This document shows positions 1 through 64,000 of a stretch of DNA of 64,000 nt, in pieces. Source of the DNA: Paracoccus wurundjeri (lineage in GTDB: Bacteria > Pseudomonadota > Alphaproteobacteria > Rhodobacterales > Rhodobacteraceae); contig NZ_JAUUTZ010000008.1 of assembly GCF_030678915.1 (NCBI RefSeq), forward strand, positions 124,001 to 188,000, given 5' to 3'. The notes below the pieces were generated by a model. The model had not been told where the DNA came from, made no database searches, and was given only the letters and a program-made list of their open reading frames with translations. The position numbers and the translations under genes were made by a program. Numbering within the stretch: position 1 is the first letter of the stretch; every line of letters starts with the position of its first letter.

Positions 1-129
1 GAATGGGATTGCGAACGGCGTGACCGGCAGATAGCCTTTGGAAAGGACACTGGCCCGCTTATCGTTGCGCTTCTCGTCAAGAACAGGGGGCGGGTCTTCA
101 GGACAAGGCAGGATTGGAGACGCGAATGA
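1..129 (+). CDS. possible 3' end of an upstream gene (partial)
   Basis: Frame 1 is open from the window edge to a TGA at 127-129. That TGA overlaps the ATG at 126 as ATGA, the same junction used by many gene pairs in this window. The 42 visible codons match nothing I recognise and include several codons rare here (ata, aga, agg, aca), so the frame could be open by chance. Sequence left of the window would settle it. Confidence 0.25.
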   Translation, partial: EWDCERRDRQIAFGKDTGPLIVALLVKNRGRVFRTRQDWRRE

Positions 130-929
130 GTTGCGCCTGTGGACATCATCATCCGAAACCGGTTCGGGGCGGGGATGGCGCGGCCATTTCGCTGACCCGG
201 CCGATGATCGCTTTGACCGGCCGCCTGATTTGCCATGATACCGCACAGATGATGACCGCGCTTTCGCTGCTGCCGGAACATGTCCGGCTAAGCCGGGCGG
301 AGCCGGGTTGCCTGCGTTTCGATATCTGGCAGGATGAGGATCCGATGATCTGGCACCTGTCCGAATTATTCGCGGATGCCGACGCTTTCGCAGCGCATCA
401 GCAACGCGCCGGCAGCAGCGATTGGAGCCTGCAAAGCCACGAGATCGAGCGTGATTTCGCCAAGCGCGAGATTTCGCCTGTCCTGCGCGAAGAACAGCCG
501 TCGGATATAGACAGCATCGACAGCTTGCTGCGCGAGGCTTTCGGCGGTTCTGACGAGGCCCGGTTGGTTGCCGAGTTGCGGGGGCAGGGTGATCTGCAAT
601 TCTCACTGGTCGCCGAGGCGGCCGGGACAGTGGTCGGTCATCTGGGGCTTTCTCCGCTGACAGGGGATGTCGCGGGTCTGGCGCTTGCCCCGATAGCTGT
701 CAGTCCGAAGCTGCAGCGCCGCGGGATCGGTGCCGCGATGATCCATCACGCCCTTGCTCATGCAGGTCAGACCCCGGTGATCGTGCTGGGGGAACCGGGA
801 TATTATAAAGCCTTCGGATTTGTTCCAGCAGAGCTGAACTCGCCTTATGCCGGGCCATATCTGCAAGCGCATGGCAAGATTGCCCCCTACAGCAATATCC
901 GGCATGCTCGGGCCTTCGGCCAGCTATAA
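126..929 (+). CDS. ABM-domain / GNAT acetyltransferase fusion protein
   Basis: This 267-residue protein joins two domains that are normally separate. Residues about 27-112 resemble the small antibiotic-biosynthesis-monooxygenase (ABM) fold, with the typical EPGCLRFDIW stretch. Residues about 116-260 are an N-acetyltransferase of the GNAT superfamily, closest to the YhbS type, with the acetyl-CoA loop QRRGIG at 197-202. The N-terminus carries a small Cys/His cluster (CACGHHH, residues 3-9) that could bind metal. ATG 126 is preferred because GGAG lies six bases upstream; an upstream in-frame TTG at 114 has no such signal. Substrates of both halves are unknown. ABM domains often act on reactive quinones or haem, and GNATs transfer acetyl groups to amines. 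It lies upstream of ihfB on the same strand, separated by 174 bases that probably hold the ihfB promoter. Confidence 0.75.
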   Translation: MSCACGHHHPKPVRGGDGAAISLTRPMIALTGRLICHDTAQMMTALSLLPEHVRLSRAEPGCLRFDIWQDEDPMIWHLSELFADADAFAAHQQRAGSSDWSLQSHEIERDFAKREISPVLREEQPSDIDSIDSLLREAFGGSDEARLVAELRGQGDLQFSLVAEAAGTVVGHLGLSPLTGDVAGLALAPIAVSPKLQRRGIGAAMIHHALAHAGQTPVIVLGEPGYYKAFGFVPAELNSPYAGPYLQAHGKIAPYSNIRHARAFGQL

Positions 930-1103
930 TCAGCCAAATGGATGATAGCTGTGGAAAAATTAGTTAACATTTTGCTTGTAGCTTAGTATGAGGCTGTTAT
1001 CGAGTGATAAGGTAATGTGTTTTCCTGCGCTGCCAATGAATTGGGCCGCAATCCTTTGCCAAGCGTACCCGCGTGAGGCATAACCGCTGTCCTGGGAGGT
1101 AAC

Positions 1104-1388
1104 ATGATCCGGTCCGAGCTGATTCAGAAGATCTCAGACGAAAACCCGCATTTGTTTCGACGCGATGTCGAAAAAATCGTCAGTACCGTCTTTGACGAGA
1201 TCATTGATGCCATGGCGCGGGGCGATCGGGTCGAGTTGCGTGGTTTCGGGGCGTTTTCGGTCAAGAAGCGCGATGCGCGCACTGGCCGCAACCCGCGCAC
1301 AGGCGAATCCGTCGAGGTCGAAGAGAAGCATGTGCCGTTCTTCAAGACCGGCAAGCTCTTGCGCGACAGGTTGAACGACAACGCCTGA
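1104..1388 (+). CDS. ihfB: integration host factor subunit beta
   Basis: This 94-residue protein is the beta subunit of IHF, the heterodimeric nucleoid protein that bends DNA sharply at specific sites and helps recombination, replication and promoter architecture. It spans the whole bacterial DNA-binding HU/IHF fold. The N-terminus [10 protein letters not shown], the GFGAF turn, and the DNA-intercalating arm with GRNPRTGE around residues 60-70 are diagnostic of the beta subunit. A strong GGGAGG Shine-Dalgarno lies seven bases before the ATG. The 174 bases upstream are relatively A+T-rich; TTGCTT at 972-977 and TGTTAT at 995-1000, 17 bases apart, are a weak promoter candidate. Next comes lapA, 62 bases downstream, an order I recall from other Rhodobacteraceae. 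Confidence 0.95.
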
Positions 1389-1450
1389 TCGTTCTAGAAA
1401 GGCGAAGAAGGAATGGCGCAGACAACCCTGCGCCAGACAAGAGGTTCCAG

Positions 1451-1882
1451 ATGCGCTTTCTTCGCCTGCTGTTCATCGTTCTGCTTGCTATCGTTCTGGT
1501 GGCAGTTGCCCTTGCCAACCGGGAAATGGTTACGCTGAACGCGTTCCCCGCCAATCTGGGCGCATTCCTGGGCGTTAAATCCTCGATCGAATTGCCGCTG
1601 TTCCTGGTGATTTTCGTTGCTGTGGCCTTTGGCATGCTTGCCGGTCTGGTGTGGGAATATCTGCGCGAAGCCAGCATCCGACGCGAGGTCCGCAACCGCA
1701 GCGCCCAGGTCAGCAGGCTGGAAAACGAAGTCGACAATCTGCGCGACCGTCACGCCAATCCGCGCGACGAGGTTCTTGCGATCGTGGACCGGCCGAAGGA
1801 AGGCGGAACATCTCAGTCGTCCCGTCCGGCCCTGTCGGCTGCCTCGCCGGCAACCGGCACGACCCTGCCAGCGGCAAGATAG
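1451..1882 (+). CDS. lapA: LapA family (DUF1049) inner-membrane protein
   Basis: This 143-residue protein has two hydrophobic helices, about residues 4-22 and 48-68. Between them is the motif NREMVTLN typical of the LapA/DUF1049 family, and after them comes a cytosolic tail with coiled-coil character (EVRNRSAQVSRLENEVDNL). In enterobacteria LapA works with LapB to control LpxC turnover and hence lipopolysaccharide synthesis. No LapB is visible nearby, so that role is only inferred. AGAGG precedes the ATG. The last 40 or so residues are Ser/Pro/Ala-rich and probably disordered. It sits between ihfB and trpF, and trpF starts seven bases after its stop, which suggests cotranscription. Confidence 0.8.
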   Translation: MRFLRLLFIVLLAIVLVAVALANREMVTLNAFPANLGAFLGVKSSIELPLFLVIFVAVAFGMLAGLVWEYLREASIRREVRNRSAQVSRLENEVDNLRDRHANPRDEVLAIVDRPKEGGTSQSSRPALSAASPATGTTLPAAR

Positions 1883-1888
1883 CTTCAG

Positions 1889-2524
1889 ATGGCACAGGTC
1901 AAGATATGCGGCCTGCGCGAGCAGGCTCATGTGACCGTCGCGCTTGATGCGGGCGCGCGATATCTTGGGTTTGTCTTTTTCCCCAAATCTCCGCGCGCCG
2001 TTTCGGCCGCGCAAGCGGCGGAACTGGCCTCTCGGATACCTGCCGGGATCGCGCGTGTCGGGCTGTTCGTGAATCCTGATGACGCATTGCTTCAGGCCGT
2101 GCTGAGCGAGGTTCCGCTTGATCTGATCCAGCTTCATGGCGACGAGTCTCCGCAGCGCGTGGCCGAGGTCAAATCGCGATTCGGCCTGCCGGTGATGAAA
2201 GCGGTCGGGATCGCGACACCCGATGATATGCCGGCGCTGACCGATTACGGTCTGGTGGCGGATATGCTGCTGGTTGATGCCAAGCCGGCCGCGGATGCGA
2301 TTTTGCCGGGCGGGAACGGGCTGGCTTTTGATTGGCGCCTGCTGGCTGGTCGCCGCTGGCTGAAACCCTGGATGCTGGCCGGCGGCCTTACGCCCGGGAA
2401 CGTTGCCGAAGCGGTCCGCCTGACCAACGCGCCCTGCGTTGACGTATCCTCCGGCGTCGAATCGGCGCGCGGGCAGAAGGATGCCGGGTTGATCCGCGAT
2501 TTTATCGCCGCTGCAGAAGGGTGA
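1889..2524 (+). CDS. trpF: phosphoribosylanthranilate isomerase
   Basis: TrpF catalyses the Amadori rearrangement of N-(5-phosphoribosyl)anthranilate to CdRP, the third step of tryptophan synthesis, in the cytosol. The 211-residue protein is a single (beta/alpha)8 barrel. The N-terminal VKICGL motif carries the catalytic Cys at residue 7. LIQLHGDE marks a central strand, LAGGLTPGNV the phosphate-binding loop, and VDVSSGVE the C-terminal phosphate site. Length is normal. It begins seven bases after lapA and ends four bases before an acetyltransferase gene; trpB follows that. The ATG lacks a good Shine-Dalgarno, so coupling to lapA translation is likely. Confidence 0.95.
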   Translation: MAQVKICGLREQAHVTVALDAGARYLGFVFFPKSPRAVSAAQAAELASRIPAGIARVGLFVNPDDALLQAVLSEVPLDLIQLHGDESPQRVAEVKSRFGLPVMKAVGIATPDDMPALTDYGLVADMLLVDAKPAADAILPGGNGLAFDWRLLAGRRWLKPWMLAGGLTPGNVAEAVRLTNAPCVDVSSGVESARGQKDAGLIRDFIAAAEG

Positions 2525-2528
2525 TGTC

Positions 2529-2972
2529 ATGGTCCAGTTTCGTCTCGCCCGGCGCGAAGATGTGCCGGAAGTTGTTGCGCTGCTGGCGGATGACATGCTT
2601 GGCCGCGGCCGCGAAATTGCCGGGCCTGCAAGCTATCTTGCCGCATTCGACGCCATGCAGGACGAGGGGAGCAATCACCTGATCGTAGGTGAGGATGATG
2701 GCCGGATCGTTGCCTGCTATCAGTTGACGTTCATCTCGGGCCTGTCGCTTTCCGCCGCTCGCCGTGCCCAGATCGAGGCTGTGCGGGTGGCCGCCTCCTG
2801 CCGTGGCCGGAAGATCGGCGAGGCTATGATCGAGGATGCCGAACAGCGCGCGCAAGCCGCAGGCTGCACGCTCCTTCAGTTCACCACGAATAAAAGCCGC
2901 AACGACGCGCATCGTTTCTATGACCGCATGGGCTTCACGGCCAGCCATATCGGTTATAAGAAATCCCTCTAG
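2529..2972 (+). CDS. GNAT family N-acetyltransferase
   Basis: This 147-residue protein is a single-domain GNAT acetyltransferase. Motif A is visible as [17 protein letters not shown], around residues 84-100, and is followed by the conserved LQFTTNKSR...[10 protein letters not shown] segment that forms the last strands. Acetyl-CoA is the expected donor. The acceptor cannot be told from sequence. It is inserted between trpF (four bases upstream) and trpB (47 bases downstream), so it is probably transcribed with the tryptophan genes, although nothing links it to tryptophan chemistry. AAGGG before the ATG can serve as ribosome binding site. Confidence 0.85.
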
Positions 2973-2974
2973 AG

Positions 2975-2997
2975 CTTCTTCTTTGTCCAAATACCTC
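2975..2997 (-). repeat. short dispersed intergenic motif, copy A
   Basis: Read on the minus strand this begins GAGGTATTTGGACAAAG and continues with AAGAAG. It resembles the tails of the two longer elements at 9356-9425 and 47372-47415 (GGATATTT...GAAGAAG) but lacks their G/C hairpin. It lies in the short gap between the acetyltransferase gene and trpB. I recall similar runs downstream of genes in other Rhodobacteraceae, but could not check this. Confidence 0.4.
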
Positions 2998-3019
2998 TTC
3001 AACCGCGAAGGCGCACCCA

Positions 3020-4246
3020 ATGCCCGATGATCTGGTGAACAGCTTCAAAAACGGACCCGATGAACAGGGCCGCTTCGGTATCTATGGCGGGCGTTTCGTC
3101 AGCGAGACGCTGATGCCGCTGATCCTCGATCTCGAAGCGGAATATGGGCGTGCCAAGACGGATCCGGCATTCTGGGCTGAGATGGACGATCTCTGGACTC
3201 ATTACGTGGGCCGCCCCTCACCACTTTATTTCGCCGAACGCCTGACCGCGCGTCTGGGTGGTGCGAAAATCTATCTGAAACGCGATGAGCTGAACCATAC
3301 GGGTGCGCATAAGATCAACAACGTGCTGGGCCAGATCCTGCTGGCGCGGCGCATGGGCAAGACCCGGATCATCGCCGAGACCGGAGCCGGTCAGCACGGC
3401 GTGGCGACGGCGACGGTCTGCGCGCGTTTCGGCTTGAAATGCGTGGTCTATATGGGCGCTCATGACGTCGAACGTCAGGCGCCGAACGTGTTCCGCATGC
3501 GTCTTTTGGGGGCCGAGGTCGTGCCGGTGACATCGGGGCGCGGCACGCTGAAGGATGCCATGAACGACGCGCTGCGCGACTGGGTCACGAATGTGCGCGA
3601 CACCTTCTATTGCATCGGTACGGTTGCCGGGCCGCATCCCTATCCGGCGATGGTCCGCGATTTCCAGTCGATCATCGGCAAGGAAGCGCGCGAGCAGATT
3701 CTGTCCCGCGAAGGCAGGCTGCCCGACACGATCATTGCCGCGATCGGCGGCGGCTCGAATGCCATGGGACTGTTCTTTCCTTTTCTCGATGACAAAAGCG
3801 TCGGTATCATCGGGGTTGAGGCTGGCGGCAAGGGCGTCGATGACCGGATGGAGCATTGCGCCTCGTTGTCGGGCGGCCGGGCCGGTGTGCTGCATGGCAA
3901 CCGCACCTATCTGCTGCAGGATGAAGACGGGCAGATCCTTGAAGGATATTCGATCAGTGCGGGGCTGGATTATCCCGGCATCGGACCCGAACACGCCTGG
4001 CTCAAGGATGTGGGGCGCGCCGAATATGTCAGCATCACCGACAAGGAGGCGCTTGAGGCGTTTCAGTTCTGCTGTGAAAACGAGGGCATCATTCCGGCGC
4101 TCGAACCCTGTCACGCGCTGGCACATGTGATGAAAATCGCTCCCGATTTACCCGCCGATCATCTGATCGTCATGAATATGTGCGGGCGCGGCGACAAGGA
4201 TATCTTTACGGTCGCCAAACATCTGGGCTTTGATATCCAGACCTGA
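3020..4246 (+). CDS. trpB: tryptophan synthase beta chain
   Basis: TrpB condenses indole with L-serine to make tryptophan, using pyridoxal phosphate, in an alpha2-beta2 complex. The 408-residue length is normal for the TrpB1 class. The PLP lysine is K98 in HTGAHKINN. The phosphate-binding glycine loop GGGSNAMG and the C-terminal CGRGDKD are clear, and the ATGAGQHG-type loop appears as [15 protein letters not shown] is placed before the ATG. The partner trpA is not in this window; the next gene is on the opposite strand, so trpA must lie elsewhere. A hairpin at 4365-4388 probably ends transcription from this side. Confidence 0.97.
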
Positions 4247-4364
4247 TCTTGTTTCGATAATTCCCTTGTCAAGATGTTGATATAAATAATTTTATTAAAC
4301 AATATTGCCATTGATCGATGGGCGGCATGTTATGCGGGGCAAGCCCTGAAGTTCCATGAACGAA

Positions 4365-4388
4365 CGCCGGCGGTTTTACCCGCCGGCG
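4365..4388. terminator. hairpin between convergent genes
   Basis: CGCCGGCGG at 4365-4373 and CCGCCGGCG at 4380-4388 form a perfect 9-bp stem with a 6-base loop. It lies between the ends of trpB (plus) and the PepSY gene (minus), so it could serve both. There is no clean U-tract on either side. The bases between trpB and the hairpin (about 4258-4310) are unusually A+T-rich. Confidence 0.6.
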
Positions 4389-4417
4389 CACAAGAGGATT
4401 GTTCATCGGTGGGGTTT

Positions 4418-5194
4418 TCAGGCACCGCCGGAACTGTCGCCCGAATCCGAGCCACCGTCCGAGTCTGATCCTCCGCCCGAATCCGATCCGCCGTCTGAAC
4501 CCGATCCACCGTCTGAATCGGAACCGTCTCCCGAATCGGAACTATCACCGGAACCGCTGTCACTGCCATCCGAGGAATCTCCCGAATCCGCCCCATCATC
4601 CGAGGAACCATCATCGCCGCCGGTATCTGCCGAACCATCGTCAGAAGCGCCGTCGTCTGGACCGCCGTCATCTCCCGTACCGTCGGATGCTCCGTCATCC
4701 GGCGTACCATCATCGGGGCTGCCATCGTCAGCGGTGCCGTCGTCGCCATCTTCGCCGGGGTCGGCCGGATCCGTGGCATCGGCGGTCGGGGTTCCCGAAC
4801 TGCCGCTTCCCGATTCATCGACCGTCGTCGGATTCAGTTCCTGCCCGTCGACCGACACCAGAGTGCCATTCGAGACGTTGTAGACCAGTTCCACCGGCTG
4901 TCCGTCGCGCATGGCGGTAACCGTCATGATCGCGGCTTTGCGCAGAATATGAATATCTGTGAACCCCTGTGAGATCAGGGTATCGATAACGGCATCGTTA
5001 TTATCCAGTTGTTCTGGAATAGGGAAATCGCTGTCGCGAACCGCGCCGGCATTGGGCTCGGAGGTTTTGGCGGCCTCGGGGACGATTGCCTCGTTATCCG
5101 TGGAACCTTGTGCGAGTGCAGTGCTGCCCAGCAGGACAGTCAGAACAGCGGCCTTCCCGGCCGTAGTGATAAGCCATTTGGTATCGTTAAGCAT
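4418..5194 (-). CDS. exported PepSY-like protein with acidic Asp/Ser/Gly-rich tail
   Basis: The 258-residue product starts at ATG 5194, chosen because GGAGG lies seven bases upstream and a signal peptide follows at once (residues 1-28, cleavage likely after ALA). Residues about 62-110 look like one PepSY unit, with DAVIDTLISQGFTDIHILRK and VYNVSNGTLVSVDG. From about residue 117 to the end the protein is nearly all Asp, Ser and Gly, ending in five six-residue repeats of the GGSDSD kind. Such tails are highly acidic and disordered and may bind Ca2+ or other cations outside the cell. The function is unknown. It has its own gap on both sides and no obvious operon partner. Confidence 0.75.
   Translation of the reverse strand: MLNDTKWLITTAGKAAVLTVLLGSTALAQGSTDNEAIVPEAAKTSEPNAGAVRDSDFPIPEQLDNNDAVIDTLISQGFTDIHILRKAAIMTVTAMRDGQPVELVYNVSNGTLVSVDGQELNPTTVDESGSGSSGTPTADATDPADPGEDGDDGTADDGSPDDGTPDDGASDGTGDDGGPDDGASDDGSADTGGDDGSSDDGADSGDSSDGSDSGSGDSSDSGDGSDSDGGSGSDGGSDSGGGSDSDGGSDSGDSSGGA
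4436..4525 (-). repeat. 18-bp tandem repeat, five units, coding
   Basis: Five consecutive 18-base units encode GSDSDG, GSGSDG, GSDSGG, GSDSDG and GSDSGD near the C-terminus of the PepSY protein. Units differ by synonymous and Asp/Gly changes. Because the unit length is a multiple of three, copy number can change without breaking the frame. Confidence 0.7.
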
Positions 5195-5285
5195 CTGTTG
5201 CCTCCATTCTTGGCTTCGGCAACACAACGCAGCGATGCGCCAGAGGTTCATACCTTTGGCTATCGATCGTCCGATAAGCGTAAAT

Positions 5286-5326
5286 CCGCCAGAGCCGGCA
5301 AAGCCTGTCCGGCACGCCTTTGGCGG
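5286..5326 (-). terminator. hairpin after the DUF4893 gene
   Basis: CCGCCA (5286-5291) pairs with TGGCGG (5321-5326), and inside that GCCGG pairs with CCGGC. The structure starts immediately after the stop codon of the minus-strand DUF4893 gene. No strong U-tract follows. Confidence 0.45.
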
Positions 5327-5327
5327 C

Positions 5328-5966
5328 TTAGCGGCGCAGCAGGATCAGATCCATCCGCGATTCCAGATAAGGGTCGGGGAACAGGATTCGCGCGTGATCT
5401 GACGAGGTCATTTCGACCACCCCGATTTCCGGCATGAGTTGTGGGGTCGTTTGCGTATCGACCTGTTCCGGCAAGTCGGCATAGGGAACAGGAGTTTCGC
5501 CACTGACAAAGCCGGTTCCCAGATATACCAGCCTTTCGCCATCGAGATGCAGTTCCCCCCGGGTACGCTGCGATCCGGTCAGTTTTTCGAATTCCCCATT
5601 CTCGGACACGAGGCAGCGGAATTCCTGATAAACCACCAGCGGCAGGTTCTTTCCGAGTTTGATGGTTCTGCAGGACCATTCGCCAGGCAGGGCGGCCAAA
5701 GCATCTTCGGGTGAGAGCGGGTCCCCCGCAAGTGCCCTGGTCAATTCCGCGACATCCTCGGGCGCGCCACCCGCAAAGGCCTGTCGCAAGGCGGCCCCGG
5801 TGCTTGCATCCAGTTCCTGCAGCCGTCTGGCGTCATCCGCACGGATTTCGGTCATATCCGCCAGATGGGGCTGATCCGCCGCAGCTTCCCGAACTGCGCC
5901 AGGCAGAACGGTCAGGCTGCATAGAAATGTGACGATTATCGCGTTAAGTCCGGGTATCGAGGGCAT
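5328..5966 (-). CDS. DUF4893 domain protein, exported
   Basis: The 212-residue product starts at ATG 5966, where a signal peptide begins (hydrophobic stretch about residues 8-22, probable cleavage near AAA-D). The body matches what I recall of DUF4893: the LPGEWSCRTIKLG core, VVYQEFRCLVSENGEFEKLTGS, and a C-terminal PYLESRMDLILLRR. The family has no established function; a periplasmic beta-rich protein is likely. The first 23 bases overlap the end of the DUF2237 gene in another frame, so the two are probably cotranscribed and may be translationally coupled. Confidence 0.75.
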   Translation of the reverse strand: MPSIPGLNAIIVTFLCSLTVLPGAVREAAADQPHLADMTEIRADDARRLQELDASTGAALRQAFAGGAPEDVAELTRALAGDPLSPEDALAALPGEWSCRTIKLGKNLPLVVYQEFRCLVSENGEFEKLTGSQRTRGELHLDGERLVYLGTGFVSGETPVPYADLPEQVDTQTTPQLMPEIGVVEMTSSDHARILFPDPYLESRMDLILLRR

Positions 5967-6318
5967 GATTTTGCAGGAGCTCAAGGGGGACAATTTCCGT
6001 AGCACGGGCATGGGTTGCCTCCAGCACCACTTTCGGGGCGGCAAATTCCTGTGCCGCTTGCAGAAACCGGGCGGCGCAAAGGCACCAGCGATCCCCGGGT
6101 TTCAGGCCGGGAAAATGAAATTCCGGACGCGGCGTGCTGAGATCGTTTCCCAGATATTTCGACAATGCGAGAAATTCGGCGTTGACGATCACGCAGACCG
6201 TGTGACTGCCACGATCTTCTGCGCCGGTATTGCAGCAGCCGTCGCGGTAAAACCCGGTCATCGGACTGGTCGAGCAGGGCTGCAATGCTTCGCCCAGGAC
6301 ATTCAACGATGGCTCCAT
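5944..6318 (-). CDS. DUF2237 family protein
   Basis: The 124-residue protein carries the full DUF2237 signature: NVLGEALQPCS, TGFYRDGCC, DRGSHTVC, GNDLSTPRPEF and FPGLKPGDRWCLCAARW-like residues near the C-terminus. The several conserved Cys suggest metal binding or disulfides. The family is widespread in bacteria and has no agreed function. GAGAGG lies six bases before the ATG. It overlaps the start of the DUF4893 gene by 23 bases. Confidence 0.88.
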   Translation of the reverse strand: MEPSLNVLGEALQPCSTSPMTGFYRDGCCNTGAEDRGSHTVCVIVNAEFLALSKYLGNDLSTPRPEFHFPGLKPGDRWCLCAARFLQAAQEFAAPKVVLEATHARATEIVPLELLQNHALDTRT

Positions 6319-6407
6319 CGGCGCCTCTCTTTCTATGTCAGGTTAGCCCGGACCATATCCAGCGCCAAGCCCCGATGGTTCACAAGGCCTCATGACCGCG
6401 GGCAGGA

Positions 6408-7109
6408 TCATTTGAAGCGATCCGCCAGCGCTCGTAGACGATCGGCAAAGCCAAGCGGTTCTTCAGCTTTCCGGGGCGGATCGGGTTTGGCGGGGGCGAC
6501 GCGGGGTGGTTCTGTTTCGACCGGCTTTCCGGCATTCCGTGCGGGGGCTACCCTGTTGGCAACTGCGTTCTGAAACCGCCCGCCATCGCCAGCAGCCAAT
6601 GCCGCCGCGCCCTCGGAAATGCCCCGTAAAAGATCGTCCAACCAGTCCTGATCGGCTTTGGAGAAATCCGACAGCACATATTGCGCCACCCGATCCTTGT
6701 GTCCCGGGTGTCCGATCCCCAGCCGGACCCGATGATATTCCGGGCCGATATGCTGATGGATCGAGCGCAGGCCGTTGTGACCGGCATGGCCTCCGCCCTG
6801 TTTGAGGCGGCATTTCCCAGGAGCCAGATCCAACTCGTCATGCAGGACGATGATATCTTCGGGTGTCAGCTTCAGATAACGCATCGCCTCGCCGACCGAC
6901 TGGCCCGACAGATTCATGAAGGTCTGCGGTTTCAGCAGCAGAACCCTGTCATCGCCAAGGCGACCCTCGGCCGTCTGCCCCTGAAACCGCGATTTCCACG
7001 GCGCCAGCCCGTGATCCCCCGCGATGCGATCCACGGCCATAAAGCCGATATTGTGACGGTTATCCCGGTATTTCGCGCCCGGATTTCCCAGGCCCACGAT
7101 CAGTTTCAT
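6408..7109 (-). CDS. pth: peptidyl-tRNA hydrolase
   Basis: Pth cleaves peptidyl-tRNAs released from stalled ribosomes, recycling tRNA. Visible motifs are VGLGNPG near the N-terminus, DNRHNIGFMAVD with the catalytic His at about residue 20, KPQTFMNLSGQ, HDELDLAPG with the catalytic Asp, and GGHAGHNGLRS. At 233 residues it is some 40 longer than the Escherichia coli protein. The extra C-terminal part is Pro/Lys/Arg-rich with no domain I recognise; such tails occur in alphaproteobacterial Pth. AGGAG precedes the ATG. It is divergent from clpP, with 165 bases between them. Confidence 0.96.
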   Translation of the reverse strand: MKLIVGLGNPGAKYRDNRHNIGFMAVDRIAGDHGLAPWKSRFQGQTAEGRLGDDRVLLLKPQTFMNLSGQSVGEAMRYLKLTPEDIIVLHDELDLAPGKCRLKQGGGHAGHNGLRSIHQHIGPEYHRVRLGIGHPGHKDRVAQYVLSDFSKADQDWLDDLLRGISEGAAALAAGDGGRFQNAVANRVAPARNAGKPVETEPPRVAPAKPDPPRKAEEPLGFADRLRALADRFK

Positions 7110-7274
7110 GCTCGTCTCCTGCCGTGCGGTCCAAAGATGTCACGGCCGATTTTCGTTCAATCCCTTGCGGCGGACCTTGCCCGTTACTAAGACTCTGTCA
7201 ACCTTTCGCGGCTAAGACGGGGTGGAATACCCGGTCGAATCGTGGGAAATGGGGCTATCAGGCAAGGAACAACG

Positions 7275-7907
7275 ATGAGCGATCCGGCAGAATTCTACAT
7301 GAACACCCTCGTTCCCATGGTGGTGGAGCAGACGTCCCGCGGGGAACGGGCCTATGATATCTTTTCGCGCTTGCTGAAGGAACGAATCATTTTCGTGTCC
7401 GGACCGGTGCATGACGGGATGTCCACGCTGATCTGCGCGCAGCTTCTGTTCCTTGAGGCTGAAAATCCGTCCAAGGATATCAGCATGTATATCAACAGCC
7501 CCGGTGGCGTGGTGACCTCGGGCCTGTCGATCTATGACACCATGCAATATATCCGCCCCCGCGTCTCGACGCTGGTCGTGGGGCAGGCGGCCTCGATGGG
7601 ATCGCTGTTGCTGGCCGCCGGAGAGTCGGGGCTGCGCTATTCGCTGCCCAACAGCCGGATCATGGTGCATCAGCCCTCGGGCGGCTATCAGGGGCAGGCG
7701 ACCGATATCCTGATTCACGCGCGGGAAACCGAGAAGCTGAAGCGCCGTCTGAATGAAATCTATGTGAAGCATACCGGAAAATCGCTCGAAGACGTCGAAG
7801 AAGCATTGGAACGTGACCGTTTCATGGCTCCGGAAGAGGCCCGGGACTGGGGCCTGATCGATGAAGTTCTGGAACCACGCGGCAAAGCCGAGGCCGAGAA
7901 GAAATAA
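7275..7907 (+). CDS. clpP: ATP-dependent Clp protease proteolytic subunit
   Basis: ClpP forms the tetradecameric serine-protease chamber that degrades substrates unfolded by ClpX or ClpA. The catalytic Ser107 sits in QAASMGS, His132 in MVHQPSGG, and the Asp falls near residue 181; the 25-residue Ser-His spacing matches the family. Length, 210 residues, is normal. ATG 7275 is preferred to an upstream in-frame GTG at 7242 because AAGGA lies seven bases before it and the family N-terminus begins here. clpX follows 165 bases later on the same strand, the usual order. Confidence 0.97.
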
Positions 7908-8072
7908 GGCTGGGGGGGATTGTGACGGAAGCGCGTCACCCCTAACATGTGGGAAAAGCGTTGTGTCGCGGCCGATGGGTCGGGATGGCGGATTTGAATG
8001 GCGATGATCGGAATTGGTTCGGCATCGCCAGCCGCGTCGGGAGGGCGTTGGCTATATTGAAGGAATTGGACG

Positions 8073-9338
8073 ATGGCTAACCAGTCCGGCTCAGACAGCA
8101 AGAACACGCTTTACTGCAGCTTTTGCGGTAAAAGCCAGCATGAGGTTCGCAAGCTGATTGCAGGACCGACAGTGTTCATCTGCGATGAATGCGTCGAGCT
8201 TTGCATGGACATTATCCGCGAGGAAACCAAGTCGACCGGGCTGAAATCCGATAATGGCGTGCCGACACCCAAGGAAATCTGCCAGGTTCTGGACGATTAT
8301 GTCATCGGTCAGGAACATGCGAAGCGTGTCCTGTCTGTCGCGGTGCATAACCATTATAAACGGCTGAATAACGGCGCAAAATCCGATATCGAACTGGCGA
8401 AGTCGAATATCCTGCTGATTGGTCCTACGGGATGCGGCAAAACGCTGCTGGCGCAGACGCTGGCACGCATTCTTGACGTGCCGTTCACCATGGCCGATGC
8501 GACGACGCTGACCGAGGCGGGATATGTCGGCGAGGATGTCGAGAATATTATCCTTAAGCTGTTGCAGGCCAGCGAATACAATGTTGAGCGCGCGCAGTCC
8601 GGAATCGTCTACATCGACGAGGTCGACAAGATCACGCGCAAATCCGACAATCCGTCGATTACCCGAGATGTGTCGGGCGAAGGGGTGCAGCAGGCGCTTC
8701 TGAAGATCATGGAGGGGACTGTCGCCTCGGTGCCTCCGCAGGGCGGCCGCAAGCACCCGCAACAGGAATTCCTGCAGGTGGATACGACGAATATCCTGTT
8801 CATCTGCGGTGGCGCATTTGCCGGGCTTGATCGGATCATCTCGCAGCGCAACAAGGGCAGCGCCATGGGCTTTGGCGCCGAGGTCAAGGAAAACGACGAC
8901 CGCGGCGTGGGTGAGCTGTTCAAGGATCTGGAACCTGAAGACCTGCTGAAATTCGGACTTATCCCGGAATTCGTCGGTCGTCTGCCGGTGATCGCGACCT
9001 TGACCGATCTGGACGAGGAAGCCCTGATCATCATCCTGACCAAGCCCAAGAACGCTTTGGTCAAGCAGTATCAACGGCTGTTCGATCTTGAAAACGTGCA
9101 GCTGACATTTACCGACGACGCCCTGAGCGCGATCGCGAAGCGCGCGATCAAGCGCAAGACCGGCGCGCGAGGATTGCGTTCGATCATGGAAGATATTCTT
9201 CTGGATACCATGTTCGACTTGCCCGGCATGGATAGCGTTTCAGAGGTCGTGGTGAATGAGGACGCGGTCGAGAATGCATCGGCCAAGCCTTTGCTGATTC
9301 ATGCCGAAAACAAGAAAGAGAGTGCCTCGGCCGGATGA
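8073..9338 (+). CDS. clpX: ATP-dependent Clp protease ATP-binding subunit
   Basis: ClpX is the hexameric AAA+ unfoldase that feeds substrates to ClpP. The 421-residue protein begins with a zinc-binding domain (CSFCGKSQ and CDECVELC, about residues 15-37). It continues with the AAA+ module: Walker A GPTGCGKT near residue 115, the pore loop with GYVGED, Walker [11 protein letters not shown], the RKSDNPS segment, and the C-terminal sensor-2 motif [13 protein letters not shown] precedes the ATG. The 165-base gap after clpP may contain its own promoter; I see no strong match. Confidence 0.98.
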
Positions 9339-9355
9339 GCGGGGTGCTTGGGCAT

Positions 9356-9425
9356 CGGGGGTTGTCTGCCCCCGGCCCGGCCTTTGATCGGACTCCCCCG
9401 AGGATATTTGAGTGAAGAAAGAAGG
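9356..9425 (+). repeat. hairpin-plus-tail dispersed element, copy B
   Basis: Just after clpX, CGGGGG (9356-9361) pairs with CCCCCG (9369-9374). A second C-run follows, then the tail GGATATTTGAGTGAAG and AAAGAAGG at 9402-9425. The same layout, hairpin then GGGATATTTAAGTGAGG and AAGAAGG, occurs on the minus strand at 47372-47415. The hairpin could end clpX transcription. Confidence 0.6.
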
Positions 9426-9515
9426 CCGGACCGCTGATTATACGGTGCGGGGACTGGATCTTCGCGGTGAGTTCCGCCATATCATTGACGAACCCGAGTT
9501 ATGAGGTCTGCGCCC

Positions 9516-9890
9516 ATGTCGTTTCTGCTTCGTGCCCTGACCTGGTGGAACAGCCAGACGATCAATACCCAGTTCTGGACCTGGCGTAACGGAACCAAGG
9601 TGGGTGAGGATAGCGAAGGCAATTTGTTCTATCAGAACAGGGATGGCAGCCGTCGTTGGGTGATCTTTAACGGTGAATCCCAGGCAAGCCGGGTCAGCCC
9701 CGAATGGCATGGCTGGCTGCATCACACATGGGCCGAGCCGCCGACCGAGGCGCCTTTGCCACATAAGCCCTGGGAACAGCCGCATCTGGCGAATATGACC
9801 GGGACCGAGGAAGCCTATTATCCGGAAGGGTCGCTTCAGCGTCCCGAGCCGGTGGCGCGCCGCGATTACGATGCCTGGCAGCCAGAATAG
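9516..9890 (+). CDS. NDUFA12-type NADH:ubiquinone oxidoreductase accessory subunit
   Basis: The 124-residue protein resembles the B17.2/NDUFA12 accessory subunit of complex I, which in alphaproteobacteria and mitochondria sits on the peripheral arm. Diagnostic residues are the aromatic N-terminal [45 protein letters not shown] and the C-terminal YDAWQPE. ATG 9516 is preferred over ATG 9501 because GAGG lies eight bases upstream and family members begin close to the aromatic stretch. The DUF2155 gene starts directly after its stop. The complex I core operon is not in this window. Confidence 0.9.
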
Positions 9891-10313
9891 ATGTCTGTCA
9901 GACGGCTGACACGGGCTGCTGCGGCACTGGCGGTATATGGCTTTGCCGCCTTGCCGCTTCTGGCGCAGGAGATCGTGGAATCGGATCAGGATACCCCTCC
10001 GCCTGTGATACGGGAGAGGGTCGCGCGTGCGGATACCGCCTTGCTGCGCGGCTTGGACAAGGTATCGGGTCGGACAACCGATCTGACGGTCGGCGTAGGT
10101 GAGGCGGTCCGGCTGGGGCGGCTGGAGATACGGTTGGGTGAATGCCGTTACCCTGCCGATGATCCGAGTTCTGATGCTTATGCGCAACTTACCATCACCG
10201 ATCAGTCGGAAAATGTGACGCGGTTCAGCGGCTGGATGATCGCCTCTTCCCCGGCGCTTTCGGCGCTTGACGATGCGCGCTATGATGTCTGGGTGATTTC
10301 TTGCCAGATTTGA
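9891..10313 (+). CDS. DUF2155 domain exported protein
   Basis: The 140-residue protein has a signal peptide (residues about 1-26, cleavage after LLAQ or ALPLLA). The DUF2155 core runs from about residue 42 to the end: LRGLDKVSGRTTDL, VRLGRLEIRLGECRYP, and SGWMIASSPALSALDDARYDVWVISC. Two conserved Cys, in GECRYP and VISCQI, could form a disulfide. The function is unknown. The ATG immediately follows the NDUFA12 stop codon. Its last 34 bases overlap the end of aat on the other strand, a convergent overlap of two real genes. Confidence 0.85.
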   Translation: MSVRRLTRAAAALAVYGFAALPLLAQEIVESDQDTPPPVIRERVARADTALLRGLDKVSGRTTDLTVGVGEAVRLGRLEIRLGECRYPADDPSSDAYAQLTITDQSENVTRFSGWMIASSPALSALDDARYDVWVISCQI

Positions 10314-10909
10314 TTGGAATCCGGTAAAGAATAGGCCCTAAAATCCGCCTCTGATCTTAGGGCATTGGCGAGCTGCTGGCGATAGGCCAGGCGTGGAATC
10401 TCGCGGCCGCCCATTCGCTCCAGATGCGGTGTCAGGAATTGCGTGTCGAATAGCGTAAAACCGCATCGGGCAAGATGGCACGATGTCCAAAGCAGCGCCA
10501 TTTTCGATCCGTTGGTTCTGGTTGAAACCATCGATTCGCCAAAGAATGCCGAACCCAGGGTGACGCCGAAGATGCCGCCCGCAAACTGATTTTCGTAACG
10601 AATTTCAATGGCATGAGCGTGGTCCGCCTGATGCAGATCGCGATAGAGATGGCGCAGCGGCGTGTTGATCCATGTTTCGCGCCGATCGGCGCAGGCTGCG
10701 ACGACCCGGTCGAAATCCGTGTCGAGATGCGCGGACCATCCTCCGCGCCGCAAATCGCGCAGCAGTGAGCGGGAAGCATGAATCTTGCCCACAGGCAGGA
10801 CGCCCCGCACCGGTGGGTCGAACCAATGCAGATGCGGATCATCGGCACGTTCCGCCATCGGGAAGACGCCCTGCGCGTAGCCGGACAGCAATTGCGCGGG
10901 CGTCAGCAC
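10280..10909 (-). CDS. aat: leucyl/phenylalanyl-tRNA-protein transferase
   Basis: Aat adds Leu or Phe from aminoacyl-tRNA to proteins with N-terminal Lys or Arg, marking them for the ClpS/ClpAP N-end-rule pathway. The 209-residue protein shows GYAQGVFPMAE, WFDPPVRGVLP, TWINTPLRHLY, GGIFGVTLGSAFFGESM and LFDTQFLTPHL, all family hallmarks. The start is GTG at 10909, six bases after the accC stop, with no clear Shine-Dalgarno; coupling to accC is likely. The end overlaps the DUF2155 gene by 34 bases. Confidence 0.95.
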   Translation of the reverse strand: MLTPAQLLSGYAQGVFPMAERADDPHLHWFDPPVRGVLPVGKIHASRSLLRDLRRGGWSAHLDTDFDRVVAACADRRETWINTPLRHLYRDLHQADHAHAIEIRYENQFAGGIFGVTLGSAFFGESMVSTRTNGSKMALLWTSCHLARCGFTLFDTQFLTPHLERMGGREIPRLAYRQQLANALRSEADFRAYSLPDSNQIWQEITQTS

Positions 10910-10915
10910 CGGGGT

Positions 10916-12262
10916 TCAGCCGAAATTCTGGTCCAGCCAGCGTTCCAGCCAGTGAATCGAGTAATTGCCCGTCTGGATATCCGGCTCTTGCAGCAACGCG
11001 CGGAACAGCGGCACAGTGGTATCGACGCCATCCACGATCAATTCGCCAAGGGCGCGATCAAGCCGTGCCAAAGCCTCGCGCCGGTCGCGGCCGTGTACGA
11101 TCAGCTTTCCGATCAGGCTGTCGTAATAGGGCGGGATCGAATAGCCCTGATACAGCGCCGAATCCATCCGAACGCCCAGGCCCCCCGGCGCATGAAACTG
11201 GCTGATCCTGCCGGGGCAGGGGGTGAAACCCGGTACCTTCTCGGCATTGATGCGGACCTCGATGGAATGGCCGCGGATCGACAGGTTTTCCTGCTGAAAT
11301 TCCATCTCTTCGCCTGCCGCGACCAGGATTTGCTGGCGAACCAGATCGACGCCGAAAATCGCCTCGGTCACGGGATGTTCGACCTGAAGACGAGTGTTCA
11401 TCTCGATGAAATAGAATTCGTCATCCTCGAACAGGAATTCGATCGTGCCTGCACCCGCATAGCCGATCTTGGCCACTGCATCCGCGCAGATCGTGCCGAT
11501 CCGGGCGCGTTGTTCGGCGGTGATGGCGGGGCCAGGGGCTTCTTCCAGAACCTTCTGGTGTCGGCGTTGCAGCGAACAATCGCGTTCGCCCAGATGCACA
11601 GCGCGCCCCTTGCCGTCGCCAAAGACCTGAATTTCGATATGGCGCGGTTTTTGCAGGTATTTCTCGATATAGACATCTGGATTGCCGAAAGCCGCCTTGG
11701 CTTCGGCTCTTGCGGTGCGGAACGCAACCTCCAGCCCATTCTCGTCCAGCGCGACCTTCATGCCGCGCCCGCCGCCGCCTGCCGTGGCCTTGATGATGAC
11801 CGGATAGCCGATCTCGGCGGCGACGCGCTTGGCGTCATCCACATCGGCCACGCCGCCCTCGCTGCCCGGAACGCAGGGCACGCCAAGCGCCTTCATCGTT
11901 TCCTTGGCGGTGATCTTGTCGCCCATGATCCGGATATGTTCGGCCCGGGGGCCGATGAAGGTGATGCCGTGATCCTCCAGCATCTGCACGAAACCGGCAT
12001 TCTCGGACAGGAAACCGTAACCGGGATGGATTGCCTGCGCCCCGGTAATCTCGCAGGCCGAGATGATGGCGGGCATCGACAGATAGCTGGCCGAGGATGG
12101 AGCCGGACCGATACAGACCGATTCGTCGGCCATACGGACATGCATGGCATCCTCATCGGCAGTGGAATGGACCGCGACCGAGGCAATGCCCATCTCGCGG
12201 CAGGCGCGGATCACGCGAAGGGCGATCTCGCCGCGATTGGCGATCAGGAGCTTGTCGAACAT
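10916..12262 (-). CDS. accC: acetyl-CoA carboxylase, biotin carboxylase subunit
   Basis: AccC carboxylates biotin on AccB using ATP and bicarbonate, the first half-reaction of malonyl-CoA synthesis. The 448-residue length is standard. Visible features are the N-terminal [27 protein letters not shown], the ATP-grasp glycine loop [25 protein letters not shown], the catalytic [14 protein letters not shown] and [14 protein letters not shown] 12262 has GAGG upstream and fits the family; the in-frame codon further upstream is only a TTG. Order accB-accC with a seven-base gap, then aat six bases on, indicates one transcript. Confidence 0.97.
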
Positions 12263-12269
12263 GCCTGCC

Positions 12270-12773
12270 TCACTCGACAACCATCAGGGGCGCGCCGAAC
12301 TCGACCGGGCTGCCATCATCGACCAATATCCGTTTCACAGTTCCGGCGCGCGGGGCGGGAATGTGATTCATGGTTTTCATTGCCTCGACGATCAGAAGCG
12401 TGTCGCCTTCCTCAACCTGCTGACCGATCTGAACGAATGCCGCTGCGCCGGGTTCCGGTGCAAGATAGGCAGTGCCGACCATGGGCGAGGTCACCGCCCC
12501 GGGCAGATCGGCGGGATCGTCGCCACTGGTCTGTGCCGGTATGGTTGCGGTGGGCGCAGGGGCCGAAGGAGCAGGGGCTGCATGGACCGGCGCAGCCTGT
12601 ACCGTGACTTGCTTGCCATGTTTGGACAGACTGACGGTAAGCCGGTCATGTTCGCCATATTCGCGTTTGACCGATAGTTCGGCCAGATCCCGTGCATTCA
12701 GCAGTTCGGCCAGCGACTGGATAAAGGCCACGTCGCCATCGTGATGCTTGCCGTCGTTTGAATCGTTGCTCAT
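12270..12773 (-). CDS. accB: acetyl-CoA carboxylase, biotin carboxyl carrier protein
   Basis: AccB carries the biotin that shuttles CO2 between AccC and the carboxyltransferase. The 167-residue protein has an N-terminal helical part, an Ala/Pro-rich linker around residues 60-85, and a C-terminal biotinyl domain. The biotin site is K133 in EAMKTMN, and SPMVGT and the PAPRAGTV segment flank it as usual. GAGG lies upstream of the ATG. The 190-base gap before hisE on the same strand probably contains the accBC promoter, but I see no strong box. Confidence 0.96.
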
Positions 12774-12963
12774 GCCGTCCTCTGTAATATGTTTGCGTCA
12801 TCCCGAAGGGCGCTTGAATTGGGCCGCTTATAGCCTTCATGTCCGCCCAAGGGGAAGAGTTTCCGTCAAATCGTCAAGTTTCCGCCGCCTTGCAGAGATG
12901 ATCTGCCAATTCCGTAATCCTGTGGGGCCGGCCCAAGCTTAACGCGACAGCAACGGTCCCGGA

Positions 12964-13284
12964 TCATTTTGTCCCACGCGACGCCTTTTCTTCCAGCCCC
13001 GACTGTCCTTCGCGCCGTTCCAGTTCCGCCTCGACATCCGCCAGCGTCAGGTCGCGCGAAGCGAGCATCACCATCAGGTGATAGATCACATCCGCGGCTT
13101 CCGAGGTCAGCCGTCCGCGGTTGCCCTTGATGGCTTCGATGATCGCCTCAATGGCTTCTTCGCCGAATTTCTCGGCGCATTTCTCGGGGCCGCTGGCCAG
13201 TAGTTTCGCGGTCCAGCTGCTGCCGGGATCGGCAGTTTTTCGGGCAGCGATCGTTGCGGCAAGACGGTCGAGCGGGCGGGTCAT
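12964..13284 (-). CDS. hisE: phosphoribosyl-ATP pyrophosphatase
   Basis: HisE removes pyrophosphate from phosphoribosyl-ATP, step two of histidine synthesis. The 106-residue single-domain protein has the all-alpha MazG-like fold residues: [18 protein letters not shown]-type (here [18 protein letters not shown]), and [14 protein letters not shown] with the metal-binding acidic cluster. Its ATG overlaps the hisF stop as ATGA, and GAGGT is placed upstream. HisI is not fused to it and is not in the window. Confidence 0.95.
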
Positions 13285-14042
13285 GTCAACCTCATCGGGA
13301 TACCAGCGGCGGCCATATGGGCCTTGGCCTCGGCAATCGTATAGGTGCCGAAATGAAAAATCGAGGCGGCCAGAACGGCGCTTGCATGGCCTTCGGTGAC
13401 GCCTTCGACCAGATGATCCAGCGTGCCGACCCCACCCGAAGCGATGACCGGGATATTCACTGCATCCGCGATGGCCCGGGTCAGGGGCAGGTTGAAGCCC
13501 GAACGGGTTCCGTCGCGATCCATGCTGGTCAGCAGGATCTCTCCCGCGCCTTTCGCCTCGACTTTACGGGCAAATTCAACGGCGTTGATGCCGGTAGGCT
13601 TGCGGCCGCCATGGGTGAAGATCTCCCATCGGCCCGGCGCGACGGTCTTGGCGTCGATGGCGGTGACGATGCATTGGCTGCCGAAACGGTCGGCGGATTC
13701 GGCGACGACATCGGGGTTGGCGACGGCGGCGGAGTTGAAGCTGACCTTGTCCGCGCCGGCCAGCAGCAGGTCGCGCACATCACCCGAGCTGCGAACGCCG
13801 CCGCCGACGGTCAGCGGAACAAAGCACTGTTCTGCCGTTCGGGTGACAAGATCGAACATGGTGCCGCGGTTTTCATGCGTGGCATGAATGTCCAGAAAGC
13901 AGATCTCGTCTGCTCCGGCGGCATCATAGGCGCGCGCCGCCTCGACCGGATCCCCGGCATCCCGCAGATCGACGAAATTCACGCCCTTCACCACGCGCCC
14001 GTCGGCAACATCGAGACAGGGGATGATCCGGGTCTTGAGCAT
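13281..14042 (-). CDS. hisF: imidazole glycerol phosphate synthase subunit HisF
   Basis: HisF is the cyclase subunit that uses ammonia from HisH to make imidazole glycerol phosphate and AICAR. The 253-residue (beta/alpha)8 barrel shows the catalytic Asp11 in [15 protein letters not shown] and IASGGVGTL as the two phosphate-binding loops, and [11 protein letters not shown]. It is three bases downstream of hisA and overlaps hisE by four bases. The glutaminase partner hisH is not adjacent, although in many relatives it precedes hisA. Confidence 0.96.
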
Positions 14043-14045
14043 CGG

Positions 14046-14765
14046 TTATCCTTTCAGGGCGGCCAGGGCTTCGCCCAGATCAAGCGCTCCGTCATACAGC
14101 GCCCGCCCCGAGATTGCCCCGGCGATGATGCGGGTCTCGGCAAGCGATTTCAGATCGTCCAGCTTCGACACCCCGCCCGAGGCGATGACAGGGATATGTA
14201 CGGCCCGGGCAAGCGCCTCGGTCGCGGGGATGTTCGGTCCCTGCATGGCGCCGTCACGATCGATATCGGTATAGATGATCGCGGCCACGCCCGCATCCTC
14301 GAACTGGCGGGCGAGATCGGCGGCTTTCACATCGGTTTCGGTTGCCCATCCCCGGGTTGCGACCCGGCCCGCACGGGCATCGATACCCACCGCGATCCGG
14401 CCTGGAAATGCCTCTGCTGCTTCGCGTACCAGGGCAGGGTTCTCGACCGCGACTGTTCCAAGGATGATCCGGTTCAATCCGCGGTCGAGCCAGCTTTCGA
14501 TCGTCGCCATGTCGCGGATCCCGCCGCCAAGCTGGGCAGGAATATCGACCGCCGCAAGAATCGCTTCCACCGCTGCTGCGTTAACCGGTTTCCCCTCGAA
14601 TGCGCCGTTCAGGTCGACCAGATGCAGCCATTCCGCCCCCGCATCCTGAAAGGCGCGCGCCTGCGCTGCCGGGTCGGTGCCGAATACGGTTGCCGCGTCC
14701 ATGTCGCCACGCAGCAGGCGTACGCAGTTTCCGTCTTTCAGATCGATGGCGGGGTAAAGGATCAT
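14046..14765 (-). CDS. hisA: ProFAR isomerase (HisA)
   Basis: HisA isomerises ProFAR to PRFAR, step four of histidine synthesis. The 239-residue (beta/alpha)8 protein starts at ATG 14765 with [17 protein letters not shown], the family N-terminus, with the catalytic Asp8. [20 protein letters not shown] and IASGGVSKL are conserved. The open frame continues upstream into the divergent DUF2147 gene, but those residues are not HisA-like. hisF and hisE follow in the same operon. The divergent neighbour means hisB and hisH are elsewhere. Confidence 0.96.
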
Positions 14766-14903
14766 CTCGGCTCTCTCATTCGTCTTGCTGGCTTTCCTTT
14801 GCCATCTTGCTGACGAAAGGGAAAGGGTTTCACCTGACGTCATGCTTGCCATGAGCGTATTTTGAGGCACAAACTGCGGTTTATGATCCGAGGAGGAATG
14901 ATC

Positions 14904-15287
14904 ATGAGAAAACTGTTCTTTAGCGCGGCATTCCTGCTTGGCGCGGGTGCCGCGAGCGCCGACCCGATCGAGGGGATCTGGCAGACCCAGCCCGATGAGG
15001 GTGCTTTCGCCCATGTCACCATCGCACCTTGCGGCCAGGCTTTCTGCGGCACGATCAGCCGGACATTCAAGGACAAGACCGAATATCAATCGCCCAATAT
15101 CGGCCGGCAGATCGTGATCGATATGGCTGCGCAGGGCGGCGATAATTATGAAGGCAGGATCTGGCGTCCTGCGAATAACAAGATTTATATGGGCAAGGCC
15201 AAGATTTCCGGCGATCAGATGAGCTTGTCTGGCTGTGTCGCCGGCGGCCTGTTGTGCAAAAGCCAGACCTGGGTGCGGGTCCAGTAA
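14904..15287 (+). CDS. DUF2147 domain exported protein
   Basis: The 127-residue protein begins with a signal peptide (about residues 1-19, cleavage after ASA). The mature part follows DUF2147: [31 protein letters not shown]..., then [31 protein letters not shown] and [16 protein letters not shown]. Four Cys in two pairs suggest disulfides. Solved members have a lipocalin-like fold, but no reaction is known. ATG 14904 is chosen because AGGAGG at 14891-14896 is seven bases upstream; the ATG at 14898 is too close. It is divergent from hisA and appears monocistronic. Confidence 0.85.
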
Positions 15288-15393
15288 GCAAATAGGGGAA
15301 GCCCGGGGCAGGCATGGCCAGCTTCTGGTGGCTGCATGTCCGGGATTTCGGCAAACAGCCAGGGGCTGGCCTGCGGAATCTGGTCCGGCGGTG

Positions 15394-16059
15394 TTATCCT
15401 TTTGGCAACCCCAATGCCGTCAGTACGGATGACAGCGTATCGCGCGGCAGGATGATCAGCATCGGCCCGTCGATCTTCAACGTCACCAGCCCATGCGCGC
15501 GGTTCGACGTACCGACCCGCTGGCCCGGGGTGAATTCGATTCCGTCGATGGGCCATTCCAGCCCGGTGCTGATTCCGCGCGCCGGACCCATCGGATACAG
15601 CGAAACCCGCGTGCCCGGCATCAGCGGCAGGGTCAGCCGTGATGGCGCCCGGAACACGATATCTTCGGCGGTCAGCATGATCGGCACCGGCAGGCTGCAC
15701 GTGACAAGCGTGGTCAGTGCGGCCAATGTATGATCAAGCCTCAGGCCCGAGAAGCCGACCGCAAGCGCGAAAGGCGCCTGTATCCGCTTCAGGCATTTGG
15801 TGAAATCGGTACTGTCCTGTTCGGCGACATGGACGATTCGTTCGGCCGGGATGATCTCTCTTGCGGCATCGCTGATACTGTCCAGATCTCCGATCACCCA
15901 ATCCGGAGCCTGCCCCAGAGACAGGGCCCGATCCGCCCCGCCATCGGCGGCCACGATGGTCGGAGCGATACTGAGCGCGGTCATCAGTTCGACCGGGCGC
16001 ACCTCTCCTCCTCCGATGACGGTCACGCCGGTGTCGCAGATGACCAGCGGCGGGTTCAT
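15394..16059 (-). CDS. thiN: thiamine diphosphokinase
   Basis: This enzyme transfers pyrophosphate from ATP to thiamine, making thiamine diphosphate. The 221-residue protein shows the TPK catalytic domain: [11 protein letters not shown] near residue 40, [21 protein letters not shown], and [14 protein letters not shown], each family-specific. A smaller beta-rich thiamine-binding part follows (about residues 140-221). Its ATG overlaps the end of the DUF2842 gene as ATGA, with AGGGA just upstream. Thiamine diphosphate is the cofactor of the E1 enzyme at 44 kb, but there is no local link. Confidence 0.9.
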
Positions 16060-16268
16060 TCGTCCCTGCCTATGCCGGTGAACAGGCGTTTGAACGGCAT
16101 GATCCAGATGATGCCCAGAAGGACATAGACCAGAAGTTCGATCCAGATCGGCTGCCGACCCCAGGTCGCATCCATCCAGTTCGTCAAGGTGACAGCCACA
16201 ATGATATACGCCGGAAGACCCAGCACGAGCACAAGAATCGAGAGGCGTTTCCGAGTCTTCAAATCCAT
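16056..16268 (-). CDS. DUF2842 small membrane protein
   Basis: The 70-residue protein has two predicted membrane helices, about residues 8-30 and 43-60, with a short loop containing WMDATWGRQPIW. This is the pattern of DUF2842, a family I know only from alphaproteobacteria and with no assigned role. The start is taken at ATG 16268 (MDLKTRKR); the open frame begins 33 bases earlier but with residues not typical of the family. It overlaps thiN by four bases, so the two are cotranscribed. Confidence 0.75.
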   Translation of the reverse strand: MDLKTRKRLSILVLVLGLPAYIIVAVTLTNWMDATWGRQPIWIELLVYVLLGIIWIMPFKRLFTGIGRDE

Positions 16269-16302
16269 TGTCTCAGCTTCCCGGTTCGATGTTTTGGGCA
16301 AT

Positions 16303-16323
16303 CCGCCGATGCGCTTCCGGCGG
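16303..16323 (-). terminator. hairpin between purA and DUF2842 genes
   Basis: CCGCCG (16303-16308) pairs with CGGCGG (16318-16323) around a 9-base loop. It follows the end of the minus-strand purA gene and precedes DUF2842 on the same strand. The stem is short and no U-tract follows, so support is modest. Confidence 0.35.
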
Positions 16324-16349
16324 TGACACCCCTTTCCGCGAAACCATTA

Positions 16350-17642
16350 TTAATCCGAGAAAGGATCGGTCACCAGAATCGTGTCGTCGCGCTCGGGGCT
16401 GGTGGACAGGAGGGCGACGGGACATTGAATCAGCTCTTCGACGCGGCGCACATATTTGATCGCCTCAGCCGGAAGATCGGCCCAACTTCGCGCGCCCGAG
16501 GTAGAGCCCTGCCAGCCGTCCATTTCCTCGTAAACCGGCGTCACTCTGGATTGCAGCGCGGCAGCCGTCGGCAGGTAGTCATAATGCTGTCCGTCGATCT
16601 CGTATCCCACGCAGATTTTCAGCTTTTTGAAGCCATCCAACACATCAAGCTTGGTCAGGGCAATGCCGCTTACGCCTGATATGGCGCAGGTCTGGCGTAC
16701 CAGCACCGCATCGAACCAGCCGCAGCGGCGCTGACGTCCGGTGACCGTGCCGAATTCGTGGCCGCGTTCGCCCAGTCGCTGGCCGTCCTCATCATGAAGC
16801 TCGGTCGGGAAGGGGCCTTCGCCGACACGAGTCGTATAGGCCTTGACGATGCCCAGTACAAAATCCACGGCTCCGGGTCCCATTCCGGTTCCGGTCGCGG
16901 CCATGCCGGACATCGTGGTTGAGCTGGTGACATAGGGGTAAGTGCCGAAATCGATATCCAGAAGCGAACCCTGCGCGCCTTCGAACAGGATGCGCTTGCC
17001 GGATTTCCTGGCATCGGCCATGATTTTCCAGACCGGCTGTGCATATGGCAGAAGACGTGGCGCGATCTCTTGCAGTTTTGCCTTGAGTGCGGCCCGGTCG
17101 ATAGGTTCCGCGCCCAATCCCTGCCGCAGCGCATCGTGATGCGCCAGCAGGCGGTCAAGCCGGGCGTCCAATGTCTCTTCGTCGCCAAGATCGGCAAGGC
17201 GGATCGCCCGACGCCCCACCTTGTCTTCATAGGCGGGGCCGATGCCGCGACCGGTCGTGCCGATCTTGGCCTTGCCTGCAGCCGCTTCCCGAAGCTGGTC
17301 CAGATCCTGATGAAGCGGCAGGATCAGCGGAACATTCTCGGCGATCATCAGGTTTTCGGTCGAGATGGAGATGCCCTGCGCGGAAATCTTGTCGATCTCG
17401 CTGAACAATGCCCAGGGGTCCAGTACGACGCCATTGCCGATGATCGCCAGCTTGCCTTCGCGCACGATGCCGGAAGGCAGCAGAGAGAGTTTGAAAACCG
17501 TGTTACCGATGACCAGCGTGTGCCCGGCGTTATGACCGCCCTGAAATCGCGCGATCACATCGGCCCGTTCGCTGAGCCAGTCGACGATCTTACCCTTGCC
17601 CTCGTCACCCCACTGAGCGCCGACAACCACCACATTGGCCAT
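16350..17642 (-). CDS. purA: adenylosuccinate synthetase
   Basis: PurA joins IMP and aspartate with GTP to form adenylosuccinate, the first committed step to AMP. The 430-residue protein opens with [21 protein letters not shown], the GTP P-loop and catalytic region, and continues with [45 protein letters not shown] and [10 protein letters not shown]-like residues near 300. Length is normal. It stands alone on the minus strand, about 140 bases from slyX upstream. Confidence 0.97.
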
Positions 17643-17782
17643 GAGCAGGTCCTTCCATTACCCGAAAACTGTCCGCCAAGCGGTCTAGCGCATGACACTT
17701 GCGGGGGAAAGCGGATTTCAACCCTCGCAATTGCCGTGGTGCCGGGTCGGGGTGGCGATTCCGGAAATTGGAGCGGTGTGGC

Positions 17783-18001
17783 TTACCAATGCGGGGGACG
17801 CTGGTCGGACAGCGGGACGGTATTGCCCGCTTCGGTCTCGCGAGTCGCTTCGGCCTGCATCAGCATTTCGACGCGGCGCGTCAGGCGTGCGATCTCCGCG
17901 TCCTGACGGGCGATGACCTCGCTCAGATCCTCCGTAAGAAGTGTCAGATGGGCCAGAACCTCTTCAAGATGCTCGATTCGCGCCTCGTGCTGCTTGTCCA
18001 T
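17783..18001 (-). CDS. slyX: SlyX-like coiled-coil protein
   Basis: The 72-residue protein is almost all one coiled coil (residues about 5-45: [26 protein letters not shown]), followed by a polar tail ending in PPHW. Those are the features of SlyX, a small cytosolic protein of unknown function. The start is ATG 18001, chosen because a purine-rich GGAAGGGGG lies just upstream; the longer open frame would run into hisS. It is divergent from hisS, with 52 bases between the two starts. Confidence 0.75.
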
Positions 18002-18053
18002 TTGGCCCCCTTCCGTTAGAGCAGCCACGGATTGGCCGGAAGGGCACAGGACC

Positions 18054-19616
18054 ATGGCGAAGGATAAGAAGAAACAGCCCCGTCCCAAGGCGGAAACGCC
18101 GAAGGGCTTTCGTGACTATTTTGGCGCGGATGTGACGGAACGCAAGGTGATGCTGGACCGTATCGCGGAAATCTATCATCGCCACGGTTTCGATCCTCTG
18201 GAAACGAGCGCCGTCGAGACCGTCGAGGCGCTGGGAAAATTCCTGCCCGATGTCGACCGGCCAAATGCCGGGGTCTTCGCATGGCAGGAAGAGGCGGTGC
18301 CGGGCGGAGGCTCGGGCGACTGGCTGGCGCTGCGCTATGACCTGACCGCGCCGCTGGCCCGTGTCGCCGCGCAGTTCCGCAATGATCTGCCGATGCCGTA
18401 TCGCCGCTTTGCCATGGGTCCGGTCTGGCGGAATGAAAAGCCGGGGCCGGGGCGGTTCCGGCAGTTCTATCAATGCGATGCGGATACGGTGGGTTCGGCC
18501 TCGGTCGCGGCGGATGCCGAGATTTGCGCGATGCTGGCCGATGCGCTTGAGGCGGTGGGGATCGCGCGGGGCGATTACATCGTGCGGATCAATAATCGCA
18601 AGGTTCTGAATGGCGTGCTTGAGACTGTTTTACCAATGCCCGCGAGTAAAGAGCAAGATTCGCATCATGAAGCGATTGGGCAGTCGGTAACTCGCGCAAT
18701 GCGAACATATACCGCAGAATTGCTTTTGAGTGATGATATCCTGAGAGTGATCGATAAATTCGACAAGGTCGGTAAAGAGGGTGTGCGACAACTTTTGACC
18801 ACCGGTCGTAAAGATGACAGCGGTGCCTTCATAGAAGGCATCGGGCTGAGCGAAGATTTAGCTGCGCCGGTGCTCGTCTTTCTGACCGCCAAAGGTGACG
18901 ACAATGCAGCAACATTGGAGAACCTGCGCGCGGCAGTAGGCAATTCTGAGATCGGGACCGAGGGCGTGGATGAACTCACGCAGATTGCCGCCATGCTGAA
19001 GGCGATGAGGGTAGACGAAGATCGTGTGGTGATCGATCCCTCTGTCGTGCGCGGGTTGGGTTATTATACCGGGCCGGTTTTCGAGGCGGAACTGACTTTC
19101 GAGATCCTTGATGACAAGGGACGCAAACGGCAATTCGGCAGCGTTGCGGGCGGCGGGCGCTATGATGGGCTGGTCGAACGGTTCACCGGACAGAAAGTGC
19201 CGGCGACCGGGATCAGTATCGGCGTGGACCGCCTGCTTGCCGCCTTGCGTGCCAAGGGTTTGGCCGGGGCCGAAACGGGCGGACCGGTTGTCGTGACCGT
19301 TATGGATCGCGACCGGATGGCGGATTATCAGGCCATGGCCGCCGAACTGCGCGCCGCCGGTATCCGGGCAGAGGTCTATCTGGGTAATCCGAAGAATTTC
19401 GGCAACCAGTTGAAATATGCCGACAAGCGTGGGGCTCCTGTAGCGATTATCCAGGGCGCGGATGAGGCGGCAAGGGGCGTGGTTCAGGTCAAGGATCTGG
19501 TTCTTGGTGCGAAAATCGCCGCCGAGGCCAGCCTTGACGAATGGAAATCCCAACCCGCCCAGACCGAGGTTCCACGCAACGAATTGGTGGCTGAAGTCCG
19601 GCGGATACTCGGATGA
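18054..19616 (+). CDS. hisS: histidyl-tRNA synthetase
   Basis: HisS charges tRNA-His. The class II signatures are clear in the 520-residue product: KGFRDYFG at the N-terminus, [11 protein letters not shown] (motif 2 region), [47 protein letters not shown] and [13 protein letters not shown], then an anticodon-binding domain from about residue 415. The stretch 18604-18990 looks foreign: codons such as tta, gta, ata and aaa are common, and I count about 47 percent G+C over 18661-18780 against about 60 percent just before. That stretch also has extra residues (about 185-215) relative to relatives I remember. hisZ overlaps its stop as ATGA, forming hisS-hisZ-hisG. Confidence 0.95.
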
Positions 19617-20671
19617 CCCTGAATTGCGGCAAGCAGACGGTCGGAAAAAGGCTTCTCGCGGCGTTCCGCGAGGCGGGCGCGGAAGAGGTTGCGCCCGATA
19701 TCCTGCTTCCCGCCGAAAGCCTGTTGGATCTGTATGGCGAGGATATCCGCGCCCGCGCCTATGTCACCAGCGATCCGATCCGTGGCGAAATGATGCTGCG
19801 GCCGGATTTCACTGTGCCGGTTGTGCAGGCGCATATGGAGAATGGCGCGGAACCGGCCCGCTATTGCTATCTGGGCGAGGTATTCCGCAAGCAGGACATG
19901 GGCGATACCCGCTCCGAAACGCCGCGCGACAACGAATATCTGCAAGCGGGGTTCGAGCTTTTCTCGCATGAAACCGGCGCGGATGCCGAGGTGTTTGCGC
20001 TGTTCTATCGTCTGTTGTCGCCCTATGGGGCACGTGCCGAAACCGGAGATATGGGCTTGTTGCTGGATGCCGTGCGCGGCTTGCCGTTGCCTGCGCCGCG
20101 CCGGGATGCCCTGCTGCACCATATCTGGCGGGCAGGGCGGTTTCAGCAATTGCTTGTGCGGTTTTCTGCCGAGACCAGACCGCGTGATTTTCCGCAAAAC
20201 GTGGCGTCCTGGACGGGGCTGCGCAGCACGGCCGAGATGCAGGCCCGGATCGACCGGCTGCGGGCGGATGCCGGATCCCCGCCATTGCCCGCGATCTGGA
20301 CTGAACGGCTGAAGCGGTTATTCGCGGTCCGGGCGCCCGCATCCGAAGCTGTCGTCATGCTGCGGGAACTCGCCTTGGAATGGCCAGAGATCGCGGGAGC
20401 GGTCGAACGGATCGTAACCCGTTTCGACAAGATCGCGCGCGCAGGTGTCGCTCCGGAACAGGTTGTGTTCGACGCCAGTCACGGGCGGACCACGATGGAA
20501 TATTACGACGGTTTCACCTTCAGCTTCATGGCCGGGGATCGCGGCTGGCCGCCGATTGCTTCGGGCGGGCGTTATGACGCACTGACCTCGGTTCTGGGCA
20601 AAGGGCGCAGGATTCCTGCTGTCGGGGGCATCATCCGTCCCGGCCTGCTTGCGGAACTGGAGACGGCATGA
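19613..20671 (+). CDS. hisZ: ATP phosphoribosyltransferase regulatory subunit
   Basis: HisZ is a catalytically inactive relative of HisS that assembles with short HisG to make an active, histidine-regulated ATP phosphoribosyltransferase. The 352-residue protein keeps class II synthetase-like blocks ([45 protein letters not shown]) but lacks the anticodon-binding domain. The start overlaps hisS and the end overlaps hisG, each by ATGA, so the three are translationally coupled. This arrangement fits the short HisG that follows. Confidence 0.95.
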
Positions 20672-21342
20672 TCCGGCTGGGAGTACCGTCCAAGGGGCGG
20701 CTGATGGAACAGACCTTCGATTGGTTCGCAGATCGCGGCGTGCGGCTGTCGCGCAGCGGTTCGGACCGCGAATATGCGGGGCAGGTCGAAGGCGCCGAGG
20801 GCGTTTCACTGGTGCTGTTGTCAGCAGGAGAGATCCCCCGCGAACTTCGGGCGGGGCGAATCGAACTGGGCGTGACCGGCACCGATCTGATCCGCGAAAA
20901 GCTGGCCGGTTGGAAGTCGGATATCGTCGAGGTGGTACCGATGGGATTCGGTCATGCCGATCTGATCCTTGCAGTGCCTGAATGCTGGTGTGATTGCGAT
21001 AATTTGGACGACCTTACCTCGATCGCCCGTGATTTCCGCGCCGCGCATGGATTCCGCCTGCGAATCGCCACCAAATATCACCGGTTGGTGCGGGCATGGT
21101 TGGCTGCGCATGAAGTGGCAGATTACCAACTGGTCGACAGTCAGGGCGCGACCGAAGGCACCGTGGCCAATCAGACGGCCGAGGCGATTGCCGATATCAC
21201 CAGTTCTGGCGCAACCCTGAGGGCGAATAACCTGAAAATCCTGTCGGAAGAGCCGATCTTGCGCTCGCAGGCGACATTATTCGCCAATCAGGCAGCGATG
21301 GATCCGAATATGAAGCGGTTTCTGAATCAGCTTGGGCTATAA
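20668..21342 (+). CDS. hisG: ATP phosphoribosyltransferase, short form
   Basis: HisG catalyses the first step of histidine synthesis, joining PRPP to ATP. At 224 residues this is the short (HisG_S) form that lacks the C-terminal regulatory domain and needs His[16 protein letters not shown] opens the protein, GVTGTDLIRE lies in domain 1, and VDSQGATEGTVANQTAEAIADITSSG contains the PRPP-binding loop. Hairpin 21364-21385 follows the stop. All three genes of this unit serve histidine use or synthesis. Confidence 0.96.
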   Translation: MIRLGVPSKGRLMEQTFDWFADRGVRLSRSGSDREYAGQVEGAEGVSLVLLSAGEIPRELRAGRIELGVTGTDLIREKLAGWKSDIVEVVPMGFGHADLILAVPECWCDCDNLDDLTSIARDFRAAHGFRLRIATKYHRLVRAWLAAHEVADYQLVDSQGATEGTVANQTAEAIADITSSGATLRANNLKILSEEPILRSQATLFANQAAMDPNMKRFLNQLGL

Positions 21343-21363
21343 ATCCGGGAATTCCTGAGGGCT

Positions 21364-21385
21364 CGCCTGATCTGTATATCAGGCG
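21364..21385 (+). terminator. hairpin after hisG
   Basis: CGCCTGAT (21364-21371) and ATCAGGCG (21378-21385) make a perfect 8-bp stem with loop CTGTAT, 21 bases after the hisG stop. There is no U-tract. Confidence 0.5.
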
Positions 21386-21440
21386 GTGCGGTATACGCTT
21401 CGGGTCGTGAAACCTGACTGGAAGCGCACCCGGCTCATGA

Positions 21441-21474
21441 AAAAGGCCGCTGCAGTTTTCCGCAACGGCCTTTT
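21441..21474 (-). terminator. intrinsic terminator of the ribosomal protein operon
   Basis: AAAAGGCCG (21441-21449) pairs with CGGCCTTTT (21466-21474), extended inward after one mismatch by TGC/GCA. On the minus strand the stem is followed by a run of T, the classic Rho-independent form, 21 bases after the rplI stop. On the plus strand the T-run is also four long, so it may act both ways. Confidence 0.85.
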
Positions 21475-21494
21475 CAGGAATCGTGAACGCCGGA

Positions 21495-22091
21495 TCAGCT
21501 GCGGTCTTCGTCCGCGGCGCCGTCCTCGTCCGAAGTGGCGCTTCCGATATCGTCGAACAGTTCGGCGATTTCGAACTCGGCTTCGGCATCGGCCTCGGCG
21601 GCAATATCCTGAATGGATTTGCCCTGAGCCTGAATCTCGGCCTCTTCATTGGTGCGGGCGACGTTCAGGGTGATCGTTGCCTCGACCTCGGGATGCAGGA
21701 TGATCTGTACCTTGTGCAGGCCCAGCTCTTTGATGGGCTGACCCAGAACGACCTGTTTGCGATCTACTGTAAAGCCCGCTTCGGTCGCGGCGTCAGCCGC
21801 GTCACGGGTGGTGACGGAACCGTAAAGCGCGCCCGAGTCGGAAGCCGAGCGGATCACGACGAAGGACTGACCGTCCAGCTTGTCAGCGACTTTCTGAGCG
21901 TCGGTCTTGGTTTCGGCGTTGCGGGCTTCAAGCTGAACCTTACGCTCTTCGAAGGCTTTCATATTGGCTTCGGATGCACGAAGCGCCTTGCCCTGAGGCA
22001 GCAGGAAATTGCGGGCGTAGCCGTGCTTGACGTTGACCACTTCGCCCATCTGGCCAAGCTTGGCCACACGTTCCAGCAGGATGACTTGCAT
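21495..22091 (-). CDS. rplI: 50S ribosomal protein L9
   Basis: bL9 binds 23S rRNA domain V and stabilises the L1 stalk region. The 198-residue protein starts [36 protein letters not shown], the L9 signature. It is about 50 residues longer than the E. coli protein; the extra C-terminal part is strongly acidic ([12 protein letters not shown] and following), as in other alphaproteobacteria. AAGGAGG precedes the ATG. It is the last gene of rpsF-rpsR-rplI. Confidence 0.97.
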
Positions 22092-22103
22092 GATATGTCC
22101 TCC

Positions 22104-22331
22104 TTACTTCACGGCATAGGGAAGCAGAGCAAGGAAGCGGGCGCGCTTGATTGCACGGGCCAGCTCACGCTGCTTCTTTGCCGAGACGGCGGTGATGCGG
22201 GAAGGAACGATCTTGCCGCGTTCGCTGATATAGCGTTGCAGCAGACGGGTGTCCTTGTAGTCGATGACCGGCGCGTTCTCGCCCGAGAAGGGGCAGACCT
22301 TGCGGCGGCGGAAAAACGGTTTGCTTGCCAT
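22104..22331 (-). CDS. rpsR: 30S ribosomal protein S18
   Basis: bS18 pairs with bS6 on the platform of the 30S subunit. The 75-residue protein shows [40 protein letters not shown] and [15 protein letters not shown], all family-typical. GAGAGGA precedes the ATG. It lies between rpsF and rplI with 12- and 13-base gaps. Confidence 0.97.
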
Positions 22332-22344
22332 TGTTCAGATCCTC

Positions 22345-22701
22345 TCAGTTCCGCTCGCGGCGGCGCTCGCCGCGCTCTTCGCGTTTCTGCATCTGCACCG
22401 AGGGGCCTTCCTTGTGCTCATCGACGCGGATGGTCATCACACGCATCACGTCGTCATGCAGGCGGGCAAGACGCTCCATCTCGTGAACGGCATCCGAGGG
22501 GGCGTCGCTGCGCAGGAAGGCGTAATGGCCCTTGCGGTTCTTGTTGATCTTATAGGCGAGGGTGCGGACACCCCAGTATTCATGATCTACGACCTTGCCG
22601 CCGTTATCGGCGAGAACGGTCGAAAAATGTTCAATCAGCCCTTCAGCCTGCGTGTTGGACAGGTCCTGACGGCTGATCAGCACATGCTCGTACAGAGGCA
22701 T
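22345..22701 (-). CDS. rpsF: 30S ribosomal protein S6
   Basis: bS6 is the 30S platform protein that heterodimerises with bS18. The 118-residue protein begins MPLYEHVLISRQDLS and contains WGVRTLAYKINKNRKGHY, the conserved central part. The C-terminus is Arg/Glu-rich. AAGGA precedes the ATG. The 247-base gap to divergent prfA should contain the operon promoter. Confidence 0.96.
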   Translation of the reverse strand: MPLYEHVLISRQDLSNTQAEGLIEHFSTVLADNGGKVVDHEYWGVRTLAYKINKNRKGHYAFLRSDAPSDAVHEMERLARLHDDVMRVMTIRVDEHKEGPSVQMQKREERGERRRERN

Positions 22702-22948
22702 GGCGATCCTTTCATCTTGTCAAGCGCACTTCAAAGGCAGGCTTTGTCTTTCCGCCCCCGCCACGAGAGGTTACGCCGATTGCGAATAGTCTGCGGAAAG
22801 ATGGGGTCTTATAGCGGTGGTTGCCGAAGATGCAAGGGAATTCTCGGGAAATGCAGCCTCGCCGGGAAGCGGCGGATATTCCTGCGTCAGTATGAGAATA
22901 GCTGTTATCACGCTTTACGGCTGGCCACGGCAGAGGTAATTCCCTTTC

Positions 22949-24001
22949 ATGCTGCCAGAAGACCGCCTTGAACAGATTGTCCAGCGCTTCGAGTTTCTCG
23001 AGGCGCAGTTGAATGCCGGCGCCGCGCCTGCCCAGATCGCAGGAATCAGCCGTGAATATGCCGAGTTGAAGCCGGTGGTCGAACAGATCGGCCAGTGGCA
23101 GGACGCGCGTGCCCAGGTTACAGAGGCGCAGGCGATGCTTGCCGATCCCGAGATGCGGGAACTGGCCGAGGATGAACTGTCCCGATTGCGCGAGGAACTG
23201 CCAGAGCTCGAGCAGAAATTGCGCCTTGCGCTGCTGCCCCGGGATGCTGCCGATGCCCGTCCAGCGATCGTCGAGATCAGGCCGGGAACCGGGGGGGACG
23301 AAGCGGCATTGTTCGCAGGCGATCTGTTGGCCATGTATCGCCGCTATGCCGAGATGCAGGGCTGGTCGTTTCAATTGCTGGAATATAGCGAAACCGAGCT
23401 TGGCGGCATCAAGGAGGCCGTGGCGCGGATCGAGGGAGAGGGCGTCTTCGCCCGCCTGAAATACGAATCGGGGGTGCATCGGGTGCAGCGGGTGCCGGAA
23501 ACCGAATCGGGCGGGCGGATTCATACCAGTGCTGCCACCGTGGCGGTGCTGCCTGAGGCGGAAGAGGTCGATATCGAGATTCCGGCCAGCGACATCCGCA
23601 TCGACACGATGCGGGCCTCGGGTGCGGGGGGGCAGCATGTGAACACCACCGATTCGGCGGTGAGGCTGACCCATATTCCTACCGGAATCGTGGTAACCAG
23701 TTCGGAAAAATCCCAGCATCAGAACCGCGCCAACGCCATGGCGGTCCTGCGCGCGCGGCTTTACGATATCGAGCGGCAGCGCAGCGATGACGAACGCGCC
23801 GCGGATCGCAAATCCCAGGTGGGCAGCGGTGATCGCAGCGAACGGATCCGGACCTATAATTTTCCGCAGGGCCGGCTGACCGATCACCGGATCAACCTGA
23901 CACTTTATGCGCTGGACAAGGTGATGCAGGGCGATCTGGGCGATATCATCGACGCGCTGATCTCGCATGATCAGGCCGCGCGGCTGGCCGCGCAGGAATG
24001 A
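22949..24001 (+). CDS. prfA: peptide chain release factor 1
   Basis: RF1 recognises UAA and UAG and triggers peptide release. The 350-residue protein has the class 1 release factor layout. The universal GGQ is near residue 228 in [15 protein letters not shown], followed by THIPTGIVV and [10 protein letters not shown]; the C-terminal [12 protein letters not shown] is typical of RF1. prmC overlaps its stop as ATGA; PrmC methylates the GGQ glutamine of this very protein. Confidence 0.97.
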
Positions 24002-24843
24002 GCAGACCCACAGGCAAAGAACTGTGCCTTGCCGCGCAGCAGCGGCTTGAAGCGGCGGGGATCGCGGATAGTTATCGGGATGCGTCACTGTTGTTCATGC
24101 ATGCGCTGTGCCTGATTACGGGAGAGCAGATCAAGGATCACTATCGGGGGCAATATCTTGCGGCGGTTGCCTCGCCCGAATTGGAAGCCGCTTATCGGCG
24201 GATGATCGATGCCCGCGCGACGCGGCAACCGGTCAGCCAGATCACCGGTCGCCGCGCCTTTTGGGAACATGAATTCATCGTGACCCGCGACACGCTGGAC
24301 CCGCGACCAGAGACGGAAACCCTGGTTGAAGAAGCGTTGAAATTGCCTTGGCACAGCGTGTTGGACCTGGGGGTGGGAACAGGCGCGATCCTGATTTCGC
24401 TGCTGTCTGCACGGCCTGGCAGTGTGGGGACAGGAACCGATATTTCCGAAGCGGCGCTTGATGTCGCGAGGCGGAATGCCCATCTGATTGGGGTGACAGC
24501 GCGGTTGGCAGTTTCGGACTGGTTTTCTACCGTGAATGGGCGCTTTGACCTGATCGTCTCGAATCCGCCTTATATCGCGCTTGATGAAATGGCCGGACTT
24601 GCCCCCGAAGTGGGCAAGTGGGAGCCGCGCCGGGCATTGACGGATGGCGCGGATGGGTTATCCGCCTATCGTGTCATTGCCGGCAGCGCGGCCGGGCATC
24701 TGACCCCGCACGGCCATGTTCTGGTTGAGATCGGCCATAAACAGGGCGAAGCGGTTGCGACGATTTTTCGCAGTCATGGTGCTGAAACACGCTGCCTTAC
24801 CGATCTTGACGGTCGGGATCGTGTCATATTGGCACGTTTTTAG
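23998..24843 (+). CDS. prmC: release factor glutamine methyltransferase
   Basis: PrmC uses S-adenosylmethionine to methylate the GGQ glutamine of RF1 and RF2. The 281-residue protein has an N-terminal helical domain (about residues 1-85), then [29 protein letters not shown], the SAM motif [16 protein letters not shown], and catalytic NPPY at residues 189-192. It overlaps prfA by four bases, a common pairing. Confidence 0.96.
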
Positions 24844-25102
24844 CCACTGATTGGCGGAATTTGCATGGAAATGAAGAAAACTTGAAACTTTTTCCTTGTC
24901 ATAGCCCTGCTAGCGTGGTTAGTCACCGACATGCTGGGGCCGAAAGGCTGCCGCATATGTCAGCCCGACAATGCCGAAACCGTTTGATGTGCGAAGCGCA
25001 TCGCATGAACGCAGGACAAGGCTGAATGGCAGGGCGCGGATTTCGCCGCGGAGGCCGCCTTAAACGTTGTCCAGACAACTGGAACCACATACAGACAAAC
25101 TG

Positions 25103-25936
25103 ATGAGATCATCGAAATCACGTTCGCGCAACAAGTCCAATCGCCAGCGCTCGCTGGGGAATATCGTCAATCGCGTCTTCGACAGCTCCGGCCCGGAGGG
25201 TAAGGTTCGCGGCACGCCACAGCAGATCATCGACAAATATCTGATGCTGGCGCGCGATGCGCAATTATCCAATGACCGCGTGGCCGAGCAAAGCTTCTTT
25301 CAGCATGCCGAGCATTACACCCGGCTGCTGGGCGAAGCACAGCGCGAAATGGCCGAGCGGCAACAGCAATTCCAGCAACAGCAGCATAATCGCCCGAATG
25401 GCGAGGATGATCGCGAAAATGGTGGCCGTGACCATATGTCACGCGATCATGGCCGGGAGGGCGCTGCTTCAGTGCAGGCTGATGCAAATCAGGCCGGGAA
25501 CGAGACATCCACATCCCAATCCGAACCTGCCGTGACGTCCGACGCGGAACGATCGCAGGTGGAAATTCCGCAAACCGCCAGCAAATCCGGCGGATCGCCC
25601 CGTCGTTCCAGCCGGTCGCGCAGCAGCTCTGCGGAAACCGGGGCCGGACGTGCAAAGCCCGTATCCCAACCTGCTGATTCCCCTGCACCCGAACAGTCCG
25701 AACCGTCGGCTTTGGGATTGCCGGATGTTGTCGGCTCGTCGGAAGAGGGCGGGCTGGTCGAGACCCCCGAAAGCGGGAGCGGACGGAAATCGCGTGCCAA
25801 GCCCAGCACGGCCCGAAGCCGCAGCTCGCGGACGACAACAAGCCGCAAGAAGAGCACGAAGGCCTCTGACGACAGCGCGGAAGCTAGTGCTGTTCCGGCA
25901 CCGGAAAAGAACGGCACTGACAACAGCGAGGGTTGA
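25103..25936 (+). CDS. DUF4167 domain protein, low-complexity C-terminus
   Basis: Residues 1-80 match the alphaproteobacterial DUF4167 domain: a basic start (SSKSRSRNKSNRQRS), then NIVNRVFDSSGPEGKVRGTPQQIIDKYLMLARDA and a helix ending in HAEHYTRLLGE. The remaining two thirds of the 277 residues are Gln-, Ser- and Pro-rich and probably disordered, ending in Ser/Arg/Lys blocks. The composition suggests a nucleic-acid-associated protein, but no function is established. ATG 25103 is chosen; the frame opens earlier at a TTG. No strong Shine-Dalgarno is seen. The 259 bases before it show no gene. Confidence 0.75.
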   Translation: MRSSKSRSRNKSNRQRSLGNIVNRVFDSSGPEGKVRGTPQQIIDKYLMLARDAQLSNDRVAEQSFFQHAEHYTRLLGEAQREMAERQQQFQQQQHNRPNGEDDRENGGRDHMSRDHGREGAASVQADANQAGNETSTSQSEPAVTSDAERSQVEIPQTASKSGGSPRRSSRSRSSSAETGAGRAKPVSQPADSPAPEQSEPSALGLPDVVGSSEEGGLVETPESGSGRKSRAKPSTARSRSSRTTTSRKKSTKASDDSAEASAVPAPEKNGTDNSEG

Positions 25937-26007
25937 TCCCGACTGATGGGGGCGTTCCAGCTCTCGGGAAGCGTAACGAAACTCTGTCTCGTCGGCTGCG
26001 ATTTGCG

Positions 26008-26859
26008 TTAATTCCCTTGCGTCTCTGCAACCAGTCGGGCGAGGGCGCAAAATTGTTCAAGGTCGATTTCTTCTGCGCGTGATGTGGGGGCAATTCCTGC
26101 GGCTTCCAGCAGTCTTTCGATATCCGGATGCACCCCGCGCAGCGAGGCCCGCAGCATTTTCCGACGCTGGTTGAACGCCGCCGCCGTAATTCGCGACAGG
26201 ATCGCCGGATTGGCGGGAAAACGCGGCTTGGGCAATGCCGTGATATGGACGACCGCGGAATGCACCTTCGGCGCGGGGACAAAGGCTTCCGGCGGCAGGG
26301 TCATGACGATCCGAGCATCCGCCCGCCATTGCGCAAGCAGCGCAAGCCGGCCATAGGCCTTGCTGCCCGGTCGCGCCGTGATACGTTCGGCGACTTCTTT
26401 CTGGAACATCAGGGTCAGTGATTGCCAGAATGGTGGCCATTCCGGGGGCGTCAGCCAGCGAATCAGCAATTCGGTGCCGATATTATAGGGAAGATTGGCG
26501 ATAATGCGGATCGGTGGCGTCAGATGGGCCAGCGGGTCGATCTTGAGGGCATCGTCATTAAGAACGCTGAGACGGCCGGGATAAGCCGAGGCGATCTCTT
26601 CCAGCGCGGGCAGAGCGCGGGCATCCTTTTCGATGGCCAGAACCCGACGGGCGCCCTCGGCCAACAACCCACGGGTCAAGCCTCCGGGGCCGGGGCCGAT
26701 TTCCAGGACATCGCATTCTGTCAGATCCCCTGCTTGCCGGGCGATCTTGGCTGTCAGGTTCAGATCAAGCAGGAAATTCTGGCCAAGCTGTTTCTTCGCG
26801 CGCAGTTCATGACGCGCGATGACGTCTCGCAAGGGGGGAAGGCCGTCGAGGCTGCTCAT
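26008..26859 (-). CDS. rsmA: 16S rRNA dimethyladenosine transferase
   Basis: RsmA (KsgA) dimethylates two adjacent adenines in helix 45 of 16S rRNA during 30S assembly. The 283-residue protein shows [11 protein letters not shown], the SAM motif [16 protein letters not shown], catalytic [11 protein letters not shown], and [12 protein letters not shown]. It ends the lptF-lptG-lptD-surA-pdxA-rsmA transcript; surA-pdxA-rsmA is also the order in enterobacteria. Confidence 0.96.
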
Positions 26860-26887
26860 ATTCGCGCCCTTTGACCGTCACGTGCCA

Positions 26888-27853
26888 TCATCTGCGCCGT
26901 GCCGCCATGTCTTTGGCCATCCTTAGTGCCGCGATTGTCGATGCGGGATCTGCCCGACCGGTGCCCGCAATATCGAAGGCGGTGCCGTGATCGGGTGAAG
27001 TGCGGATGAAGGGAAGGCCCAGCGTGACATTGACCCCTCCCGCGAAATCCAACGTCTTGATCGGGATCAGGGCCTGATCGTGATAGGCACAGATCGCCGC
27101 GTCATATTTCTTGCGTGCGGGGGCGTGAAACATCGTATCTGCCGGTAGCGGCCCGGTAAGGTTAATGCCCTCATTGCGGAGCCGTTCCAGAAGGGGCGCG
27201 ATGAAATCGATCTCTTCGCGCCCCATATTGCCGCCTTCGCCCGCATGGGGGTTGATACCGGCGATGGCAAGGCGGGGCGCGGGGATGCCGAAATCACGGA
27301 TCATCGCGGCATGCGTGACCCTGATCGCTTCTTCAAGCCTGGCAGGGGTCAGGGTAGCAGGAACCTCGGCCAGGGCGATATGGATGGTTGCCGGAACCAC
27401 GCGGCAAGGGGGCGCGACAGAGGTCGATGCCAGCATCATCGCGACCGGAGGGTCCCCCGCCAGATGGGCAAGATATTCGGTATGCCCGGGGAAAGGAAAG
27501 CCTGCTCCTTCCTTCAGCACACGCTTGTTGATCGGCAGGGTTGTCACCGCGCGGACCTGATCCCGCAATGCCAGATTGACGGCACGGGCGATTACATCGA
27601 TGACCGCTTGCGCATTTTCCGGATTTGGCTGACCGGCAGTGACAGCGGCGGGGAAATCATGCTGTAGCACCGGAAGATGACCCGCCGGAACCGGATCGTC
27701 GACTTCGGCGATCCGGGTATGGGGGAGGTTATCTGGCAGGTGGCGCGCATCGCCGATCCAGACATAATCCACCCCACAATCCAATGCGCGGGCGGCAATT
27801 TCCGGTCCGATTCCGGCGGGCTCTCCGCAGGTCAGCAGAACGCGTCCGGCCAT
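26888..27853 (-). CDS. pdxA: 4-hydroxythreonine-4-phosphate dehydrogenase
   Basis: PdxA oxidises 4-phosphohydroxy-L-threonine in the DXP-dependent pyridoxal phosphate pathway. The 321-residue protein begins LLTCGEPAGIGPEI. The three metal-binding His lie in GHTEYLA, GINPHAGEGG and YHDQALIPIK, and LPFIRTSPDHGTAFDIAG closes the active site. ATG 27853 is four bases after the surA stop; the longer open frame simply reads through surA in another frame. Confidence 0.96.
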   Translation of the reverse strand: MAGRVLLTCGEPAGIGPEIAARALDCGVDYVWIGDARHLPDNLPHTRIAEVDDPVPAGHLPVLQHDFPAAVTAGQPNPENAQAVIDVIARAVNLALRDQVRAVTTLPINKRVLKEGAGFPFPGHTEYLAHLAGDPPVAMMLASTSVAPPCRVVPATIHIALAEVPATLTPARLEEAIRVTHAAMIRDFGIPAPRLAIAGINPHAGEGGNMGREEIDFIAPLLERLRNEGINLTGPLPADTMFHAPARKKYDAAICAYHDQALIPIKTLDFAGGVNVTLGLPFIRTSPDHGTAFDIAGTGRADPASTIAALRMAKDMAARRR

Positions 27854-27857
27854 GTCG

Positions 27858-29126
27858 TCAGGGCCGGCGGATAACCGCATCCGCCCGCAATTCCTCCAGC
27901 AGGGCGTTTGCCATTTCATTTGCCTTGCGGTTGAATAATTGCTCGCGCATTGCCGTGCGGTCGGGAATGTCCGACTGATTGGGAACGGCGGCTTCCACCC
28001 CATCCGGTTCTTCGGCGGTGGTGGCGACATCTGAATCATCCTGCGCCAGCAATGCAGATTGACGCGAGCAAAGCATGACGAGATCCGCGCTGCCACCATA
28101 ATCCACGACACTGGCCTCATCCGCATCCAGCGAGGCAAGCCGGGTGGCGATCAGCGTCGGGATTGCGCTTTGCGACGCGGTTTGGCGGTTGATTCGCGTG
28201 GACGCCGTGCCTGCCTGAACATAAAGATCCGCACAGCTCTGGCTGCGTGCCGCAAGCGAGGCGGCCTCGCTGGCGGATGTCAGCCGGAGGGTCGCATAAT
28301 CCAGCAATTGTTCGCGCGCGCCGGGGCGCAATGTACCCTGGCTGTCACGAAGCCGGAACAGGACGACCGCACCGGTCACATTGAGAGGTTGCGAGACCTG
28401 TCCGGGCTGAAGTCCAAGAATGATTGGGCGCAGGCCCGGCGGCAGGTTATCGATACCGACCCATTCCAATCGGCCGCCCTGTCTGCCGGAATCGGCGGCG
28501 GAATATTGGCGCGCCGCCTCTGCGAACTGGGCATCGCTCGGGTTGCTCGCGGCGATGGAATTGGCAAGCTGCATTGCCTGATCTTCCTGACCTTCCGGGG
28601 CGGGGATGACCAGCTCTGAAAGCAGGACCCGTGTCACGATCGGGGTTTCGATCACCTGTTTGAGGGCCTGATCCACTTCGGCATCGCTGACATTGATCGC
28701 CGGCAGGAGTCGCTGACGGATAACGCCCCGCCATGCCACGCCCGCCTCGACGAAATCGCGGAAGACCTGATATTCGACCCCGGCATTTTCCAGCGCGGCG
28801 ATGAATTCGGGTGCGCTCATATTTGCGCGACCGGCGAATTCCTCAAGCCCGGTATCCAGCTCTTCTTCGCTGACCTGGATGCCCATCTGCTGCGCCTCGA
28901 ACATCCGCAGCCGATCCTGAATCAGGGCATCCTCCGCTGCCTTGCGATCCGTGTCTCCGGCGCCGAGAAGCCGCATGAAGCGTATCCGCTGATCTATCTC
29001 GTAGCCCGTAACGGCACGATCATTGACATATACCACCGGCTCGAACGGATTCTGCGCCAAGGCGGGCGAGAGTTGCCCGAACACCATGCAGGCCGAGATG
29101 GCGATGCCGGAAATAAGATGCCGCAT
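27858..29126 (-). CDS. surA: periplasmic peptidylprolyl isomerase/chaperone SurA
   Basis: SurA escorts outer-membrane proteins, LptD among them, across the periplasm. The 422-residue protein has a signal peptide (about residues 1-25, cleavage after ALA), a SurA N-terminal domain (VVYVNDRAVTGYEIDQRIRFM), and one parvulin domain around residues 155-260 (RQGGRLEWVGIDNLPPGLRP). Many gamma proteins have two parvulin domains. ATG 29126 has a purine-rich GGGGG upstream. It sits directly downstream of lptD, one of its expected clients. Confidence 0.92.
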   Translation of the reverse strand: MRHLISGIAISACMVFGQLSPALAQNPFEPVVYVNDRAVTGYEIDQRIRFMRLLGAGDTDRKAAEDALIQDRLRMFEAQQMGIQVSEEELDTGLEEFAGRANMSAPEFIAALENAGVEYQVFRDFVEAGVAWRGVIRQRLLPAINVSDAEVDQALKQVIETPIVTRVLLSELVIPAPEGQEDQAMQLANSIAASNPSDAQFAEAARQYSAADSGRQGGRLEWVGIDNLPPGLRPIILGLQPGQVSQPLNVTGAVVLFRLRDSQGTLRPGAREQLLDYATLRLTSASEAASLAARSQSCADLYVQAGTASTRINRQTASQSAIPTLIATRLASLDADEASVVDYGGSADLVMLCSRQSALLAQDDSDVATTAEEPDGVEAAVPNQSDIPDRTAMREQLFNRKANEMANALLEELRADAVIRRP

Positions 29127-29158
29127 ATGCTGCCCCCAAATTCTTCTTCGGCCCAAGA

Positions 29159-31555
29159 CTAGCGCATGCAACTGCGCCGCGCCACTGTGCCCGGGATGTC
29201 TTTTTGCCTGCCGAACCCGCCAAGGCGGACCGACAGATCGAAACTTGTCTCTGGCCGCACATTATCCGAATCGGTGAAGCGGCGCGACAGGCCCATCTCC
29301 ACGCTCACGCATTCGTTTCTGTAGGTGACGTCCAAAGCTGCCATCTGTGCCTGATTTGCGGTGAAATCATAGCGTGTCTCGGCACTCCCCCACCAGCCAT
29401 CCGCGATTTGCCAGCCGATATTCGCAGTGAATTCGTTGATATCGGTGCCACGGCCCTCGTCCTGATTGCTGTCCATCCACAGATGGCCGGCTGAAAGCTG
29501 CAGATCCGAGCGCAGCCAGCCAAGCCGCAATTCATTGCGCGAGAAGTTGAAGGAATCATCAAACAACGCGCGGTTCGAGATCGCCAGCCCGGTTCCGCTA
29601 TCGTAATGCGCGGCCAGCAGCCAGTCCGAGTGCTGCCCGCTAAGCGGAGAATCCTTGGGGAACTGGTTGACGGCCCGATCGCGAAAGACCCGCCCGCCGG
29701 TCAGGCCGATAGACCAGCCTTGCGGATCGATTCGCGTCCAGCTGACGCCCAGATTTGCGCGCAATCCCGTTTCCCGCGCATCCCAGCCCGGGAAACGATT
29801 GGTCGAGAACAGATTGCCCTCATCGAATTCGATCAGGCGGCTATCCTCGTTCGGGATATCGTTGTCACCGCCGCGAGGGGACCAGAGAAGCTGTATCACC
29901 GGCTCGACTATATGCGTGGCGCCGCCGGAATATCCGGCCAGGGGCCAGCGAAGTTCGACACCTGTCGTCGGATAGGCGCGGAGGACTGCATCCTCGTAGT
30001 TACTATCCTGCGCGACGTGGTAAAGATCCGCGTCCAGCCCCAATATCGCCGCGCCGACGAAGCCACCCGGAAGGATCTCGCTGCGACGCCAGTCCAGTCC
30101 GAACGAGGCTCGGGCGATGTCGCGGCCCTTCACGTCTTCGTCCGAGGGGCGGCGATGTGCATGAAGCGACCATTCCATCAATGCCTCTCCGCCGATATAG
30201 TTCGGGGTGAAGCGACGCTGCCAAAGTGCGTCGGCAACCTGCGCAGGCGATGTGTCATTATCTTCGTAATCGCGAAGCGAATGATAATTGCCGATCCGCG
30301 CGATCAGCAGCTTGTCGCGCTTGATCCGTTCCAGAGTCACACCACTCCAGAGCCGGTCTGCTTCGGTGACGTCGTAATCCAGCAGATAGCTGCGATCCGA
30401 GGCCGCCTGAATTCGTACCCCCAGATTGTATCCGCGCGGCAACTCGAACTCGGCGGCCCCGAACAGATAACCGCGCGTCTCGCCCGGTTCGATATCGTCC
30501 CGGCTGATCGCGCCGCTCCACTCCATCGCGCCGTTTCTGAATGCCTGACGATAGCGCAGTTCCAGCGTGCGGGTGCGACTGGTTGAGAAATAGGGGATGA
30601 TCGTCATATCGGCGTGGTCGCCGAGAGTGACAAAATAAGGAAGCTTCATCCCGAAGCCAAGCCGCGAGGTGGTCCGGAATTCCGGCCTGAGAAAGCCCGA
30701 GCGCCGTTCGACCGTCGGATCGGGCGCGGTCACCGTAAAGGGAACGGAAGCAAGCGGCAGGCCGAACGCGCGAAACTGCGGGTGATCAAGATGAAGCAGA
30801 CTCGTCCGGGCGTCATGGGTGATGCTGCGCGCGCGGATTTCCCATAGGGGCACCGGGTTCTCGGCACAGATCTGGCAGGCCGAGGTCACGACATTGTCCA
30901 GCCGTGTGAAACGGCCCTGTTCGCTGCGGGTGGCCTGTCTGGACGCCAATTGCAGCTCATGGGCGATGACCAGCCTTGCGCCGCGGACGATGCCGTCTTG
31001 CAGTTCCCGGTCCAATTGCGCCGAATCCGCGATCAGGATCGCTGCCGCTTCGGGATCCGCCGCGCCGGGCCGCGACAGATGGATCGGTCCCTCGATCGTC
31101 AGCTCTCCGCTTTCGCCGTCTACGATCATGCGCGAGGCGACCAGCCGCGCGCCCTGATACCAGACCACAACGCCGCCCGCGGCGATTAGCGTTTGATCTC
31201 CCTGCAATACCAGGCTGTCGGCCAGAACGGTCGCCGCCTCATCGGGCGCTTCCGCGTCGGAGACCGTTCCATCAAGGGTAATATCCGCAGTTGGTTCTAC
31301 CGTTTCCGGCAGGCGCGGGGAAGGCGTGCGATCGGCGACGGGCCGATTGGCCAGCGGGGTGGCCTGTGGCGCAAGCGCGGCGCCTCCTGCGCGTTGCTGG
31401 ATGCTGGAACCGGCAGGCGCCTGCCATTCCGGGCCTGCTGAGCCGGGGGCGGCATTCTGCTGTGCCGCCGCCAGCCCTGGCAGCAGCACCGCCAGCCCCG
31501 CGATGCCAGCCAGCCCTGTGGTCCTGAGCAAACCCTTGTGTCGTCGTGCGGTCAT
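29159..31555 (-). CDS. lptD: LPS-assembly protein LptD
   Basis: LptD is the outer-membrane beta-barrel that inserts lipopolysaccharide into the outer leaflet together with LptE. The 798-residue precursor has a signal peptide (about residues 8-31), a low-complexity Pro/Ala region, an OstA/LptA-like periplasmic jellyroll domain about residues 90-240, and a long C-terminal barrel (about 260-780). The AFGLPLASVPFTV segment marks the junction. Two Cys in VTSACQICAEN and late Cys residues can form the inter-domain disulfides. It overlaps lptG by four bases. Confidence 0.94.
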   Translation of the reverse strand: MTARRHKGLLRTTGLAGIAGLAVLLPGLAAAQQNAAPGSAGPEWQAPAGSSIQQRAGGAALAPQATPLANRPVADRTPSPRLPETVEPTADITLDGTVSDAEAPDEAATVLADSLVLQGDQTLIAAGGVVVWYQGARLVASRMIVDGESGELTIEGPIHLSRPGAADPEAAAILIADSAQLDRELQDGIVRGARLVIAHELQLASRQATRSEQGRFTRLDNVVTSACQICAENPVPLWEIRARSITHDARTSLLHLDHPQFRAFGLPLASVPFTVTAPDPTVERRSGFLRPEFRTTSRLGFGMKLPYFVTLGDHADMTIIPYFSTSRTRTLELRYRQAFRNGAMEWSGAISRDDIEPGETRGYLFGAAEFELPRGYNLGVRIQAASDRSYLLDYDVTEADRLWSGVTLERIKRDKLLIARIGNYHSLRDYEDNDTSPAQVADALWQRRFTPNYIGGEALMEWSLHAHRRPSDEDVKGRDIARASFGLDWRRSEILPGGFVGAAILGLDADLYHVAQDSNYEDAVLRAYPTTGVELRWPLAGYSGGATHIVEPVIQLLWSPRGGDNDIPNEDSRLIEFDEGNLFSTNRFPGWDARETGLRANLGVSWTRIDPQGWSIGLTGGRVFRDRAVNQFPKDSPLSGQHSDWLLAAHYDSGTGLAISNRALFDDSFNFSRNELRLGWLRSDLQLSAGHLWMDSNQDEGRGTDINEFTANIGWQIADGWWGSAETRYDFTANQAQMAALDVTYRNECVSVEMGLSRRFTDSDNVRPETSFDLSVRLGGFGRQKDIPGTVARRSCMR

Positions 31556-32661
31556 CCGTCCTCCCGGTGTAGGATCAGGCCAAGGGCCAGCAGCGCCCCG
31601 ATCAGCGGAGGTGCCGCCGCCGCCAGCGGGGGTGGAAGCTGTCCGTTCTCGCCGAGAATTTGCGCCATATTACGCAGGAAGAACAAGCCGATCCCGGCGG
31701 CAAAGGCCAGAAGAACCGCGATTCCGGTATTTCTGCCACGGACATGCTGCATCGAGAAGGCGGCGGCGATCATGACCATGGCAGCCATGACGAAGGGCCG
31801 CGCCAGTTCCATCTGCAACCAGACCCGATGCCGGGCGGCGCTGAAACCTGCCCGCTCGAGTCCCGCGATAAAGCCGGGCAATTGCCAGATCGGCACCGAA
31901 TCGGGCCGCCCGAAGCCATCGCGGATTCGTTGGGCGGTCAATTCGGAGGGCAGGGTGAGTGTCTCGCTTTCTGTCGCGGTGGCCTCGGGATTAGGGCGAT
32001 CCAGCGGATATTCCTTGACCCCCGTCAGGTGCCATTCGCCGGGGGCAAGCCGCGCTTCGCGGGCCTCTATCCGGCGTGTCGGTCCGCTTTCGCGTTCGAA
32101 AATCAGGAACCAGGCATCGTAAAGCGTGGTCGCATCAGGGCTTGCGCGCGCGGCTCGGATGACGATCTGGCCGGAATCTTCACCGGTCCCTGCCTCTGAC
32201 TGACGAAGCCAGACAGCGCTGTCACCGACGGAAACGGTCTGTCTGCCGTCGCGCTCGATATTCGCGACCGCCGAGTCGAACATCTTGCCGGTTGCCGCAA
32301 CGATGGGATTGAAAAGCCCGACGGTCAGGAACCCGATCAGCATCGCGGTGACGGCGGGCGCGGTCACAACCTTGATGCCCGAACGGCCCGAGGCGCGGAT
32401 CGCCACCATTTCGGAACTCCGCGCGAGGTTGATGAACAGCGCAATGCCCCCCAGAACCGTAATCAACGGCAGAATAGCGTAGAAACTGCCCGCGATATTA
32501 AGTGCCGCAAGACGCGCCGCTCCGGTCAGTCCGATGTCCCGATCCGCAAAGCGGCGGATCATCTCGATCATGTCGATTAGAAACAGGATCAGCAGAAAAA
32601 CTCCGGCGATAAGCAGGAAGCTGCGCAGGAAACGCCGGGCGACATATCGGGCAAGAATCAC
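31552..32661 (-). CDS. lptG: LPS export ABC transporter permease LptG
   Basis: LptG is one of the two inner-membrane permeases of the LptB2FG lipopolysaccharide extractor. The 369-residue product has three N-terminal membrane helices, a periplasmic jellyroll part, and three C-terminal helices. It starts at GTG 32661, which overlaps the lptF TGA as GTGA; a longer open frame continues upstream into lptF. The C-terminal overlap with lptD is ATGA. The ATPase lptB is not in this window. Confidence 0.93.
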   Translation of the reverse strand: MILARYVARRFLRSFLLIAGVFLLILFLIDMIEMIRRFADRDIGLTGAARLAALNIAGSFYAILPLITVLGGIALFINLARSSEMVAIRASGRSGIKVVTAPAVTAMLIGFLTVGLFNPIVAATGKMFDSAVANIERDGRQTVSVGDSAVWLRQSEAGTGEDSGQIVIRAARASPDATTLYDAWFLIFERESGPTRRIEAREARLAPGEWHLTGVKEYPLDRPNPEATATESETLTLPSELTAQRIRDGFGRPDSVPIWQLPGFIAGLERAGFSAARHRVWLQMELARPFVMAAMVMIAAAFSMQHVRGRNTGIAVLLAFAAGIGLFFLRNMAQILGENGQLPPPLAAAAPPLIGALLALGLILHREDG

Positions 32662-33797
32662 GCCGTGCCCTCCTTGCGTGATTTCAATCGTGGCCGGGGC
32701 CGTGGTTTTGCGGCAAGCCAAAGCAACATCAGACTGATCGCGGCACCGATCAGAGCCGGCATATATAATAACGGCCAGAGATTGAAATTCTTACCTACCT
32801 GATCTGCGGCGGCATTACTGACGAATTGCACGAAGATCAGCAGCAGAATCGCCCAGAAAACCTGTCGCCAGACTCCGAAACGCGAGAATCCACCCACCAG
32901 CAATGCGGCGAAACCGATCATGGCGGAAACCGGCGACAGGAATGGCTGCGCAATACGTTCATGTGCCTCGCGTATTGCTTGCCCCGCACTGGCGCCGGTA
33001 GCTTCCAGCAGTTCCCGGTCCGGATATAGCAGACGCCAGGTCGTATATTCACGCAAATCCTGCCCGCGCCGGTCCCTGGCGTGGAACATCGCTCCGATAT
33101 CATAGCTGAATTCGGAAAAGCGAACCACCGACAGACGCCTGTTGCCGTCCTGCTTGCGCATATTCTGCGACATGCCCTGAAGCAGCACCAGCACGGGGCC
33201 GGTATCCTTGCGGACTACCAGAGCTTCTTCCGAGCTGTATATCGTCTGGTTGTCGGGATTGCGGGCGTCTTCGATGAACAGGTCCAGCAGCCGACCGTCC
33301 TTTGCAACCTCGCGGATGAACAGGGTGACGCCTTCCGTCGGATATTGAAATTCGCCCGGACGCAGGAATTGCGCGGTGACATTTTCGGCGATTGCCGTTT
33401 CGCGCTCGGCAAGCCGCGCGCGGGCCATCGGCACAAGGCCGTGAACGAGAATGGCGACCAGAAGCCCGACGAAGATGCCGAAGACCAGGACCGGTCGCGC
33501 CAGTCTCCACGGCGAAAGGCCGGCGGCCTGCATGGCGACCATCTCGGATTCACCCGTCAGCCGGTTGGTGCCATAGGCGGACGCGGCGAAGGCCGCGACG
33601 GGCAGAACGACCGAAATCACGATCGGCAATGTCAGAGCGGTGAATTCCAGGACGACCAGTGCGGTCTGGCCGTCGCTCAGCAGGTCATCGAACAGGCTGA
33701 CGGCGCGGTTGATCCAGTAGACAGACACCAATACCAATGCGAAGAAGCCGAACAGGGTCAGCAACTGGCTGAGAATGTATCGGTCAATCCGGGGCAT
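32658..33797 (-). CDS. lptF: LPS export ABC transporter permease LptF
   Basis: LptF pairs with LptG in the LPS exporter. The 379-residue protein begins MPRIDRYILSQLLTLFGFFALVL and has six predicted helices with a large periplasmic domain between helices 3 and 4. ESEMVAMQAAGLSPWRLARPVL is the conserved coupling-helix segment. It is the first gene of the minus-strand operon; the 248 bases to divergent pepA should contain both promoters. Confidence 0.94.
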   Translation of the reverse strand: MPRIDRYILSQLLTLFGFFALVLVSVYWINRAVSLFDDLLSDGQTALVVLEFTALTLPIVISVVLPVAAFAASAYGTNRLTGESEMVAMQAAGLSPWRLARPVLVFGIFVGLLVAILVHGLVPMARARLAERETAIAENVTAQFLRPGEFQYPTEGVTLFIREVAKDGRLLDLFIEDARNPDNQTIYSSEEALVVRKDTGPVLVLLQGMSQNMRKQDGNRRLSVVRFSEFSYDIGAMFHARDRRGQDLREYTTWRLLYPDRELLEATGASAGQAIREAHERIAQPFLSPVSAMIGFAALLVGGFSRFGVWRQVFWAILLLIFVQFVSNAAADQVGKNFNLWPLLYMPALIGAAISLMLLWLAAKPRPRPRLKSRKEGTA

Positions 33798-34045
33798 TCG
33801 GGGCGGGCCTTTTGATCCTGCGGCGTTCTGCCCTGATTAGCGGCAAGGACGGCTCTGGCCAAGGGGAAGTTCCGCCGCTAGAACGGTTTGGCGACCAACG
33901 GCAACATCTGTTCATGCGTCTTGGCCGGACCTGGGGCTGTTCGCCAGCCGGGTCCGGTGAGCCAATCGCAGCAGCGCATCGGATGTTATTCGCCCATGTT
34001 GCCGGAGTCGTTCGGGCCGGATGGCCAACCGTTTCAGGAGGATGC

Positions 34046-35527
34046 ATGACACACCCCGTCGAGATTTCGTTTTCCCAGATCGCCGCTGATAAGCTTGCCG
34101 GACATGAGGGCCGGGTGGCCGTGATCGTTGCGCCGGGTGGGCGGTTGCCTGCCGGTCTGCCACGTGCGGCAAGCGCTGCGGCGCGGCGGGCGCTTGATTC
34201 CAAGGCCGGAAAGGCGCTTAAGCCGGGCGCTTCGATCGAGCTTGCCTTTCCCGCCGGGATGGCCGCCGAGGCATTGCAATTGATTTCGCTGCCTGCCCGC
34301 GCCTCTGCCGCCGAGGCGCGCAAGGCGGGTGCCGCGATCGGTGCGAAACTGGGGACAGTGCATACGCTGGTTGTCGCAGGCGCGCATCGGCAGGCGAATG
34401 AGATCGCGCTTGGAATTGCGCTCAGGGGATATGATTTCTCGGTTTATCAAAGCAAACCGGATGAAGACGATACAGAGTCCGACTCCGATAAGCCGCGCGT
34501 GACATTTATGGTCAAGGATCCCGAAGCGCTGGCAAAATCGGCGAAAGATGGGGCGGCCGTCGCTGAGGGCGTGTTTTTCACCCGCGATCTGGTGAACGAG
34601 CCTGCGAATGTGTTGACCACAACCGATTTCGCCGACCGGCTCAAGGCGATGGAAGAGATCGGGCTGACGGTCGAAGTGCTGGAAGAAGATGAACTCGCCA
34701 AACTGGGCATGCGCGCGCTTCTGGCCGTGGGGCAGGGTAGCGAAAGTCCTTCGAAAGTGGTCGTCATGCGCTGGAATGGCGGCGGTGACGAGGCTCCGTT
34801 GGCGCTTGTGGGCAAAGGGGTTGTGTTCGACACGGGCGGGATCTCGATCAAGCCTGCTGCGGGCATGGAAAGCATGACGATGGATATGGGCGGCGCGGGT
34901 GTCGTGGCGGGCGTCATGCGCACATTGGCGTTGCGTCAGGCGCGGGCAAATGTCGTCGGATTGGTCGGCCTGGTCGAGAATATGCCCGATGGTCGCGCAC
35001 AGCGCCCGGGCGATATCGTCAAATCGATGAAGGGCGACACGATCGAGATCGTCAATACCGATGCCGAGGGCCGTCTCGTGCTGGCCGATGTGCTGTGGTA
35101 CGCGCAGACCCGGTTCGAGCCTGCGGCGGTGATCGATCTTGCCACGCTGACCGGTGCCGTGATTATCGCATTGGGGCATGACAATGCGGGGGTGTTCGCG
35201 AATGACGACAAGCTTGCCGCCAATCTGCTTGCTGCCGCCGGTGCCGAGGGCGAAGGTGCGTGGCGCCTGCCGCTGGGACCGGGTTATGACAGCTTGATCA
35301 AGTCGCGGCTGGCCGATATCAAGAATTCGGGCGGCCGTTCGGCGGGGTCGATCACCGCGGCACAATTCCTGCAGCATTTCATCCGCAAGGATCAGGCCTG
35401 GGCGCATATCGATATCGCCGGTGTGGCCCTGCCCGAGAAAGCCCCCGATCTGGCCCCGAAAGGCGCAAGCGGCTGGGGCGTCATGACGCTTGATCGTCTG
35501 GTGCGCGACAAGTTCGAGGGCAAGTGA
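34046..35527 (+). CDS. pepA: leucyl aminopeptidase
   Basis: PepA is a hexameric two-zinc M17 aminopeptidase, cytosolic; in E. coli it also binds DNA. The 493-residue product has the variable N-terminal domain and a C-terminal catalytic domain with VGKGVVFDTGGISIKP, MTMDMGGAG, ENMPDGRAQRPGD and the signature NTDAEGRL at residues 337-344. ATG 34046 is preceded by AGGAGG at 34036-34041; the frame opens 234 bases earlier without family-like residues. holC starts seven bases after the stop, the usual pair. Confidence 0.96.
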   Translation: MTHPVEISFSQIAADKLAGHEGRVAVIVAPGGRLPAGLPRAASAAARRALDSKAGKALKPGASIELAFPAGMAAEALQLISLPARASAAEARKAGAAIGAKLGTVHTLVVAGAHRQANEIALGIALRGYDFSVYQSKPDEDDTESDSDKPRVTFMVKDPEALAKSAKDGAAVAEGVFFTRDLVNEPANVLTTTDFADRLKAMEEIGLTVEVLEEDELAKLGMRALLAVGQGSESPSKVVVMRWNGGGDEAPLALVGKGVVFDTGGISIKPAAGMESMTMDMGGAGVVAGVMRTLALRQARANVVGLVGLVENMPDGRAQRPGDIVKSMKGDTIEIVNTDAEGRLVLADVLWYAQTRFEPAAVIDLATLTGAVIIALGHDNAGVFANDDKLAANLLAAAGAEGEGAWRLPLGPGYDSLIKSRLADIKNSGGRSAGSITAAQFLQHFIRKDQAWAHIDIAGVALPEKAPDLAPKGASGWGVMTLDRLVRDKFEGK

Positions 35528-35534
35528 GCGCCCT

Positions 35535-35984
35535 ATGGGCAATGTGCTGTTCTATCACCTGACCCGCTCGCCTGCCGAGGCATTGTTGCCGGTTCTGATC
35601 GGCAAATCGCTTGCGGCGGGCTGGCGGGTCGAGTTGCGTGGAACGGATCCGGGCCGGATGGACTGGCTGGACCGTCAGCTTTGGCAGCGCGAGGGGTTTC
35701 TGCCGCATGGACTCGCCGGGGGGGCGCATGACGCGCGGCAGCCTGTGTTGCTGACGGTGCCGGGGCAGGCGGCTGGCAATGATCCGTCCTGCCTGATGGT
35801 TCTTGACGGAGCCGAGGTGGACAGCGAGGAATGCGGGCGGCTTGAACGCGCTTGTATCATTTTCGATGGTGGCGATGCCGGGGCGGTCGCGCGCGCCCGC
35901 GATCAATGGAAATCATTAACCGGTGCGAGCATCACCGCAGAATACTGGTCCGAAGAATCCGGCCGCTGGGAGCGTAAGCGATAA
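35535..35984 (+). CDS. holC: DNA polymerase III subunit chi
   Basis: Chi links the clamp loader to single-stranded DNA binding protein. The 149-residue protein shows VLFYHLTRSPAEALLPVLIGKSLAAGWRV, LDRQLWQREGFLPHG and CLMVLDGAEV, matching HolC. The pepA-holC order supports it. ATG 35535 lies seven bases after pepA; the open frame upstream is within pepA. Confidence 0.9.
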   Translation: MGNVLFYHLTRSPAEALLPVLIGKSLAAGWRVELRGTDPGRMDWLDRQLWQREGFLPHGLAGGAHDARQPVLLTVPGQAAGNDPSCLMVLDGAEVDSEECGRLERACIIFDGGDAGAVARARDQWKSLTGASITAEYWSEESGRWERKR

Positions 35985-36063
35985 CCTGTTTCGATACCGG
36001 CCGGACCTGTCGGCGGCCCGGCCTGTCCAGCAGTACGGGATTGCGGATTTATCGCCCCGCTAT

Positions 36064-36465
36064 TTATCGCAGCACAGGGGGGCGGTCCTGTTTGCGCCGC
36101 ATGTCCTCTACCCCCATGCGCATCCCGTTACCGATCCGATGCGCCAAAGCGGACCACGCCCTGGCGGTTGCCGGAGGCAGAAGACGGCCAAGCGTTTCGT
36201 CGAAAAGTGTCAGCCACAGTGCGAAATGTTCGGGGCGGACATCGCCGGCAGCTATGTGGACCTGCATCGGATTTCCGTCATAGCCCGGTTGGTGCAGAAT
36301 GGCGTTTTTCCAGAAACCGACGATCTTCGCTTCATGAGCGGGCCAGTCCGTGACGTGGCGCGCGAAGACCGGCCCCAATGTTTCGTGCCGGCGGATCGCA
36401 GCGTAGAACACCCGTATCACCTGTTCGAGTTGTTCTTCGGTCAGATCGAAACGTGGCGGAATCAT
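36064..36465 (-). CDS. group III truncated haemoglobin
   Basis: The 133-residue protein fits group III (P) truncated globins such as Campylobacter Ctb. FDLTEEQLEQVIRVFYAAI starts the fold, KIVGFWKNAIL gives the conserved FW pair, and VHIAAGDVRPEHFALWLTLFDETL contains the proximal His and F-helix. Such proteins bind O2 or NO with high affinity; this one may detoxify NO or supply oxygen to a partner. ATG 36465 overlaps the stop of the upstream monooxygenase as ATGA, so both are made together. That pairing is suggestive, since the monooxygenase uses O2. Confidence 0.88.
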   Translation of the reverse strand: MIPPRFDLTEEQLEQVIRVFYAAIRRHETLGPVFARHVTDWPAHEAKIVGFWKNAILHQPGYDGNPMQVHIAAGDVRPEHFALWLTLFDETLGRLLPPATARAWSALAHRIGNGMRMGVEDMRRKQDRPPVLR

Positions 36466-37682
36466 GAGCTTTGCCTTGTCTGGATGCCGCCCGGTACCAA
36501 AGCGGGCAGGGCTTCGCCGGCCAGTGGCGGAACAAGCGTACCCGCGACCAGCCGGGTCAGGACATGTCTGATTCCGGGCCATCGCGATACCGGCGCAAGA
36601 ATATGGTCGCGCAGATGTGACAGTGTGTTCATTCTGGATTGATACATCGGCGTGAAGAGTGCGCTCATTCCCTGATAGATCCGCACATGCCAGCGGCGCA
36701 TCGCCGCATAGGCCGGCAAAGCGTCCTCGACCGGCAGGGTCCGCAAGGCGGTGCAAAGCGCAAGCGCATCCAGCAAAGCCATATTCGCCCCTTGTCCCAA
36801 TTGCGGGCTGGTGCGGTGGGCGGCATCTCCGATATGCGCCAGTGCCGGCCCGAACGGCCGGGCAAGGGTTCCGTGGCCGTATATGGCGGGGACCATCTGA
36901 TCATGCCGGGTTATCGCGGCGATGAACGGCTCGATCCGGGGCCATAATTCAACCGCCTCCTTGCGCCAGATATCCAGCGGCCGGTCATGCCAGCCCGGAA
37001 GCTCGTTGGCAGGCAGTGACCAGAAAATCGTCGCGACGGGTGCCTTGCTTCCCGGCAGGCAGCCGACCGGCAGGATTCCGGCCATGCGGCGTGAGCCGTG
37101 ATAGCATTGCCGCAACTGGTCCATGGGCAGATCATGCGCGTCCGGCCACGGCACCGTACCCCATAACGCCCCATAGCCCAGGGGCCGAGCGCGTAGTGGC
37201 GAAATCGCCGATCCTGCGCCGGCTGCATCAATGACCAGATCGAAGGGGCCGTAATTGCGCCCGTCCTGCAAGATCACGCGGCGTCTGTTTCCGTTCGGCG
37301 TAGCTTCGGCGACCGTGGCCGAGGTGATCAGGTCGATATCGAAGCTTTCCACAAGTTGCCACAGCAGGTGAAACAGGCTGGCGCGATGGAAAGCGCGCCC
37401 TGGATGATCCGGCGGGTAGGATACATCCAGCGCCAGTCTGCCTGCCCGCGCGTCATGCCCCAGCATGCGGTTGATCGGAGAAGATAACCGCCGCGCCTCT
37501 GGTCCCAGTCCCAGATTGTCGAGAACGCTCAGCCCGACCGGCTGTATGACCAGCCCCGAGCCGACCGGGCGCGGAAAGTCGAAACGCTCGAATATCGTGA
37601 CGTGATGTCTGTCGCGCGCCAGCAATGCGGCGGCGGCAAGCCCGCCTATTCCCGCTCCGATAATGGCAATTCTCAGCTTCAT
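36462..37682 (-). CDS. FAD-dependent aromatic-type monooxygenase
   Basis: This 406-residue flavoprotein belongs to the p-hydroxybenzoate hydroxylase-like (UbiH/PHBH) superfamily. The dinucleotide fold GAGIGG is at residues 9-14, the second FAD motif near 160 (FDLVIDAAGAGS) replaces the usual DG, and GDAAH near 285 with PQLGQGANMALLDA binds the ribityl chain. Substrate cannot be told: 3-hydroxybenzoate, salicylate or 6-hydroxynicotinate type hydroxylases all share this layout. It overlaps the truncated haemoglobin gene by ATGA, and its start lies 116 bases from divergent queF. Confidence 0.85.
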   Translation of the reverse strand: MKLRIAIIGAGIGGLAAAALLARDRHHVTIFERFDFPRPVGSGLVIQPVGLSVLDNLGLGPEARRLSSPINRMLGHDARAGRLALDVSYPPDHPGRAFHRASLFHLLWQLVESFDIDLITSATVAEATPNGNRRRVILQDGRNYGPFDLVIDAAGAGSAISPLRARPLGYGALWGTVPWPDAHDLPMDQLRQCYHGSRRMAGILPVGCLPGSKAPVATIFWSLPANELPGWHDRPLDIWRKEAVELWPRIEPFIAAITRHDQMVPAIYGHGTLARPFGPALAHIGDAAHRTSPQLGQGANMALLDALALCTALRTLPVEDALPAYAAMRRWHVRIYQGMSALFTPMYQSRMNTLSHLRDHILAPVSRWPGIRHVLTRLVAGTLVPPLAGEALPALVPGGIQTRQSS

Positions 37683-37762
37683 GATATCTTCGTGGCCCGA
37701 CCCGCGCCGGGTTGCAAGCTGATTGATTGACGCAGCGCGGCAAGAGCTGTTATCGAATCCTT

Positions 37763-37793
37763 CCGGTCGCAGCCCACCCGGTCAAAACAGGAG
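37763..37793 (+). promoter_or_regulatory. candidate preQ1-I riboswitch before queF
   Basis: CCGG (37763-37766) and CCGG (37778-37781) can pair as P1. The loop between reads TCGCAGCCCAC, and after P1 comes TCAAAACAGGAG, whose AGGAG is the queF Shine-Dalgarno. The Thermoanaerobacter tengcongensis preQ1-I aptamer, as I recall it, has the same plan: GGGUCGCAG, a C-rich closing strand, then an A-rich ACAAAACA tail ending in the Shine-Dalgarno. G72/C88 and C70/G90 (last two digits of position) could form the short P2 pseudoknot. Ligand binding would hide the ribosome binding site. P1 is only four pairs, so this needs testing. Confidence 0.65.
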
Positions 37794-37798
37794 CATGA

Positions 37799-38260
37799 AT
37801 GAGCCATTATACCGACAAACTGACCCAACTCGGTACCCGGACGGCGCTTCCCGAAAATCCGGAAGCTGTGGTTCTGGAACGTGTGCCCAACCCGCAGCCG
37901 AACGAGCTTTACACGGTCCGCTTTGCCCAGCCCGAATTCACCAGCCTGTGCCCGATCACCGGCCAGCCCGATTTCGCGCATCTGGTGATCGATTACGTGC
38001 CGGGCGAATGGCTGGTCGAATCCAAGTCCCTGAAGCTGTATCTGGGCAGTTTTCGCAATCATGGCGCATTTCATGAGGATTGCACCGTGGGGATCGGAAA
38101 ACGGCTGGTCGCCGCCCTCGCGCCGCAATGGCTGAGGATCGGCGGCTATTGGTATCCGCGCGGCGGGATGCCGATCGATGTGTTCTGGCAGACGGGTGAG
38201 GCGCCACAGGGATTGTGGCTGCCTGCGCAGGATGTGCCCGGCTATCGCGGCAGGGGCTGA
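37799..38260 (+). CDS. queF: preQ0 nitrile reductase
   Basis: QueF reduces 7-cyano-7-deazaguanine to preQ1 with NADPH in queuosine synthesis. The 153-residue protein is the short, unimodular type. Cys51 and Asp58 in [11 protein letters not shown] are the covalent nucleophile and general acid, [23 protein letters not shown] is the family core, and [14 protein letters not shown] follows. ATG 37799 has GGAG five bases upstream; the out-of-frame ATG at 37795 is ignored. The candidate preQ1-I riboswitch covers its ribosome binding site. No other queuosine genes are near. Confidence 0.96.
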
Positions 38261-38331
38261 CGGGATTGATCGCATCCGGTGTTACGGGCGATAATCCCGC
38301 TGAACGGTGGCGTGCGCCTGTATCAAATTCT

Positions 38332-38368
38332 TTGACGGTAGCGTCACAGGGATTTAGAACGATTTAAA
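38332..38368 (+). promoter_or_regulatory. promoter with LacI-type operator, regulator gene
   Basis: TTGACG (38332-38337) and TAGAAC (38355-38360) are 17 bases apart, a good sigma-70 pair. The 16-base site TTTAGAACGATTTAAA (38353-38368) covers the -10 box and likely start point. It is a near-palindrome centred on CG, the usual form of a LacI-family operator, and recurs almost exactly at 39429-39444. The regulator gene starts 25 bases downstream, so autorepression is expected. Confidence 0.75.
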
Positions 38369-38393
38369 CCTGCGATCTCGCAAGCATCGGCGG

Positions 38394-39413
38394 ATGGACA
38401 TGAAACAGAGAAAAGTCACATTGGGCGAGGTTGCCCAAGTCGCCGGGGTGTCGCGGGCTACCGTTTCGCTGGTTGTTCGTAAATCGCCGCTTGTTGCCGA
38501 TCATACCCGGCAGAAGGTCGAGCGGGTTCTGGCTGATCTGGATTATGTTCACGATATCGGCGCTGCGCGTCTGCGCAATAACAGTAGCCGGACCATCGGT
38601 GTCATCGTTCCCAATCTGGTCAATTCCTTCTTTACCGAGTTCCTGTCCGGCGTCGAGCAAATGATGAGCGAGGATGACCGTGTCGTTCTGCTTGCCAATA
38701 GCGACGATGATCTGACCCGGCAATCGCAAATCCTTCAGCGTTTCCGCGGTCACGGGGTTGATGGCGTCATTCTTTGTCCTGCCGAGGGTACGGATCCCCA
38801 GCTTCCCATGCGGATGCGGCAATGGGGTTTGCCGTTAGTGCAATCCCTGCGCGAGGTCGGTGACAACGTAACCGATTATGCCGGGGCGGATTACATCAAG
38901 GGCGTGCAGCTTGCGGTTGGGCATCTGGTCGAGCATGGCCATCGGCAGATCGCCTTCCTGTCGGTATCCGCCCGGACTTCAGCCCGGGTAGAGAGGCTGG
39001 AGGGGTTCAGCCGTGCTATTGCCGGCACCGAAGCGCAGAATGCTGGTATCGTCGAGGCGGAACTGAGTTGGGAAGGTGCCGCCCAATCGGCGGCGAAGGT
39101 GCTGGCGCTGCGCGGCACACCATCGGCGGTCCTGTGCTTTAACGATGTTCTGGCCGCGGGGCTGATGCTTGGTCTGCGCCGCGCCGGACGCGAACCCGGA
39201 CGGGATATCGCGGTCGTGGGTTTGGATGATCTGCCTCTGGCAGAGCTTACATTTCCGCCGATGACAAGCGTTGCGATGTGTCCCGAGCGGATCGGTGCGG
39301 CTGCCGCCCGGCTGCTGGCCCGTCGCCTTGAATCCCCCGATGCGCCGGTCGAACGCTCGGTTGTCGCTCCAAGCCTGATGATCCGGGAAAGCAGCAATTT
39401 AAGCGTCAGTTGA
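38394..39413 (+). CDS. LacI family transcriptional regulator
   Basis: The 339-residue protein has the N-terminal LacI helix-turn-helix and hinge (VTLGEVAQVAGVSRATVSLVV, about residues 8-28, then the hinge helix to about 60) and a periplasmic-binding-protein-like ligand domain from about 63 (TIGVIVPNLVNSFFTEFLSG ... SAVLCFNDVLAAGLM ... VVGLDDLPLAE). ATG 38394 or ATG 38400 are both possible starts. Matching operators lie at its own promoter and at the transporter promoter 16 bases after its stop, so it likely controls both. LacI regulators mostly sense sugars; here the target genes are a polar amino acid type transporter and a hydroxyacid dehydrogenase, so the effector may be an amino or hydroxy acid. 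Confidence 0.9.
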   Translation: MDMKQRKVTLGEVAQVAGVSRATVSLVVRKSPLVADHTRQKVERVLADLDYVHDIGAARLRNNSSRTIGVIVPNLVNSFFTEFLSGVEQMMSEDDRVVLLANSDDDLTRQSQILQRFRGHGVDGVILCPAEGTDPQLPMRMRQWGLPLVQSLREVGDNVTDYAGADYIKGVQLAVGHLVEHGHRQIAFLSVSARTSARVERLEGFSRAIAGTEAQNAGIVEAELSWEGAAQSAAKVLALRGTPSAVLCFNDVLAAGLMLGLRRAGREPGRDIAVVGLDDLPLAELTFPPMTSVAMCPERIGAAAARLLARRLESPDAPVERSVVAPSLMIRESSNLSVS

Positions 39414-39417
39414 CGTG

Positions 39418-39446
39418 TTGACTTATTATTTAGATCGTTCTAAATC
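39418..39446 (+). promoter_or_regulatory. promoter with LacI-type operator, transporter operon
   Basis: TTGACT (39418-39423) and TAAATC (39441-39446) are 17 bases apart. Inside lies TTTAGATCGTTCTAAA (39429-39444), a 16-base near-palindrome centred on CG with two mismatched positions. Its complement differs by a single base from the site at 38353-38368. The first permease gene starts 33 bases after the -10 box. Repression by the adjacent LacI-type protein is the simplest reading. Confidence 0.78.
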
Positions 39447-39478
39447 CGTAAGAACGCAACATCCGCAGGGGAGGGCAG

Positions 39479-40147
39479 ATGTATCAGTTCAACTTCCAGC
39501 CCGTTTTCGAAAACCTCGACCTGCTGCTTCATGGAGCATGGTTAACGGTGAAGCTGTCCTTCATGGCGATGTTTCTGGGGCTGATCGTTTCGGTGTTCGG
39601 AGCGGTTGCAAAGACCTCGGGCATCCGTCCGCTGCGCTGGCTGGTCGATATCTATATCGAGGTGATTCGCAACACGCCTTTCCTCGTGCAGATCTTTTTC
39701 ATCTTTTTCGGTCTTCCTGCCGCCGGGATCAGCATGTCGCCGAACCTTGCGGCGCTGGTTGCGCTTGTCATCAATGTCGGCGCCTACGGCACCGAGATCA
39801 TTCGCGCCGGAATCGAATCCATTCCGCGAGGCCAGATCGAGGCGGGCCGCGCGCTTAGCCTCAGCCCGGTTCAGATCCTGCGATACGTGATTCTGAAGCC
39901 TGCGCTGCGGAATATCTATCCTTCGCTGACCAGCCAGTTCATTTATCTCATGCTGACTTCCAGCGTTGTTTCGGTCATCTCGGCAAATGATCTGGCCTCG
40001 GCGGGGGCGGATCTGAATGCGAAAACCTTCGCCAGCTTCGAGATTTATCTTGTCCTGACGATCCTTTACTTCCTGCTGGCCTTTGGCTTCTCGACCCTGT
40101 TCGGCGTCATTCGGCGCGCCTTCTTCACCTATCCGGCGGGGCGCTGA
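39479..40147 (+). CDS. amino acid ABC transporter permease (first)
   Basis: The 222-residue protein is a HisM/ArtM-type permease of the polar amino acid uptake family with about five membrane helices. The loop binding the ATPase is seen as GIESIPRGQIEAGRALSLSPVQ, and YIEVIRNTPFLVQIFFIFFGLP is the early family motif. GGGGAGG precedes the ATG. The second permease begins one base after its stop. It is the first structural gene behind the LacI-type operator. Confidence 0.92.
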   Translation: MYQFNFQPVFENLDLLLHGAWLTVKLSFMAMFLGLIVSVFGAVAKTSGIRPLRWLVDIYIEVIRNTPFLVQIFFIFFGLPAAGISMSPNLAALVALVINVGAYGTEIIRAGIESIPRGQIEAGRALSLSPVQILRYVILKPALRNIYPSLTSQFIYLMLTSSVVSVISANDLASAGADLNAKTFASFEIYLVLTILYFLLAFGFSTLFGVIRRAFFTYPAGR

Positions 40148-40148
40148 C

Positions 40149-40805
40149 ATGATCCGTGAATTTTCATCGGCAGATATCCTGTTCATCGTCACCGCGGCGC
40201 GCTGGACCTTGATCCTGTCGGCCATTGCCTTCTTCGGAGGGGCCATCGGCGGGCTTCTGATCGCATTGTCGCGCAGTTCGCACAGCGTGATCTTGCGCCG
40301 TCTGGCCGCGTGGTTCATCCAGGTCTTTCAGGGAACGCCGCTGCTGATGCAGTTGTTTCTGGTCTATTTCGGCCTTTCTGTCGTGGGCTTGCCGATCGAT
40401 CCGCTGCTGGCCGCCGCCGTCGCGCTGACGCTTCATGCCAGTGCTTACCTGGGCGAGATCTGGCGCGGGGCCATCGAAGCGGTTCCCTCGGGACAAACCG
40501 AGGCAGCCAGGGCGCTTAGCCTGTCTTACAGGGATCGGATGCAGCATGTCGTCCTGCCGCAGGCGATGCGGGTGGCGACCGCGCCGACGGTCGGTTTCCT
40601 CGTGCAGCTGATCAAGGGCACATCGCTTGCTTCGATCATCGGCTTTACCGAACTGACCAGGGCGGGGCAGATCGTCAATAACGCGACCTTCAAGCCCTTC
40701 CTCGTCTTCGGGACGGTCGCAATCCTGTATTTCGTGCTGTGCTGGCCGCTATCTCTACTGGCACGGCATATGGAAACCCGCATGCGCCGGGCAATCACAC
40801 GCTGA
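40149..40805 (+). CDS. amino acid ABC transporter permease (second)
   Basis: The 218-residue protein is the partner permease, again with about five helices, the FQGTPLLMQLFLVYFGL motif and the ATPase-contact loop AIEAVPSGQTEAARALSLSYRDR. ATG 40149 follows the stop of the first permease by one base; the longer open frame lies inside that gene. Two different permeases suggest a heterodimeric membrane channel, as in histidine or glutamate importers. Confidence 0.92.
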   Translation: MIREFSSADILFIVTAARWTLILSAIAFFGGAIGGLLIALSRSSHSVILRRLAAWFIQVFQGTPLLMQLFLVYFGLSVVGLPIDPLLAAAVALTLHASAYLGEIWRGAIEAVPSGQTEAARALSLSYRDRMQHVVLPQAMRVATAPTVGFLVQLIKGTSLASIIGFTELTRAGQIVNNATFKPFLVFGTVAILYFVLCWPLSLLARHMETRMRRAITR

Positions 40806-40827
40806 CAATATCTGGGAGGAAAGAAAC

Positions 40828-41625
40828 ATGAAACTGAACCGCCGTATCTTCACGACCCTCGCGGCCGGAGCATTCGCCGCCGGGCTTGCCGCGCCGGCGC
40901 TTGCCGCCGAACTCGAGGATATCGAATCCGCAGGTGCCGTGAAAATCGGCATGCTGGTGGATTTTCCGCCTTTCGGCATTCTGGATACTTCGGGCAATCC
41001 GGATGGTTATGATGCCGATGTCGCCAAGGCACTGGGCGAATATCTGGGCGTGACCGCGCAGATCGTGCCGGTGACAGGCCCCAACCGGATTCCCTATCTT
41101 CTGTCCGGTCAGGTCGATGTGCTGGTCGCGTCGCTTGGGATCACCGAAGAACGTGCCCAGAAGGTGGACTTCTCGATCCCTTACGCGGGGATCAGCATCG
41201 CGGTTTACGGCGACTCATCGCTTGAGATCGGCGATGCAGGCGGGCTGGAAGGCCAGTCGATCGCGGTCGCGCGAGCCTCGACGCAGGATACGGGCGTGAG
41301 TGAGGTCGCGCCGGACGGCACCGATATCCGCCGCTTTGACGATGATGCCAGCGCGGTGCAGGCCCTGATGTCCGGGCAGGTCAAGCTGATTGGCGCATCC
41401 AATGTCGTCATGTCCCAGATCACCGATAGCACCGGTGATCGCTTCGACAAGAAGTTCGACCTGTCCAGCCAGGTGCAGGGCATCGCGGTTGCGCCGGGCT
41501 CGGATGCGCTTCTGGAAAAGGTTAATGCTTTCGTCAGCGATGCGCGCGATGACGGGACGCTGGACGAGATTCACGAGAAATGGCTGGGTGAGCCGCTGCC
41601 CGATTTCGTGAAGGAAGCCGAGTGA
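40828..41625 (+). CDS. amino acid ABC transporter substrate-binding protein
   Basis: The 265-residue precursor has a signal peptide (residues about 1-26, ALA-AE cleavage) and a type II periplasmic binding fold of SBP family 3: [67 protein letters not shown]. The usual Arg that grips the ligand carboxylate would be in ITEERAQ. The ligand is unknown but is probably an amino acid or similar small acid. GGGAGGA precedes the ATG. A hairpin just after the stop (41632-41654) may raise its expression over the downstream genes. Confidence 0.93.
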
Positions 41626-41631
41626 CGATAT

Positions 41632-41658
41632 GCGTCCGGCCATGGGCCGGGCGCTTTT
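41632..41658 (+). terminator. attenuator-like hairpin after the binding-protein gene
   Basis: GCGTCCGGCC (41632-41641) pairs with GGCCGGGCGC (41645-41654), ten pairs with one G-U, a three-base loop, and TTTT next (41655-41658). It has the form of an intrinsic terminator but sits inside the operon, six bases after the binding-protein stop and before the ATPase gene. It could stop part of the transcripts or protect the upstream mRNA. Confidence 0.7.
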
Positions 41659-41674
41659 CAGGGGAACACGGATC

Positions 41675-42409
41675 ATGACAGACAGTGCCATCATCATGCG
41701 TGCGGTGAACAAGTTCTACGGGGACTTTCACGCATTGGTCGATATCGACCTGACGGTCGGACGGGGCGAACGGATCGTCATTTGCGGCCCGTCCGGCTCG
41801 GGTAAATCGACGCTGATCCGGACCATAAATCAACTGGAAGAGATCCGGTCCGGCACCATCCTGGTTGACGGGGTTGAACTGACGGCCGGCGGTGACAACG
41901 TGGCCAGGGTGCGGCAGGATGTCGGTATGGTTTTTCAAAGTTTCAACCTGTTTCCGCATATGACCGTGCTGGAAAACTGTATTCTCGCACCGATGAAGAC
42001 CCGCAAAATTCCACGTGCCGAGGCCGAGGCAACGGCGCGTCACTATCTGGAACGGGTGAAGATTCCCGAGCAGGCCGAGAAATATCCCGCACAGCTTTCG
42101 GGCGGACAGCAGCAGCGCGTGGCGATAGCGCGCGCCTTATGCATGAAACCCCGGATCATGCTGTTCGACGAACCGACCTCGGCGTTGGATCCCGAGATGG
42201 TCAAAGAGGTTCTGGACACGATGATCGATCTCGCACGCGAGGGCATGACGATGATTTGCGTCACCCATGAGATGGAATTCGCCCGTGCTGTGGCCGATCG
42301 GGTGATCTTCATGGATAAAGGATTGATCGTAGAAGAGAATGCCCCCGAGGCATTCTTCAACTCGCCGAAAAACGAACGTCTGAAGAACTTTCTGGGACAA
42401 CTCGCATGA
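41675..42409 (+). CDS. amino acid ABC transporter ATP-binding protein
   Basis: The 244-residue ATPase powers the transporter encoded just upstream. Walker [10 protein letters not shown] is at residues 38-46, the Q-loop in [17 protein letters not shown], signature [15 protein letters not shown], Walker [16 protein letters not shown] and the switch His in [12 protein letters not shown] 41675 fits the family N-terminus; the open frame begins 45 bases earlier within the hairpin region. The dehydrogenase gene overlaps its stop as ATGA. Confidence 0.94.
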
Positions 42410-43329
42410 ACCGACCGCGTATTCTCGCTCTTACGCCCATTCATCCGCAGGACATAGCGGATCGCATGGCTGCCGATTACGATATCATCCACGATATCGC
42501 CCAGGCGGCGGATATCGAGGTTGTGCTGACGAATGGTGGGCTTGGGTTGTCAACCGAACAGATGGCGGCACTGCCTGCCCTGCGGCTGATCGCGGTGAAT
42601 GGTGTCGGTGTTGATGCCATAGATCTGGACGAGGCGCGCCGCCGCGATATTGCGGTGACCACGACCCCCGACGTTCTCTCGCTGGCTGTTGCTGAAATGG
42701 CGCTTGGCCTTGCGCTGGCGGCGGGTCGTCGCATTGCCGAAGGTGACCGCTTCATCCGCGCGGGGGAATGGGCGGATGGCGGCAGGATCGCCCTGGGCGG
42801 ATCTGTGCTGGAGCGTCGTGCCGGTATCCTTGGTTACGGGCGCATTGGCCGCAAGCTGGCCGATCTGCTGCGGGGCATGGGGATGGAGGTGTTGTATACG
42901 GCACGTTCCGAAAAATCCGATTCACCCGATGCCTATCGTCCCGATCCGCTTGCCCTGGCGCGCGATTGCGAATTGCTTTTCGTGACCGCTGCCGGAGGAA
43001 GGGATACGCGTGGACTGGTCGACGCGGATGTTCTGGCGGCGCTTGGGCCTCTGGGGATCGTTGTCAATGTCGCCCGCGGACCTGTGGTCGATTCCGCCGC
43101 GCTTGCCGATGCCCTGCAATCGGGACGGATCGCCGGAGCCGGGCTGGATGTGTTCGACGATGAGCCTGATGTACCCGACATTCTGCTGAATGCGCCGAAT
43201 TGCGTGCTGGCCCCTCATATCGCTTCGGCCACCACCGAGGCACGCCGTGCAATGGCGCAACTCGTACTGGACAATGTCGTGGCCTATTTCGCGAACCACC
43301 CCCTGCCGACCCCTTACAATAACGGCTGA
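42406..43329 (+). CDS. D-isomer-specific 2-hydroxyacid dehydrogenase
   Basis: The 307-residue protein interconverts a 2-oxoacid and a D-2-hydroxyacid with NAD(P)H. The nucleotide-binding GYGRIG is at 143-148, and the catalytic triad is R224 in NVARGP, E253 in FDDEP and H271 in LAPHIAS. TARSEK after the second strand suggests NADP(H) preference, because R and S replace the usual acidic residue. Glyoxylate/hydroxypyruvate reductases look like this. It is coupled to the ABC ATPase gene by ATGA, so the imported compound is probably its substrate or precursor. A small hairpin at 43330-43347 follows. Confidence 0.92.
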
Positions 43330-43347
43330 CCGAAGGGGCTGCTTCGG
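43330..43347. terminator. small hairpin between convergent genes
   Basis: CCGAAG (43330-43335) pairs with CTTCGG (43342-43347) around a six-base loop, between the dehydrogenase stop (plus) and the Lrp-type gene (minus). The stem is short and has no U-tract. Confidence 0.35.
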
Positions 43348-43375
43348 CTGCACTGTACCGCAGAAAGCCGATCAC

Positions 43376-43846
43376 TCAGACCGGCAAAGCGGTCGTATGC
43401 TTGACGCGCCGCAGCACGAAATTGCTGGAGGTCGCCGCCACACTTTCGTGATCAAGCACATGTCCCATCAGGATCCGCTCGTAATCCTGCATATCCTCGA
43501 CGATGAGATGCAGCAGGTAATCCCATTCACCTGAAACGGAATAGGCCGCGAGGATGGTCGGTTCCGCTTCCATGGCCCGTTGAAAACTGGCCCGGGCGCG
43601 AGGCCCTTGGGATTTCATCCGCACATGGCAGAACACGTCCAACGTCCGACCAAGCGCAACCGGATCGACAAGCCGCACATGCGGGCCAAGAACCCCTGCC
43701 TGCTCCAACGCGCGGATACGCCGCCAGCAGGAGCTTGCGGATGCATTCACCCGCTCGGCCAGGGTATTGGTTCCCAGTGAGGCATCCTTCTGCAGGATGG
43801 TCAGGATTTTCCGATCCAGATCATCAAGATGAAAGTATTCGTTCAT
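43376..43846 (-). CDS. Lrp/AsnC family transcriptional regulator
   Basis: The 156-residue protein has an N-terminal winged helix-turn-helix (LDDLDRKILTILQKDASLG...LAERVNASASSCWRRIRALEQAGVL) and a C-terminal ligand-sensing RAM domain (SVSGEWDYLLHLIVEDMQDYERIL). ATG 43846 is preferred; an upstream ATG at 43873 would add nine residues unlike the family. It is divergent from the fused E1 gene, 173 bases away. In Pseudomonas the bkd branched-chain oxoacid dehydrogenase operon is activated by the Lrp-type BkdR, so a similar role is likely here. Confidence 0.9.
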   Translation of the reverse strand: MNEYFHLDDLDRKILTILQKDASLGTNTLAERVNASASSCWRRIRALEQAGVLGPHVRLVDPVALGRTLDVFCHVRMKSQGPRARASFQRAMEAEPTILAAYSVSGEWDYLLHLIVEDMQDYERILMGHVLDHESVAATSSNFVLRRVKHTTALPV

Positions 43847-44019
43847 AATTTTACCATAATCGATAAATTTCATTCAAATTTATGCATCTCGAAAAGAACG
43901 TTGGTCAAGTCATATCGGGGCAGGGGGCGTATTCTAACGGCAGCAAACTGTCTGCCCGTGCCCGGTTTCGCGCTAGCTACGGCGCGTCGGCGCGGCAAGG
44001 CAATGACCGGAGGCCGCCG

Positions 44020-46098
44020 ATGATCCACGACATACCCCAGAAATCCCGAAGCAATGCGGCTGGATCCGGGCATGATTGGCCGCGCGTTCTGTCCATAATG
44101 GCGCTGTCCCGCGCCCTTGACCGGATGGAGGAAGAACATCTGGTCCCGGCAAAAAAGGTTCTTTACCAGTTTTCCGCCCGTGGCCACGACATGGCGCAGA
44201 TCCTGCTGGGCCTGCAATTGACCGGGCGGCATGACGCGATTTGCGGCTATTACCGGTCGCGGCCTATCCTGCTATCGCTGGGAGTCGACCCGGTAGAGGC
44301 GCTGGCTGCGGCGATGGGCCGGTCGGGCGGCTATTCCGATGGCCGCGATATCGGCGTGGTCTTCAACCATCCCAACCCGGACGGCGCGACCGCCCTGCCG
44401 ATGTGCGGGGGTGTCGGTGCGCAATTCACGCCGACGGCGGGATGGGCGCAGGCGCTGGATTATTATACCCGGCAGATGGGATCGGCGGATCACGGGAATT
44501 CCATTGCGGTTGCCTTGGGCGGGGACGGGTCGGTCGCGACCAATGGTTTCTGGTCGGCCCTGGTGATCGCGACCACCCGGAAATTACCGATGCTGTTTTA
44601 TATCGAGGATAACGGCTATGGGATCTCGGTGCCGTCCGGCTTCAATTCGCCTGGCGGTGATATCGCCGCCAACCTTGCGTCGTGGTCGGGGCTGGCGATT
44701 TTTTCGGGCGATGGAACCGAACCCGAAGAGGCCGCGCGCCTGACGGCCGAGGCTGTCGCCCATGTGCGGATTTCCCGCGTACCCGCCCTGTTGCGCCTGA
44801 CCGTTCCGCGCTTGCAGGGTCACAGCTATCAGGACACGCAGACCTATAAATCCGACGAGGTGATCGCAGCCGAACGCACCCGCGACCCCTGGAGCAAGCT
44901 GAGATCATATCTGGTGCCTGACCGTCTCGATGTCTCGGAATGGACCCGCGTGACCGAGGCGGCAGATGCTCGTGCCGAGGCCGCGCGGGAAGCGGCGGAG
45001 GCCCGCGATATCCCGGAACCGGAGACCGTCACGCGACATGTCTTTTTCGAGGGTGAGATGCAGCGGATGGGCGGGCAGCATAATCACGGCTATATCCCGC
45101 CCGAAACCCTTGCCGATCCCGATCCGCAGGGCGCGCGGCTGAACATGGTCACGGCGATCCGCCGCACGCTGGAGCAGGAGATGACCCTGAACGAGCGCGT
45201 CGTCCTGTTCGGTGAGGATATCGGACCGAAAGGCGGTGTGCATGCCGTGACGCTTGGTTTGCAGGAGAAATTCGGCGAGAACCGGGTTTTCGATACCAGC
45301 CTGTCCGAGGAGGGGATCGTGGGTCGCGCCGTCGGCATGGCGGTGGCCGGGTTGATGCCGGTGCCGGAAATCCAGTTCCGCAAATATGCCGAACCTGCCA
45401 CCGAACAGATCAATGATTGCGGCACGATGCGCTGGCGCAGTTCCAACCGTTTCGCCGCGCCGATGGTGCTGCGCATGGCTGGCGGCTTTTTCAAATGCGG
45501 CGATCCGTGGCACAGCCAGACGAATGAGGTTGCCTTTGTTCACAATCCGGGCTGGAAATTCGCGGTCCCCTCGAATGCCGAGGATGCCGTGGGGCTTTTG
45601 CGAACCGCCCTCCGCGGCAATGATCCGGTGATCTTCTTCGAACATCGCGCGATGCTGGATTTGCCCTGGGCGCGCCGGCCCTGGCCCGGCGATGCCTTTG
45701 CCCTGCCCTTTGGAAAGGCGAAGATCACCCGCCCGGGCAAGGCTTTGACCGTGGTGACATGGGGAGCCATGGTTCCCCGCTGCGAAGAGGCGGCAGAGGG
45801 ACGGGATGCGGAAGTGATCGATCTACGCACCCTGATGCCATGGGACAGCGAACTGGTGCTGGATTCGGTTCGCCGTACGGGCCGCTGCCTGATCGTGCAT
45901 GAGGATTTGCAGACCGCCGGTTTCGGAGCCGAGATCGCAGCCCGGGTTGCCGATGAGGCCTTTCTTGATCTTGACGCGCCGGTTGCACGGCTGACGATGC
46001 CCGACATTCCCTCGCCCCATAATCCGGTGCTGCTGGAACATGCGGTGCCCTCTTCCGCGTCCATTGCCGTGAAGATCGACGAGTTGAAGGGGTTCTGA
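44020..46098 (+). CDS. fused E1 alpha-beta of a 2-oxoacid dehydrogenase
   Basis: E1 decarboxylates a branched-chain 2-oxoacid on thiamine diphosphate and passes the acyl group to E2 lipoate. The 692-residue protein is one chain holding both E1 subunits. Residues about 30-350 are E1 alpha, with the ThDP motif GDGS...NGYGIS around 168-197; residues about 372-692 are E1 beta (MTLNERVVLFGEDIG, GIVGRAVGMAVAG, PEIQFRKYAEPA). ATG 44020 is chosen because GGAGG lies six bases upstream; the frame opens at 43882. The E2 gene follows by three bases. E3 is not local. Sequence alone does not separate branched-chain from related acyl specificities. Confidence 0.88.
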   Translation: MIHDIPQKSRSNAAGSGHDWPRVLSIMALSRALDRMEEEHLVPAKKVLYQFSARGHDMAQILLGLQLTGRHDAICGYYRSRPILLSLGVDPVEALAAAMGRSGGYSDGRDIGVVFNHPNPDGATALPMCGGVGAQFTPTAGWAQALDYYTRQMGSADHGNSIAVALGGDGSVATNGFWSALVIATTRKLPMLFYIEDNGYGISVPSGFNSPGGDIAANLASWSGLAIFSGDGTEPEEAARLTAEAVAHVRISRVPALLRLTVPRLQGHSYQDTQTYKSDEVIAAERTRDPWSKLRSYLVPDRLDVSEWTRVTEAADARAEAAREAAEARDIPEPETVTRHVFFEGEMQRMGGQHNHGYIPPETLADPDPQGARLNMVTAIRRTLEQEMTLNERVVLFGEDIGPKGGVHAVTLGLQEKFGENRVFDTSLSEEGIVGRAVGMAVAGLMPVPEIQFRKYAEPATEQINDCGTMRWRSSNRFAAPMVLRMAGGFFKCGDPWHSQTNEVAFVHNPGWKFAVPSNAEDAVGLLRTALRGNDPVIFFEHRAMLDLPWARRPWPGDAFALPFGKAKITRPGKALTVVTWGAMVPRCEEAAEGRDAEVIDLRTLMPWDSELVLDSVRRTGRCLIVHEDLQTAGFGAEIAARVADEAFLDLDAPVARLTMPDIPSPHNPVLLEHAVPSSASIAVKIDELKGF

Positions 46099-46101
46099 GC
46101 C

Positions 46102-47328
46102 ATGCATGACTTGATTGTTCCGCTCGAGCAGGAAGGAACGCAGGCCAAGGTTCTGGACTGGTACGCAAAACCCGGCCAGCGGGTGTCAGAGGGCGACCCG
46201 CTGGTCGAGCTCGAGACGGATAAGGTGACGATGGAAATCCCCGCGCCTGTCGCCGGTATCCTCCGGGAGATCCTGTTGGCGCCGGGAAGCGAGGCGAAGC
46301 CCGGCGGGATTCTGGCCCGGATCGAAACTGTCGCCAAACCCGATACGGACGGGTTCAGTGCGAAAGCTCCGGCAGGAAACGCCAAGGATAATCTTGCCTC
46401 GGAACCGTCCCCCGCCGCCCGCCCGATCCGCGAAACCCGTCATTCGCCCGCCGTCCGCAAGGCACTTGCCGAGACCGGACTGGATCCGGCGAAGCTGACG
46501 GGGACGGGCAGGGATGGTCGCCTGACCCGCGAGGATGTCCGCCATGCCGCTGCCAGGGCAGATGTCCGGCATGAACCGACCCCGGCCTGTGTCCCGGCCC
46601 ATGCCAGCATAGCGACAGAGGGCGCTTCCGGAGGTTCGACCTTCGTGCCTCATGACCGCATGCGCCTGCGCATTGCCGGGAACATGTTGCAGTCGGTTGC
46701 GACGGCCCCGCAGGTCACCGCTGTTTTCGAGGCCGATTTCGGTCCGTTGATGGCGCATCGCGACGCCTATCGAAAGGCGCTGGAAACCGAAGGGATCCCG
46801 CTGAGTTACACCGCTTATATCGTTCACGCCTGCGTCGCGGCCATGATGAAGGTCCCTGCGGTCAACAGTCGATGGCACGATAACGGGCTGGAGATTTTCG
46901 GCGATGTGAATATCGGTATCGGCACGGCGCTTGGGGACAAGGGGCTGGTCGTGCCGGTGATCCGTCAGGCCCAGAACCTGTCGCTGAAAGGGATCGCAGC
47001 GCGGATTCACGATCTGACCACGCGTGCCCGTGATGGAAAACTGACTGCCTCCGACATGTCCGGAGGCACCTTCACCATTTCCAATCATGGCGTGTCCGGT
47101 TCACTTTTGGCAGCCCCGATCATCATCAATCAGCCGCAATCGGCGATCCTTGGGGTCGGCAAGCTGGAAAAGCGTGTGGTCGTGCGGCAGGTGGACGGCA
47201 GTGACTCGATCCAGATCCGGCCCATGGCCTATGTCTCGCTGACCATCGATCACCGGGCGCTGGACGGCCATCAGACGAATGGCTGGCTGTCGGCATTCGT
47301 TGCGGCACTGGAAAGCTGGAAACCCTGA
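46102..47328 (+). CDS. dihydrolipoamide acyltransferase (E2)
   Basis: E2 is the core acyltransferase of the complex. The 408-residue protein has one lipoyl domain (residues about 1-77, lipoyl-Lys K41 in ETDKVTME), a peripheral-subunit-binding domain about 113-148 (SPAVRKALAETGLDPAKLTGTGRDGR), and the catalytic domain with DHRALDG (H384, D388). It follows the fused E1 by three bases. A branched-chain role is inferred from the Lrp-type regulator and the nearby aminotransferase. Confidence 0.92.
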   Translation: MHDLIVPLEQEGTQAKVLDWYAKPGQRVSEGDPLVELETDKVTMEIPAPVAGILREILLAPGSEAKPGGILARIETVAKPDTDGFSAKAPAGNAKDNLASEPSPAARPIRETRHSPAVRKALAETGLDPAKLTGTGRDGRLTREDVRHAAARADVRHEPTPACVPAHASIATEGASGGSTFVPHDRMRLRIAGNMLQSVATAPQVTAVFEADFGPLMAHRDAYRKALETEGIPLSYTAYIVHACVAAMMKVPAVNSRWHDNGLEIFGDVNIGIGTALGDKGLVVPVIRQAQNLSLKGIAARIHDLTTRARDGKLTASDMSGGTFTISNHGVSGSLLAAPIIINQPQSAILGVGKLEKRVVVRQVDGSDSIQIRPMAYVSLTIDHRALDGHQTNGWLSAFVAALESWKP

Positions 47329-47371
47329 ATACGCCATTTCCGCGATCATTCTGATCGGCAAACACGCCCGT

Positions 47372-47415
47372 CCTTCTTCCTCACTTAAATATCCCGGCAG
47401 GGGGGCAACGCCCCC
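47372..47415 (-). repeat. hairpin-plus-tail dispersed element, copy C
   Basis: On the minus strand GGGGGC and GCCCCC (47401-47415 on the plus strand) form a tight hairpin with loop AAC or its complement. The tail GGGATATTTAAGTGAGG and AAGAAGG follows down to 47372. Layout and tail match the element at 9356-9425. It lies in the convergent gap between E2 and the aminotransferase gene. Confidence 0.6.
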
Positions 47416-47496
47416 GCCATCGCGGGACGCAAACCGCCATTCCGCCGGGGTCGGATGCGGCCCGCCGCCCTGATGCCGGGCTTCGGAGCCGGGGTT

Positions 47497-48426
47497 TCAC
47501 GCCCAGCCGGTATTTTCCCGCACCAGTTCTGCGTAAAGCTCCCTTATCCGTCGTGTTATTGGCCTGTCGCCGGTGCCAATGGGCTTGCCGTCGATCGAGG
47601 CCACCGGCGTCTGTGCTCCGAAACTTCCTGTCAGGAAGGCTTCATCCGCGCCATAAGCCTCGTAAAGCGAGAAATTCTTCTGGAAGACGGGAATACCCTC
47701 TGCCTGGCAAAGCGCGATGACCTTTGCCCGGGTTATCCCGTTCATGCAGTAATCTCCGGTCGAGGTCCAGACTTCGCCTCTCCGCACAATGAAGAAATTG
47801 CAGGCATTTGTGGTATTCACAAAGCCATGCGGATCAAGCATCAACGCCTCTTCCGCGCCCGCCGCTTCGGCTTGCAGGCAAGCGATGATGCAGTTGAGCT
47901 TTGAATGACTGTTGAACTTCGGATCCTGGCTTGTCGGCAAGCCACGCACTTGCGGCACCGTGGCCAGACGGATACCTTTGGTCTGAAGACTTTCGACCGG
48001 TTTCGAATGTTCGAGGATCATGACGATTGTCGGTCCCGAGCGGCTGAGACCCGGATGCTGGAACGGTTTATCCTTCACGCCTCGGGTACACATCAGCCGG
48101 CAATGGACATCCGTCGTCATTCCATTCGCCTCGGCCGTCCGGTTCAGGGCGTCGAGAATCTCGTTCTTCGTCATGCCGACATCCAGCGACACCGCTTTGC
48201 ACGAGTTGAAGAAACGGTCCATATGCTCGTCGAAGAAGGCCCATTTGCCGTTATAAAGACGCATCCCTTCCCACATCCCGTCGCCCAGCATGAAGCCCGA
48301 GTCGTAGACCGAGACCTTCGCCTCGTCCCGATGCACGATGTCGCCATTCACATAGATCCTGATATCGCGATTGCGAATGTCTTCCGCCGCTGCATGGGTA
48401 GAGTGGCTATGATTGCTCGTATTCAT
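47497..48426 (-). CDS. class IV aminotransferase, branched-chain type
   Basis: The 309-residue PLP enzyme belongs to fold type IV (branched-chain or D-amino acid aminotransferases, ADC lyase). VSVYDSGFMLGDGMWEGMRLYNGKWAFFDEHMDR opens the fold, the PLP Lys is in FNSHSKLNCI, EEALMLDPHGFVNTTNACNFFIV follows, and GITRAKVI binds the PLP phosphate. ATG 48426 is chosen; further upstream residues are not family-like. It converges on the E1/E2 operon, which makes branched-chain amino acid breakdown the likely role, but D-amino acid specificity cannot be excluded. Confidence 0.85.
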   Translation of the reverse strand: MNTSNHSHSTHAAAEDIRNRDIRIYVNGDIVHRDEAKVSVYDSGFMLGDGMWEGMRLYNGKWAFFDEHMDRFFNSCKAVSLDVGMTKNEILDALNRTAEANGMTTDVHCRLMCTRGVKDKPFQHPGLSRSGPTIVMILEHSKPVESLQTKGIRLATVPQVRGLPTSQDPKFNSHSKLNCIIACLQAEAAGAEEALMLDPHGFVNTTNACNFFIVRRGEVWTSTGDYCMNGITRAKVIALCQAEGIPVFQKNFSLYEAYGADEAFLTGSFGAQTPVASIDGKPIGTGDRPITRRIRELYAELVRENTGWA

Positions 48427-48681
48427 TGACCGGCCTGTTCTGGGTTTCGATGCAAAGCGCTGCCGCGCGTCACGGCCAGTAAAACCCTCTCCGCTGGCCA
48501 TGTCGAGCATGGAAGAGGGGCTGTTGAAACCTGCCGGCGAACGGGCGGTTCGTTGCCGTGGGTGGGTGATGCCTGACACGGCAGAACGCGGTTACTTCGG
48601 AACGGGCCGGAGAGATAGGCTCGCAAAAGGATCGAGACCGCGTATTTACGTTGATGCGCGATGGCTTAGAATGGCGACATC

Positions 48682-49998
48682 ATGGCCGATCTTTTCGACA
48701 CACCCTCTGCTGCCAATCCTCCGCCCGATCCGGCGCTGAGTCCGCTTGCCGACCGCATCCGTCCGACACGGCTGGATGAGGTGATCGGACAGGACAAGGT
48801 GCTTGGCCCGGATGGCCCTTTGGGCTCGATGCTGGCGGCGGGAAGCCTGTCATCGCTGATCCTGTGGGGACCTCCGGGTGTGGGCAAGACGACCATCGCG
48901 CGGCTGCTTGCTGACGAGACCGATAGAAGCTTTGTGCAGATCAGTGCGATTTTCTCGGGGGTGCCGGAACTGCGCAAGGTGTTTGAAGCCGCGAAACTGC
49001 GGCGTGGACAGGGGCGGGGGACGCTGCTTTTCGTCGATGAAATTCACCGTTTCAACAAGGCGCAGCAGGACAGTTTCCTGCCGCATATGGAGGATGGAAC
49101 CATCCTTCTGGTCGGCGCCACGACCGAAAATCCATCATTCGAACTGAATGCCGCCGTGATGTCGCGTGCGCAGGTGATCGTGCTGGAACGGCTGAGCCTT
49201 GCCGATCTCGAGCGGTTGACGCAAAGGGCCGAGAAGGAACTGGGACGCAAAATGCCCCTGACCGCCGAAGCGCGGGAGGCGCTGCTGGAGATGGCGGATG
49301 GCGACGGGCGCGCGGTGCTGAACCTGATCGAGCAGGTCGCGGCGTGGAAAACCGATCAGCCACTGGATGTGCAGGCCACGGCACAGCGGCTGATGCGGCG
49401 GGCGGCCAGATATGACAAATCCGGGGACGAGCATTACAACCTGATTTCGGCGCTGCATAAATCGGTGCGCGGATCGGATCCGGATGCCGCGCTTTACTGG
49501 TTCGCGCGAATGCTGGAAGGGGGCGAGGATCCCCGTTATCTTGCCCGCCGCATCACCCGGATGGCGATCGAGGATATAGGTCTGGCCGATCCGGCGGCGT
49601 CGCGGCATTGCCTGGATGCCTGGGCGATGTATGAGCGATTGGGCAGCCCCGAGGGCGAGCTGGCTTTGGCGCAGGCGGTGATCTATCTGGCGCTGTCGCC
49701 CAAATCGAACGCCGGTTACGTGGCCTATAAAGGGGCGCGGGCCGAGGCGAAACGCACCGGCAGCCTGATGCCGCCCGCTCATATCCTGAACGCACCCACC
49801 CAGATGATGAAAGATCAGGGCTATGGCGCGGGTTATGCCTATGATCACGATGCCGAGGACGGTTTCTCGGGGCAGGATTATTTCCCGGAAGGTATGAAGC
49901 GCCCGGTTCTGTATACCCCCGTCGAGCGGGGCTTTGAGCGCGAGTTGAAGAAACGGCTGGACTGGTTCGTGTCCCGGCGGCTGAAACGAGGGGGATAG
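48682..49998 (+). CDS. rarA: replication-associated recombination protein A
   Basis: RarA (MgsA) is a tetrameric AAA+ ATPase related to clamp loaders that acts at stalled replication forks. The 438-residue protein shows LADRIRPTRLDEVIGQDKVLG, Walker A GPPGVGKTTIARLLA, Walker B LLFVDEIHRFNKAQQD, GATTENPSFELNAAVMSR, and a C-terminal tetramerisation part with EDIGLADP and YLALSPKSN. It is flanked by a 255-base gap and a 227-base gap and seems monocistronic. Confidence 0.96.
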   Translation: MADLFDTPSAANPPPDPALSPLADRIRPTRLDEVIGQDKVLGPDGPLGSMLAAGSLSSLILWGPPGVGKTTIARLLADETDRSFVQISAIFSGVPELRKVFEAAKLRRGQGRGTLLFVDEIHRFNKAQQDSFLPHMEDGTILLVGATTENPSFELNAAVMSRAQVIVLERLSLADLERLTQRAEKELGRKMPLTAEAREALLEMADGDGRAVLNLIEQVAAWKTDQPLDVQATAQRLMRRAARYDKSGDEHYNLISALHKSVRGSDPDAALYWFARMLEGGEDPRYLARRITRMAIEDIGLADPAASRHCLDAWAMYERLGSPEGELALAQAVIYLALSPKSNAGYVAYKGARAEAKRTGSLMPPAHILNAPTQMMKDQGYGAGYAYDHDAEDGFSGQDYFPEGMKRPVLYTPVERGFERELKKRLDWFVSRRLKRGG

Positions 49999-50054
49999 GC
50001 GGCGGAAGAGTCGCCGGAGATGACGCCCGTCCGATCAAATTCCGCCGGTCCGGG

Positions 50055-50070
50055 CAGCGAAATTTCGCTG
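50055..50070. promoter_or_regulatory. perfect 16-bp palindrome
   Basis: CAGCGAAATTTCGCTG is a perfect palindrome without a spacer, in the gap between rarA and the entericidin-like gene, about 100 bases before the GGAAC promoter. It could bind a dimeric regulator. I know no factor for it. A second inverted repeat, CCAACTG/CAGTTGG at 50079-50098, lies close by. Confidence 0.3.
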
Positions 50071-50169
50071 GCCACTATCCAACTGATCTTGCAGTTGGAA
50101 AAACGTGCATACTAAATTGCCTCCATGCCGGGGATGCAGGGATTCATCCGTGCGATCAATAGGTTCATC

Positions 50170-50194
50170 GGAACCGATTTCGGAATGTTACGTT
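50170..50194 (+). promoter_or_regulatory. ECF-type (EcfG-like) promoter before the entericidin gene
   Basis: GGAAC (50170-50174) and CGTT (50191-50194) are separated by exactly 16 bases, the consensus of EcfG general-stress promoters in alphaproteobacteria. The ATG is 31 bases downstream with AAGGA in between, so the geometry suits a short leader. Many Rhodobacterales are thought to lack EcfG, so another ECF sigma factor could be the reader. Confidence 0.5.
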
Positions 50195-50225
50195 GATGTT
50201 TCATATGAGAGACAAGGATAGACAG

Positions 50226-50381
50226 ATGCAAAAGAAAATGCTCGGAGTTGCGGTGCTTTTGGCGGTGATGGCTGTGTCGGCTTGTGAAACCATGCAGGGC
50301 GCTGGCCGCGATCTGCAAACCGCCGGTCAGGTGGTTCAACAGGAAAGCGCCGAGGCGCAATATGGTCAGACCCAGTACTGA
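50226..50381 (+). CDS. entericidin A/B family small lipoprotein
   Basis: The 51-residue product has a lipoprotein signal peptide with lipobox ending at Cys20 (AVMAVSAC), followed by ETMQGAGRDLQTAGQVVQQESAE, the amphipathic entericidin helix. In E. coli entericidins are an envelope toxin/antidote-like pair made in stationary phase; here only one copy exists, so a general envelope stress role is more likely. ATG 50226 has AAGGA seven bases upstream; the frame opens earlier at 50193 without signal-peptide character. The upstream GGAAC-N16-CGTT element fits stress control. Confidence 0.85.
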   Translation: MQKKMLGVAVLLAVMAVSACETMQGAGRDLQTAGQVVQQESAEAQYGQTQY

Positions 50382-50426
50382 AATCTATCTGTTTGATTTA
50401 GAAGTACTTTATTTCTGGTGATGTCA

Positions 50427-50463
50427 CGGGACAGCCGGCGCTTATAGGGCACCGGCTGTCCCG
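50427..50463 (+). terminator. 12-bp hairpin after the entericidin gene
   Basis: CGGGACAGCCGG (50427-50438) and CCGGCTGTCCCG (50452-50463) are perfectly complementary, with a 13-base loop. It begins 46 bases after the entericidin stop. Only a weak T-rich stretch (TCCTGTTTCC) follows. Confidence 0.65.
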
Positions 50464-50971
50464 ATCCTGTTTCCACAGGGCCATGCGGTATCTAACCCGG
50501 ATATCCACCGGGGCGGCGGTGCTGAACAGTTGTCTTTATCTTTGCCCGAACCCTGTTCCGGCCCATGGCGATCCGCTTTCTTCTGGGCATCGATGGTGCC
50601 GCCGATATATCGCGCTGCTCCTCTGCCTGCTCATTGTGATGGTATGCTGGAAAGCCGCAGGGCATAAATCTCCCCGGATGGCTATAAGGCATGGCATGGG
50701 CCGCGCTGCTGACGGCACCGGCCCATGCCATGAAATTCATTGCGGTCATTGTTCCGGATTTGGAACAGATTTCCGAAGGTAATTGTAAGCCTCTCTGGAT
50801 GTGTTCGGAAAGTCGCGTTAACCAAGATTCGGAGGTGCGGTCTGGTGTCCGTTTTATTGGAGGATTTGGCGTTTTTGTGAATTGGAATGAAAATGATACG
50901 CCTGATTGAGGGCGTGGAATCGTGCTTTTCCTGATTGGTGTGTTTTTTGTGTATCTACGAGGAGTTGTAAG
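50464..50971. other. about 500 bases without an assigned gene
   Basis: I could not assign a gene between the entericidin hairpin and the Hint-type gene. Several frames stay open for 60-100 codons on both strands, but none has a good ribosome binding site together with family-like sequence. One, starting at ATG 50691, has a short hydrophobic start but a poor body. Base composition falls from host-like to A+T-rich after about 50730. The only strong structure is the inverted repeat at 50690-50732. The bases before 50972 include AGGAG at 50960-50964, the ribosome binding site of the next gene. Confidence 0.5.
50690..50732. repeat. 14-bp perfect inverted repeat
   Basis: CATGGCATGGGCCG (50690-50703) and CGGCCCATGCCATG (50719-50732) are perfectly complementary with a 15-base spacer. 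It lies where composition shifts from G+C-rich to A+T-rich, upstream of the Hint-type gene. It could be a terminator, a protein-binding site or a scar of DNA exchange. Confidence 0.6.
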
Positions 50972-51448
50972 GTGCCTGGTTATTATAAGTTTTATGCGTT
51001 GAAAGAATCGGATGTAACGTTTTATGGAGGTGACTTTGAATCCTTCAATTCGGTATCTGTAAGCGCGTATGATTGGGTTGAAGTTAAAGTCAGCGATGGA
51101 GATCAGGGGGATGTATATGATTTAGGTTTTTCTTATTCTCAACAAGATGCGCATGGAAATTATCTTGGTCCAGATTATGATCAGGCCCTGTTAAATGATA
51201 TCCCGGGACATTATTCTGGCGAGAATATCTCTATGGTCAGGGCGCGAGCTATCGCAGATGGGAATATTTATAGATTTACAATTGGCGGTGAAAGATACAT
51301 TACTTTTGGTAGCGGTGTCACCGATGCACCCGTAAGTGGAACATTCTACGAAATTTCTGAATATAAAGGAGGGGGGCATACATCGAGACATGGTGGGATA
51401 CCCTTACGGGAGGAGACTCCCTCCAATGCTTCACCCTTGGCACGCTGA
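50972..51448 (+). CDS. N-terminal part of a frame-interrupted Hint-domain protein
   Basis: Starting at GTG 50972, with AGGAG seven bases upstream, this frame encodes 158 residues. The first 135 (PGYYKFYALKESDVTFYGGDFES ... VSGTFYEISEYKGGG) form a beta-rich domain I cannot name; the rest, after a run of six G at 51371-51376, is likely out of frame. If the ribosome slips back one base on GGG-GGG, reading continues AYIETWWDTLTGGDSLQ and into the Hint domain downstream. The N-terminal DNA is strikingly A+T-rich: I count 38 percent G+C at 51001-51060 and 33 percent at 51121-51180. No signal peptide is seen. The intact product would be about 357 residues. Confidence 0.65.
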   Translation: MPGYYKFYALKESDVTFYGGDFESFNSVSVSAYDWVEVKVSDGDQGDVYDLGFSYSQQDAHGNYLGPDYDQALLNDIPGHYSGENISMVRARAIADGNIYRFTIGGERYITFGSGVTDAPVSGTFYEISEYKGGGHTSRHGGIPLREETPSNASPLAR

Positions 51449-52044
51449 TCGAAACGAACGAAGGCAACAAGCCCATCGAGGAATTGGCTGTTGGCGACCT
51501 CATCGCCACGATGGATGACGGCTATCAGCCCATCCGCTGGATCGGCCACACCACCCGCGACGCTATCGATCTGGCCCGGAACCCGAAGCTGAAACCGATC
51601 CGCATCGCCGCCGGAGCACTTGGGAATGGCCTGCCGGAACGTGACCTGACCGTCAGCCGTCAGCACCGCGTCCTGATCCGCTCGAAGATCGCGCAACGGA
51701 TGTTCGGCGCCGAGGAAATCCTGATCCCCGCCATCAGGCTGGTCGGTCTGGACGGCATCGAGATCATCGGGGATTGCGAAGAGGTGACCTATTTCCACAT
51801 CCTGTTCGACAAGCATCAGGTGATCTTCTCCGAGGATGCCCCCACCGAAAGCCTGTTCACCGGCCCCATCGCCCTGCAAAGCGTATCGCCAGAGGCCCGC
51901 AAAGAGATCGAGACCCTGTTCCCCGAGATCACCGAACCCGATTTCGTAGCCCGGTCAGCCCGCCCGATCCCTGAAAAGGGCGCGCAGATCAAGCAACTGG
52001 TCGCACGCCACAAGAAACGCGGCATGCCGCTGCTGAACGGCTGA
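51367..52044 (+). pseudogene. Hint domain (Hint_2-like), out of frame with its N-terminal half
   Basis: This frame lacks a start codon of its own before ATG 51484, which lies inside the domain. The Hint domain starts at the Cys of CFTLGTLIETNEG (codon 51427), the residue that performs the N-to-S acyl shift in inteins and Hedgehog proteins. AVGDLIATMDDGYQPIRWIG, LTVSRQHRVLI with the block-B-like His, and VTYFHILFDKHQVIF follow. The end, SLFTGPIALQSVSPEARKEIETLFPEI, is typical of Rhodobacteraceae Hint proteins. G+C is host-like (about 63 percent at 51541-51600). It may be a broken gene, a slippage-controlled gene, or the result of a base-call error in the G run. Confidence 0.7.
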
Positions 52045-52056
52045 TTTGCCAGTCGC

Positions 52057-52093
52057 TTCGCCGATGGCCGGCCCCGGCCGCGCCATCGGCGAA
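52057..52093 (+). terminator. 12-bp hairpin after the Hint gene
   Basis: TTCGCCGATGGC (52057-52068) and GCCATCGGCGAA (52082-52093) are perfectly complementary. The 13-base loop can itself fold through GGCC repeats. It starts 13 bases after the Hint stop codon and lies upstream of fluC. No U-tract follows. Confidence 0.65.
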
Positions 52094-52162
52094 TACAGCG
52101 AAGGGGCGGGCGAAATGACGCCAATGGTTGACTTTGCGCCCGCCGCGTCACATCACCGCGCC

Positions 52163-52537
52163 ATGATGAACCCCTTTCTTCAGGTCGCCATTGGCGGAGC
52201 GATTGGTGCGTCGGCACGCTATGCCGTTTACCGCGCCCTGTTCTGGCATGGGCCGGGCTTTCCCGTTGCAACGGCCGCAGTCAATATTCTGGGCAGTTTC
52301 GCGATGGGGCTGCTTGCCGCCGGCATGGCGCATAGATGGGGCAATGCCTACGCGCCTTTTTTGCTGACTGGTGTTCTGGGAGGCTTCACCACTTTTTCCG
52401 CCTTTTCGCTGGATGCGTTGACGCTGTGGGAAAGAGGGCAGATATCAGGAGCGGCGATCTATGTCGTGGCCTCGGTTCTGCTGTCGTTGCTCGCCGTGAT
52501 TGCCGGTCTGGCCGTGGGACGGGGAATATTCGCATGA
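52163..52537 (+). CDS. fluC: fluoride efflux channel
   Basis: The 124-residue protein (Fluc/CrcB) forms dual-topology dimers that export fluoride. It has four membrane helices. GGAIGASARYAVYRAL, NILGSFAMGLLAA, with the pore Asn, and GVLGGFTTFSAFSLDALTL are the key motifs. ATG 52163 or ATG 52166 may be used; neither has a clear Shine-Dalgarno. The open frame extends 117 bases further upstream without family residues. I looked for a fluoride riboswitch upstream and did not find a convincing one. The pseudouridine synthase gene overlaps its stop as ATGA. Confidence 0.92.
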   Translation: MMNPFLQVAIGGAIGASARYAVYRALFWHGPGFPVATAAVNILGSFAMGLLAAGMAHRWGNAYAPFLLTGVLGGFTTFSAFSLDALTLWERGQISGAAIYVVASVLLSLLAVIAGLAVGRGIFA

Positions 52538-53583
52538 GCGGCGTTCAACTGATCCACGTAGACCGGGAGGAGGGCGGGCAACGCCTTGACCGCTGGCTGA
52601 AGAAGCGTTTCGCGCAACTGACACAGGGCGCGGTCGAGAAGATGTGCCGCACCGGGCAATTGCGCGTGGATGGCGGGCGGGTCAAGGCTTCGACCCGGAT
52701 CGAGGCGGGGCAGGAGGTGCGCGTGCCGCCCTTGCCGGATGTCAGAGCAATGGCCGATAAACCGCCTGCCGCGCGGATCCCCGAAAACGATCAGAAGATG
52801 ATCCAGCAGGCGGTATTGTGGAAGGACGAACATATCATTGCCCTGAACAAGCCTCCCGGTCTGCCTTCGCAGGGGGGCAGCGGGCAGGGCAATCGCCATG
52901 TGGACGGGCTGACCGAAGCCCTGATGTTCGGCTACAAGGACCGGCCCAAGCTGGTGCATCGGCTGGACAAGGATACCTCGGGCATCCTTCTGCTGGCCCG
53001 GACCGACCGGATCGCCCGCGCACTGTCCGAAGCATTCCGGTTGCGCAGCACGCGCAAGATTTACTGGGCGGCGGTCGCCGGCGTCCCGGTCCCGCGGATG
53101 GGGACGGTCCGTTACGGTCTGGTCAAGGCGGGCGGTCACGGACGCGGGGGCGAGGGCGAGAAAATGATCGCCGTGCATCCCCGCGATATCCCCGCGACCG
53201 AAGGCGCCAAGCGGGCGACAACCGATTATGCCGTGCTGGATGCGCTTGGAACGCGGGCAAGCTGGTGCGCTCTCGTGCCGATCACCGGCCGTACCCATCA
53301 GTTGCGGGCGCATATGGCCGAACTGGGGCATCCGATTGTCGGTGACGGGAAATATGGCGGCTCGGGACAGGAAAATCTGGGCGACGGCTGGGGCGCGCAA
53401 CTTGGTGGGGAGATCAGCCGCAAGCTGCATCTGCATGCGCGCAGCCTGTCTTTCGACCACCCCATTACCAAACGGCGCGTCACCCTCACGGCACCCTTGC
53501 CCGATCACATGCGCCGGACATGGGACACCCTTGGCTGGCATGAAAATGACGTGCCGGCGGATCCTTTTGCGGAGGACGAATGA
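52534..53583 (+). CDS. RluC/RluD family 23S rRNA pseudouridine synthase
   Basis: The 349-residue protein has an N-terminal S4-like RNA-binding domain (GQRLDRWLKKRFAQLTQGAVEKMCRTGQLRVDG, about residues 12-50). The catalytic domain follows with HRLDKDTSGILLLART, containing the catalytic Asp, PITGRTHQLRAHM and GHPIVGDGKYGG. Which uridines it modifies cannot be told; RluC (955/2504/2580) is the nearest type. It is coupled to fluC before it and to a HAD phosphatase after it by ATGA overlaps. Confidence 0.92.
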   Translation: MSGVQLIHVDREEGGQRLDRWLKKRFAQLTQGAVEKMCRTGQLRVDGGRVKASTRIEAGQEVRVPPLPDVRAMADKPPAARIPENDQKMIQQAVLWKDEHIIALNKPPGLPSQGGSGQGNRHVDGLTEALMFGYKDRPKLVHRLDKDTSGILLLARTDRIARALSEAFRLRSTRKIYWAAVAGVPVPRMGTVRYGLVKAGGHGRGGEGEKMIAVHPRDIPATEGAKRATTDYAVLDALGTRASWCALVPITGRTHQLRAHMAELGHPIVGDGKYGGSGQENLGDGWGAQLGGEISRKLHLHARSLSFDHPITKRRVTLTAPLPDHMRRTWDTLGWHENDVPADPFAEDE

Positions 53584-54236
53584 GGCTGGTCATCTTCGAT
53601 GTGGACGGAACGCTGGTGGATAGCCAGCAGGTGATCCATCTGGGTATGACAGCGGCTTTTGAAGCCGTGGGCCTGCCTGTTCTGCCGAAAGAGCAGGTGT
53701 TGGCCACGGTTGGCCTGTCGCTGCCGGTCGCCATGGCGCGGCTTGCTCCGCATGCGGATACCTCTGTCCATGCCCTTCTGGTCGAGGCCTACAAGGACGC
53801 GTTCACGGCAGCCCGGATCAAGGAATTCGCGCCGCTTTATCCGGGGGCGCTTGAATGTATCGAGGCTCTGTCCGCCCGCGACGATCTGCTTCTGGCCATC
53901 GCGACCGGCAAGGGACGGCGGGGATTGCTGCCCATGCTGGACACATATGGCCTGCACGGACGGTTCTTTTCGTTGCAAACGGCGGATGACCATCCTTCCA
54001 AGCCGCACCCCTCGATGCTGCACCGGGCCATGTCCGAGGCTGGGGTCGAGTCGGAACGCGCGGTCATGATCGGCGATACGACATATGATATCGAGATGGC
54101 CGTTGCAGCCGGCATCCCCGCCATCGGCGTCGCATGGGGTTATCATCCGGTCGAAGCGCTGCAGAATGCCGGTGCGGTACAAGTGGCGCAGGACTTTTCC
54201 GCCCTGAGCGCCGCGATCGAGGATTGGGCGGTATGA
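53580..54236 (+). CDS. HAD-IA family phosphatase
   Basis: The 218-residue protein is a haloacid-dehalogenase-like hydrolase of the phosphoglycolate phosphatase type. Motif I is LVIFDVDGTLVDSQQ with both catalytic Asp, motif II is AIATGKG, and motif IV is VMIGDTTYDIEMAVAAG. An alpha-helical cap lies between residues about 15 and 85. The substrate is unknown. It overlaps genes on both sides by ATGA, within a fluC-pseudouridine synthase-HAD-ATP12 unit. Confidence 0.92.
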   Translation: MRLVIFDVDGTLVDSQQVIHLGMTAAFEAVGLPVLPKEQVLATVGLSLPVAMARLAPHADTSVHALLVEAYKDAFTAARIKEFAPLYPGALECIEALSARDDLLLAIATGKGRRGLLPMLDTYGLHGRFFSLQTADDHPSKPHPSMLHRAMSEAGVESERAVMIGDTTYDIEMAVAAGIPAIGVAWGYHPVEALQNAGAVQVAQDFSALSAAIEDWAV

Positions 54237-54946
54237 GCGAGTGGAAGGCAAGGCGGTTCTGGAAACAGGCCGAAGCGCGGGATGCCGATGGCGGCTGGGA
54301 AGTTGCGCTGGATGGCCGTCCGGTCAGAACGCCGGGCAAGCATGCACTCATCCTGCCGACCCGGGCCCTTGCCGCTGCGATTGCGGACGAATGGGACGCC
54401 CAGAGCGACGTGATCGATCCGAACTCCATGCCTCTGACCCGCGCGGCAAATTCGGCCATCGAGAAGGTTGCGCCGCAATTTTCGGATGTCGCGGCCATGC
54501 TTGCCGATTATGGCGTGACGGATCTGCTGTGTTATCGCGCAGAGCAGCCCAAGGAACTGGCAGCGATGCAGTCAGAAGGATGGGATCCGCTGATCGATTG
54601 GGCGGCGACCAGCCTGAACGCGCCGTTGAACCTGACCAGAGGCGTCGTTCCGATTGCCCAGCCCGACGAGTCGATTGCACGGCTGCGGTCCGAGGTCGGG
54701 ACATTGGACAGTTTTGCCATGACAGCATTGCATGACCTTGTGACCTTGCCTGGTTCACTAATTCTTGGGCTTGCCGTGGTTCGGGGCCGCCTGACCGCCA
54801 CCGAGGCACATCGTCTTTCACGTATCGACGAAGATTATCAGGCCGGGATCTGGGGGCGTGACGAAGAGGCGATGACAGCTGCCGAAAATCGTCTTGTCGC
54901 CATGATTTCAGCGGAACGTTTCCATGGGCTTTCGCAAAACGGCTGA
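54233..54946 (+). CDS. ATP12 family F1-ATPase assembly chaperone
   Basis: The 237-residue protein resembles mitochondrial ATP12, which binds the F1 alpha subunit and prevents misassembly. MSEWKARRFWKQ, WEVALDGRPVRTPGKHALILPTRALAAAIADEWDAQ, IDPNSMPLTRAANSAI, DLLCYRAEQPKEL and SLILGLAVVRGRLTATEA are conserved in alphaproteobacteria. It follows the HAD gene with an ATGA overlap. Confidence 0.92.
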   Translation: MSEWKARRFWKQAEARDADGGWEVALDGRPVRTPGKHALILPTRALAAAIADEWDAQSDVIDPNSMPLTRAANSAIEKVAPQFSDVAAMLADYGVTDLLCYRAEQPKELAAMQSEGWDPLIDWAATSLNAPLNLTRGVVPIAQPDESIARLRSEVGTLDSFAMTALHDLVTLPGSLILGLAVVRGRLTATEAHRLSRIDEDYQAGIWGRDEEAMTAAENRLVAMISAERFHGLSQNG

Positions 54947-55117
54947 CGGTCGGAAACCGGCCCTACGCTTGACCTGTGAGGCAGGATGGGCAAGATGATT
55001 TGGATAGGCATCGTATTCGTGTCATCTTCTTTTAAGAGGATATTAACTAAACGATGTCCATAAATGTCTGAACGGGGCGGAACACATCGCCTCGACAGTC
55101 TCAACAGCGAGGTAAGC

Positions 55118-56134
55118 ATGAAACGAACGGTATTTTGGGGCGCATTGGCGGTAACCGCCATGACGGCAGGTGCCGCCGCCGCCGACACTCTTTCCGAAGT
55201 GAAAAATCGTGGCGAGTTGAATTGCGGCGTCAATCCGGGTCTGGTCGGTTTCGCTGCGCCTGACGCGAACGGCAATTGGGCGGGATTCGATGTCGATCTG
55301 TGCAAGGCGGTTGCGGCCGCGGTGCTGGGAGATCCGGGAAAGGTCAAATATGTCCCTCTGACGGGACAGACGCGGTTCACCGGTCTGTCCTCGGGGGAGG
55401 TGGATCTTCTGGCGCGGAACTCGACCTGGAGCTTTTCGCGCGATACCGACCTCAAGCTCGATTTCGCGGGGGTGAATTATTATGATGGTCAGGGCTTCAT
55501 GGTCCGCAAGGATCTTGGTGTCACCTCGACCAAGGAACTGGATGGCGCGACGATCTGCATCCAGACCGGCACCACGACCGAATTGAACCTTGCCGATTAT
55601 TTCAAGGCCAACGGCATGGAATATCAGCCCGTCAATATCGACAGCAATGCCGAGGGTGAGCAACAATATATGGCCGGGGCATGCGATGCCTACACCACCG
55701 ATATTTCGGGGCTTGCCGCGACCCGTGCGGCGTTTGCCGATCCCGAAAATCATGTCATCCTGCCCGAGGTGATCTCGAAAGAGCCTTTGGCCCCGGCGGT
55801 TCGTCATGGCGATAACAATTGGGGCGATATCGTCCGCTGGACTCTGAACGCACTGATTGCCGCCGAGGAATATGGCATCACCTCGAAGAATATCGAGGAA
55901 CTGGCGAAATCTTCGGAAAACCCCGAAGTACAGCGGATTCTGGGCGTCACGGACGATCTGGGAGCGATGATCGGGCTGGATAAGGAATGGGCCAAGCGCG
56001 CCATTCAGGCCAGCGGGAATTACGGAGAGATCTTCGCCGCCAATGTCGGGGAACAGACGCCGATCGGGCTTGCGCGGGGACTGAATGCGCAATGGACACA
56101 GGGCGGATTGCTTTACGCGCAACCCTTCCGCTGA
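55118..56134 (+). CDS. bztA: Glu/Gln/Asp/Asn ABC transporter substrate-binding protein
   Basis: The 338-residue precursor is the periplasmic binding protein of the Bzt/Aap broad-specificity acidic and amide amino acid importer. It has a signal peptide (about residues 1-22, AAA-D cleavage) and the family-specific blocks RGELNCGVNPGLVGFAAPD, GFDVDLCKAVAAAVLG, TRFTGLSSGEVDLLARNSTWSFSRD and RHGDNNWGDIVRWTLNALI. ATG 55118 has GAGG just upstream. A 12-bp hairpin follows the stop. The same operon continues bztB-bztC-bztD. Confidence 0.94.
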   Translation: MKRTVFWGALAVTAMTAGAAAADTLSEVKNRGELNCGVNPGLVGFAAPDANGNWAGFDVDLCKAVAAAVLGDPGKVKYVPLTGQTRFTGLSSGEVDLLARNSTWSFSRDTDLKLDFAGVNYYDGQGFMVRKDLGVTSTKELDGATICIQTGTTTELNLADYFKANGMEYQPVNIDSNAEGEQQYMAGACDAYTTDISGLAATRAAFADPENHVILPEVISKEPLAPAVRHGDNNWGDIVRWTLNALIAAEEYGITSKNIEELAKSSENPEVQRILGVTDDLGAMIGLDKEWAKRAIQASGNYGEIFAANVGEQTPIGLARGLNAQWTQGGLLYAQPFR

Positions 56135-56142
56135 TCCTTGAT

Positions 56143-56170
56143 ACCAGAGGGCGCTTTGGCGCCCTCTGGT
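56143..56170 (+). terminator. attenuator-like hairpin between bztA and bztB
   Basis: ACCAGAGGGCGC (56143-56154) and GCGCCCTCTGGT (56159-56170) are perfectly complementary with a TTTG loop, eight bases after the bztA stop. No U-tract follows, so it more likely shields the bztA mRNA or causes partial termination, giving more binding protein than permease. Confidence 0.75.
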
Positions 56171-56240
56171 CATTCCGAAGATAACGATCAGGTCACAAGC
56201 AAGCGGCGCCAAGTCGCGGACCGACGACAGGGGAACATAA

Positions 56241-57497
56241 ATGACTGAAGTGCCGCTAGGGGCGGAACAGCCATTTCGGCTGAGCATGCTGGTCTATGAC
56301 CGACGCTACCGCTCGATGACGTTCCAGGTGATCGTATTTATTCTGGTCATGGCGCTGGGCTGGTGGTTGGTCAACAACACCATCAGGAATCTTGCCGCGT
56401 TGGGCAAGGATTTCAATTTCGGTTTCCTGTTCCAGCGTGCGGGCTACGATATTCCGCAGCGATTGATCCCCTACAGTTCCGACGATACGCATCTGCGCGC
56501 GACGATCGTGGGGTTGCTGAACACGATACTGATTTCGTTTATGGGGTGTATCGCCGCGACGATCCTTGGGGTTGCCATCGGGATTGCCCGCCTGTCGAAT
56601 AACTGGCTTTTTGCGCGGCTGATGGCGATCTATGTCGAGGTATTTCGCAATATCCCGTTGCTTTTGTGGATATTGATCATCTACGCGATCTTTACCGATG
56701 TTCTGCCTCCGCCAAATGCCTATCGGGGCGATGATCCGCAATGGTCGATGATCTTTTTCGATCAGGTCGCACTGACCAATCGTTATACTGCGGTTCCGGC
56801 ATTCGGAATGAGCAACGATCCCGGCACCATCGATCTGGGCGCGCGCATCACCGTGAATCTGGCGCTCATCGCATTTCTGGTTGTCATTATCGGCGGCTGG
56901 ATCGCACGGCGGGCGATCCTTGCCCGCGCGCAGGCCATACAGGACCGGACAGGGCATCGCCCGGTGACATGGTGGATCAATCTGGCGGTGATGACCGTGC
57001 CGTCCGTGCTGCTGATCTGGTATTTCGGCTTGCATCTGCTGGCGCCGGAACTCAAGGGTTTCAATTTCAGCGGCGGGAACAATCTGAACAATGCGCTGGT
57101 TGTCCTGTGGCTGGCCCTGACCCTTTATACCGGCGCGTTCATTGCCGAGATCGTCCGCGGCGGGGTGCTTGCCGTCAGCAAGGGGCAGACCGAGGCCGCT
57201 TTCGCGTTGGGGCTGCGTCCGAAAGCGACGATGAATCTGGTGATCCTGCCGCAGGCATTGCGCGTGATCATTCCGCCGCTGATTTCGCAATATCTGAACC
57301 TGACCAAGAACAGCTCGCTTGCGATTGCCGTGGGCTACATGGATCTGCGGGGTACTCTGGGTGGGACGACGCAGAATCAGACCGGGCGTGAGCTGGAATC
57401 GATCGTACTGATGATGCTGATCTATCTGGCGCTCAGCCTGATCATCTCGGCGGGTATGAACGCTTTCAACCGAAGCGTCAGGCTGAAGGAGCGTTGA
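56241..57497 (+). CDS. bztB: Glu/Gln/Asp/Asn ABC transporter permease, first
   Basis: The 418-residue permease belongs to the AapQ/BztB type, which is longer than ordinary amino acid permeases because of an extra N-terminal membrane part and a long periplasmic loop. YVEVFRNIPLLLWILIIY is the early motif, and GQTEAAFALGLRPKATMNLVILPQALRVIIPP the ATPase-contact loop. GGGGA precedes the ATG. bztC begins one base after its stop. Confidence 0.93.
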   Translation: MTEVPLGAEQPFRLSMLVYDRRYRSMTFQVIVFILVMALGWWLVNNTIRNLAALGKDFNFGFLFQRAGYDIPQRLIPYSSDDTHLRATIVGLLNTILISFMGCIAATILGVAIGIARLSNNWLFARLMAIYVEVFRNIPLLLWILIIYAIFTDVLPPPNAYRGDDPQWSMIFFDQVALTNRYTAVPAFGMSNDPGTIDLGARITVNLALIAFLVVIIGGWIARRAILARAQAIQDRTGHRPVTWWINLAVMTVPSVLLIWYFGLHLLAPELKGFNFSGGNNLNNALVVLWLALTLYTGAFIAEIVRGGVLAVSKGQTEAAFALGLRPKATMNLVILPQALRVIIPPLISQYLNLTKNSSLAIAVGYMDLRGTLGGTTQNQTGRELESIVLMMLIYLALSLIISAGMNAFNRSVRLKER

Positions 57498-57498
57498 C

Positions 57499-58953
57499 AT
57501 GAGCAATCCGAACCATGGCCCGGATGCCTATCTTCGCGAGGAAATGCTTCCCGAGATGCCACCGCCCCCTCGCGAAACGGGAATGGTGAAATGGCTGCAT
57601 GAAAACCTGTTTTCGGGGCCGGTGAATGCCGGGTTGACCGTATTGGGGTTGTTGATTGTCTGGTTCCTGTTCGACCATTTCTATCCGTGGTTCGCGCATT
57701 CGGTCTGGAACGCCTCGAGCCTGCCGGAATGCCGCAAGATCATCGCCGAAACATGGGGCGAGGGCGCAGGCGGAGCCTGTTTTGCCGTTATCCGCGAGCG
57801 CTGGAATCAGTATATATACGGATTCTATCCGCCCGGACTTTACTGGCGCCCGACGCTGGTATTCGGGCTGCTGTTTGTGGCGCTTGCGCCGATCCTGTTT
57901 TCGATTTCGCGCAATATCCGCCGGATCGTGCTGCTGACCGCAGCCATCGTGACGGTGCTTTCGCTTGTTGCCCTGAATACTCCACCGATCTGGCTGGGTG
58001 TCGCCGTTGCGATCTTTGCGGTCGCGCTGCTTGTGGCTGAACGGCGTCAGATGTGGCTGCTTGGCTTTTCGGCCTTTTATCCGCTTCTTGGGGTCTGGCT
58101 GATCTGGGGCGGTTCCTTCTGGTGGATCATCATGATTCTGGCCGGTATGGGCTTTGGCTCGCTGGCATTTATCATCGCCGGACGGTTATCGCCGCTGCTG
58201 GCGGGCAGTTCCGCCATCGTGGTGACGTTGCTGGTCTGGGTATTTCTTTCCGGTGACGCTGCCAAAGACGCCGAAAATCTGTATTCACTTGCCATTGCCC
58301 GTGTGGATTCCGAAGCGATCGGCGGTTTTCTTCTGGCGATCACCATCGGCGTTGCGGGCATCACCATGTCGCTACCTCTGGGAATCGTGCTGGCGCTGGC
58401 GCGGCGCTCGGACATGTTTCTTGTCAGTTCGCTTGCCGTGATATTCATCGAGTTCATTCGGGGCGTGCCGCTGATCACCCTGCTTTTCGTCGCCCAGCTT
58501 CTGCTGAATTACTTCCTGCCGCCCGGCACCAGTTTCGATATCGTCCTGCGGGTTATCATCATGGTGACGCTGTTTGCCGCCGCCTACATGGCCGAGGTGA
58601 TCAGGGGCGGGCTGGCCGCATTACCCACAGGGCAATACGAGGCCGCCGACGCGCTTGGGCTGGATTACTGGAAGGCGCAGCGGCTGATCGTGCTGCCGCA
58701 GGCACTCAAGATCAGTATTCCGGGGATCGTTTCGACATTCATCGGCATGTTCAAGGACACGACTCTGGTTGCTTTCGTCGGACTTTACGAGCCGTTGAAG
58801 AATATTTCCGATGCGGTTCGCGCCAATATCGAATGGAAAGGCATCTACTGGGAGCCGTTCATATTCGTGGGCGCAATCTTCTTCATCATCTGCTTCAGCA
58901 TGTCGCGCTACTCGATGTATCTCGAGCGTCGGCTGCAGCGCGACAACAGATAG
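57499..58953 (+). CDS. bztC: Glu/Gln/Asp/Asn ABC transporter permease, second
   Basis: The 484-residue permease is the BztC/AapM partner. The transport domain occupies the C-terminal half (GIVLALARRSDMFLVS, EFIRGVPLITLLFVAQLLLNYFLPPG, GQYEAADALGLDYWKAQRLIVLPQALKISIPG). Between residues about 130 and 250 it carries several hydrophobic stretches (LTAAIVTVLSLVAL, GVAVAIFAVALLVA, WWIIMILAGMGFGSLAF, IVVTLLVWVFL). These make it longer than the Rhodobacter BztC I remember, about 434 residues. AAGGAG precedes the ATG. Confidence 0.92.
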   Translation: MSNPNHGPDAYLREEMLPEMPPPPRETGMVKWLHENLFSGPVNAGLTVLGLLIVWFLFDHFYPWFAHSVWNASSLPECRKIIAETWGEGAGGACFAVIRERWNQYIYGFYPPGLYWRPTLVFGLLFVALAPILFSISRNIRRIVLLTAAIVTVLSLVALNTPPIWLGVAVAIFAVALLVAERRQMWLLGFSAFYPLLGVWLIWGGSFWWIIMILAGMGFGSLAFIIAGRLSPLLAGSSAIVVTLLVWVFLSGDAAKDAENLYSLAIARVDSEAIGGFLLAITIGVAGITMSLPLGIVLALARRSDMFLVSSLAVIFIEFIRGVPLITLLFVAQLLLNYFLPPGTSFDIVLRVIIMVTLFAAAYMAEVIRGGLAALPTGQYEAADALGLDYWKAQRLIVLPQALKISIPGIVSTFIGMFKDTTLVAFVGLYEPLKNISDAVRANIEWKGIYWEPFIFVGAIFFIICFSMSRYSMYLERRLQRDNR

Positions 58954-58962
58954 GAGGTTTTC

Positions 58963-59751
58963 ATGAGTCAGACCCCGATGCGGGATGTCGATCCCGATCA
59001 GATGACCATCAGCGACGAGATCGCGATCGAGATCATCCGGATGAACAAATGGTTCGGAAGTTTCCACGTCTTGCGCGATATCGACCTGGCCGTGCATCGT
59101 GGCGAGCGGATCGTGATCGCCGGTCCTTCGGGATCGGGAAAATCCACGCTGATCCGCTGCATCAACCGGTTGGAAGAGCATCAGAACGGGCGGATCGTCG
59201 TAGACGGGATCGAACTGACCAGCGATATCAAGAATATCGACAAGGTACGATCCGAAGTCGGGATGGTCTTTCAGCATTTCAATCTGTTCCCGCATCTGAC
59301 CGTGCTGGAAAATTGCACACTGGCCCCGATCTGGGTCCGCCGGACCCCGCGCCGGCAGGCCGAGGATGTCGCAATGCATTTCCTTGAGAAAGTCAGGATA
59401 CCGGAGCAGGCAGGCAAATATCCCGGCCAGCTTTCAGGAGGCCAGCAACAGCGGGTCGCTATCGCGCGGTCGCTTTGCATGCAGCCCCGGATCATGCTGT
59501 TCGACGAGCCGACATCGGCGCTGGACCCCGAGATGATCAAGGAGGTTCTGGATACGATGATAGAACTTGCCGAAGACGGGATGACGATGCTTTGCGTGAC
59601 CCATGAGATGGGCTTTGCGCAGGCCGTGGCGAACCGGGTGATCTTCATGGATCAGGGCCAGATCGTCGAGCAGAACAATCCGCATGATTTCTTCAACAAC
59701 CCGCGGTCAGAGCGGACCAAGCTGTTCCTTAGTCAGATTCTGGGGCATTGA
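58963..59751 (+). CDS. bztD: Glu/Gln/Asp/Asn ABC transporter ATP-binding protein
   Basis: The 262-residue ATPase completes BztABCD. Walker [10 protein letters not shown] is at residues 54-62, the Q-loop in [17 protein letters not shown], signature [15 protein letters not shown], Walker [16 protein letters not shown] and the switch His in [15 protein letters not shown] lies upstream of the ATG. Its sequence is close to the ATPase at 41675-42409, as expected for the same subfamily. Confidence 0.94.
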
Positions 59752-59773
59752 GGGCAGAGTTTTCGCTTTGCCC
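59752..59773. terminator. hairpin at the end of bztABCD
   Basis: GGGCAGAG (59752-59759) pairs with CTTTGCCC (59766-59773), eight pairs with one G-U, around loop TTTTCG, directly after the bztD stop. It lies in the 66-base convergent gap before the sulfotransferase gene. Confidence 0.55.
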
Positions 59774-59817
59774 GTTATCCGCCGCCCCTGTTTTCCGACG
59801 CTCGTGCATCTTTGGGG

Positions 59818-60696
59818 CTATCGGATATCCTTCACGAATTTATCCCCAAATTGCGATCTCAGGAATTCCATCTGCGGTTCCATCCGCTCTGTCAGCAGTG
59901 CGACCGCGGCGGGGGGCGGGTTCAGGCCAGGGGGATTTGCGAAGACTTTTTTGTCAAGATTGCCATAGGGATAAGGCCCAATTCCCAGATATTCCTCTAA
60001 CTCGTCCATCAATTCGCCGGGCTCTCTGGCGATCCGGCCGAAGGGGATCACCTTCATGTCGGGGAAATGCTTTTGCCAGCGCGGAAGATAGGCTGCGTAA
60101 TCGCCCCGATCATACAGAACCGGGTTCCGGACCTCTTCCAGCCAGTCGGCTTCGGTTTTCGGAGTGCGCTTTTCCCGGCGCAGGTTCATCCGCAATTGTG
60201 AAATCGCCCGGTCGACCGGATGGCGGATCATGTAGATCACTTTGACCTTGCGCAGGAAACCGGCCACGAATTCGACGCCCTCTTCGGGCAGGGTCGAATA
60301 TTCCGGCGTGAAATCCATCGGGACCGCATTTCCGGGCGCCGGGGCGAAGACACGCTTGTACCAATGATTGTGAAACATTTTCCCGCTGGTCAGCCCGTCC
60401 AGATAGGAATCAAGCTCCGGCGGCAGGGGTTCTTCGCGTTTGATATGACGTTCGCGGATTTCCTTGGGCTTGTTCCGGTAATGCCATTTGATCCAGTATT
60501 GATGCCCGGGAATGTAGACGTAATTGAAGAACTGCACCTCCTTGAACGGAGGTATCCACACCTGCGGATGCTGGCCAAGCATCTGGGCAAGCCAGGAGGT
60601 TCCGGCCTTTTGCGCCCCTATGCACAGCGCGCCGGGCTTGCGGGGCTGGCCCTTGGGGTCGAAATTGGCACTGACGGTGATCAAATCTCGCAGCAT
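59818..60696 (-). CDS. sulfotransferase domain protein
   Basis: The 292-residue cytosolic-type protein has the PAPS-dependent sulfotransferase fold. The 5'-phosphosulfate loop is GAQKAGTSW at residues 27-35, and the 3'-phosphate motif is IRHPVDRAISQLR with R158 and S166. HYRN and DFTPEYSTLP are also typical of the heparan-sulfate-like branch. The acceptor is unknown; bacterial relatives modify polysaccharides, lipids or Nod-type signals. It has no biosynthetic neighbour here: downstream is bztD, upstream the MT-A70 gene, 27 bases away on the same strand, so it may be cotranscribed with the restriction-modification genes. Confidence 0.88.
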   Translation of the reverse strand: MLRDLITVSANFDPKGQPRKPGALCIGAQKAGTSWLAQMLGQHPQVWIPPFKEVQFFNYVYIPGHQYWIKWHYRNKPKEIRERHIKREEPLPPELDSYLDGLTSGKMFHNHWYKRVFAPAPGNAVPMDFTPEYSTLPEEGVEFVAGFLRKVKVIYMIRHPVDRAISQLRMNLRREKRTPKTEADWLEEVRNPVLYDRGDYAAYLPRWQKHFPDMKVIPFGRIAREPGELMDELEEYLGIGPYPYGNLDKKVFANPPGLNPPPAAVALLTERMEPQMEFLRSQFGDKFVKDIR

Positions 60697-60723
60697 GGGA
60701 ATCCGGCGGTCATCATGTAAAAA

Positions 60724-61365
60724 TCACTTGGAACGAAGTTTGACGATATTGCTTTGCGAATGGTTCGCATAGGTAGGCCAGTCGGGCTCGTACTCCTCGG
60801 ATTGATTGCCCCAGACCGTCCAGCCCTTGCGCTTGCCGCGCGCGAACATTTCCAGACGGGGGCCCCAGCTGCAAGCCTCGATCACATCATATTGTTCATC
60901 GGGTTTGCGGCTGTGTTCGCGCTTGCGGGTGGCGAAGATGTTTTCCTGCGAGCGGCCGGGATCCAGCGTGCGGACATCCTTGCCCCGCACGCCGAACAGC
61001 AGGATCTCGGTCACGTTGCGGAAATAAAATCCCACGCCGCGCCGGTCGGGGCCGCCATCCTTGCGGATCTTGTACCAGATCAGGTTGCTTTTATAGGTAA
61101 AGCCCCAATGCTCCATGACCCGCAGCCCTTCGGGCAAAAGCGCGTTCGGGACCCACAGATACAGATGGGCGCGGGACGCGGCGATTGCCTCGACCGGAAG
61201 ATCGCAGATCGCATCCAGGCTCATTGTCGGATAGCGCGACAGCCGCCGATGCTCGGGCGCCATCTTGCCGGTGCGGTTCTGGAACTGCCACGGAGGATCG
61301 GCAAGGATCGTGCCGAAGCGCGTGGAGCCGGCACATGCCAGCAACTCGTCAGATGCGCTGTTCAT
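60724..61365 (-). CDS. MT-A70 family adenine-N6 DNA methyltransferase
   Basis: The 213-residue protein carries the MT-A70 catalytic motif DPPW (residues 23-26) in TILADPPWQFQNRTGK, then YPTMSLDAICDLPV, HLYLWVPNALLPEGLRVMEHWGF and NVTEILLFGVRGK. Bacterial members methylate adenine in DNA and are often part of restriction-modification systems. ATG 61365 is favoured by the GGGGGCGGGG run before it; ATG 61377 is possible. It overlaps the end of the BglII-type endonuclease gene by 17 bases, which strongly suggests a cognate pair. Confidence 0.85.
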   Translation of the reverse strand: MNSASDELLACAGSTRFGTILADPPWQFQNRTGKMAPEHRRLSRYPTMSLDAICDLPVEAIAASRAHLYLWVPNALLPEGLRVMEHWGFTYKSNLIWYKIRKDGGPDRRGVGFYFRNVTEILLFGVRGKDVRTLDPGRSQENIFATRKREHSRKPDEQYDVIEACSWGPRLEMFARGKRKGWTVWGNQSEEYEPDWPTYANHSQSNIVKLRSK

Positions 61366-61957
61366 CCCCGCCCCCATCTACATATAGCGACTTGCTTATA
61401 CCGAACACCAATAGAGGACATCCGGCCCCGCCGCCACCCTCAATCCGTGGCAAGAGCTTGGACATATGCGTGGTCGATGCCCCGAAGGACGATTTTCGCC
61501 CAAGATTGTTGAAAATATCCTGAAGCTCGTCCGATCTTGTTATGATGACACCAACGCTCAGCGCACGCAAATCGAATAGCAGGCGGAAATTGTTCAGATC
61601 GCGGTCGAAAAAGGGATCCTTGTTGTTCCACTCGATTTCCAGCCCGATCTGGTTGCGATAGCAGTCGATCTTGTGGGTCGGACTGTCAAGACGACGCCCG
61701 TCCACCATGACTGCCGTCTGGAACTGTTTCTCCTGCCAGCCGCGCAGGGTCAGGAACCCATCGATATTTGCCGCGACGCGCGATTTCTGGCCGCCGCCGA
61801 TCTCGATCCATTCGCGATGCAGGCGGAACTGGGTCAGCACGTCAAGGATATCGCGCCATTCGTCCGGAAAATCATGGGCAAGGATCGCACTGGCATGGCG
61901 CCATTCATGAACCTCGTAATGCGTGCGAATGAACTCGGGCAGCCGGTCGGCCTTCAC
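61349..61957 (-). CDS. BglII-family type II restriction endonuclease
   Basis: The 202-residue product resembles the BglII/BstYI endonuclease family (GATC-core cutters). Asp98 in THKIDCYRN, Glu107 and Glu109 in [10 protein letters not shown] keep the spacing of BglII D84/E93/Q95 as I recall it, with Glu in place of Gln, like the E-x-E of Bam[29 protein letters not shown] follows. The start is taken as GTG 61957, overlapping the rimO TGA as GTGA; a TTG at 61969 is in frame too. The MT-A70 gene overlaps its end. Codon use is host-like. Recognition site is unproven. Confidence 0.8.
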
Positions 61958-63333
61958 AACCGGCCCCAAAGATCGTATTCGCCCGCCTCATCCACCGTGA
62001 CCGAAACGATATCGCCGGGGTTCAACGCCTCGAAACCCGTGTCTATGAACAGATTTCCGTCGATTTCGGGTGCGTCTGCCTTGGTGCGGCAGGTCGCGCC
62101 TTCATCATCCACCTCATCCACGATGACCTCAAGGCGCTGTCCGACCTTCCGCGCCAGCTTGGCTTCCGAGATTGCCTGCGCCTTCTGCATGAAGCGGTCG
62201 AAACGATCCTGCTTGATCTCGTCCGGCACATGGTCGGGCAGATCATTCGCCCGTGCGCCTTGGACGTTTTCATATTGGAAGCAACCGACACGATCCAGTT
62301 GCGCCTCGTCAAGCCAGTCCAGCAGGGTCTGGAATTCTTCCTCGGTCTCGCCCGGATATCCCACGATAAAGGTCGAACGCAGCGTGATTTCGGGGCAAAC
62401 TTCACGCCATGCGGCGATCTCGTCCAGCGTTTTTGCCGCCGCGGCCGGGCGGGCCATGCGTTTCAGCGTATCGGGATGGGCATGCTGGAAGGGAATATCC
62501 AGATAGGGCAGCACCTGTCCGCCCGATTCGGCATGGGCGGCCATCAATGGGATCAATTCACGCACATGCGGATATGGATAGACGTAATGCAGCCGCACCC
62601 ACGCGCCCAGACTGCCCAGATCGCGGACAAGATCGGTGATATGGGCACGGTGGCCGCGTTCTTCGGCGAATTTCCGGTCAACGCCATAGGCAGAGGTATC
62701 CTGCGAGATGACCAGCAGTTCCTTGACACCGGCCTGCACCAGCTTTTCGGCTTCACGGATCACTGCATGGGCGGGGCGGCTGACCAGGCGTCCACGCATG
62801 TCCGGGATAATGCAGAACTTGCACTTGTGGTTGCAGCCCTCTGAAATCTTGAGATAACTGTAATGGCGTGGCGTCAGGCTCACACCGCTTGCGGGCAACA
62901 GGTCGATAAAGGGATCGGGCGCGGGCGGTACCGCGCCATGCACGGCATCCAGCACCGATTCATATTGATGCGGCCCGGTGACAGCCATGACCTTGGGATG
63001 CGCGCCGGTGATATATTCCGGCTCTGCCCCCAGGCAGCCGGTCACGATGACCCGCCCGTTCTGGTGCAGCGCTTCTCCGATGGCCTCCAGCGACTCGGCC
63101 TTGGCGCTGTCCAGAAAGCCGCAGGTATTCACGATCACGGCATCCGCGCCTGCGTAATCCGGGCTGATCGCATAGCCTTCGGCGCGCAGCCGGGTCAGGA
63201 TGCGCTCGCTGTCGACAAGCGCCTTGGGGCAGCCAAGGCTGACCATGCCGATCGTCGGCTGGCCCTTGCGCCGTACATCGGGGATGGCGGCGCGGGCAAG
63301 ATCGGGGCGCAAATCTGGCGGGTTCCTGTGCAT
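61954..63333 (-). CDS. rimO: ribosomal protein uS12 methylthiotransferase
   Basis: RimO adds a methylthio group to Asp88 of ribosomal protein S12 using radical SAM chemistry and a second iron-sulfur cluster. The 459-residue protein shows the auxiliary-cluster Cys at 35 ([13 protein letters not shown]), 71 (NTCGF) and 100 (TGCLG), and the radical SAM CxxxCxxC at 167, 171 and 174 ([12 protein letters not shown]). A TRAM domain closes the protein ([13 protein letters not shown]). ATG 63333 is preferred; ATG 63390 would add 19 residues unlike the family. The endonuclease gene overlaps its stop as GTGA. Confidence 0.95.
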
Positions 63334-63443
63334 CCGCCGCACATAGGCGATTCTGCGGCATCTGAAAAGAGGATTGCAACCAAGGGACATAACCGCGAGT
63401 TAGCATTCCATATCTGCGTTTCATCTATCTTCAGGACATTGCC

Positions 63444-64000
63444 ATGAGATCGTCTTCCCTTTCGTCGCGAGAGTATCAGAGCCGGGCAGCCGGGGTGACG
63501 GGGCCAAGCCCTTTGGGCGCTGCAATGTACCGGGACTGGCCCCTCCTGCGAAAATTATTCGCACTCGCCATACTGGGGGCGGCGTTGCTCATGATTTTGA
63601 CGACGCCTCTTCATGCTCAGAGCCAAAAAAACTCTCGCTTCATCGATGTGTCGAACAATCGGGGGGGAAACGTGCTGGAGATGGTCAAACGGCGGGAAGA
63701 ACTGGCCCGTTCAGGAAAAACCGTACGTATTCGGGGTTATTGCCGTTCTGCCTGCACGATTCTGACAACCCTGCCGAATGCCTGCCTTGGGCCAAATGCG
63801 CGGATCGGCTTTCATGCGCCGCGCATTCCGAACACCACCATCATTCCACCTTATGTCGATCAGATCATGGGCAGTTATTACCGCGCTGGTATTCGTGACC
63901 GCTGGTTCGGTGGCTGGAACCGTTCGCTGAACATGAATGTGATCACCGCCCGGGAATATGTCCGGCTGGACCCACAGACGCAAATATGCAAAAGCATCAA
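63444..64000 (+). CDS. exported Clp-fold (COG3904-like) protein, partial
   Basis: The frame from ATG 63444 stays open to the window edge (185 codons seen). A membrane or signal segment lies at about residues 39-58 (LFALAILGAALLMILTT). The rest begins SRFIDVSNNRGGNVLEMVKRREELARSGKTVRIRGYCRSACTILTTL in segments and has the crotonase/ClpP-like pattern of exported proteins in this family, with GYCRSACT holding the Ser at the oxyanion turn and ARIGFHAPRI the His strand. Function is unknown. It is divergent from rimO. Confidence 0.7.
   Translation, partial: MRSSSLSSREYQSRAAGVTGPSPLGAAMYRDWPLLRKLFALAILGAALLMILTTPLHAQSQKNSRFIDVSNNRGGNVLEMVKRREELARSGKTVRIRGYCRSACTILTTLPNACLGPNARIGFHAPRIPNTTIIPPYVDQIMGSYYRAGIRDRWFGGWNRSLNMNVITAREYVRLDPQTQICKSI

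Follow-up and report, generated by a model that had tools for sequence, protein, structure and literature searches.

A close, experimentally tested relative of the gene pair studied here is carried by the Nitratiruptor phage NrS-3 (LC545444), in which NrS3_08 and NrS3_07 encode the endonuclease R.Nph3I and the methyltransferase M.Nph3I, respectively. Its specificity, its modified base and its block by 6mA were established by others: according to the accessible part of that study, R.Nph3I cleaved each of the four RGATCY probes, of which BglII, assayed alongside, cleaved AGATCT alone; M.Nph3I turns RGATCY into RG(m6A)TCY; SMRT sequencing revealed an almost complete RG(m6A)TCY methylation; and the cleavage by R.Nph3I was completely blocked by 6mA (PMC10734518). 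The same part of the paper, where a search for the term MT-A70 returned nothing, reports BstYI to be insensitive to 6mA (PMC10734518), so that the fold is no guide to the sensitivity to methylation. In Acinetobacter baumannii A118 (H0N27_10820-30), an endonuclease of the BglII/BstYI superfamily occurs together with m6A at RGATCY in a system that limits incoming DNA, as far as the accessible part of its description goes (PMC10287943).

In the window (the whole 64,000-nucleotide stretch of Paracoccus wurundjeri DNA analysed here), we found an endonuclease 65.1% identical to R.Nph3I over 95% of the length, and a methyltransferase 71.4% identical to M.Nph3I over 97% of the length. We propose, with a probability of about 0.92, that these two chromosomal genes form a type II restriction-modification system like that of R.Nph3I/M.Nph3I, directed at RGATCY. 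Gene anatomy, protein families, conserved catalytic residues, pairing and gene order come from the present analysis, and the fold from a prediction. Knowing that the homologue Nph3I was assayed as an RGATCY/m6A system, RGATCY (which includes AGATCT) is the site to be expected for the window pair, and by analogy both specificity and activity in the host strain would be those of Nph3I. The features of the locus are as follows:

61349..61957, minus strand: type II restriction endonuclease of the BglII/BstYI fold (predicted model; PF09195), 202 amino acids, GTG start
60724..61365, minus strand: MT-A70 (DPPW) DNA adenine-N6 methyltransferase, 213 amino acids (PF05063; PADLOC MTase_II)
61954..61957, minus strand: GTGA junction between the rimO stop and the endonuclease start (sequence)
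61349..61365, minus strand: 17-base overlap between the endonuclease end and the methyltransferase start (sequence)
61954..63390, minus strand: rimO, which lies upstream and from which transcription presumably comes (TIGR01125, E 1.5e-161)
59818..60696, minus strand: sulfotransferase-like gene, downstream bound of the cassette slot (PF13469, E 6.6e-17)

The order on the minus strand is thus rimO, endonuclease, methyltransferase and sulfotransferase-like gene. As the earlier note on this DNA had it, with the right coordinates, the GTG start codon of the endonuclease (at 61957) overlaps the TGA stop codon of rimO as GTGA (61954-61957). The 17-base overlap that it gave for the two cassette genes also holds, provided that the methyltransferase ORF (60724-61377, minus strand) is started from the ATG at 61365, to yield 213 amino acids; an alternative in-frame ATG at 61377 would yield 217 amino acids and a 29-base overlap with the endonuclease. 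The GTGA junction suggests translational coupling. No HTH controller gene was found in the slot, in agreement with the claim that there is none: the frames overlap, and 27 bases are left before the sulfotransferase-like frame. The host genome has a single match for each of the BglII and MT-A70 families, for which 14 control genomes gave 0 matches.

The reading of the two genes as a type II pair made of a BglII-family endonuclease and an MT-A70 methylase was upheld, both curated Pfam cut-offs being passed. The endonuclease matched PF09195 with an E of 2.1e-44 (151.6 bits, for a cut-off of 26), and its AlphaFold2 model (pLDDT 91.9) was aligned by VIA-align with BstYI (Z 17.5), BglII (Z 17.2) and BamHI (Z 14.9), the first rows beyond this group being at Z 5.7; Foldseek retrieved BstYI (E 3.5e-8), as well as BamHI and OkrAI. 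A PDB search with the single endonuclease sequence returned one chance match and no endonuclease, and a sequence profile reached BstYI at an E of only 0.016; the link to the BstYI fold therefore rests on Pfam and the model. Neither protein matched NCBIfam at E up to 1; the endonuclease had no match in PADLOC, and PHROGs returned only a weak match of the unknown type.

BglII has an E-x-Q catalytic core, and BamHI an E-x-E core. The core of the window endonuclease is E107-x-E109, as previously read, and not E-x-Q, which is no requirement of PF09195. The conservation of Asp98, Glu107 and Glu109, which had been put forward as a check, was borne out by 63 aligned homologues, all of which have D98 and E109, and at least 90% of which keep E107 (the E107 place is occupied by D in L003, L005, L018, L019, L020 and L022). 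Hence, the E-x-E core that had been regarded as an oddity is usual in this family.

The Pfam name BglII, and the similar structural scores of BglII and BstYI (Z 17.2 versus 17.5), would also suit a BglII-type system acting strictly on AGATCT, or on another single GATC-core hexamer. We regard such a narrow specificity as very unlikely, since the 65%-identical homologue cuts all four RGATCY forms, whereas BglII cuts only AGATCT, and the 71%-identical methylase marks RGATCY, according to the accessible part of the report (PMC10734518).

With RGATCY as the preferred site, we turn to the counts. AGATCT occurs 9 times in the window (11.8 ± 3.3 in shuffles), including the four places listed in the earlier note (1129-1134, 13901-13906, 39690-39695 and 56028-56033), whose reasoning that AGATCT must be methylated or unrecognised we accept as right. 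RGATCY is slightly low in the window (77 versus 91.9 ± 9.1), with 95 of 100 shuffles containing at least 77. Near rimO, the number of RGATCY over GATC sites was 393/2891 in 11 genomes with the endonuclease (the 64 kb window plus ten 20 kb stretches), 342/2143 in 10 methylase-only genomes, and 524/4042 in 20 genomes with neither gene. For the same three groups, in that order, the Markov observed/expected ratios near rimO were 0.71, 0.82 and 0.78 for AGATCT, and 0.84, 0.90 and 0.75 for GGATCC. These local rimO samples, as opposed to whole genomes, revealed no RGATCY depletion due to the endonuclease as compared with cassette-free congeners, and RGATCY avoidance, which gave no signal across the three groups near rimO, was rejected as a fingerprint of specificity. 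The lack of depletion fits full protection; it lends no support to the RGATCY reading.

Turning to the methyltransferase, it matched PF05063 (E 5.7e-29, 101.7 bits, for a cut-off of 23.9) and PADLOC MTase_II (E 3.7e-89), and its DPPW motif (D23 P24 P25 W26) is invariant in 60 homologues. Its predicted model (pLDDT 80.4) matches chains of METTL3 and of the Tetrahymena MTA1 complex.

A scan of the GTDB genomes identified at least 550 stretches encoding a relative of the endonuclease, of which the best 80 (66-78% identical) were kept; being the nearest to the query, they are not an unbiased sample. They occur in Rhodobacteraceae, other Pseudomonadota, and bins labelled Bacteroidales, Chloroflexi and Planctomycetota; bins can be contaminated, and the single taxon labels of GTDB loci need care. 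In all these 80 loci (L032-L111; the best 80 of at least 550), an MT-A70 gene lies 3' of the endonuclease on the same strand, with a 4-base overlap in 32 of the 80, and overlaps of 17, 17, 17 and 20 bases in L032-L035. L042 and L095 have a broken endonuclease frame, and the choice of start left L037, L050 and L059 without a methylase length in the locus table. A wider sample of 394 genomes of the host's family provided a BglII-family match in 64 of them (62 above the cut-off). Of the 30 loci from this wider sample, one is our own; an MT-A70 homologue lies in the fetched flank of 23 of the other 29, the endonuclease coming first in 13, the methylase first in 6, and the genes being on opposite strands in 4; in the other 6 the MT-A70 gene was absent from that flank or a fragment only. 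From this pairing in 80/80 and 23/29 loci, MT-A70 is the usual partner, and the endonuclease-first order is usual in the nearest subfamily. Both the MT-A70 partner and the endonuclease-before-methylase order had been listed as oddities, a view contradicted by all 80 kept loci.

The METTL3 chains, which are the best PDB matches of the methyltransferase model (E 1.0e-15), might point to an RNA methyltransferase merely adjoining the endonuclease. We find this hardly credible. First, the sequence favours ciliate-type MT-a70 chains (best PDB matches, E 2.4e-18) over METTL3 (E 6.7e-11), and several of these ciliate-type chains carry the title of the Tetrahymena DNA methyltransferase complex MTA1c. 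Second, the pairing with a BglII-family endonuclease recurs in all of the 80 best loci and in 23 of the 29 loci of the wider sample. Third, the homologue M.Nph3I methylates RGATCY in DNA, as stated in the accessible part of the report (PMC10734518).

The pair is rarer elsewhere. Among 385 genomes of the class, 7, counting our own, matched the endonuclease at E 1e-50; at E 1e-5, matches came from 5 phage records (of 50,697) and 13 plasmid records (of 72,556), all 13 of the latter being less than 60% identical. In ten loci (L003, L005, L018, L019, L022, L024, L025, L028, L030 and L031), the endonuclease is 30-34% and the methylase 65-71% identical to ours, with other gene orders or orientations, and with D at the E107 place in five; there, the endonuclease diverged or was exchanged and the methylase stayed. 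The L020 endonuclease is 52% identical, with no MT-A70 homologue within the fetched flank. In Methylococcus capsulatus, MCA0246 is a 651-base adenine methylase gene with RGATCY as the predicted motif, in the accessible part of its description (PMC13390346); this length is in keeping with the MT-A70 type, and L082 and L104 are Methylococcales loci with the pair.

In Paracoccus the pair lies between rimO and the sulfotransferase-like gene, a new observation. We searched 125 Paracoccus genomes, 124 of which have a detected rimO, and obtained an endonuclease match (E 1e-3) in 23, and a methylase match (E 1e-10) in 43. The 23 comprise 11 endonucleases of near full length (75-100% identical) beside rimO, 4 genomes with remnants at the slot, 1 weak match, and 7 genomes in which a more distant endonuclease (38-57%) shares a contig with a methylase (63-75%), at a distance from rimO. 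Both genes come after rimO in 11 of the 125 genomes, and the methyltransferase alone in 10. Of the 11 endonuclease-bearing congeners, 9, including the window, have a clean GTGA junction; about 290 bases separate rimO from the endonuclease in L206, and in Rhodovulum (L038) the overlap between the two genes is likewise 4 bases. In L204, GTGA is present and the rimO frame ahead of it is in two pieces, through a frameshift or an assembly error. The recurrence of GTGA (9/11) and of the pairing (80/80) indicates more than chance. Of the 21 congeners with the cassette, 20 have the sulfotransferase-like gene after it (L207 has only a fragment). Among the 20 cassette-free congeners fetched, this gene starts at most about 60 bases from rimO in 12; in the remaining 8 it is about 1 kb off or was not found.

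A tie to rimO as an intrinsic part of the system was considered and rejected: rimO was detected in 7 of the 80 kept loci, a lower bound, as some of these loci are short contigs. It stands within 300 bases ahead of the endonuclease in 5 of the 80 (L032-L035 and L038). Two other Rhodobacteraceae loci have the pair near rimO, ahead of it in L049 and about 1.8 kb after it in L051. The neighbourhood of rimO may be a recurrent landing place for the pair.

Solitary methylases can arise from restriction systems by loss of the endonuclease. In ten congeners (L209-L218), a methylase 85-98% identical to ours directly follows rimO, and no whole endonuclease was found at E 1e-3, in the slot or elsewhere in these genomes. 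In 9 of the 10 (L213 being the exception), the stretch that separates rimO from the methylase gives a better alignment to the endonuclease gene than any of 200 shuffles; in the nearest relative (L209, genome G449), the middle of the endonuclease is gone and both rimO and the methyltransferase are 98% identical to ours. The DPPW motif is intact in all 21 slot methylases. In L211-L218, the methylase has an overall dN/dS (NG86) of 0.142 (28 non-independent pairs ranging from 0.093 to 0.243, mean dS 0.415), as compared with 0.096 for rimO and 0.177 for the sulfotransferase-like gene; the values in five endonuclease-bearing relatives are 0.080, 0.111 and 0.255 (6 pairs), respectively. The solitary methylase is still under purifying selection (8 of the 10 genomes compared); the constraint thus persists, although the higher dN/dS shows it to be more relaxed than where the endonuclease is present.

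Mapped on the methylase tree, the two states (pair, methylase only) need 4 changes, and well-supported branches force at least 3, with a poor inner support among L202-L218 that makes the count within this group uncertain. This test is itself blind to loss versus regain; the endonuclease remnants make the changes speak for loss. The rimO tree requires 10 changes for the three states, and 5 for cassette versus none, a pattern compatible with repeated loss, or with exchange through flanking homology. We tentatively suggest, with less than even confidence, that through repeated deletion of the endonuclease the system in the Paracoccus rimO slot is repeatedly being reduced to a solitary m6A methyltransferase for RGATCY that serves a separate function, in gene regulation or in protection against endonucleases of the same specificity; the retention of the methylase could merely reflect that the endonuclease has to go first.

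The endonuclease of G449 lacking its middle, and the methyltransferase standing alone at the slot in ten congeners, raise the question of whether the window endonuclease is itself inactive, leaving the methylase to work as a solitary m6A writer. We consider this improbable, because the window frame is whole with D98, E107 and E109 present, and the endonuclease dN/dS is low in congeners (0.036-0.114 in 10 pairs from five congeners and 0.031 in one further pair, the window's own gene lying outside these pairs).

By analogy with the Nph3I system, our preferred two-gene restriction-modification system would operate as follows. Both genes would be co-transcribed with rimO, at the end of its transcript, and coupled by the stop/start overlaps. 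The endonuclease, presumably as a BstYI-like dimer, would cut unmethylated RGATCY (AGATCT, GGATCC and AGATCC/GGATCT), and the MT-A70 methyltransferase would turn the host sites into RG(m6A)TCY, thereby blocking the cleavage. The pairing of a BglII-fold endonuclease with an MT-A70 methylase is thus tied to a tested homologue, and thereby to a likely specificity. If this is right, RGATCY methylation should protect DNA brought into carrier strains; in a different RGATCY system, Dam methylation does protect, according to the accessible part of that report (PMC10287943). The most interesting part is the decay towards the solitary methyltransferase, for which one slot in one genus, in three states (empty, full and methylase only), is a natural series.

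Comparing the window pair with the known systems, it shares with R.Nph3I/M.Nph3I the gene order, the strand, the D98/E107/E109 residues and the DPPW motif. The NrS-3 pair belongs to a phage, its genes lie 12 bases apart, and a regulator gene is found downstream of them, whereas the window pair is chromosomal, overlapping and beside rimO. BstYI (RGATCY) and BglII (AGATCT) have the predicted fold and PF09195 in common with the window endonuclease, but only 17-19% identity to it in structural alignments; BstYI has E-x-Q where the window endonuclease has E-x-E, and it is 6mA-insensitive, unlike R.Nph3I, the window's homologue, in the accessible part of the report (PMC10734518). METTL3 and Tetrahymena MTA1 are like the window methyltransferase in sequence and predicted fold, but they are parts of multi-subunit complexes (from PDB titles), whereas the window enzyme is one short protein with an endonuclease partner. 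Other published RGATCY systems have a different architecture or chemistry: the A118 genes come in the order methylase, HTH regulator and endonuclease, with the methylase annotated as a DNA adenine methylase, and are set apart by this description in the accessible part of the paper (PMC10287943), while in R. blasticus 28/5 RGATCY carries m4C (PMC6256690). The window pair is an ordinary, widespread system of a known kind, with a tested close relative.
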